Virus record (IMG/VR): IMGVR_UViG_3300033153_005706
Location: 1 to 27,102 of that record
From: a virus
Strand: one strand, 5' to 3'
Length of the DNA stretch: 27,102 nucleotides
Numbering within the stretch: position 1 is the first letter of the stretch; every line of letters starts with the position of its first letter. A program made the translations under genes and the position numbers. Shown here in pieces: positions 1-27,102 of this stretch. A model generated the notes under the pieces. It saw nothing but the letters and a program-made list of their open reading frames with translations. It made no database searches and was not told the origin of the DNA.

Positions 1-1
1 T

Positions 2-529
2 GGCGTTGCGCTTGGCGAAACGCAGGGCGAAGTCAAGAAGATGAGCGAAACCATCAGCGCCATTAATGCCGATAAAAAAGCGCTTGAAGATCGTCTTGCC
101 AAAACTGAGGTTGCGCTTAAACGCCGTGGCTCTGGCGGCGAAGGCGAAAAAGGCCAAAGCGAAGCAATGGTCGAATACCGCGGCGCGATCAAGCAGTTTA
201 GCGTCTCGGGCGATGCCACAACGATGAAAGAGGCGCAAGAGAAGTTTCTTGCCGCTGAGCCAGAAGCCAAGGCTATGGCGGTCAACTTGCAGGCCTCTGG
301 CGGCTATGCTGTGCCCAAAGACATGTCTGGACGCATGGTTACAGTCATTCATGAGAGTTCGCCTATGCGCGCTCTTGCTAGCGTTCAAGCAACGAGCCTC
401 GGCGAGATTGAAGGCCCTGTGCGCGAAGGCCGTATTTCTGGCGGCTGGACTAAAGAACTTAAGTCCCGCCCTAAGACTGATACGCCAGAGTTGGGTATGT
501 GGTCGATCCCAGTCAGACTCAATGTTTGA
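2..529 (+). CDS. HK97-fold major capsid protein, N-terminal part (gene starts before window, frame ends early)
   Basis: The frame is open from base 2, so the gene begins upstream of the window. The first part is charged and helical, like the delta/scaffold region of HK97-type capsid proteins. It is followed by the typical start of the mature domain, GGYAVPKDMSGRMVTVIHES, then SSPMRALASV and the E-loop-like stretch ending in LGMWSIPV. The protein would form the icosahedral shell. After IPV the frame runs into four unrelated residues and a TGA at 527-529. The family normally continues with a helix ending in DDxxFDIEG, and that continuation appears one frame away from base 516. The gene therefore looks interrupted by a small deletion or assembly collapse, not naturally short. 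Confidence 0.85.
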   Translation, partial: GVALGETQGEVKKMSETISAINADKKALEDRLAKTEVALKRRGSGGEGEKGQSEAMVEYRGAIKQFSVSGDATTMKEAQEKFLAAEPEAKAMAVNLQASGGYAVPKDMSGRMVTVIHESSPMRALASVQATSLGEIEGPVREGRISGGWTKELKSRPKTDTPELGMWSIPVRLNV

Positions 530-1127
530 CATTGAAGGCTTCCTTGCAACCGAAGCAGGCGAAGAGTTCGCACGCATCGAAGCAAATGCATTTACGGTTG
601 GCGATGGCGTAGGCAAGCCTCGTGGCATTGCCACTTACGACAAAAATTACATTGCTGTTGGCAAGCGTCCTAGCGGCGTACAGGCTCGCGGCTCCGTTCG
701 CACAATTAAGACGGGCGTAAATGGCGGCATTACCGATCCAGATGTTTTGGTGACAATGAAGAAAAACATCAAGCAAGGTTATCGCTCTGGCGCCACTTGG
801 TGTTTGAATCCAGAGGCCTTGCTGCAAATCCAATTGCTCAAGCAGGAGGATCGCTATATTTGGCAAGATGGCCTGAATGGTGATCCAGATACAATTTTAG
901 GTCTTGCTCTTTCTGAGTTCGATGACCTGCCAGAGTTTGCGGCTGGCAGCATTTCATTCCTACTTGCCAATGTTTCCCGCACCTACCAGATTGCCGACCG
1001 TATGGCATTCTCGCTCCTGCGCGATCCATACAGTAGCAAGCCTATGGTCGAGTTCTACATGCGCCGCCGTGTCGGTGGTGATGTGGTCAATTTTGACACA
1101 ATGGTATACGCAGAAGCAACTGCCTAG
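516..1127 (+). CDS. Major capsid protein, C-terminal part (out of frame with the N-terminal part)
   Basis: From base 516 the third frame reads DSMFDIEGFLATEAGEEFAR and goes on with GDGVGKPRGI, then ends with a spine/P-domain-like region (DRMAFSLLRDPYSSKPMVEF) and TAG at 1125-1127. This is the expected second half of an HK97-family capsid protein. The frame is open further upstream (from 249), but that earlier part is a shadow of the N-terminal frame. Compared with relatives, about 16-17 residues between the IPV strand and DDSMFDIEG are missing, which fits loss of about 47 or 50 bases. No ribosome binding site or start codon suits independent translation. It is either a sequence-assembly fault, a variant allele or a dead capsid gene. 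Confidence 0.85.
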   Translation, partial: DSMFDIEGFLATEAGEEFARIEANAFTVGDGVGKPRGIATYDKNYIAVGKRPSGVQARGSVRTIKTGVNGGITDPDVLVTMKKNIKQGYRSGATWCLNPEALLQIQLLKQEDRYIWQDGLNGDPDTILGLALSEFDDLPEFAAGSISFLLANVSRTYQIADRMAFSLLRDPYSSKPMVEFYMRRRVGGDVVNFDTMVYAEATA

Positions 1128-1130
1128 CAC

Positions 1131-1153
1131 ACGGGGCGCACATTGCGCTCCGT
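1131..1153 (+). other. Hairpin just after the capsid gene
   Basis: Bases 1131-1140 pair with 1144-1153 (ten pairs including one G-T) around the three-base loop CAT, four bases after the capsid stop codon. No run of T follows on either strand, so it is not a standard intrinsic terminator. A position between a highly expressed capsid gene and the next gene would suit a 3' mRNA-stabilising or attenuating hairpin. That role is inference. Confidence 0.45.
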
Positions 1154-1182
1154 TCACTCAATAAAAAAGAAAGGGGCATAAC

Positions 1183-1608
1183 ATGCCTAATCGTGAATTT
1201 GCTTCCGACATTGCTGTCTTGGACAGCATCGGCGCTGGCAATAAATCGGGCACTCTTGACGGCTCTACCGTCGATGTGCGCGATGCCAATGCCGCAACCG
1301 TCGTTATTTCATTTGGTGCTAATGTTGACGCCGGCGCTACCTGTGAAATCCAGCACGGCAATGAGTCTGACGGCAGCGATGCCGTAGCGCTTACGCCTGC
1401 ACAGGTCGCGGCTGTTGGCGTTGAGCTGTACGGCCAAGACTACGCTGCGCCCGTTGCCAACCAAGCCCGCCGCTTTGCCTATGTTGGCGGCATGCGCTAT
1501 GTACGTGTTGTTCTTGGCGGCACTGTGGCAGACACCGACCTGCACGCACAGGTTATTTTAGATCGTCTGCATGTGCTACCGAATCTGTCGGGCTTCACCG
1601 AAGCCTAG
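1183..1608 (+). CDS. Small head-region protein, possible capsid accessory or decoration protein
   Basis: A 141-residue protein begins 55 bases after the capsid gene, with a good binding site (AAAGGGG) before ATG 1183. It is rich in Ala, Val, Gly and Asp and looks beta-rich (DAATVVISFGANVDAGATCE; RFAYVGGMRYVRVVLGGTVA), ending LHVLPNLSGFTEA. I see no transmembrane segment or catalytic motif. Proteins of this size and composition directly after HK97-type capsid genes are often head accessory proteins. That is only a positional inference, and I do not recognise the family with certainty. Confidence 0.75.
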   Translation: MPNREFASDIAVLDSIGAGNKSGTLDGSTVDVRDANAATVVISFGANVDAGATCEIQHGNESDGSDAVALTPAQVAAVGVELYGQDYAAPVANQARRFAYVGGMRYVRVVLGGTVADTDLHAQVILDRLHVLPNLSGFTEA

Positions 1609-1697
1609 CCCTGACGGGCATTGCTTTTCATGCGCCCCATTGCTTAGGTAGCTCCGAGTTTTGGGTGTCGCATGTTTTTTTTTACATGGAGGATAAA

Positions 1698-2069
1698 ATG
1701 CTAGTAAAAATAATCAGAGATACGCGGGCAGCTCCTGACCATGTAAAGGTGCAATTATTTGAGAAGGGCCAAGAGCTTGAGCTGCCAGAATGGCTTGCGC
1801 TCGCCTTGTGTTCAGATGGGTCAGCAGAACACACAGGCGCCACGCATGATTCGGCTGAATCAAAAGGCAGTACCGAGGCCCCTGACTTTACCGAAGCCCC
1901 ATATCTTGGGCGTGTTTTCGCTGAGCATATTGTTTCAGAAATGAATATTAGCACTTGGGACGAGTTGCAGCACGCTTGTAGTCTGCGAAAAGAAGAGCTT
2001 GTCGCCCTGCGTGGAATCACAGAAGGCCGCGTCGAAGAAATCGGCGCTTGGATTGAGGATAATAAATAA
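1698..2069 (+). CDS. Phage head-region protein with a C-terminal helix-hairpin-helix-like segment
   Basis: The start at 1698 is preferred to upstream in-frame codons because GGAGG (1688-1692) lies just before it. The 123-residue protein opens with a beta-like segment (MLVKIIRDTRAAPDHVKVQL, then a short glycine turn and LELPEWLALALC) seen in small phage proteins located beside connector genes. The middle is acidic and low complexity (about residues 48-73). The end, CSLRKEELVALRGITEGRVE, resembles a helix-hairpin-helix such as that in the RNA polymerase alpha C-terminal domain. The stop overlaps the next start (TAATG at 2067-2071), so the two are probably translationally coupled. Function unknown. 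Confidence 0.7.
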   Translation: MLVKIIRDTRAAPDHVKVQLFEKGQELELPEWLALALCSDGSAEHTGATHDSAESKGSTEAPDFTEAPYLGRVFAEHIVSEMNISTWDELQHACSLRKEELVALRGITEGRVEEIGAWIEDNK

Positions 2070-2794
2070 TGATCTGCTCTGGTGGTGGCCGTGGTAATAC
2101 TGGAGCATTCGTGCATCCTTATTACAGCATCAAGCGCCTAAAGGTTATTATCGCGCCTACTGAACACCCTGTGACGCTCGAAGAGGTCAAGGCGTGGCTT
2201 GGCGGCAGCATACCCGCAAGCGACGACGCAATGCTCTCTGGGCTTATCGCAGCGGCTACAAATGCCGTTGAAGAATATTGCCGCCGAAAACTCATGAGCA
2301 CAGGCCTGCGCGCAACTCTTGACGCGTGGCCAGCCAATGCCAGCCCAGCGTTTGAAGGCATGCGGCAAGGCCCTGTAAACGACGGCGTAGCCCGTGCGTT
2401 GTCCCTACACAAACCCCCACTTATTAGCGTCGAGGAAGTGCGCTATTTGGGCGATGACAATGCGAGTACTATTTATGATGCATCCAATTATTTTGTCGAT
2501 AATTCAGACCCAGACCAATACGGGCGGCTTGTCCTTAATGATGGGGCTGATATTCCTCACGGCATGCGTAATGCTGCCAGCGTTGAGGTTGATTATACTG
2601 CTGGCTACGGTGGCGCTGCTGACGTTCCTTTTGCTATTCGCCAAGCAATTCTCATGGTTATTGCTAATATGTACGGCAATCGCGGCGATTGTAATATTGG
2701 CGACGGCATAAATAGTCGTGGTGGCGTCTTGAATCCACTAGAGGCTAGTGGTGCAGCCGGCATACTTGAGCCTTATCGAGTTCTACGGATATGA
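2069..2794 (+). CDS. Head-tail connector protein, HK97 gp6-like
   Basis: This protein would form the ring under the portal that links the packaged head to the tail. Typical gp6-like features are PVTLEEVKAWL near residues 34-44, then an acidic SDDAMLSGLIAAATNAVEEY helix, CRRKLM, and DYTAGYGGAADVPFAIRQAI followed by a short helix with GNRGDCN. At 241 residues it is slightly long for the family. The first 25 or so residues (MICSGGGRGNTGAF) look like an extension, so the true start could be a later non-ATG codon. No better ATG exists before the domain. It overlaps the next gene by four bases (ATGA). Confidence 0.85.
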   Translation: MICSGGGRGNTGAFVHPYYSIKRLKVIIAPTEHPVTLEEVKAWLGGSIPASDDAMLSGLIAAATNAVEEYCRRKLMSTGLRATLDAWPANASPAFEGMRQGPVNDGVARALSLHKPPLISVEEVRYLGDDNASTIYDASNYFVDNSDPDQYGRLVLNDGADIPHGMRNAASVEVDYTAGYGGAADVPFAIRQAILMVIANMYGNRGDCNIGDGINSRGGVLNPLEASGAAGILEPYRVLRI

Positions 2795-4122
2795 CTTTTT
2801 TCTTGGGCAGCGCATTTTCTATACACATAGAAAACCCTGCTGGCTCAGGGCTGTATGAGGCAATAGAATGCACGGAAAGCGCAGTGCTGACAATAAATAA
2901 TGAGGAGATTGATGTCTCGGCAAAGTGCAACTCGCCGTGGAAACACCTAATGGAAGGTGGCGCGCAAAGCATATCCGTTAGCTTTAATGGCCTTATTTCT
3001 TACGGTGATATGCTGCGCGCTGTTTTGATTGCAGCCCACAACGGCACAGGAATAAACGCTATGGTAATCAGCGAGGCGCTTGATTCCTACACATGCAAAT
3101 TTCTGATTACCTCCTGTAAGCGCAATGGGGATAATAACGGGGCGGAGAGGGTGAGTCTGACGCTGCAGGGAATGAATACCCCTATTTATTCGGTGATATC
3201 TAACCTTGGGGATTACGGTTGGGTGCAGTCGCCTAATACAGGATGGTGGTACAAGATTAGTGACTCTGATAAACTCGTTGACGACGCGCGCGCTGAGGCC
3301 TTGACTTATGGGGCGTATGCAGCTTATCTAGATTCTGTAGAAGAATGCCTGTTTGTCTCGGCGGCAATGGTACTAGGTGCCCGCCGCCTAATTGCGTGGA
3401 TTGGTTTAATCGACCTCGACCCGACTATCGTATGGGATTTCCACTGGCACTCGGGTGAGCCATACTCGCTGTCTACCTCAAACTGGCTGGCTGGTGAACC
3501 GTACAATACTGCGGGTATTATTGTTCGTGGCGTGGCCATGTATTTAGATGGTTCAGGCGTACCATATGCAGGGTATTGGACGATGGTTCGTGACACCACT
3601 GTATATCAGGTCATCATGCAAATCAAAGACCCTGCCACCCTCACGCCTGCTAATTGGGCTAAGATTAAGCTTACATACTATGGTTGGGTGCAGTCGCCTA
3701 ATACAGGATACTGGTACAGGCTTACAAATGCACAGCAGGGGTGGGTCGCTGGCGAGGCTATAGCCGTGCAGTGTGGCAGTCATCTGGCCTCCATTCACAG
3801 TTCTGCGGAGAACACATGGATCTTTTCGACATATCAAGTTGCCACTGCCGTTAAGGGCTGGATGTGGGTAGGCGGTCACAATATAGTAGATGCAAGTAAT
3901 GCGTCATGGTCCGATGGCAGTGCATGGGATTACTGGAATTGGGCGGCAGGTCAACCAAATAATGCTAGCCCCACTCAACACTTTTTAGAATACAACTTCC
4001 TACTATCGGGATGGGCAGACACAGAAGACTCTTACAATTCGTGGGGGCTCATGCAAATCAAAGACCCTGCCACCCTTACGCCTGCTAATTGGGACGCCAT
4101 CGAGGCAATGGGGGCACCATGA
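2791..4122 (+). CDS. Tail-tube-like protein fused to two C-type lectin domains
   Basis: Residues 1-135 are a paralogue of the tail tube protein encoded at 5327-5755: both share EEIDVSAKCNSP, KHLMEGG, and FLITSC followed by GDNN. Residues about 142-278 and 297-424 are C-type lectin-like domains. The second is the clearer: CGSHLASIHSSAENTWI, WMWVGGHN, WSDGSAWDYWNWAAGQPNN and GWADTEDS match the usual WIG, NWxxGxPNN and WND positions. The first keeps AWIGL and NWLAGEPYN. Both domains open with GWVQSPNTG and close with MQIKDPATLTPANW. The family commonly binds carbohydrate or protein, so this may be a tube-borne or neck adhesin, which is inference. The gene overlaps its neighbours by four bases each side and lies between two connector genes, an unusual place for a tube protein. 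Confidence 0.8.
   Translation: MTFFLGSAFSIHIENPAGSGLYEAIECTESAVLTINNEEIDVSAKCNSPWKHLMEGGAQSISVSFNGLISYGDMLRAVLIAAHNGTGINAMVISEALDSYTCKFLITSCKRNGDNNGAERVSLTLQGMNTPIYSVISNLGDYGWVQSPNTGWWYKISDSDKLVDDARAEALTYGAYAAYLDSVEECLFVSAAMVLGARRLIAWIGLIDLDPTIVWDFHWHSGEPYSLSTSNWLAGEPYNTAGIIVRGVAMYLDGSGVPYAGYWTMVRDTTVYQVIMQIKDPATLTPANWAKIKLTYYGWVQSPNTGYWYRLTNAQQGWVAGEAIAVQCGSHLASIHSSAENTWIFSTYQVATAVKGWMWVGGHNIVDASNASWSDGSAWDYWNWAAGQPNNASPTQHFLEYNFLLSGWADTEDSYNSWGLMQIKDPATLTPANWDAIEAMGAP
3217..3244 (+). repeat. Lectin module border repeat, 5' copy 1
   Basis: These 28 bases are identical to 3682-3709. They encode the GWVQSPNTG opening of the first C-type lectin domain of the gene at 2791-4122. Confidence 0.9.
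3615..3658 (+). repeat. Lectin module border repeat, 3' copy 1
   Basis: These 44 bases match 4050-4093 with a single C/T difference. They encode MQIKDPATLTPANW at the end of the first lectin domain. Confidence 0.9.
3682..3709 (+). repeat. Lectin module border repeat, 5' copy 2
   Basis: This is the second perfect copy of 3217-3244, at the start of the second lectin domain. Spacing between the copies is 465 bases. Confidence 0.9.
4050..4093 (+). repeat. Lectin module border repeat, 3' copy 2
   Basis: This is the second copy of 3615-3658, at the end of the second lectin domain. Spacing is 435 bases. The silent C/T change leaves the encoded peptide the same. Confidence 0.9.
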
Positions 4123-4460
4123 GTAAATGCATTAATATCTGCGCTGGGCAAATGCGCTATGAAGCATTGATTCGCGCCGAAACACTGGCCGACGACGGCG
4201 CTGGCGGTAGCATAAAAACATGGACAGATAAATTCACGATTCGATGCTCGGCAACACAAAAGGCTGGCGGCGAAAAATGGCTACAAGAAGACTTGCGAAG
4301 CCCCGCTCATGTTGAGTTTACCACGCGCTATCGTGATGATATTACAGAAGCGGATCAGCTCGTATTCAACGGCGAGCAGTACGACATCTATAGCCTCGAC
4401 AATGTAGAATTTCGCAATCGCTGGCTTGTCGTAAAGGGCGTCCGGAGGGTGGCGCAATGA
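4119..4460 (+). CDS. Head-tail joining (head closure/adaptor) protein
   Basis: The 113-residue protein fits the phage head-tail joining family: MRYEALIRAETLADDGAGGS, then TWTDKFTIRCSATQKAGGEK, TTRYRDDITEADQLVFNGEQ, YDIYSLDNVEFRNRWLVVKG. It would close the connector below the gp6-like ring. The start at 4119 sits in an ATGA overlap with the upstream stop and follows a G-rich site. A longer in-frame start at 4089 would add residues inside the previous gene and is less likely. It also overlaps the next gene by four bases. Confidence 0.85.
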   Translation: MSKCINICAGQMRYEALIRAETLADDGAGGSIKTWTDKFTIRCSATQKAGGEKWLQEDLRSPAHVEFTTRYRDDITEADQLVFNGEQYDIYSLDNVEFRNRWLVVKGVRRVAQ

Positions 4461-4906
4461 GTGCGATTGCCGTAAAGACAAATATGCCTGAGTTCCTCGG
4501 CGAACTGGAAAAGGTTGGATCTGATACGCAGTTCGCGCTTCGCGGTGGGCTTAATCGTGCTGCTGTATTAGTTCAAAACACGGCTGTGAAAAGCATCCAG
4601 AAAAGCAGCGGGAAATTCAAGCCATACAGGGTTACTAAGGGTGGAGATATTCATTGGAGTTCTCCAGAAGGCGCGCCGCCAAACTCTAACAGCGGCGACC
4701 TTGCTAAAATGTTACTGATAACTGAGAACATACAAAATAAGCTGCATCCATTCGTGACCGTAGCCAGTACAGCGAAATATTCTATGATGCTCGAAATGGG
4801 CACCACCCACATGGAGCCACGACCATTTATGCAGCCTGCTCTTGATGCAAACAAAAAGAAAATACTCGCCATCATGCGCGCAGCACTTCGCAAGGGGCTC
4901 ACATAA
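4457..4906 (+). CDS. HK97 gp10-like tail/neck protein
   Basis: The 149-residue protein has the features of the gp10 family: an N-terminal helical part with ALRGGLNRAAVLVQNTAVKS, a PYRVTKGGD turn, and near the end YSMMLEMGTTHMEPRPFMQP followed by a basic helix. Members sit between head closure and tail completion proteins and take part in neck or tail assembly. GGAGG lies just upstream. The gene is tightly coupled to both neighbours (ATGA at 4457, TAATG at 4904-4908). Confidence 0.85.
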   Translation: MSAIAVKTNMPEFLGELEKVGSDTQFALRGGLNRAAVLVQNTAVKSIQKSSGKFKPYRVTKGGDIHWSSPEGAPPNSNSGDLAKMLLITENIQNKLHPFVTVASTAKYSMMLEMGTTHMEPRPFMQPALDANKKKILAIMRAALRKGLT

Positions 4907-5322
4907 TGCAACTCAAGCAAGCAGATATATTACGCGCGCTGGCGCAACGCCTGCAAAACGACGCGGGCCTATTGGCTATCGTTGGCACTGCCGACGGTGT
5001 CAAGAATCATTTGCCGCAAGATGCGCCGCTTCCATATGTGCGCTTTCGTCTTTCTGATTCTGATGCATGGGACTGCAAGACGAGTCGCGGCGGCATTAGT
5101 GGAACTATTGTTTGCGACTGCTGGACGCGCGAGCATGGCGATTTAGAGGCGCTGGAGCTTGCCGATGCATGTATAGCAGCGCTGGCATTTCAGCCGCTTA
5201 CATTGCCCACAGGACAGCAAATGTTAATATGCAGGCACGAACGAACGAGTATCACAATAGAGACGGATGGGCAAACGCATCACGCTGCCGTTTCTTTTAA
5301 TCACCTATCCTACGAGGGGTAA
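4906..5322 (+). CDS. Tail completion protein, DUF3168 family
   Basis: A 138-residue protein. LLAIVGTADGVKNHLPQDAP, LPYVRFRLSDSDAWDCKT and GGISGTIVCDCWTREHGDLE, then ALELADACIAAL, follow the DUF3168 pattern (lambda gpU-like). Such proteins cap the head-proximal end of the tail tube. Its position directly before the tube gene is the usual one. The start overlaps the previous stop at 4906. Confidence 0.85.
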   Translation: MQLKQADILRALAQRLQNDAGLLAIVGTADGVKNHLPQDAPLPYVRFRLSDSDAWDCKTSRGGISGTIVCDCWTREHGDLEALELADACIAALAFQPLTLPTGQQMLICRHERTSITIETDGQTHHAAVSFNHLSYEG

Positions 5323-5326
5323 AATC

Positions 5327-5755
5327 ATGGTAGAACATTTCAAGGGCACACTCTTTCTTATCCAAGTCGAGGACGCGCCACTTTCTGACAATTATATTGA
5401 TATTGCATGCATGGTTTCGACTAGCATGTCTGAGTCCACTGAGGAAATTGATGTCTCGGCAAAGTGTAATTCGCCATACAAGCATCTCATGGAAGGCGGC
5501 ACTCAAAGCATGTCGCTCTCCATGAACGGCCCGTTTAACAATGACGAGAGCATGGGCATCATGATGGAGGCGTCTAATGCTGGCTCAATTCTTAACTATA
5601 AAATAACAAGCGGTGCTGGCGACCTGTACGCCGGTGCTTTTCTTATCACCTCTTGCGAGCGCAGCGGCGATAACAATGCCGCCGAGCAGTACAGCCTGAG
5701 TCTCAGCAGTGCTGGAGCTATCGCATACACACCGGTCACACCACCTGCACCATAA
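5327..5755 (+). CDS. Major tail tube protein
   Basis: A 142-residue protein preceded by GAGGGG, giving the start at 5327; an upstream in-frame codon at 5267 lies inside the preceding gene. The fold is that of the TP901-1-like tube family: an N-terminal beta segment FKGTLFLIQV, then STEEIDVSAKCNSPYKHLME, GGTQSMSLSMNG, and AGAFLITSCERSGDNNAAEQ near the end. It would polymerise into the tail tube around the tape measure. It is the plain version of the tube domain found in the lectin fusion at 2791-4122. The short C-terminal tail TPVTPPAP carries no extra domain. Confidence 0.85.
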   Translation: MVEHFKGTLFLIQVEDAPLSDNYIDIACMVSTSMSESTEEIDVSAKCNSPYKHLMEGGTQSMSLSMNGPFNNDESMGIMMEASNAGSILNYKITSGAGDLYAGAFLITSCERSGDNNAAEQYSLSLSSAGAIAYTPVTPPAP

Positions 5756-5796
5756 ATAAAACAAATCCACCATAGTCTTTCTGAAAGGGGCTACCT

Positions 5797-6168
5797 ATGG
5801 CAAATCCATCACGCGGCGAATGCGAGATCATTATTAATAAAAATGTCTACACGGCAAAGGCCACAGTGAATGCGGCCTGCGATGTTGAAGACAAAACGGG
5901 CCTATCTGTTTATGCTATTGGCGAGGGAATGTCCTCGCTGAATGGGTATAAAATAAACACTGTTGCGGCATTGCTTTGGGCTGCAATCCGCGCTGGCTTT
6001 GATGATGCAGGTAACGCACCTACATTTATTGAGGTGCGTGATGACATATTCATTGCTGGCGTGAGCACCTTTGCGGAACCGTGCGCAAAGCTCATTTCTT
6101 TTTGGACGCTCAGTAATGAGCAGACACGAGACATTGAGGATGCGCTAAAAAAAACCTCAAGCGATTAG
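5797..6168 (+). CDS. Tail assembly chaperone, short (G-type) product
   Basis: The 123-residue protein resembles the gene-transfer-agent gp10-like tail assembly chaperone family: MANPSRGECEIIINKNVYTA, then AACDVEDKTGLSVYAIGEGM and YKINTVAALLWAAIRAGFDD. It would bind the tape measure and recruit tube subunits. It ends DALKKTSSD at TAG 6166-6168, just past a slippery A-run. A fraction of ribosomes is expected to shift frame there and make a longer protein. A good site (AAAGGGG) lies upstream. Confidence 0.85.
   Translation: MANPSRGECEIIINKNVYTAKATVNAACDVEDKTGLSVYAIGEGMSSLNGYKINTVAALLWAAIRAGFDDAGNAPTFIEVRDDIFIAGVSTFAEPCAKLISFWTLSNEQTRDIEDALKKTSSD
6147..6153 (+). promoter_or_regulatory. Programmed -1 ribosomal frameshift site (A AAA AAA)
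   Basis: The run of eight A at 6147-6154 contains A AAA AAA in the correct register: the zero frame reads CTA AAA AAA ACC. A -1 slip of two lysyl-tRNAs changes ALKK-TSSD-stop into ALKK-NLKRLAENG and stays open to 6443. The G/GT frameshift between tube and tape measure genes is an established feature of long-tailed phages. I did not identify a downstream stimulatory structure. Confidence 0.85.
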
Positions 6169-6443
6169 CCGAAAACGGAGAATCGCAAAAAGTCATATCT
6201 GAAATGCGTGAACGCGCTGATGATATACTTGATGGGGCCGAGCTTTGGGAACGCTATGCTGCAAGTCTGATAATAGACTTCGGCATAGCGCCTAATGATG
6301 CATGGAGCATGTCTATAGGCGAGTACTGGATGCTGCACGGCTACAAGTACAACGGCAATAAAAAGCAGGTTGGCAAGACTATATCCAGAGAACAAGGCTT
6401 GGCGATGTTCGTCGAGATGCGCGAAAAGGGACTTATCAAGTAA
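6153..6443 (+). CDS. Tail assembly chaperone, frameshift extension (T part of GT-type product)
   Basis: After the slip the frame reads NLKRLAENGESQKVISEMRE and continues with GAELWERYAASLIIDFGIAP and WSMSIGEYWMLHGYK to TAA at 6443. The T-like part resembles the short second chaperone of gene-transfer agents and phages. The only internal ATG (6204) has no ribosome binding site, which supports synthesis by frameshift. The full product from 5797 would be 215 residues. It lies immediately before the tape measure gene, as expected. Confidence 0.8.
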   Translation, partial: NLKRLAENGESQKVISEMRERADDILDGAELWERYAASLIIDFGIAPNDAWSMSIGEYWMLHGYKYNGNKKQVGKTISREQGLAMFVEMREKGLIK

Positions 6444-6452
6444 GGCGAAGTC

Positions 6453-8606
6453 ATGGCAGATGCAGCGGCAGAACTATTTATACGGATTGAGGCAGACATG
6501 GCCGACCTTAAGCGCGAGCTTAAGGGTGCTGGAAAGGCTGCCAAGCGCGCCACTGACGGCATCAAGCAAGGCTTTGCTAAGGCTGGCATGGCGGCTAGCG
6601 GTATGGCTGGCAAGCTGGCAAAGGTTGGCATTGCTGCCGCTGGCATTGCTGCTGCATTTGTGAGCGTTCGCACGGCTATGAAAACACTTGAAGAAGTGGA
6701 TGCTTTGGCGAAGACTTCCGACCGCTTAGGCATTACAACTAAAAAACTGGCAGGGCTTCAACTTGCCGCTGAACTCACCGGCGGCAGTGTTAGCGGCCTC
6801 TCCACATCGTTGCAGATGGCTGCTCGCAATATATCAGATGCAGCAGATGGCACGGGTACAGCATCGGATGCGCTTAAGAAAATGGGCATAGATGCAAAAG
6901 AGCTGCAGGCGCTGAGCCCCGATAAACAGCTAGCGGCAATAGCTGATGGAATGAATAAGTTAGGAACGCAGGGCGAAAAAGTGTCCGCTTCAATGGACAT
7001 ATTCGGACGCAGTGGCGCGGATATGGTCAACATGCTTGCGGGTGGATCGAAGGCCCTAGAGGATGCGGCAAAAAAAGCGGAGGCATTCGGCCTAGCAATA
7101 TCCCGCCAAGATGCTGCAGGCATTGAGGGCCTTAATGATGCGCTCACAATGATGGGGTCGCTCTTTGATGGAATCGCCCGCAAGTTCATTGCGGATCTTG
7201 CCCCGTCCATTGAGGCGCTTGTGACGATGACGACCAATTGGGGATTATCGGTAGCGACTACTGGCGACATGACGGACACCGTAATTGACGCCATAGGAAC
7301 TGGCATCAAGTGGCTTGGAAATATCACCGCTGGCATGGCCGTTATCTGGGACGGCATCAAGGTTGCTATCGGCAGCGTATCCGTTGCCTTTTGGTCAACA
7401 GCAAAAGTGGTGGCACAGGTTGTCGCTATAATAAAAGACAAGTACAATGCGCTGGACAATTACATAGGATGGGTGGCTTCTGGCTGGGGGTCCATGTTTG
7501 AGGCGGTATGGCAGGGCATCGTGCAATCGCTTGGCTCTGCTACTGAGTCAATGATGGGCATAATGGGCAGGGCAATGCGTAGCATGGGCGAGACTATTGC
7601 CAGCACAGGCATCAAGGGCGTGGCAGATTTAGGGCGCAGCATTCAAAACGCCGGTGGCGATATGATAGTAATGGGAGTGAGGGCCAAACAGGCAATCGGC
7701 GGCGACCTCGCAGGCGCCCTTGCTGATGTTGACGAAAAAGCCAAGGGGGCTAACGCGGCACTCGCAAACCTCACCTCTCTGAAAATGCCCGCAATTGATA
7801 CGAGCACTATCGACGCAAATATAAAAGAAGCTCAGCGTTTCACGCAAGAGTCAGCCTCAGACCTACGAACCTCTGTTGATGCAGCCCGCCCAGACGAAGA
7901 AGGCAACACTGTAGGCGATAAGATGCGTACTCAGTTTCAAGACCTCGTTGCAGCAAACGAAGAGCGCAATGCGCTTGTTGCTGAGACTGTTGCCGCAGGG
8001 CGCGAGGCGGCGGCGGTGGCAACTGCCGAGGCAGACGCATCGACGGAAGAGGGGGCCAAGCGGCACGAAGCAAACCTTTCTACCATCAAAAAAGAAGGCG
8101 ACGACACCCGCGTTAAGTTCACCGACTTAACAGGTAATCAGCAGCTTTCTCTTGTCGGCGATACGCTGGGCCAGATCGCCAGCGTAATGGACAAGGAAAA
8201 TAAAACACAGTTCAAAATTGCCAAGGCCGCTGGCATTGCGCAGGCGACCATAAGCACATTCCAAGGCGTTAATAATGCGCTAGCTAATGTTCCGTACCCG
8301 TTCAATTTTGTAGCAGCGGCTACCGTTGCGGCAGCTGGGATTGCCAATGTATCCAAGATAAGCCAACAGCAGTTTGGCGGTGGTGGTGGCGGTGGGGCAT
8401 CTGCTGGCGGCGCTCCAGCGGGCGGAGGCGGCGGCAGTGGTGGTGGTGGTGGTGGTACGCCAAACGCAGAAGCGGCGCCACAGCAAACACAATTCAATAT
8501 TGGTCTTACTGGCTCAAGTTTCAGCGGCGAGCAGGTACGGGCCTTGATTGGTGAGATAAACGACCAAACTGACGACAATGTAGAACTGAGGGCCACAGTC
8601 CAATGA
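6453..8606 (+). CDS. Tail tape measure protein
   Basis: The 717-residue protein begins AELFIRIEADMADLKRELKG, the usual tape measure opening, followed by long Ala-rich helices and a hydrophobic stretch (about 56-72). It contains the widespread DRLGITTKKLAGLQLAAELT and ASMDIFGRSGADMVNML blocks. A second hydrophobic part lies near residues 590-640, followed by a glycine-rich linker and a C-terminal end typical of the family. It sets tail length: at about 0.15 nm per residue the tail would be near 110 nm (inference). It overlaps the next gene by four bases. Confidence 0.95.
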   Translation: MADAAAELFIRIEADMADLKRELKGAGKAAKRATDGIKQGFAKAGMAASGMAGKLAKVGIAAAGIAAAFVSVRTAMKTLEEVDALAKTSDRLGITTKKLAGLQLAAELTGGSVSGLSTSLQMAARNISDAADGTGTASDALKKMGIDAKELQALSPDKQLAAIADGMNKLGTQGEKVSASMDIFGRSGADMVNMLAGGSKALEDAAKKAEAFGLAISRQDAAGIEGLNDALTMMGSLFDGIARKFIADLAPSIEALVTMTTNWGLSVATTGDMTDTVIDAIGTGIKWLGNITAGMAVIWDGIKVAIGSVSVAFWSTAKVVAQVVAIIKDKYNALDNYIGWVASGWGSMFEAVWQGIVQSLGSATESMMGIMGRAMRSMGETIASTGIKGVADLGRSIQNAGGDMIVMGVRAKQAIGGDLAGALADVDEKAKGANAALANLTSLKMPAIDTSTIDANIKEAQRFTQESASDLRTSVDAARPDEEGNTVGDKMRTQFQDLVAANEERNALVAETVAAGREAAAVATAEADASTEEGAKRHEANLSTIKKEGDDTRVKFTDLTGNQQLSLVGDTLGQIASVMDKENKTQFKIAKAAGIAQATISTFQGVNNALANVPYPFNFVAAATVAAAGIANVSKISQQQFGGGGGGGASAGGAPAGGGGGSGGGGGGTPNAEAAPQQTQFNIGLTGSSFSGEQVRALIGEINDQTDDNVELRATVQ

Positions 8607-9370
8607 GCATATGCGCGCTTCCTGCCATCCTGTACGATAACGCCGCAAGAGACGCTGGTGTGTCTCCCGTTTATTCTGGATCCATCGTGTCGGGCTTTGA
8701 GCCGATCAATGCAAGCGACTGGCGCGACTTCTCGCTATTCCGCGCGGCATCTGGCACATCGACCCTTGATTATGCAATGGCCCAAGATCGCGCTATTGAT
8801 TCCGCGTGCATCTATCTGGCGACCATTTGCGCAGGAACAATTACGCTGCAGTATGAGAGTTCGCCAGCGGTCTATACCACACTCGCAACATGGAACAATG
8901 CATCGGTTGGCGTGCATATGCAGCAGCTCGCATCTGTGACGGTACTGGCTGGCCGCAATGTTCGCTGGTTGTTTAGCCTCACTGGCCTCACTGATATTCG
9001 ACAGCTTGCCGCAGGGCCTGCGTTGATCATACCCATAGGGCAACGCTCTGGCCTCAATCCTCCCACGCTCACGCAAGGCATCGTGGTCAACAATACCATA
9101 GCGACCAATGGCAGCATTATAGGCCGCAGCATCCGCCGTATGGATCGCAAGACGCAGCTTAGCATTGAATACATCACGCCCGATTATGTGCGAACCACAT
9201 GGGAAGCATTCGCGCAGCATGCCGTCACCAAGGCATTCTTTTACTCATGGGATTATCAAACATACCCCGATGAGGTAACAATGAGCATCGCCGAGAGTAT
9301 CGGCGCTCCCGAGAACATGCCAAATCCGCGATTTATGAAAGTTGATTGGCCTTTGAGGCATCTAGTGTAA
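8603..9370 (+). CDS. Tail tip protein following the tape measure (distal-tail-like by position)
   Basis: The 255-residue protein shows beta-rich, carbohydrate-binding-like patterns in the first half (DRAIDSACIYLATICAGTIT, TTLATWNNASVGVHMQQLAS, VRWLFSLTG). The second half includes IIGRSIRRMDRKTQLSIEYI and a WEAFAQHAVTKAFFYSWD block resembling proteins that replace baseplate subunits. Position right after the tape measure and before the Cys-rich hub-like gene suggests a distal tail or tip ring subunit. I do not assign it to a named family. The start overlaps the tape measure stop (ATGA). Confidence 0.75.
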   Translation: MSICALPAILYDNAARDAGVSPVYSGSIVSGFEPINASDWRDFSLFRAASGTSTLDYAMAQDRAIDSACIYLATICAGTITLQYESSPAVYTTLATWNNASVGVHMQQLASVTVLAGRNVRWLFSLTGLTDIRQLAAGPALIIPIGQRSGLNPPTLTQGIVVNNTIATNGSIIGRSIRRMDRKTQLSIEYITPDYVRTTWEAFAQHAVTKAFFYSWDYQTYPDEVTMSIAESIGAPENMPNPRFMKVDWPLRHLV

Positions 9371-11259
9371 TGGCTTACGATGATGTAAAAAAAGAGTTTG
9401 GTCGTGAGCCAGTCTATTATATCGAAATAGACGCGGATTATTGCGGCAATACTTACGGGACAGGTCTATGTACGGCTATTGGCACAGGGCCATTCAAGTG
9501 TTTTAACACATTCAAGACCTGCCAAGATACGCCACACTTTGCCAATCAAATAAAAGTCTATCGTTTTGCAAGCAAGCGCATTGATGAACTGCAACAGGCG
9601 GGCGATGCCGTTACTTTTCCAACGCTGCAAACAATAGGCACCACCCCGACGAAGCTTGATCCAAGCAACGGGCTCGGTGCTCGCTCTACGCTCAAGCTGA
9701 GCGTAGCAGATCACCCGTGGACAGATGCAGGCATAGACCCTTATCTTTCTGAGCGCACAGAAGATGCAGATGCCATCGGCAGCTTTTGGGGCAAGTGGCT
9801 GGCTCGCAATCCATACTATGAGGGCCGAGGCATACGGGTATGGACGGGCTACCTTACAGATGAGGGTCTATTTGATCAATCTAATTTTATAGAGCGCGCT
9901 TATTTGCTGCACAAAATATCTGGCCCAGATGCATCGGGCAAGGTGATGATCGAAGCAAAAGACCCGCTCAAGCGTGCCGATAACGAGAAATCACAATGGC
10001 CGCCTGCGCCAGAGGTAACACTCACGGCAGATATTGGCGACTCAACAACGATTATAGCCGTTGATGATTCTGCGCCTATATCCGCATGGCTGGCCCGCAC
10101 GCCAACGCAAGAGTATATCCGCATAGATGATGAGATTATGCGCGTGACTGCTGCCGCTGGCAATTCGCTCACGGTGGTGCGCGCAAGTATGCCGCTATTT
10201 TATCAAGCCAACTCTAATATTGCTGAGGATCACGACGACGGCGCAAGCGTGCAGCTTTGCTACCTCTACGAAAACGAGAGGATCGACCATGTAATTGAAC
10301 AGCTACTAAATGAAGCATCGGGCATCCCGCTAAGCTTCCTGCCTGTTGCCGACTGGCAAGCAGTCATTCTTGATTCGGGTTATGAAACCTATGAAATGAA
10401 CACACTGCTTGTTGAGACAAAGGGCGTAAAAGATCTGCTGCAAGAGCTGACCAAGCTCAATGTCATGATATGGTGGGATGAGCGCGCACAGCAAGTCAAG
10501 ATGGGCACGCTACTGCCGACCTCTGCGAGTGGCGATGTATACAACGAAGACACGCACATTATTGATAAAAGCGTCGGGGTAACGCTGGATGTAAAGGGGC
10601 GACTATCGCGGGTATGGTTCGCTTATGGGCACCGCAACCCCACGCAAAAACTTGATGAACTCGTTAACTTCTCAGCCGTTGAAATCCGTATTGATGACGA
10701 TGCAGAAAGCGAAAACGAGTACGGGCAAAAGCGTGTGCATAAGATCATGAGCCGATGGCTCACGGGAACGCAGCGACCTATCGCTGGCGAAATATCGGGG
10801 CGCATACTCGTTGATAAGCGAGACACTAAAGCCACGATTACCATTAAGCTTGATCCAAAGGACGATGATCAATGGACAGGCGACACGATCACCGTCGAGA
10901 CACGGCAACGCCAAGATAAATTCGGCAGGCCAGTGAATGCCAATTACTTGATTTTGCAGGCCACTGAAAACCTCAAGGCCAATGGCGTTGAGTATAGCTA
11001 TGTACTGCAAGAGCAAGTCACATTTGACCGTACTGGCGTAATAACTCCAGACACAAACCCAGAGGTCGAGCTTGTGGACGGCGGCGAAGGGTTGACCGAT
11101 GGCGGTGAAGAGTTGCACGATGGCGCGCTTGAGCCTACAAATAAATTCCCAGATTATTCGGACGCTTCACAAAATCTAAAAAATCACTATGCTTTTATTG
11201 CATACGACGGGCCTCCTGCTGGATTCTTAGACGGCACAGTGGCATACCAAATATCATAG
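9370..11259 (+). CDS. Tail tip/hub protein with an N-terminal four-cysteine motif
   Basis: I chose the start at 9370 (TAATG overlap); an in-frame ATG at 9346 would add eight residues inside the previous gene. The N-terminal region of this 629-residue protein carries C(GNTYGTGL)C, then C(FNTFKT)C and QDTPHF, a pattern seen in phage tip proteins that may bind a metal or iron-sulfur cluster, as lambda gpL does at its other end. The middle (DDSAPISAWLARTPTQEYIR, IDDEIMRV) is beta-rich. A hub-like region follows with DLLQELTKLNVMIWWDERAQ. It would assemble at the tail end below the tape measure. Confidence 0.8.
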   Translation: MAYDDVKKEFGREPVYYIEIDADYCGNTYGTGLCTAIGTGPFKCFNTFKTCQDTPHFANQIKVYRFASKRIDELQQAGDAVTFPTLQTIGTTPTKLDPSNGLGARSTLKLSVADHPWTDAGIDPYLSERTEDADAIGSFWGKWLARNPYYEGRGIRVWTGYLTDEGLFDQSNFIERAYLLHKISGPDASGKVMIEAKDPLKRADNEKSQWPPAPEVTLTADIGDSTTIIAVDDSAPISAWLARTPTQEYIRIDDEIMRVTAAAGNSLTVVRASMPLFYQANSNIAEDHDDGASVQLCYLYENERIDHVIEQLLNEASGIPLSFLPVADWQAVILDSGYETYEMNTLLVETKGVKDLLQELTKLNVMIWWDERAQQVKMGTLLPTSASGDVYNEDTHIIDKSVGVTLDVKGRLSRVWFAYGHRNPTQKLDELVNFSAVEIRIDDDAESENEYGQKRVHKIMSRWLTGTQRPIAGEISGRILVDKRDTKATITIKLDPKDDDQWTGDTITVETRQRQDKFGRPVNANYLILQATENLKANGVEYSYVLQEQVTFDRTGVITPDTNPEVELVDGGEGLTDGGEELHDGALEPTNKFPDYSDASQNLKNHYAFIAYDGPPAGFLDGTVAYQIS

Positions 11260-11268
11260 GGGCTATGA

Positions 11269-12036
11269 ATGAGCAATAACAATATACCAGACGGCGACAT
11301 TGACGCGGAAAGCCCGCTGACGGAATCGCTGATGACAAGGCTGCGCGATAACCCTATTGCAATAGCGCAAGCATCTGCTGGAGACGCCGAGCCGCCACGT
11401 GTGCGATCTACAGTATCAGGACCAAGCGCCATTGCATCTGATGGCATAGCGGGTGCGATGCTTACCGTTACCGATGATCTGAGCCCCGATGGATTTGGAC
11501 GTATTGTGCGGCCTATAACTCCAGCGGGTAGACAGTTCAGCATAAGAGACACCCTTCGTGAATCAGACTCACCACTCTCGGGTAACTGGGCCAATACAGC
11601 TCCACTTTTAATATGGGAGGCTGGCGTATCTGCCGTAAAGCTCGTTCGTGGCGTTAGGCCAGATTTAGGCGGGCAAATACAAGTCGCTAACGTTAAAGGC
11701 TCAGTGACCCATTATGCATATGTTGACCTAGCGCTGCAAGTTAGCGAATCATCTGAGACTGTTGATCTTTCGCTGAATTGGTATTCTGACAGCATGGATG
11801 GGCAAGGGGTACAACAAGGCATAAAAAGCTACATTATTCCGTCTGATAATTCATGGACAACGATCATTCATTATCCCAGCTACACGAGCCAAAACATATC
11901 ATGGTACATACGCGCTAGAGTATCTAAGAGCGGAGGAGATTACCTTATCGAGTTTGGATATATGCAGGATGATAACGACTGGTCTGCCGGCGTAAACTAT
12001 AGCATAGCGGCGCAGCTAGAGAAAGAGATAAGCTAA
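11269..12036 (+). CDS. Tail-tip-associated protein, probable fibre base
   Basis: A 255-residue protein. The N-terminus, IPDGDIDAESPLTESLMTRL then RDNPIAIAQASAGD, is common in phage tail proteins that follow the hub gene. The C-terminal half is beta-rich and aromatic (YAYVDLALQVSESSETVDLS, ISWYIRARVSKSGGDYLIEF), which suits a small jelly-roll-like domain. A role in attaching or forming fibres is inferred from position and composition. A GGGG site precedes the ATG. Confidence 0.75.
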   Translation: MSNNNIPDGDIDAESPLTESLMTRLRDNPIAIAQASAGDAEPPRVRSTVSGPSAIASDGIAGAMLTVTDDLSPDGFGRIVRPITPAGRQFSIRDTLRESDSPLSGNWANTAPLLIWEAGVSAVKLVRGVRPDLGGQIQVANVKGSVTHYAYVDLALQVSESSETVDLSLNWYSDSMDGQGVQQGIKSYIIPSDNSWTTIIHYPSYTSQNISWYIRARVSKSGGDYLIEFGYMQDDNDWSAGVNYSIAAQLEKEIS

Positions 12037-12049
12037 GAGGGGACAGTCC

Positions 12050-12127
12050 ATGATAAATTTATCACTAATCAATGGAGCGATCACTAAAAGTCAGACGCTC
12101 ACTAAAAGCCACGAGGTGTATACATGA
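12050..12127 (+). CDS. 25-residue small protein between tail genes
   Basis: ATG 12050 follows an AGAGGGGA site, and the frame MINLSLINGAITKSQTLT continues to TGA 12125-12127. That stop overlaps the start of the next gene (ATGA at 12124). Strong binding site, no large gap on either side and a coupled stop favour a translated leader-like peptide, possibly to load ribosomes onto the next gene. The product itself matches nothing I know. A ten-base segment CACTAAAAG-like is repeated within it (12083 and 12100 area). Confidence 0.5.
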   Translation: MINLSLINGAITKSQTLTKSHEVYT

Positions 12128-12888
12128 GCAAAGAACTCTACGCGCTAACAACGACAGCACCAAAGCGCAAGATCCTAAACAGCGATCAAGCCACGCCAAA
12201 CACAAGCGGTGGCACGGGCTATTCAGACCTTGACGATGTGGCGCGGCTGGTGCCTACGGGTACGGCTATCACTGGCGCAGTTAATGTGCTGGCCGACGAA
12301 GGCGCAGGCATGCGGCGGCGCTCGCTTGATGTACGTGCACAGGTTGCGGCAATACCAGATGCCACAGACCCTCCAGAGCAGCTCAGCCTAGAGGATGGCG
12401 ATAAGGTTATTGTCGTCGATGCCGCTAGTGGTGCCGCAGTCAAAAAGATACTCCATGTAGCAAATGGCGGACTCTATACGAGTTTTGACGCTCCTTCGCC
12501 ACCGAGCCATACGCTTGCCGCAGGCGTTCCAGAAATACTCACAGACTGGGACGGTGCATTTTCTGACCCAGTAAACGTGACAACTAATGCAGCGGCGGGA
12601 ACAATCACGGTTGGCATAGATGGGATATACACCATCACAGCCGGCGTAACGATTGAGTACGATGTCACTGACAGGATGGCGGTTAGTTTTTTTGTAAACG
12701 GGGTGCTGAGTATTGGCAATAGCGGCACAGGCTTTCGCGACAAGGGCGTTGATGTTCAGAATGTCGGCCTGTTTTTTGTTGGGCAGCTATCCGCTGGGGA
12801 TGTTATAAGCATACGCGTGGAGGCTGTTGCCGTGGGCGGCCCCATGACTCAAATGGCTGGGCATTTCTTTGTAAGGAGATCCGTATAA
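12124..12888 (+). CDS. Putative receptor-binding/tail fibre protein with C1q-like jelly-roll end
   Basis: A 254-residue protein. After a charged, turn-rich N-terminal half that likely attaches to the tail, the C-terminal part (about 155-254) reads GIYTITAGVTIEYDVTDRMA, VSFFVNGVLSIGNSGTGF, VGLFFVGQLSAGDVISIRVE. This matches the strand pattern of C1q/TNF-like trimeric jelly rolls often found at fibre tips. It would contact the host surface. It overlaps the next gene by one base (TAATG). Confidence 0.7.
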   Translation: MSKELYALTTTAPKRKILNSDQATPNTSGGTGYSDLDDVARLVPTGTAITGAVNVLADEGAGMRRRSLDVRAQVAAIPDATDPPEQLSLEDGDKVIVVDAASGAAVKKILHVANGGLYTSFDAPSPPSHTLAAGVPEILTDWDGAFSDPVNVTTNAAAGTITVGIDGIYTITAGVTIEYDVTDRMAVSFFVNGVLSIGNSGTGFRDKGVDVQNVGLFFVGQLSAGDVISIRVEAVAVGGPMTQMAGHFFVRRSV

Positions 12889-13469
12889 TGACATCAGACA
12901 ACGGCTCAAACATTGATGACGGCCCATGCCCAGAGCACCCAGAGGACGCGAAGGCATGGATGCGCGCGCGCGAGGCACAGCAAAAGCTCAAGAATCAAAG
13001 TGAAACGCATGAAATAGAAATAGATAAACTCAAGGCAGGGTATGATGACCACAGATCCAGCATAAGCGAATCGGTAGACAGAATAAGAGTTATGGAATTG
13101 AATCAAGAACAGATACTGAAAACGATTGAAGGCGTGAGTGATAATATCGACGAAATGCGCGGCGAAATAAAAGAATATAATAGCCGTCTTGCCGATGGCT
13201 CAAATAAGTTCAGCTTAATGGAAAAGCAAATAGGCGATCTTGAGGACGATAAAATACAGCGCGAACAGTTCGCCCGTGATATACGCAAGGCCCTGCTTAT
13301 TTATATTCTGCCGTTCATTTTATTATCTGCGCTTATCGTGGCCGCTGGCAGTTTTGGGTTTAGCGTTGAGCGCAAGGGAGCAAGCGATGCGGGGAACAAT
13401 AAAGGCTCATGGTATTATCAGCAAAAAAAAGATCAGCGTATGCCTGTGGAAAACAACAAGGCCCGTTGA
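12888..13469 (+). CDS. XhlA-like coiled-coil membrane protein
   Basis: A 193-residue protein. Residues about 20-130 are a charged coiled coil (KLKNQSETHEIEIDKLKAG, IDEMRGEIKEYNSRL). A single membrane segment (about 136-158: LLIYILPFILLSALIVAAGS) follows, then a short polar tail. This layout is shared by XhlA/haemolysin-type phage proteins that assist holins, and by other phage membrane proteins. No endolysin lies next to it, so a lysis role is a guess. ATG overlaps the previous stop. Confidence 0.7.
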   Translation: MTSDNGSNIDDGPCPEHPEDAKAWMRAREAQQKLKNQSETHEIEIDKLKAGYDDHRSSISESVDRIRVMELNQEQILKTIEGVSDNIDEMRGEIKEYNSRLADGSNKFSLMEKQIGDLEDDKIQREQFARDIRKALLIYILPFILLSALIVAAGSFGFSVERKGASDAGNNKGSWYYQQKKDQRMPVENNKAR

Positions 13470-13602
13470 TTACATAATTAAGTATGAAGCAATGGGCCTT
13501 GGCACACAAAGCCAGAACGCGCCTCTCTTGCACTGGGGGGCAGACCTCGCTATGCTGTCGCTATCAAATGGATGGCGGCCCAGCACCACCAGCACCACCT
13601 AA
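13387..13602 (+). CDS. Small phage protein overlapping the coiled-coil membrane gene
   Basis: A 71-residue frame starts at ATG 13387 with AAGGGAG seven to eight bases upstream, inside the last third of the preceding gene and in another frame. It contains APLLHWGADLALMS-like residues (actual: APLLHWGADLAMLSLSNGW), a pattern I associate with small conserved phage proteins next to fibre genes. It ends RPSTTSTT. The 133 bases beyond the stop of the previous gene are otherwise unexplained, which supports it. Function unknown. Confidence 0.55.
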   Translation: MRGTIKAHGIISKKKISVCLWKTTRPVDYIIKYEAMGLGTQSQNAPLLHWGADLAMLSLSNGWRPSTTSTT

Positions 13603-13645
13603 GACGGTTAATCCGTAAACCATCTACATGAATGAGGTAATGAAT

Positions 13646-15202
13646 ATGCAAAAAAGAATGCCGTTCCGTATCGCCCGTTCTGTCGCTCGCTCTGTCGCCA
13701 ACAGTATCTCTCGATCTATTTCGTATAGCAAACAATTAGTGGGGGATGTCTTGTCTACCTCGCTGATTAAAGACTTAGTTGATGTAGAGGAAAACATAGC
13801 GACATTCTCACGCAATAGCACAGCAACAGTCATCGACTTCGAGGGATTGAGGAGAAAATGTATTGCTGGCGAAGCACGCTTTGGGGGCGTGCGTAGAGTC
13901 CAGAACCTAGAGCCTGACCCCGAGTACGGCGGGCCGTGGACTTCGGCTGGCGGCGGTGTTACCGTGAATAATGATGACACATATTTGGGTGAACGTTGCG
14001 TCTCTGTGACATACCCAACGGGGGCGCAGGGCTGGGGGCAGCGGGCTTATGGCGGGTCTTCAGCTATCTCGTCAGGGACCCGCATCACGGGTCGTTTCAG
14101 AATGGCCGCTAGTCGCAATCTTACGGGCATAGAATCACTAAGAACCTTCTTTGTAACTGCGGGTGGAGCCTTGAACCTTTCAGTTGATTCATCTGATACG
14201 ATAACAGCCTTTAAAGATTATGGGCTTGCCTCTATCGCTGTTCCTAGCGGTACCGTAGAGTTTACATCAATGGTCTATAGCGGTATCCCACTTACATCAC
14301 CTCTTACTGTGTATTACTTACACAAACAGTATGAAAATATCACGGGTCAAGCAAGTCGAGTGACAGGTGAATTTACACCGTCTGTCGAATACCATCTTAC
14401 GGAGAACGGAACAACTATTGTTGGTGGTCTGGCTGGTGTAATTGTTGATGGTGTAGGCGCAGATATAACAACAGCCAAAGGCGTGTTGATCGAACCTCAG
14501 CGCACCAATCTATTCTTAACTCCTGAGGCTCCGGTAACTCAAACGGTCCCTGTTGTCAGCGGCACAAAGTATACCGTCTCGATAAAAGGGACGGGTAGCG
14601 TGGTCTTATCTGATGCTGGTGCTGGGACGGTGATAGAGGGCAGTGATGTTACCATTACTGCTGGGAGCACAAGCCTTGTATGCACCGTCAGCGGCACCGT
14701 AGACCTTGCGCAGGTGGAGTCAGGTATTTTTTCCACATCGTTTATTTTTGGAGGTACGCGCCTGCCCGATCTTTTAGAGTATAATATTTCAGCAGGATTC
14801 CCACAATCGTTTATTATCGAAATGGATGTAACTCCAGTTGCCGACGGTGCGGATTATACGTGGAATGAGTTTATATTTTTTGGCACAGAAGACTCTAGAG
14901 GTTCAAGCTACGAAATAATGGTGCGTGGGGATAATTTCTCTTACGGTACGGGCTCTCTGACAAGTGGCATCGTTGCATATATCGACAAGGCAGATTTGTC
15001 AAAGGGAGTTAAGGCGCATTGGTCTTTTTCGTTTACAGGAGAAGCGTCAGGTGCTCGAATTATAATTAAAAAAGATAACATAGAAAAGTTAAATGTGTGG
15101 AAGGCCGGAGCCTTTGACCATTCAAATACAGGCAATATAGCAATAGGCTCACACGGCGGCAATGTAGCCTCAGCCAATATCAAAAATATAATCATAAAAT
15201 AA
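13646..15202 (+). CDS. Tail fibre / host-recognition protein
   Basis: The start at 13646 is favoured by GAGGT seven bases upstream; ATGs at 13628 and 13640 are in frame but poorly spaced. The 518-residue protein has a basic N-terminus and then ATFSRNSTATVIDFEGLRRK and GVLIEPQRTNLFL, a signature pair of phage fibre/tailspike proteins. Ser- and Thr-rich beta segments follow, including VDLAQVESGIFSTSFIFGG. The C-terminal 150 residues (FIIEMDVTPVADGADYTWNE, IIIKKDNIEKLNVWKAG) resemble a concanavalin-like sandwich. A surface-glycan role is inferred from the family. Confidence 0.75.
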   Translation: MQKRMPFRIARSVARSVANSISRSISYSKQLVGDVLSTSLIKDLVDVEENIATFSRNSTATVIDFEGLRRKCIAGEARFGGVRRVQNLEPDPEYGGPWTSAGGGVTVNNDDTYLGERCVSVTYPTGAQGWGQRAYGGSSAISSGTRITGRFRMAASRNLTGIESLRTFFVTAGGALNLSVDSSDTITAFKDYGLASIAVPSGTVEFTSMVYSGIPLTSPLTVYYLHKQYENITGQASRVTGEFTPSVEYHLTENGTTIVGGLAGVIVDGVGADITTAKGVLIEPQRTNLFLTPEAPVTQTVPVVSGTKYTVSIKGTGSVVLSDAGAGTVIEGSDVTITAGSTSLVCTVSGTVDLAQVESGIFSTSFIFGGTRLPDLLEYNISAGFPQSFIIEMDVTPVADGADYTWNEFIFFGTEDSRGSSYEIMVRGDNFSYGTGSLTSGIVAYIDKADLSKGVKAHWSFSFTGEASGARIIIKKDNIEKLNVWKAGAFDHSNTGNIAIGSHGGNVASANIKNIIIK

Positions 15203-15222
15203 CAACAACAAGGAGAGACATC

Positions 15223-15540
15223 ATGGGCGGCACAGACAGAAATATAGGAACGCTGACGGCAGACGGCTCGACAGAGTGGTATCCGATACGATCCGTTGAT
15301 CGTTCTTCTAGAGGATCCGTTACCATTGCGGTCGAGGGCTCATTTGGTGGGGGGGCCATAGCAATCGAAGGTGCGCGCTCTGACGGAGGCGAGCCTCTTA
15401 ATTTAGGCGATGGCGCCACTCTTGATTCTAGCGGCGCGGTGATTTTAGACTTTCCCGCGCTGTCCGCCGGAAATGAATGGCATATTCGCGTGACGCTAAC
15501 AGGGGCAACAGCGCCATCGTTGTCGTCATATATAGCATGA
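15223..15540 (+). CDS. Small beta-rich protein after the fibre gene
   Basis: A 105-residue protein with a very strong site (AAGGAG) before ATG 15223. The sequence is Ser/Gly rich and beta-like (GSTEWYPIRSVDRSSRGSVT; NEWHIRVTLTGATAPSLSS), with no signal peptide or membrane segment. Such small proteins behind fibre genes may be head- or tail-attached decoration or fibre accessory proteins. I cannot assign a family. It overlaps the next gene by four bases. Confidence 0.65.
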   Translation: MGGTDRNIGTLTADGSTEWYPIRSVDRSSRGSVTIAVEGSFGGGAIAIEGARSDGGEPLNLGDGATLDSSGAVILDFPALSAGNEWHIRVTLTGATAPSLSSYIA

Positions 15541-15764
15541 GGATGACATTTATTTTATTAATTATCTGCTCGCTATGCGGGTGCTCGTACAGGCTTGCCG
15601 TGCCAGAGGATACGATGCGGCATGTAGCCCAGCAAAGCGCTGACTTGGTAGCTGTGGGGCAGGCCCTGCAGACGGGCAACGCATCGCAAGAGGTGCTTGG
15701 TGGCATTGTGGAGGGTAAGGCTCAAGCCATATTAAAGCTTATCGGCTATGAGTGTGAACAATGA
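15537..15764 (+). CDS. Small putative lipoprotein
   Basis: A 75-residue protein. MRMTFILLIICSLCGCSYRL is a short lipoprotein signal with lipobox LCGC, so Cys16 would be lipidated. The mature part is a short helical, Gln/Ala-rich segment (VAQQSADLVAVGQALQTGN). Overlap with the upstream stop (ATGA) and with the next gene (ATGA at 15761) shows an operon. It could be an outer-membrane spanin subunit paired with the next gene's membrane protein, but it lacks the usual proline richness, so this is weak. Confidence 0.6.
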   Translation: MRMTFILLIICSLCGCSYRLAVPEDTMRHVAQQSADLVAVGQALQTGNASQEVLGGIVEGKAQAILKLIGYECEQ

Positions 15765-16108
15765 TGGCCCGCACAGTTCGTCCTGTGGTTACAGTACATG
15801 AGATAATCAGTCGTCCAGAATACGCAGCTGGAAAGCTAGAGGCATCCACGCAGGCCGCAAATGATTATTCTGCCGCTGGCTATGGCATGGCGTCTGTGAT
15901 GGCTTTGTGGCTTATTGCAAGTCGGGTCATCAAGCATGCTGCTGGGCCGTATGGCGGTATCATTGATGCGGTATCTGGTATTTTCAAAACAAATAAAACA
16001 AAAACAGTCGCCGCCGATATGGAAGGCCGCGAGATCGTGTACCCTGACGATAGTAACAAGAGCCATAGTCGAGCCGTGCGGCATGCAATAGACCCGCCAG
16101 ACACTTGA
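15761..16108 (+). CDS. Small membrane protein
   Basis: A 115-residue protein. A hydrophobic segment at about 39-55 (GYGMASVMALWLIASRVI), followed by an amphipathic stretch (GGIIDAVSGIF), gives at least one membrane pass. The remainder is polar. ATG 15761 overlaps the lipoprotein stop; ATG 15764 is an alternative. A holin or spanin-like role is possible from context, but no diagnostic motif is seen. Confidence 0.6.
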   Translation: MMARTVRPVVTVHEIISRPEYAAGKLEASTQAANDYSAAGYGMASVMALWLIASRVIKHAAGPYGGIIDAVSGIFKTNKTKTVAADMEGREIVYPDDSNKSHSRAVRHAIDPPDT

Positions 16109-16207
16109 TAGAGGCGCGATCCCAGTAATGGCCCTGCACTGGTAAAACATGGCTGGCTCACCCTCTGCGCCGTCGTGGCTCAGGGGGCTTTTATGTAGGG
16201 GCTACGA

Positions 16208-16711
16208 ATGAATATGACAGCGCGAGAGCGGTCAATGACCAACAGAGCAGCCACCCGCAAGGGCGCACGGATAGAGACGCTGGCGGCGAGCACACTTAGC
16301 GCCATGGGCCTGCTTGAGGTGGAGCGCATAGAAACAGGCTGGACGGTACACAGAAAAGGCAGGCGCATCATTTCAGCGCATCCGAATAAAAAGGTTGCCG
16401 CTGACCTCTCTGCATTTATGCCAGCCGATGCGCGCGGCGTTCGTATTGAGTGCAAATATCGAGGCGACTCCCGCTTGAGCCATTCGGATTTAGAAGACCA
16501 TCAAAGGGCCGCGCTCAATCGTTGCGCGGCTTTGGGCGGTGTTGCTCTACTTGTGTTTGCTTGCCCACATGGCCTATGGGTGCTGCCGCATCATATAGAG
16601 GGGTGGCGGCGCATGCATCCGCTTACTCCAGAGATCGCGCGAGCGCATGCCTTGAATAGCCTAGCTGATATTGTCGAGGCCTATAAGCCGTTCGTTATGC
16701 GTCAGAAATAA
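16208..16711 (+). CDS. RecU-like Holliday-junction nuclease
   Basis: The 167-residue protein has the PD-(D/E)XK layout of RecU-type resolvases: E23 in KGARIETLAAS, D66 in VAADLSAF, E81-x-K83 in VRIECKYRG, and Q99 in EDHQRAALNRC, followed by GGVALLVFACPHGLWVLP. The family cleaves four-way or branched DNA, which phages need before packaging or after recombination. AGGGG lies six bases before ATG 16208. It is the last gene of the rightward block and overlaps the convergent gene at 16695 by 17 bases. Confidence 0.75.
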   Translation: MNMTARERSMTNRAATRKGARIETLAASTLSAMGLLEVERIETGWTVHRKGRRIISAHPNKKVAADLSAFMPADARGVRIECKYRGDSRLSHSDLEDHQRAALNRCAALGGVALLVFACPHGLWVLPHHIEGWRRMHPLTPEIARAHALNSLADIVEAYKPFVMRQK

Positions 16712-17165
16712 GCATCGGCATATCACTATAAAGCAAGGGGTATTCTTCCCCTGTTTCCATTTCCTTGATAGTGATGCCTACGCTTATGCGCTGCAATCCC
16801 TCTGTATTGATAAGCAGGCGCTCGTGAGTTTTGGCATATTCGTATTCCTGCGATTCGCCTATTTCTGGGCGCACCCCTAGAGTGCGCGCGTCCATTAGAT
16901 CAATGGTAACACCATCATAATATGCATCAGCGCTTACGCCTGTAATGTAAAAGTTAAGGCGCTGGCTTCCGTCATTTTGCAGTATCAGGAATAAGCGTGC
17001 AGTGTCGTCATCCCATGGGTGCAGCTCTGCCCTAACGATAGACACATCATGCTCTACCTGTGGCAATGGGTCTGGGCGTATTGGCGCGCCGTCTTGATCG
17101 TTTGAATCTCCGCTGCCAGAATTACAGCCAGCAAGCATGGTTAATATAATAAATAAATATCTCAT
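16695..17165 (-). CDS. Putative phage lipoprotein
   Basis: A 156-residue protein beginning MRYLFIILTMLAGCNSGSGD, a lipoprotein signal with lipobox LAGC (Cys14), then an acidic linker and a beta-rich domain (RLFLILQNDGSQRLNFYITG). It is the most distal gene of the leftward block, beyond the terminator that follows ssb, and would be expressed by read-through or its own promoter. Lysogenic or early phage lipoproteins often block superinfection at the outer membrane; that is only a possibility here. I do not recognise the mature domain. Confidence 0.65.
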   Translation of the reverse strand: MRYLFIILTMLAGCNSGSGDSNDQDGAPIRPDPLPQVEHDVSIVRAELHPWDDDTARLFLILQNDGSQRLNFYITGVSADAYYDGVTIDLMDARTLGVRPEIGESQEYEYAKTHERLLINTEGLQRISVGITIKEMETGEEYPLLYSDMPMLISDA

Positions 17166-17185
17166 ATTTGTACTCCGTCTATAAT

Positions 17186-17227
17186 AAAAACCCTGCCGCC
17201 AGAACGAACACGCAAGCGGCGGCAGGG
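17186..17227 (-). terminator. Intrinsic terminator after ssb (leftward)
   Basis: Bases 17191-17200 and 17218-17227 form a perfect ten-pair GC-rich stem with a 17-base loop. On the minus strand it is followed by TTTTTATTAT (from 17190 downward). It lies 110 bases past the ssb stop and immediately before the lipoprotein gene, so it should reduce transcription of that gene. Confidence 0.75.
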
Positions 17228-17336
17228 GTGCGACGAATGCCGCGAAGAAAAGTCCACCATGCGGATTTTAGGAATAGTCGTTTTGACGATCCGCACGATG
17301 GGGCGGCGCAGTGTGCGCCTGAGTTAAAGTGGGGTA

Positions 17337-17795
17337 TCAGAATGGCGGTTCGTCTGACCCAAGGTCGGCAGCTGCTGGCGTTTGCGGAGCGCTATTAGCA
17401 TTTGACGCTCCGCTAGCAGCCTTATTGCCGCCCCGCGCTCCGCCACCGTCGGCCTTGTCGCCCCAGTCGATAAAGTTAACCTGCTCGGCCACAACGCCCA
17501 GCTTGCTCCGCTGGGCGCCGCCGTTCTTGTCTTCCCAAGTGTCGAGTTTTAGGCGGCCTTCCACATGCACATTGCGGCCCTTGTCGAGATACTGCCCGCA
17601 AAGTTCCGCTGTGCGGCCCCAACAAGTCACCTCTACAAATGTAGTCTCTTCCTTTTGCTCACCATCGCGGCCTTTGTATTTGCGATTAATAGCCAGCCCG
17701 AAATTGCAGACGGCTTGTTCATTAGCTAAAAACTTAACCTCTGGGCATCGAGTTAAGTTGCCTGCAAGCATGACCTTATTAATTGAGAGTGGCAT
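17337..17795 (-). CDS. ssb: Single-stranded DNA-binding protein
   Basis: The 152-residue protein is a standard SSB: MPLSINKVMLAGNLTRCPEV, then TFVEVTCWGRTAELCGQYL and KGRNVHVEGRLKLDTWEDK form the OB fold (about 1-108). A Gly/Ala/Asn-rich linker follows, and the acidic tip ends SDEPPF, which binds partner proteins. It coats ssDNA during phage replication and recombination. AGGAGG precedes the ATG by six bases. The terminator at 17186-17227 ends its transcript. Confidence 0.93.
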   Translation of the reverse strand: MPLSINKVMLAGNLTRCPEVKFLANEQAVCNFGLAINRKYKGRDGEQKEETTFVEVTCWGRTAELCGQYLDKGRNVHVEGRLKLDTWEDKNGGAQRSKLGVVAEQVNFIDWGDKADGGGARGGNKAASGASNANSAPQTPAAADLGSDEPPF

Positions 17796-17869
17796 AGTGC
17801 CTCCTGTATCGTGCCGCGTTTGCGGCGGTTGATTATTGTATTATGTTCGTTGCTTTTTCCAGATCAAGA

Positions 17870-18019
17870 TCAAACTACCACCGCGTCTACATCATCTTGA
17901 TGGCATCGGGTATATAGCCCGCTGCTGTCGATCCGAACGCCGTCTATGCCGCGCAGAAGGCGCTCGTTTATTTCGTGTTTTCTACGGTAAAAATCAACTG
18001 ACTGATATTTGTCACACAT
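17870..18019 (-). CDS. Small early protein (49 residues), start uncertain
   Basis: ATG at 18019 is preceded by AGGAG six bases away, so MCDKYQSVDFYRRKHEINER and onward is the best-supported product; it ends DDVDAVVV. The same frame is open upstream to ATG 18127, which overlaps the previous stop (ATGA) and would give 85 residues. The region between 18042 and 18083 looks like a terminator, which argues for the shorter form. Possibly both are made. No family recognised. Confidence 0.5.
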   Translation of the reverse strand: MCDKYQSVDFYRRKHEINERLLRGIDGVRIDSSGLYTRCHQDDVDAVVV

Positions 18020-18041
18020 TATTAGCTCCTGTATTTTGAGT

Positions 18042-18083
18042 AAAAACCCCTCTCGCCCCGCACGCAAATGAGGGCAGGAGAGG
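18042..18083 (-). terminator. Possible intrinsic terminator upstream of the 49-residue gene
   Basis: On the minus strand an imperfect stem (CCTCTC and GCCC pairing with GGGC and GAGAGG, bases 18047-18059 with 18072-18083) is followed by TTTTT (18042-18046). It lies inside the longer form of the frame at 17870-18127, so it is either a terminator or attenuator, or a chance hairpin in coding DNA. Confidence 0.45.
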
Positions 18084-18123
18084 CGCGCAGCTACACCGCT
18101 GATTTCCATGCTTAGCTTGATCC

Positions 18124-18381
18124 TCATGCCTGCACCTTGCTTATCGACATGCATACATACCCAGCCTCAAGGCCAAACCCCTCATGAATATAATCAATGG
18201 AGTATTTGACCATAGCATCAATCATCCCGCTATAAGCATTGTAATCATCGCTCTCAATCGGCAAAAAGCGTATAGTGTCGCCCGTTTGAAAGTCACGATC
18301 TTTCTTCCGTATTTCATATGTTTTCCTGCCCTCAAGTATGTGGATAAGATAACCCTGTTTTATTTTTAGATTATGATTCAT
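18124..18381 (-). CDS. DUF3850 / ASCH-like small protein
   Basis: The 85-residue protein reads MNHNLKIKQGYLIHILEGRK then TYEIRKKDRDFQTGDTIRFL, the signature of DUF3850 proteins (ASCH/PUA-like fold: a lysine-rich beta start, GxKTxEIRKxDRDFxxGD). ASCH-like folds are generally thought to bind RNA or nucleotides; for this phage family the role is unknown. The protein is compact and probably complete. It overlaps neighbours by four bases (ATGA) on both sides. Confidence 0.75.
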   Translation of the reverse strand: MNHNLKIKQGYLIHILEGRKTYEIRKKDRDFQTGDTIRFLPIESDDYNAYSGMIDAMVKYSIDYIHEGFGLEAGYVCMSISKVQA

Positions 18382-18623
18382 GACTGCACCTCCGTAGTAG
18401 CTCGCCGCATGTCTTGCTCCGCGATCCGCTCGCGTAGTATGCGGGTCACATTCTTAGCTGCTATACTGCGCTCAGCGTCCACTCTGCGCGCCTCCAGTGC
18501 ACCAGCTTCGTATGCCTCCCGTGCATTCCTGCGCGCATCTGATTGCACAGCTCTGGACAGTATCCAGCCAGCAGCAGCTCCGAATAAAAAACATGCTGCT
18601 CCGAAAATCTCAATTGCAGACAT
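18378..18623 (-). CDS. Small membrane-anchored helical protein
   Basis: An 81-residue protein. Residues about 5-24 (EIFGAACFLFGAAAGWILSR) are a single membrane anchor; the rest is a charged Arg/Ala/Glu helix (ARRNAREAYEAGALEARRVD). The topology is like an inner-membrane spanin, but its place among early genes argues for another role, such as membrane tethering of replication or host takeover factors. A G-rich site precedes the ATG. Function unknown. Confidence 0.6.
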   Translation of the reverse strand: MSAIEIFGAACFLFGAAAGWILSRAVQSDARRNAREAYEAGALEARRVDAERSIAAKNVTRILRERIAEQDMRRATTEVQS

Positions 18624-18625
18624 GG

Positions 18626-18880
18626 CTACCCCCCTATTTCTTGCGCTGATTCAATGGAGCCAGCAGTTCTAACCGTTATAACGACAGTCTTGTCGTCACT
18701 AAAACCAGCATGAGGCAGTACGAGAATACCATCTTCGCAGCGGCAATGGACAAACTCAGCCACGGCAACGAGAGCAGCTCTTGTTACATCCGTTTTATGC
18801 TCACCCCACTTGTCAGACTTACGCTTATTGCCTGCGATTATTTGGCGCGTTAGGCCCTGGTATTCTATATGGGTGCTCAT
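18626..18880 (-). CDS. Small early protein of unknown function
   Basis: An 84-residue protein. MSTHIEYQGLTRQIIAGNKR is followed by KSDKWGEHKTDVTRAALVAV, CRCEDGILVLPHAGFSDDKT and a short C-terminal beta segment. I recognise no family. The start overlaps the upstream zinc-ribbon gene by four bases, and a two-base gap precedes the downstream gene, so it belongs to the same operon. Confidence 0.6.
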   Translation of the reverse strand: MSTHIEYQGLTRQIIAGNKRKSDKWGEHKTDVTRAALVAVAEFVHCRCEDGILVLPHAGFSDDKTVVITVRTAGSIESAQEIGG

Positions 18881-19521
18881 GCGTCCACCTCGACATTTTC
18901 AGCTGTATTTGAGATCTGTTCAAACCACTCCGTCGCACAAATGGCCTCTTCTGCCTCTTCCATCGTGTGGGGGGATGATATACCAAGTCCACCTTGAGAA
19001 TGGTAGACAAACTTCCACTTCCTTACCGTTTTCTTTTTGATAGTGGCTTTCCACTCCCATGCGTTAACCATAGGCTGTCGGTCTGAGTCGTTGTCATCAG
19101 CAATAATATAAAAATCGCCGTCAATCTCTTTTGCCGATAAGTCACTGTGATTCTCAAAAACAAGCGTCTTGCCGTCAATCATAGCTTTAGCCATCTCGAC
19201 CTGCGTTAGGTATTTCTTTTCTTCTGGCTCCTCTTCCGTAATCTGCCCGCATTCGTCGCAGTTCCATACATCTTTTGGCTCATTGTATGGCGTTACGGCA
19301 ACGATCTTTTTGCAATCTGAGCAATAGATATTCTTTGTTTTCGCTTCTGATTCTGACATTTCTTTCTCCTTTGGTATTCGTTCGAAGTGACCGTTTAGGC
19401 CATCTTGGCGTTCGTCATCCATACACGGCCTGCAATTGAGGTTCTCGTATACACATTTTGAGCAGCTATTACGCCAGTTCTCGACAAAGTGCATGCCTTC
19501 TGGGCATTCGTTAGTGTTCAT
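18877..19521 (-). CDS. Cys-rich protein with zinc ribbon; probable two starts
   Basis: The 214-residue frame has two zinc-binding segments: residues about 6-33 (C..., NSCSKCVYENLNCRPC) and a ribbon at about 67-92 (IYCSDCKKIVAV, WNCDECGQI). The C-terminal part includes VEMAKAMIDGKTLVFENHSD and a beta-rich end (KFVYHSQGGLGISSPHTMEE). AGGGGCGG precedes ATG 19521. A second, stronger AAAGGAG site precedes an in-frame ATG at 19359, which would give 160 residues without the first Cys cluster. The first cluster resembles small stand-alone phage Cys proteins, so the frame may be a fusion. Function unknown. Confidence 0.65.
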   Translation of the reverse strand: MNTNECPEGMHFVENWRNSCSKCVYENLNCRPCMDDERQDGLNGHFERIPKEKEMSESEAKTKNIYCSDCKKIVAVTPYNEPKDVWNCDECGQITEEEPEEKKYLTQVEMAKAMIDGKTLVFENHSDLSAKEIDGDFYIIADDNDSDRQPMVNAWEWKATIKKKTVRKWKFVYHSQGGLGISSPHTMEEAEEAICATEWFEQISNTAENVEVDA

Positions 19522-19530
19522 TTACCGCCC

Positions 19531-20487
19531 CTAGTAAACCAAGGTTGTATTAGCTATTTGCCCATTAACGAGCATCTTAATGATTATCTTGCCCGTTGTC
19601 TCGTCGGCTCCGCATTGCATGAGCGTTGCCAGTATTTTATTATTCACACTCTTGCGGTGCTCAAGATCTGCCGCGCGATCCGCGTCGGCTTTTTCCACTG
19701 CGTCGGCCTCGGCCTTGGCTGCCGCATCTTTGCGGGCCTGTGCGTCGATGATGGCTTGCTTTTCCGCCTCGGCCTTGGCCTGTGCGTCAATGCGCGCTTG
19801 CTCTACGCGCTGAGCCTCAGCCTGTTTTTCTTCCTGCGCTTTTTTGATGGCCTCGGCGTGTTCGCGCTCTTTTGCCTCGGCGGCTTGTTCGGCTGCGACT
19901 TTTGCCTGCGTTACTTTTTCGCGGGCCAAAAACTCAGCGCGCTCTTGCGCGGCCTTGGCCTCTTGTTCTTCGCGGACCTTCTGTGCAGCCGCCTCCAGCG
20001 CCTCGCGTTCCTTTTTCGCCTCAGCCTCTTTGCGTGCTGCTTCTGCTGCGTCACGCTCGGCCTTTTCGGCGCGTAGCTGTTCGAGCTCTGCCAGCTCAGC
20101 GGCGCGCTTGGCTTCCCGCTCGGCCTCTTCTGCGTCGATTGCTGCCTGCCTGGCTGCCGCCTCTGCTTCTTCTATTTCGGTAACTGGGCGGCGTACTTCA
20201 ACTTTTAGTGCGTCCAATTCATCGCGCATTTTTTTACGCTCTACATCTACAGCCTTGACAGTTTTTTGTGCCTCCGCCTTAAGTTCGATCCCTTTTTTAT
20301 CGAGGTAGGCTTTTGATGACGCGACTTTTGCGGCCATGGAAATGATAAGGCGGCGGCCCGATGGCGTGGCGGCATCCTCATGTTTCACCGCTTCCGTTTC
20401 AGCCTTAATCTGCGCGATAACTTCATCCATGCCACCATTAAAAATAGCGGGAAAGTTCAGTTTTTCGATTGTTTCGAGAGTGCTCAT
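19531..20487 (-). CDS. Long coiled-coil early phage protein
   Basis: A 318-residue protein. The N-terminal 50-105 region, RRLIISMAAKVASSKAYLDK and VDVERKKMRDELDALKVEVR, occurs in a widespread early siphophage family. Residues about 105-275 are an Ala/Glu/Lys/Gln coiled coil, often mis-annotated as TolA-like by composition. The C-terminal block, MQCGADETTGKIIIKMLVNG, ends with IANTTLVY, which is also conserved in the family. AGGAGCTAC precedes the start. These genes commonly sit near recombination genes, but the role is not established. Confidence 0.75.
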   Translation of the reverse strand: MSTLETIEKLNFPAIFNGGMDEVIAQIKAETEAVKHEDAATPSGRRLIISMAAKVASSKAYLDKKGIELKAEAQKTVKAVDVERKKMRDELDALKVEVRRPVTEIEEAEAAARQAAIDAEEAEREAKRAAELAELEQLRAEKAERDAAEAARKEAEAKKEREALEAAAQKVREEQEAKAAQERAEFLAREKVTQAKVAAEQAAEAKEREHAEAIKKAQEEKQAEAQRVEQARIDAQAKAEAEKQAIIDAQARKDAAAKAEADAVEKADADRAADLEHRKSVNNKILATLMQCGADETTGKIIIKMLVNGQIANTTLVY

Positions 20488-20496
20488 TTGTAGCTC

Positions 20497-21057
20497 CTAT
20501 TTATTTGCCGCGACAAGGCGGCGCTTTTGCTCGTAATGTGACGGGAAGTTCAATACAGCAAACTCTCCGTGATACCTGAGTGCCGCAATGTCATACGCCA
20601 CAGCGGCGGACTTCTCGTCATCAAAATACCCTAAGTATATCTGTCTGCCGTCTTTTTTGACGGCAGCTTGCCATGGAGCGGTATTCCTACTCCTTGCAAA
20701 GGAGACCCCTTTATATACTGACGATTTCCCAGATCTCTTTTTTGTATTCATGATATTCTGAGAAATATTACACGCCCTAAGGTTTTCTATCCTATTATTT
20801 AATTTATTACCATCAATATGATCAATCATCTCTGGCAGATATCCGCAATGCATTGCAAATACAATGCGATGAACAAGAAGCTGTTTATATCTAAAGCTAA
20901 CCGCTCTATACCCAGCATTGTTGACAAAGCCAGCAACACCCCCAAGGAGTGCTCTGGAATTCCTTTGAACCCTATTCCTAAGAACACCGTCGTCGTAAAC
21001 AAACGCCGTCTCTATCCCAGCTAGGCAGCTCAGTGATCTATTGTATTTAATAGGCAT
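20497..21057 (-). CDS. HNH homing endonuclease with AP2 DNA-binding domain
   Basis: A 186-residue protein. The HNH core is at about 63-95: VHRIVFAMHCGYLPEMIDHI, DGNKLNNRIENLR, with catalytic-type H80 and N91-region residues. The AP2 domain is at about 114-172: KGVSFARSRNTAPWQAAVKK, YLGYFDDEKSAAVAYDIAAL, GEFAVLNFP. It is a free-standing selfish endonuclease that nicks or cuts specific DNA and spreads by repair. It would have inserted into the leftward operon. AGAAGGAG precedes the ATG, and 9 bases separate it from the coiled-coil gene. Confidence 0.9.
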   Translation of the reverse strand: MPIKYNRSLSCLAGIETAFVYDDGVLRNRVQRNSRALLGGVAGFVNNAGYRAVSFRYKQLLVHRIVFAMHCGYLPEMIDHIDGNKLNNRIENLRACNISQNIMNTKKRSGKSSVYKGVSFARSRNTAPWQAAVKKDGRQIYLGYFDDEKSAAVAYDIAALRYHGEFAVLNFPSHYEQKRRLVAANK

Positions 21058-21213
21058 GTTCTATGCTCCTTCTCCCGCGCATCATTTAGCGAGTAATAGC
21101 TGATCTTTTTTTTGAATAATGGCTGGCGAAACAGTCGGGCGGGAAAGTGCGCGCCCTCTGGATCAAGTGTCCAGTGCTTACCGCTGCCACATTGGGCAAC
21201 GATAGCGTTGGCT

Positions 21214-21495
21214 TTATGTTGGGCCTGCAAAGCTCCAGCCCTCGACCCGTGATCCGTCTTTTTTGTGGGCTGTGAGCAGGCCACCATGCCAGCGGAAACA
21301 AGTGCCGTTCAGTTCAAAGTTTAGATCTTTTGGGAATGCTGCCCCGCAGCTATTAGGCTGTCCACCGTATGGACGGCGCTTTTCCTGCGCGGCCCAGTAA
21401 ATCTTTTTCGTGTAAAAATCGGCGCTTGCTGTGATTTGCACGCCACTTTCATATGTGCAAATTATCTTGTCGGCTCGGTGAAATCCATAGCTCAT
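21214..21495 (-). CDS. Small early protein, first of the leftward block
   Basis: A 93-residue protein starting MSYGFHRADKIICTYESG and ending GWSFAGPT. A TTG at 21546 in frame would extend it but has no binding site; the ATG at 21495 has a weak AAAAGAG site. Aromatic residues and two Cys are present, but no recognised motif. It lies downstream of the leftward promoter at 21644-21671. Between its stop and the homing endonuclease start (21058-21213) I see no well-supported gene. Confidence 0.5.
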   Translation of the reverse strand: MSYGFHRADKIICTYESGVQITASADFYTKKIYWAAQEKRRPYGGQPNSCGAAFPKDLNFELNGTCFRWHGGLLTAHKKDGSRVEGWSFAGPT

Positions 21496-21638
21496 TTTGA
21501 CTCTTTTCTGCGCAGTTCGTCGCGCTTTCGTTATCCGCACCCTCAAGATGCGGTGATCATTTCGTTGAAGCCAACAAAATGGTCAGGAAAGATTTTGTCT
21601 GGCCCCTGCTGCGAGTTGCCATGTTTTCTTTGCTGATG

Positions 21639-21691
21639 CTTAGACTATAGAGTGGAAGGGGGTGAATGCAAGAGTTTTCTTTATAGCTAAG
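21639..21691. promoter_or_regulatory. Inverted repeat, possible operator, in the divergent control region
   Basis: CTTAGACTATA (21639-21649) and TATAGCTAAG (21682-21691) are inverted copies differing by one extra base. They flank the -35 box and overlap the -10 box of the leftward promoter. TTAGACT also recurs directly at 21692-21698. The arrangement suits a regulator binding between the two early blocks, but no repressor gene is visible here. Confidence 0.45.
21644..21671 (-). promoter_or_regulatory. Leftward sigma70-like promoter
   Basis: On the minus strand, TTGCAT (21666-21671) and TATAGT (21644-21649) are separated by 16 bases. This would drive the leftward block beginning at the gene ending at 21214. 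I found no equally good rightward promoter in 21496-21744; transcription of the rightward genes may start from a weaker site. Confidence 0.6.
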
Positions 21692-21744
21692 TTAGACTTG
21701 CTTTAATGATGATGAGCGCTATCAATAAAGCAGGAGGTGCAGCT

Positions 21745-21966
21745 ATGCATATAATCAAAAACGCCCCACAACAGGGGCGCAAGCCGAAGTATCCATTTGA
21801 TGTCATGAAGAAGGGCGATGCGTTTGAGGTCATCGGGGATGATGCACCGAAGCAGGCCGCATCAATCTATACGAGCGCAAAGAAGCGTGGGTATAAGGTG
21901 AGTGTGAAGCTCATAGAGGGTGGATATCGTGTTCAGATGCTTGGGCGCATTGAAGGCGAGATGTAA
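21745..21966 (+). CDS. Small conserved early phage protein
   Basis: A 73-residue protein. AGGAGG is followed seven bases later by ATG 21745; an upstream in-frame start at 21706 is less likely. The sequence KYPFDVMKKGDAFEVIGDD, then ASIYTSAKKRGYKVSVKLIE and GGYRVQMLGRI, matches a recurrent small phage family (YPFxxMxxGDxF ... GGxRV). The basic, beta-alpha character suggests nucleic acid binding, but the function is unknown. It is the first rightward early gene and precedes the replication gene by one base. Confidence 0.65.
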   Translation: MHIIKNAPQQGRKPKYPFDVMKKGDAFEVIGDDAPKQAASIYTSAKKRGYKVSVKLIEGGYRVQMLGRIEGEM

Positions 21967-21967
21967 G

Positions 21968-22801
21968 GTGGAGTGGCTAAAGCTGCCGTGTTCTGCTGTG
22001 CGATCCGATGCGTATATTGGCGCTGAGCCAGAGCAAAGGGCTGCGTGGCTTGGGTTACTTGTGTATTGCGCCGATCAAGAAAATGGTGGGATTATCCCAG
22101 ATTGTGCAGACTGGAAAGACCGACGCTGGATGCAGACCGCAGGTGTTATGCGTAGCGAGGTGCATACAGAGTGCGACCTGTGGGCATGGGAAGGCGAGGC
22201 ACTACGACTTGAGTTCTACCCCGTTAAGACAGAGCTGGAGCTACAAGCAAAGCGCAGTGCAGGAGCTGCTGGTGGCAAAAAAAGCAAGCGTTCTAAGCAG
22301 CTGAATAAGCAGCTGGATAAGCAGTGCTTATCGCAAGGGATAAGCACAAGAGATAAGCACTCGAATAACAGAAGAGAAGAGACTAATAAGATTAATAAGA
22401 TTAACTCTTCTAAAGAAGAGGAAACCCCGCTCTCACAAAAAAAGGATTTTGGTACCGACAATCATGTCGGTACCAAAAACGAACTCACAAGAAATCCTTT
22501 GGAGTTGCCAGACGAAAACAAGCACATCGCAAGCGGCAATGATCCCTTTGCACAGCAGTTTGATGAGCACGAAACAACAATGCGCAAACTGATGGCAGTT
22601 GGTTGCAAGGGCTTTGTGCAAAACCGTGAGCACTGGATAGGGCTTGTTGCTGAGCATGGCATTGATCTGGTCTTAGCAGCAGCAAAGAAGACCGATGCAA
22701 GCAATCGCTGGAGCAGCGATGTTGAACGCACGATCCAAGCCAAGCAAGATGGTGCAGGTCATTTGTCTGACCTCACCGAAGACGACGACTGCCCGATTTA
22801 G
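21968..22801 (+). CDS. Probable phage replication initiation protein (O/DnaD-like), GTG start
   Basis: The GTG at 21968 is preferred: it begins VEWLKLPCSAVRSDAYIGAE just after the previous stop and after a GAAGGCGAG site. An ATG at 21920 would overlap the previous gene. The 277-residue protein has an N-terminal winged-helix-like domain (RAAWLGLLVYCADQENGGII), a Lys/Asn/Gln-rich linker (about 100-170), and a C-terminal helical part (NREHWIGLVAEHGIDLVLAA, SSDVERTIQ) seen in initiator and helicase-loader proteins. The linker DNA holds the proposed origin. A DnaC-like gene follows nearby. Family assignment is inferred from layout. Confidence 0.7.
   Translation: MEWLKLPCSAVRSDAYIGAEPEQRAAWLGLLVYCADQENGGIIPDCADWKDRRWMQTAGVMRSEVHTECDLWAWEGEALRLEFYPVKTELELQAKRSAGAAGGKKSKRSKQLNKQLDKQCLSQGISTRDKHSNNRREETNKINKINSSKEEETPLSQKKDFGTDNHVGTKNELTRNPLELPDENKHIASGNDPFAQQFDEHETTMRKLMAVGCKGFVQNREHWIGLVAEHGIDLVLAAAKKTDASNRWSSDVERTIQAKQDGAGHLSDLTEDDDCPI
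22304..22440. other. Putative replication origin: iteron-like repeats plus AT-rich stretch
   Basis: GATAAGCA-type repeats occur at about 22304 (AATAAGCAG), 22316-22324, 22325-22332 (inverted), 22339-22347 and 22352-22360. Copies at 22316 and 22325 form an 8-bp palindrome with one central base. An AT-rich purine-biased stretch follows, including the tandem AATAAGATT at 22385-22393 and 22394-22402. Lambda likewise carries its origin, iterons and AT-rich DNA inside the initiator gene O. Origin activity is inferred from layout. Confidence 0.55.
22447..22478. repeat. Perfect 14-bp inverted repeat
   Basis: Bases 22447-22460 and 22465-22478 are perfect inverted copies (core GGTACCGACA) around the loop ATCA. 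It lies inside the replication gene just past the AT-rich stretch. There is no T-run after it on the plus strand. It could be part of the origin or a regulatory hairpin. Confidence 0.85.
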
Positions 22802-22814
22802 GAAACATGATGAC

Positions 22815-23684
22815 ATGGCACACAACACACTTACAACATTCCACTGCTTCGCTGGCGCAGGGGGTGGAATCTTGGCTGACCTCATGCTCGGACATACGCC
22901 CGTTGGTGCATGCGAGATTGAGGAATATCCAAGAGAATGTTTACTGGCAAGACAACGAGACGGCAGCTTGCCCGCATTCCCGATCTGGGACGACATCAAC
23001 ACGCTCGACGGCAGAGAGTGGCGCGGAGCCGTTGACATTCTCGCGGGCGGCTTTCCTTGCCAGGATATTAGCAGCGCGGGTAAACAGCGGGGGCAATCGA
23101 CGGCGAGCGATCCGTCTTGTGGGCCGAGCAGTTGCGAGTGGCTAGCGAAATGGCATGCCCCGTCCTGTTCGTGGAAAACAGCCCAATGCTCATTGATAAC
23201 GGGCTTAGCTACATACTCGGAGCGCTTTCCGAGATGGGGTATGATGCTCGATGGGGAATTTGGAGCAGTGCCGACATGGGAGCATGTCACAAGCGGGAAC
23301 GGTGCTGGCTGTTTGCTTGGAACGCCGAGATCGTGCAGCAGCGTTTCGGCGAGGCTCGATACCCAATCACAGCGAGCGGAGCACAGGAACCCGAATTTAG
23401 AGACACAAGTTGCACGAATGCTGCCGACACTATGCGCCAGGGACTGGAAGGGGCACAACAAGCCGTCATCGATCACGCGCAAAGACGGGGCAAGCAGAAT
23501 GTGTCAATTGCCGAATGCGATAGCTTACGGTACGGAGACTCAAGAGGGCGGTTTTTATCTAAACCCGTCCTTTGTAGAGGAGATGATGGCTTGGCCAATC
23601 GGGTGGGCAGACTTAAGGCCATTGGCAACGGACAAGATCCAAGAGTGGCAGCACACGCATTCCGCACACTTTCGCGTGGAATAA
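22815..23684 (+). CDS. C5 cytosine DNA methyltransferase, N-terminal half plus alternative-frame C-terminus
   Basis: The 289-residue frame starts at ATG 22815. It has motif I (FHCFAGAGGG, 9-18), the acidic ACEIEEYP region and catalytic motif IV (GGFPCQDIS, Cys82), then SAGKQRG. After residue 93 it lacks the remaining methylase motifs. Instead it reads SERFPRWGMM, MLPTLCARDWKGHN, LNPSFVEEMMAWPIGWADLR and PLATDKIQEWQ, which I recall as a conserved C-terminal type in phage methylase-linked proteins (LPTPTARDWKG ... LNPxWVEWLMGWPxGWTDL). The same DNA in the -1 frame (23093-23689) carries the missing methylase motifs. The enzyme would methylate cytosine in phage DNA, perhaps against host restriction. 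Confidence 0.75.
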   Translation: MAHNTLTTFHCFAGAGGGILADLMLGHTPVGACEIEEYPRECLLARQRDGSLPAFPIWDDINTLDGREWRGAVDILAGGFPCQDISSAGKQRGQSTASDPSCGPSSCEWLAKWHAPSCSWKTAQCSLITGLATYSERFPRWGMMLDGEFGAVPTWEHVTSGNGAGCLLGTPRSCSSVSARLDTQSQRAEHRNPNLETQVARMLPTLCARDWKGHNKPSSITRKDGASRMCQLPNAIAYGTETQEGGFYLNPSFVEEMMAWPIGWADLRPLATDKIQEWQHTHSAHFRVE

Positions 23685-23689
23685 TTTAG
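23093..23689 (+). CDS. C5 cytosine DNA methyltransferase, C-terminal half in the -1 frame
   Basis: From 23093 the frame reads AIDGERSVLWAEQL, the expected continuation after SAGKQRG, then motif VI FVENSPML, YDARWGIWSSADMGA, motif VIII-like HKRERCWLFAW, and at the end motif X-like LANRVGRLKAIGNGQDPRVA to TAG 23687-23689. Joined to residue 93 of the other frame this makes a complete 291-residue methylase. The join is at the five G (23089-23093): a -1 slip on GGG, or one missing G in the sequence. No independent start is well supported (TTG at 23117 lacks a good site). Confidence 0.8.
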   Translation, partial: AIDGERSVLWAEQLRVASEMACPVLFVENSPMLIDNGLSYILGALSEMGYDARWGIWSSADMGACHKRERCWLFAWNAEIVQQRFGEARYPITASGAQEPEFRDTSCTNAADTMRQGLEGAQQAVIDHAQRRGKQNVSIAECDSLRYGDSRGRFLSKPVLCRGDDGLANRVGRLKAIGNGQDPRVAAHAFRTLSRGII

Positions 23690-23697
23690 GAGCTACA

Positions 23698-24870
23698 ATG
23701 CAAATACCAGAACAATACGACGATGCCAAAATGTGCGCAAAACTGTGCACCTGCATAGCGCATTTCGCGATGACGAAAAACAAAATGCCTGCGCTGCTTG
23801 TGCAGATCGGCGATGCAGGCACTGGCAAGACATGGCGCGCATGCGGTACAGCGCGAGCACACTGCGCTGATTATTTTTCGCGCGAGCGCGTATGGTTTCA
23901 GCCTGCGCACGAATTGCACTCACTGACCGCCGAGCAACTGGCCGATGCTAAAAATGCCAGCGTTATGATTTTGGATGATGTGGGCGCAAGAACGAGCCAA
24001 GGAAATTCAGATCGAGCATTCTCATTGATTGATTATCGTATAAATAAACGGCTGATGACTTTTGTGACAATGAACAAAAGCGATCAAGCGCAGACTGATG
24101 ATAGGGCAATCAGTCGCTTGCGTGGCGAGCTGCTGCTTGATTACTCGGCGTTCGCCGACATGCGCAGGGGCGGCGGCGCGGCGAAAAACAAAGGCAAGCT
24201 CCCCACCTGTTTTGTTGCTGGCGAAAAATTCGACATCAAGGCATCGGCGCGGGAATGGAAGCGCTACGCAAGGGCCACGCAGGGCGCTAGCGCGATGCTG
24301 GCAAACGATGACGCAACAGGCGGCACGGCAGAGGCCACGGCAGCACAGCTCATAGCTCAGCTTGAGGATTTAGACGCGCCGCCAAGCCTAGCCTACGCGC
24401 TGAGCAATAATCCGATTGCTCGCAAAATCACATTGAACGAGGAGGATGCAGACAAGGCCAAGGTCAAGAACACATATTACCAAAAGGATAACGATTTTGT
24501 ACGGGCAGAAAACTGGATTAGTGAGCGGCTTGAGCACGGGATGCTGCCGACGAAGACGGGCACCCTGCGCGAGCAAGCAGAGGTCGCAGCGGAGGGCATC
24601 CAGTCGCACCCCATGTTCCAGACTGGTCCTGCCCAATCATTCCGCTGCGGATCGTGCGGCAAAAAATATAAATCTGAGTATATAGCAAAACACGAAAAGC
24701 GGGCACTCTGTGACGATTGCACACGGATTGAGCGCGGAGACGCGCCAAGGGCAGCAGGCAAGCAGGCTGCACCCAAGCGCCTGCCGCCGATCCAGCGCGC
24801 CGATACGGCAGATGAGCGCCTGCCGCCGATCCAGCGCGCCGATACGGCAGATGTGGACTTATTCGCATGA
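23698..24870 (+). CDS. DnaC-like AAA+ helicase loader with C-terminal zinc ribbon
   Basis: A 390-residue protein. Walker A GDAGTGKT (38-45), Walker B VMILDD (89-94) and sensor-like TMN (124-126) define an AAA+ ATPase of the DnaC/IstB group, here likely to load a helicase at the phage origin. Downstream lies an acidic or helical region and a zinc ribbon C317-x2-C320...C338-x2-C341. The end carries a tandem 13-residue repeat (RLPPIQRADTADE, then RLPPIQRADTADV). At 390 residues it is longer than usual DnaC-like proteins. AGGAGCTAC lies just upstream, and it overlaps the next gene by four bases. Confidence 0.85.
   Translation: MQIPEQYDDAKMCAKLCTCIAHFAMTKNKMPALLVQIGDAGTGKTWRACGTARAHCADYFSRERVWFQPAHELHSLTAEQLADAKNASVMILDDVGARTSQGNSDRAFSLIDYRINKRLMTFVTMNKSDQAQTDDRAISRLRGELLLDYSAFADMRRGGGAAKNKGKLPTCFVAGEKFDIKASAREWKRYARATQGASAMLANDDATGGTAEATAAQLIAQLEDLDAPPSLAYALSNNPIARKITLNEEDADKAKVKNTYYQKDNDFVRAENWISERLEHGMLPTKTGTLREQAEVAAEGIQSHPMFQTGPAQSFRCGSCGKKYKSEYIAKHEKRALCDDCTRIERGDAPRAAGKQAAPKRLPPIQRADTADERLPPIQRADTADVDLFA
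24776..24853 (+). repeat. Tandem 39-bp repeat at the 3' end of the helicase loader gene
   Basis: Bases 24776-24814 and 24815-24853 are identical, adjacent copies. They are in frame and encode a 13-residue repeat. A recent duplication by slippage is the simplest origin; copy number may vary between relatives. Confidence 0.95.
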
Positions 24871-25055
24871 GCGGGCTAGAATGGCATGGCGGCTGGTGCC
24901 CTAGCACAATCTTGATGCTGGCTGTTGCTGCATGGGTTGCGATAATTGCATGGATGTTCGCGGTTGGCCTGCGTAGCGACGCACAGCGTAGCATACAGCC
25001 CCGTGGCGGCGTTATCTCACCACTACACGCCCAGACTGTCCCAAAGCTGAGATAA
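24867..25055 (+). CDS. Small membrane protein in the replication block
   Basis: A 62-residue protein overlapping the helicase loader stop (ATGA at 24867). STILMLAVAAWVAIIAWMFA (about 13-32) is one membrane segment; the tail is polar. A close overlap with an essential replication gene suggests co-expression. Function unknown. Confidence 0.55.
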   Translation: MSGLEWHGGWCPSTILMLAVAAWVAIIAWMFAVGLRSDAQRSIQPRGGVISPLHAQTVPKLR

Positions 25056-25123
25056 TGGCTTAGGGGCGATCCTGTGCTGCGACACTTGTTTGACACACTC
25101 TATAAGGCCAACGGTGCCTAGCG

Positions 25124-25151
25124 TTGCATAGCGATACCATCAAGCTAAGAT
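25124..25151 (+). promoter_or_regulatory. Rightward sigma70-like promoter
   Basis: TTGCAT (25124-25129) and TAAGAT (25146-25151) are 16 bases apart, with the same -35 hexamer and spacer as the leftward promoter at 21644-21671. It lies in the 135-base gap before the gene at 25191 and would drive the recombination genes. Confidence 0.5.
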
Positions 25152-25190
25152 ATGAACATAGCCAAGCAGGAACGCAATCAGGAGCCTACC

Positions 25191-25367
25191 ATGAACGACG
25201 CAGAAAAAAACCTCGAAGCATCAAAAACAATCTTTGAACGACTTGACGCAGAAAATGAAGCGTACTGCACTGCCCAAAAGGAGGAACAAGAAGAGCGCGA
25301 TAGCAGGCAGGGCGCATCCTCCGCAAACTGGGCGGCCATGGGCTGGCCCGCAGAGTTGCAGGGCTAG
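25191..25367 (+). CDS. Small acidic early protein
   Basis: A 58-residue protein. AGGAGCCTACC precedes ATG 25191; an in-frame ATG at 25152 is less likely because it would overlap the proposed promoter region. The sequence is an acidic helix (NLEASKTIFERLDAENEAYC, EEQEERDSRQ) with a short C-terminal tail SSANWAAMGWPAELQG. No family recognised. Confidence 0.6.
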   Translation: MNDAEKNLEASKTIFERLDAENEAYCTAQKEEQEERDSRQGASSANWAAMGWPAELQG

Positions 25368-25440
25368 CAAAACGCGCACGGCCAAGCGCGTAACAAACGG
25401 CCCCACTAGCGCAATTCCGCGCAGCAAGGCAGGAGCTACC

Positions 25441-25755
25441 ATGAGCAAACTTACAAAAGAAAAAATACAAGAACATAACTGCATCACTTGGTACGCAACA
25501 CAGCGAGGCAGCACTATCACTCTAACAAGGTCTTCGCGGTGGTGTGGGAGTCTGTCCTTTATCCGCATATCATCTGAACTGGCTGACGATACAACAATCA
25601 GCGCAGACGCGGCCGCAGATTTGATAAATGCGGCAGATGAAGCAATGGAGGGCCTCATAGACAATGCAGGCGGGCGCAATGCCAGTGCGCGCAGGATGAT
25701 GACAGAGGCTCCTGTGTGGGGCTGGCGCATCACTGGCGTAGGCTCGCACATTTAA
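25441..25755 (+). CDS. Small early protein of unknown function
   Basis: A 104-residue protein. AGGAGCTACC lies immediately before ATG 25441; an upstream in-frame start at 25234 would run through the preceding gene. The sequence begins MSKLTKEKIQEHNCITWYAT and has DAAADLINAADEAMEGLIDN near the middle. The mixed alpha/beta pattern gives no clear family. Confidence 0.6.
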   Translation: MSKLTKEKIQEHNCITWYATQRGSTITLTRSSRWCGSLSFIRISSELADDTTISADAAADLINAADEAMEGLIDNAGGRNASARRMMTEAPVWGWRITGVGSHI

Positions 25756-25830
25756 GCTAGGTTATCAAAAACGGCCACAATTCACCAATAATCCCCCGTA
25801 AAAGGCGGGATGTCACAGAAGGAGCTACGA

Positions 25831-26547
25831 ATGCAAGAAGAAACAGAACAGGCCGCAGAGGCCGATTATCACCATGCGCAAGAATTTGAGCGCCAACGAT
25901 GGGAACACGAACAAGCCATACAGGCCAAGCTTTTTTCGGCACTAAGCAAGGCTCAGGGTCAAATGGGCGCAGCAGCCAAGAACAACAAGGGCAACTACGG
26001 CAAGTTTGCAGACCTATCGAGCATCCGCGAAGCCAGTGCCGCGCCGCTCGCAGACAATGGGCTGGCGATCTATCATCGAATGAGTCAGCCAAACCCAAAG
26101 CGGCTGGCCTGTACCTGCGTTATCTGCCATGAGGCGGGCGGCACGATCGAGAGCACCCTTGAATGCGCGCTGCAAGACGAGTCTCCGCAAAAGATCGGGA
26201 GCGCAGAGACATACCTTCGGCGCTACACGATGCTTGCGGCACTGGGGATCGCCACGGATGACGACGACGGGCAGGCGGCACAGCCAGTGCAACGAGCTCC
26301 GCAACGGCAGCCAGCTAGGCCAGCGGCAGAAAAACCCAAGCCAGCCAAGCCTACGGGACTTAATGAAGTGCTCTACTCTCGAGCTAAAGAGCTGTACGAG
26401 GAGAACGAGGCGGGCAAGTTGGCCGCGCAGGCGCTCAATAAAAAGCATGGCGTTAAGTGGGCTGACTTTGCAAATATGAACGCGGGTGATGTGGCTGCAT
26501 ACCTGTCTGATTTGGATAACTTAGCAGAGACTGGCGGTGCAAAATGA
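25831..26547 (+). CDS. Erf-family single-strand annealing recombinase
   Basis: The 238-residue protein has an ERF domain at about 35-150: GNYGKFADLSSIREASAAPL, ADNGLAIYHRMSQ, SPQKIGSAETYLRRYTMLAA, LGIATDDDDGQ. This pattern (GxYA.L..I...... G....YTRRY......GI..DDDDG) is the family signature. A Pro/Gln/Arg linker (150-176) and a small C-terminal helical region follow. Erf anneals complementary ssDNA during recombination and genome circularisation; it would act with the SSB and the RecU-like nuclease. AGGAGCTAC precedes ATG 25831. Confidence 0.9.
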   Translation: MQEETEQAAEADYHHAQEFERQRWEHEQAIQAKLFSALSKAQGQMGAAAKNNKGNYGKFADLSSIREASAAPLADNGLAIYHRMSQPNPKRLACTCVICHEAGGTIESTLECALQDESPQKIGSAETYLRRYTMLAALGIATDDDDGQAAQPVQRAPQRQPARPAAEKPKPAKPTGLNEVLYSRAKELYEENEAGKLAAQALNKKHGVKWADFANMNAGDVAAYLSDLDNLAETGGAK

Positions 26548-27041
26548 GTCGCACGCTTCGGGAGCTGACGGATGATTTTGACACATTGCGCGAGCTAGGC
26601 GAGGCGGTTGGGGATGAGGCGAGCGAAGAGTTTAGCGCGTCTCTGGCAAGCGCCTTTGCAGAGTTAGAGGGCGATGTTTCGCGCAAGATGGACGGGTGCG
26701 CGTGCATCATTGCGGAATGGAAGGCTGAGGCCGACTTGTTCGCGGCTGAAATAACGCGCATGCAGGCCCGTAAAAAGACGATACTCGGCAATATCGACAG
26801 GCTCAAAGAGCGGATGCTTGATGCCCTCAAGGGTGCGGCAATCCAGAAAACGAAGGGGCTGTACTGCGTGAGCCAGCGCAAGCCATCGGCCAGTGTTGTT
26901 ATTGATGATGTGGAATTACTGCCGCTTGAGTTTGTCAAAGTCACAAAAACCGCAGATAAGACTGCCATCAAAAAAGCGTGGCCCAGCGCGCCAATGGATG
27001 GCGCGCACATCGAACTCAAAGAAGGGCTGGGAATCAGATGA
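26544..27041 (+). CDS. Siphovirus Gp157-like protein
   Basis: A 165-residue protein. The N-terminal half is a helical coiled coil (MSRTLRELTDDFDTLRELGE; CIIAEWKAEADLFAAEITRM). The C-terminal half reads GLYCVSQRKPSASVVIDDVE, then LPLEFVKVTKTADKTAIKKA, matching the Gp157 family found with Erf or RecT genes in siphophages. The role is not well established; one member affects phage resistance in its original host. The ATG overlaps the Erf stop (ATGA). Confidence 0.85.
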   Translation: MSRTLRELTDDFDTLRELGEAVGDEASEEFSASLASAFAELEGDVSRKMDGCACIIAEWKAEADLFAAEITRMQARKKTILGNIDRLKERMLDALKGAAIQKTKGLYCVSQRKPSASVVIDDVELLPLEFVKVTKTADKTAIKKAWPSAPMDGAHIELKEGLGIR

Positions 27042-27102
27042 GTAAACGAGGAGCGGAAAGAGTGAAACAAGCGGCGGCACATGCGAGACGCGGACTTGAT
27101 GG
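27038..27102 (+). CDS. Start of a further early gene (cut by window end)
   Basis: ATG 27038 overlaps the Gp157-like stop (ATGA) and the frame MSKRGAERVKQAAAHARRG stays open to the window end. The visible 21 residues are basic and helical. Translational coupling supports it as a real gene; nothing can be said of its function. Confidence 0.5.
   Translation, partial: MSKRGAERVKQAAAHARRGLD

Follow-up and report, generated by a model that had tools for sequence, protein, structure and literature searches.

The open reading frame at 2791–4122 of the window (the whole 27,102-nucleotide stretch of virus record IMGVR_UViG_3300033153_005706 analysed here) encodes a second tail tube protein, extended at its C-terminus by two C-type-lectin-like domains. 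We propose that this copy is probably a minority tail-tube subunit, built into the tail and displaying exchangeable host-binding modules. The gene is a member of the morphogenesis operon, with the head–tail adaptor upstream and head closure downstream:

2069–2794, + strand: head–tail adaptor (gp6-like connector), profile matches
2791–4122, + strand: tube paralogue with two C-type-lectin-like domains, 443 residues, a single open frame from ATG 2791 to TGA 4122
4119–4460, + strand: head closure protein (Phage_HCP), profile match
4457–4906, + strand: tail completion/Neck1 protein, profile match
4906–5322, + strand: tail terminator, profile matches
5327–5755, + strand: resident major tail tube protein, profile matches, with a strong Shine–Dalgarno sequence (GAGGGG)

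Both junctions of the copy are ATGA-type overlaps: the adaptor stop at 2794 overlaps the ATG at 2791, and the head-closure ATG at 4119 overlaps the 3′ end of the copy. The adaptor and Phage_HCP genes thus flank the copy, which agrees with the initial annotation, where it had been placed among connector genes and ahead of the head-closure gene. The ribosome site of the copy is weaker than that of the resident tube (−2.5 versus −7.6 kcal/mol), as is the case in 8 of 12 genomes, a weak tendency only.

The domains of the copy are located as follows:

2791–3195, + strand: tail-tube domain, residues 1–135 (Pfam, PHROG, alignment with the resident tube, AlphaFold2 model)
2899–2976, + strand: ring-stacking β2–β3 loop by homology, residues 37–62, between predicted strands 28–36 and 60–68 (alignment, model)
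3211–3663, + strand: first lectin-like domain, residues about 141–291 (profile against the PDB)
3676–4119, + strand: second lectin-like domain, residues 296–443, with the site-2 tripeptide QPN (Lectin_C, profile against the PDB)

Residues 4–125 share 48% identity with the resident tube protein (E = 2e-33). Pfam Phage_tail_2 (PF06199) matches residues 21–127 (7.1e-9, 36.3 bits against a cut-off of 23.8), and the PHROG family phrog_1407, "major tail protein", matches residues 1–128 (4.2e-14), confirming the earlier assignment of the N-terminal 135 residues as a copy of the tube protein. Among solved structures, the closest relative is Rcc01691, the tube of the gene transfer agent of Rhodobacter (RcGTA), which the copy matches at E = 0.0019 and the resident tube at 1.2e-7. 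Structure prediction, which had been put forward as a check of this part, yields a tube fold: the AlphaFold2 model of the N-terminal domain (pLDDT mostly 63–86) is a monomer prediction with a β-sandwich, a flanking helix and a long β2–β3 loop, and it aligns with the RcGTA neck/tube chain 6toa_G over 118 residues (Z 16.0, rmsd 4.1). The identity between the copy and the resident tube is concentrated in residues 38–62, where 22 of 25 positions are identical. In the RcGTA tube, the β2–β3 loop carries most of the inter-ring contacts (PMC8718954). Retention of this loop is what would be expected of a subunit obliged to stack on the resident tube.

A profile of three lectin domains, compared with the PDB, matched the mannose receptor, collectins and CEL-I, with E = 6e-11 for the single-domain entry 1egg. 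Pfam Lectin_C scores residues 328–398 just below its cut-off (22.2 bits against 22.6, E = 2.5e-4), and the allele of the second lectin in the IMG/VR contig L003 scores above it (33.1 bits). On its own, the first domain is weak, with no Pfam match and a best PDB E-value of 0.007; all 17 of its PDB matches below E = 1 are either C-type lectins or proteins related in fold, such as antifreeze and snaclec proteins. AlphaFold2 modeling of residues 136–426 from 2–3 sequences stayed below a pLDDT of 50. Of the two C-type lectin folds claimed at first, the second is upheld by profile, the first is a weaker candidate, and the predicted fold of both stays putative; the domain limits, given earlier as 136–290 and 291–443, are corrected to those listed above. 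The canonical WND calcium motif is absent from the lectin domains, which have WAD, WYD or WTM instead. The tripeptide, compared with the reference motifs EPN and QPD, is EPY in the first domain, QPN in the second domain of the window and QPD in the L003 allele. In many C-type lectins, it is this tripeptide that sets the sugar preference. The lectin part has no match among phage GenBank records. In an unrelated phage (L067), one protein ends in a lectin with the same opening motif, a cassette of the same type.

Comparison with two further contigs revealed a different second lectin at the same place, bounded by a repeated linker:

3614–3658, + strand: left copy of the linker repeat (repeat family D3), encoding the MQIKDPATLTPANW linker
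3630–4084, + strand: exchanged cassette, replaced by another C-type lectin (QPD) in L003 and L004; boundaries approximate (contig comparison)
4049–4093, + strand: right copy of the linker repeat (repeat family D3), 98% identical to the left copy

The 45-nt linker occurs after both lectin domains of the window, and the cassette breakpoints lie inside it. L003 is 98.8% identical to the window over 515–3657 and L004, also an IMG/VR contig, is 99.6% identical over 4141–9767. In both, the nucleotide identity of the cassette to the window falls to 45%, and the two agree with each other completely (100%) over 580 nt. These comparisons indicate that the outer lectin is swapped like a cassette between near-identical phages, as seen with one alternative allele in two contigs that possibly come from one project. 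Exact-match scans with the left and right cassette flanks retrieved L003 and L004 only and no further alleles. The L003 contig terminates where the cassette rejoins the common sequence, as would be expected if a mixed population breaks the assembly. With the outer lectin held as a cassette between linker repeats, recombination could switch specificity and leave the tube part untouched.

Hypermutation of the lectin by a diversity-generating retroelement (DGR) was considered and is rejected for these records. The mismatches in the cassette affect every base (A 60/98, G 52/100, T 50/89, C 41/82) with no adenine bias, and no reverse transcriptase (RVT_1) was found in the window or in 13 other records, which may be incomplete. 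The major capsid gene of the window is broken at 514–530 relative to L003 2781–2826, with about 44 nt missing and the frame shifted. It is read as ORFs 2–529 and 249–1127 in the window and is intact in L003; the break may reflect either faulty assembly or a genuine lesion.

Searching viral contigs with a profile made from the tube and copy sequences detected 30 loci. Of about 22 distinct contigs, 13 have a second tube-type gene with a C-terminal extension, and in one actinophage tube family (phrog_2645, 480 places in 243 records) the average is two copies per genome. Having a second tube gene is thus not rare; the initial annotation had regarded a tube-like protein with binding domains, encoded ahead of the head-closure gene, as unusual. 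In cultured PF06199 phages, tblastn returned matches to the tube or to the extension only, and no fused copy. A scan of GTDB genomes yielded only Zavarzinella formosa (L063, NZ_JH636446.1), where a planctomycete contig has a block of phage-type genes with just one gene for the tube.

The copies are found at four places. They lie ahead of the adaptor gene in L035, L041, L042 and L043. The window, L037 and L057 have them between the adaptor and head-closure genes; G004 (treated as a circular contig), L045, L047, L053 and L055 between the terminator and tube genes; and L051 between the DUF2460 and DUF2163 genes, among tail-tip genes. Since relatives carry the copy at four places, one of them among tail-tip genes, operon position does not decide the site in the virion, and the shaft, a neck ring and a tip ring would all fit. 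In one alternative, a neck location already raised in the initial annotation, the copy would form a single ring of its own where the tail meets the head, comparable to the lactococcal neck passage structure, instead of being mixed along the shaft. In most relatives the gene does lie among those for adaptor, closure, terminator and tube, the neck passage structure of 936 phages is known with carbohydrate-binding modules (PMC6669499), and a small copy number would suit a weak ribosome site. We nevertheless consider a neck ring unlikely, given that the gene place varies, with the L051 copy next to a distal-tail-type (DUF2460) gene, and that a loop common to the tube would permit stacking on any tube ring.

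The C-terminal extensions are diverse. Fused modules are of the Vps10/BNR type in L037, Fn3-associated, CHB_HEX_C and Laminin_G_3 in L043, and Calx-beta in L051, with weak matches to PKD and DUF285 in L042 and to Ig in L047. G004, L045 and L057 share an arabinofuranosidase-B-like (LamG-like) module. In L045 this extension has matches in cultured phages (Gordonia, Arthrobacter and others), to proteins that several records name minor tail or virion structural protein; the AlphaFold2 model of the LamG-like part is of low confidence. A gene for a protein of about 138 residues follows the LamG-like copies (L045 4366–4779, L057 about 9305–9724, and at the contig ends of G004). The two genes occur together at two places in the operon, as if the pair had moved as a unit, and neither Pfam nor PHROG gave a match for the L045 protein.

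Four copies (L035 2007–2495, L041 493–972, L053 5026–5502 and L055 5931–6428) carry only 25–28 extra residues, which end in similar acidic repeats (for example LLMETGVQILTESSTLLLTEG; ALTDFLLDENDANVTDEDNQYVQGL), and each is directly followed by another gene. In L035 the following gene is fibre-like, encoding 943 residues with YadA repeats and a K1-lyase-type C-terminus; in L055 it is likewise fibre-like, with Peptidase_S74 and tail-spike matches; in L041 and L053 its type is less clear. The acidic repeats might act as docking peptides for the product of the following gene. The adhesin thus seems to be either fused to the copy or encoded next door.

The fibre-like genes behind the short copies in L035 and L055, together with the place of the L051 copy among tail-tip genes, would also suit an adaptor ring at the tail tip, set between tube and baseplate and anchoring adhesins or fibres. 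The RcGTA distal tail protein has a tube-like fold and docks on the long loop of the tube (PMC7296036). A tip ring is quite improbable, however: 12 of the 13 copies are encoded upstream of the tape measure gene, and in most of these phages the usual DUF2460 and DUF2163 genes are present as well, as far as the contigs extend over them. In four of the contigs, the main tube protein itself has an insert of about 40–85 residues near its N-terminus (L041 4393–5112, L042 7737–8357, L043 5672–6316, L047 7575–8372).

We built a tree of 22 tubes and the 13 copies. One ancient duplication behind all copies is rejected, as the AU test excludes a single clade of copies (p-AU 5e-5), and well-supported branches force at least five changes between tube and copy. 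In the window, copy and tube are sisters (support 100/97), and an older clade holds eight copies. This topology argues that the copies arose several times. Across 12 genomes, copies share on average 45.2% identity with the tube of their own genome and 32.2% with other tubes (p < 1e-4). The likeness to the own tube is strongest in the ring-stacking loop and persists when only the older clade of copies is considered (p = 0.001; p = 0.0004 for the loop). Part of this similarity can be explained by shared descent, as well as by contact between the two proteins.

As far as sequence comparison allows, display on the virion appears the most likely role of the copy. Despite repeated origin, almost all copies have binding-type modules or an adjoining further gene (fibre-like in at least two cases), which supports a role as adhesin. 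From these data we infer that the protein is present in the virion in fewer copies than the tube, is displayed outward and binds sugar. The copy would be produced in smaller amount than the resident tube, as proposed from the lack of a good ribosome site in the window. Its N-terminal domain would fold as a tube subunit and join the resident tube via the common ring-stacking loop. The C-terminus would point outward, like the Ig and FN3 extensions of other tubes, so that the two lectin-like domains hang outside the tail. There they may hold the virion on carbohydrate of the host surface or its surroundings, helping first contact, and exchange of the outer lectin would alter what is bound.

The end branch of the window copy is longer than that of its tube (0.98 versus 0.30). 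This faster evolution might instead suggest a protein that is no lasting part of the virion, such as an assembly accessory, a soluble lectin freed at lysis or a decaying duplicate. We regard this as highly improbable, in view of the frame, intact in every relative whose contig covers the gene, the retained stacking loop, the tail-type adhesion modules associated with the copies and their repeated origin.

Our preferred reading, a displayed minority subunit, may extend beyond the window, although we advance this only tentatively. Phages with RcGTA-type tubes may repeatedly have duplicated the tube gene, with the copy becoming an all-purpose ring that mounts interchangeable adhesins, whether by fusion or by docking via a short C-terminal peptide. 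In the window lineage, recombination of the outer lectin cassette would switch binding specificity, with neither reverse transcription nor frameshifting involved. The range of binding domains on the copies suggests a common way to hang interchangeable hooks on the phage tail.

Studies of host recognition by phages have mostly addressed the tail tip. Tube copies with exchangeable lectins and other modules, if they do sit in the tail, would form a widespread second adhesion site that evolves by module exchange, apart from the tip. Such copies are easily missed, being annotated as "major tail protein" or as hypothetical proteins.

Minority tube subunits with an outward extension are known from SPP1, where a frameshift adds an FN3 extension to the tube (gp17.1 and gp17.1*, about 3:1) for which a carbohydrate-binding role was proposed (PMC8718954). 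In 936 lactococcal phages, TpeX similarly places a long, variable, BppA-like carbohydrate-binding module on some tube subunits by frameshift, and host-cell binding has been demonstrated for a tail module and a neck module of these phages (PMC6669499). Both systems use a single tube gene, whereas the window has a separate paralogous gene, with lectin-type extensions that differ in fold from the TpeX module and with exchange of the outer domain. A programmed frameshift from the tube gene is rejected for the window, where the copy has a full-length gene of its own, located 2.5 kb upstream of that for the tube.

DGR-targeted phage lectins (tentaclins and others) also present a C-type lectin domain with a diverse binding part on a phage protein. 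Their diversity is generated by reverse transcription (PMC10743442), in contrast to the whole-domain exchange seen here. In the Hcp2–Hcp3 heterohexamer of the Bacteroides fragilis type VI secretion system (PDB 9vne), different paralogues that share one fold build a tube ring, although that tube serves secretion with an effector and carries no phage adhesin.

With the SPP1, 936 and actinophage parallels, the kind of protein described here is already known in outline. Within our partial coverage of the literature, in which an earlier description may have been missed, three features appear new: the fusion to lectins, the exchange of a cassette, and an origin that recurred with different modules. 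The rarer points, compared with the mere presence of a second tube gene, are that the second lectin is exchanged and that copies originated independently more than once.

A comparable genetic arrangement is that of actinophages, where multiple tube genes (two in Gordonia cluster DJ) have been reported without explanation (PMC12859696, PMC11080557). The Microbacterium cluster EL phage DizzyRudy has three, gp17, gp19 and gp20, of which gp19 (L064 6259–8019) has 586 residues including a 366-residue extension with no Pfam or PDB match by sequence. As a tube copy in a cultured phage, gp19 offers a good laboratory system. As in the window, the tube paralogues have their own genes, and one of them carries a long extension at the C-terminus, but the tubes belong to another family (phrog_2645), and the lectin domain and cassette exchange are known from the window lineage and not from them. 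If our proposal is true, it would provide a reason for the paired tube genes of cultured actinophages.
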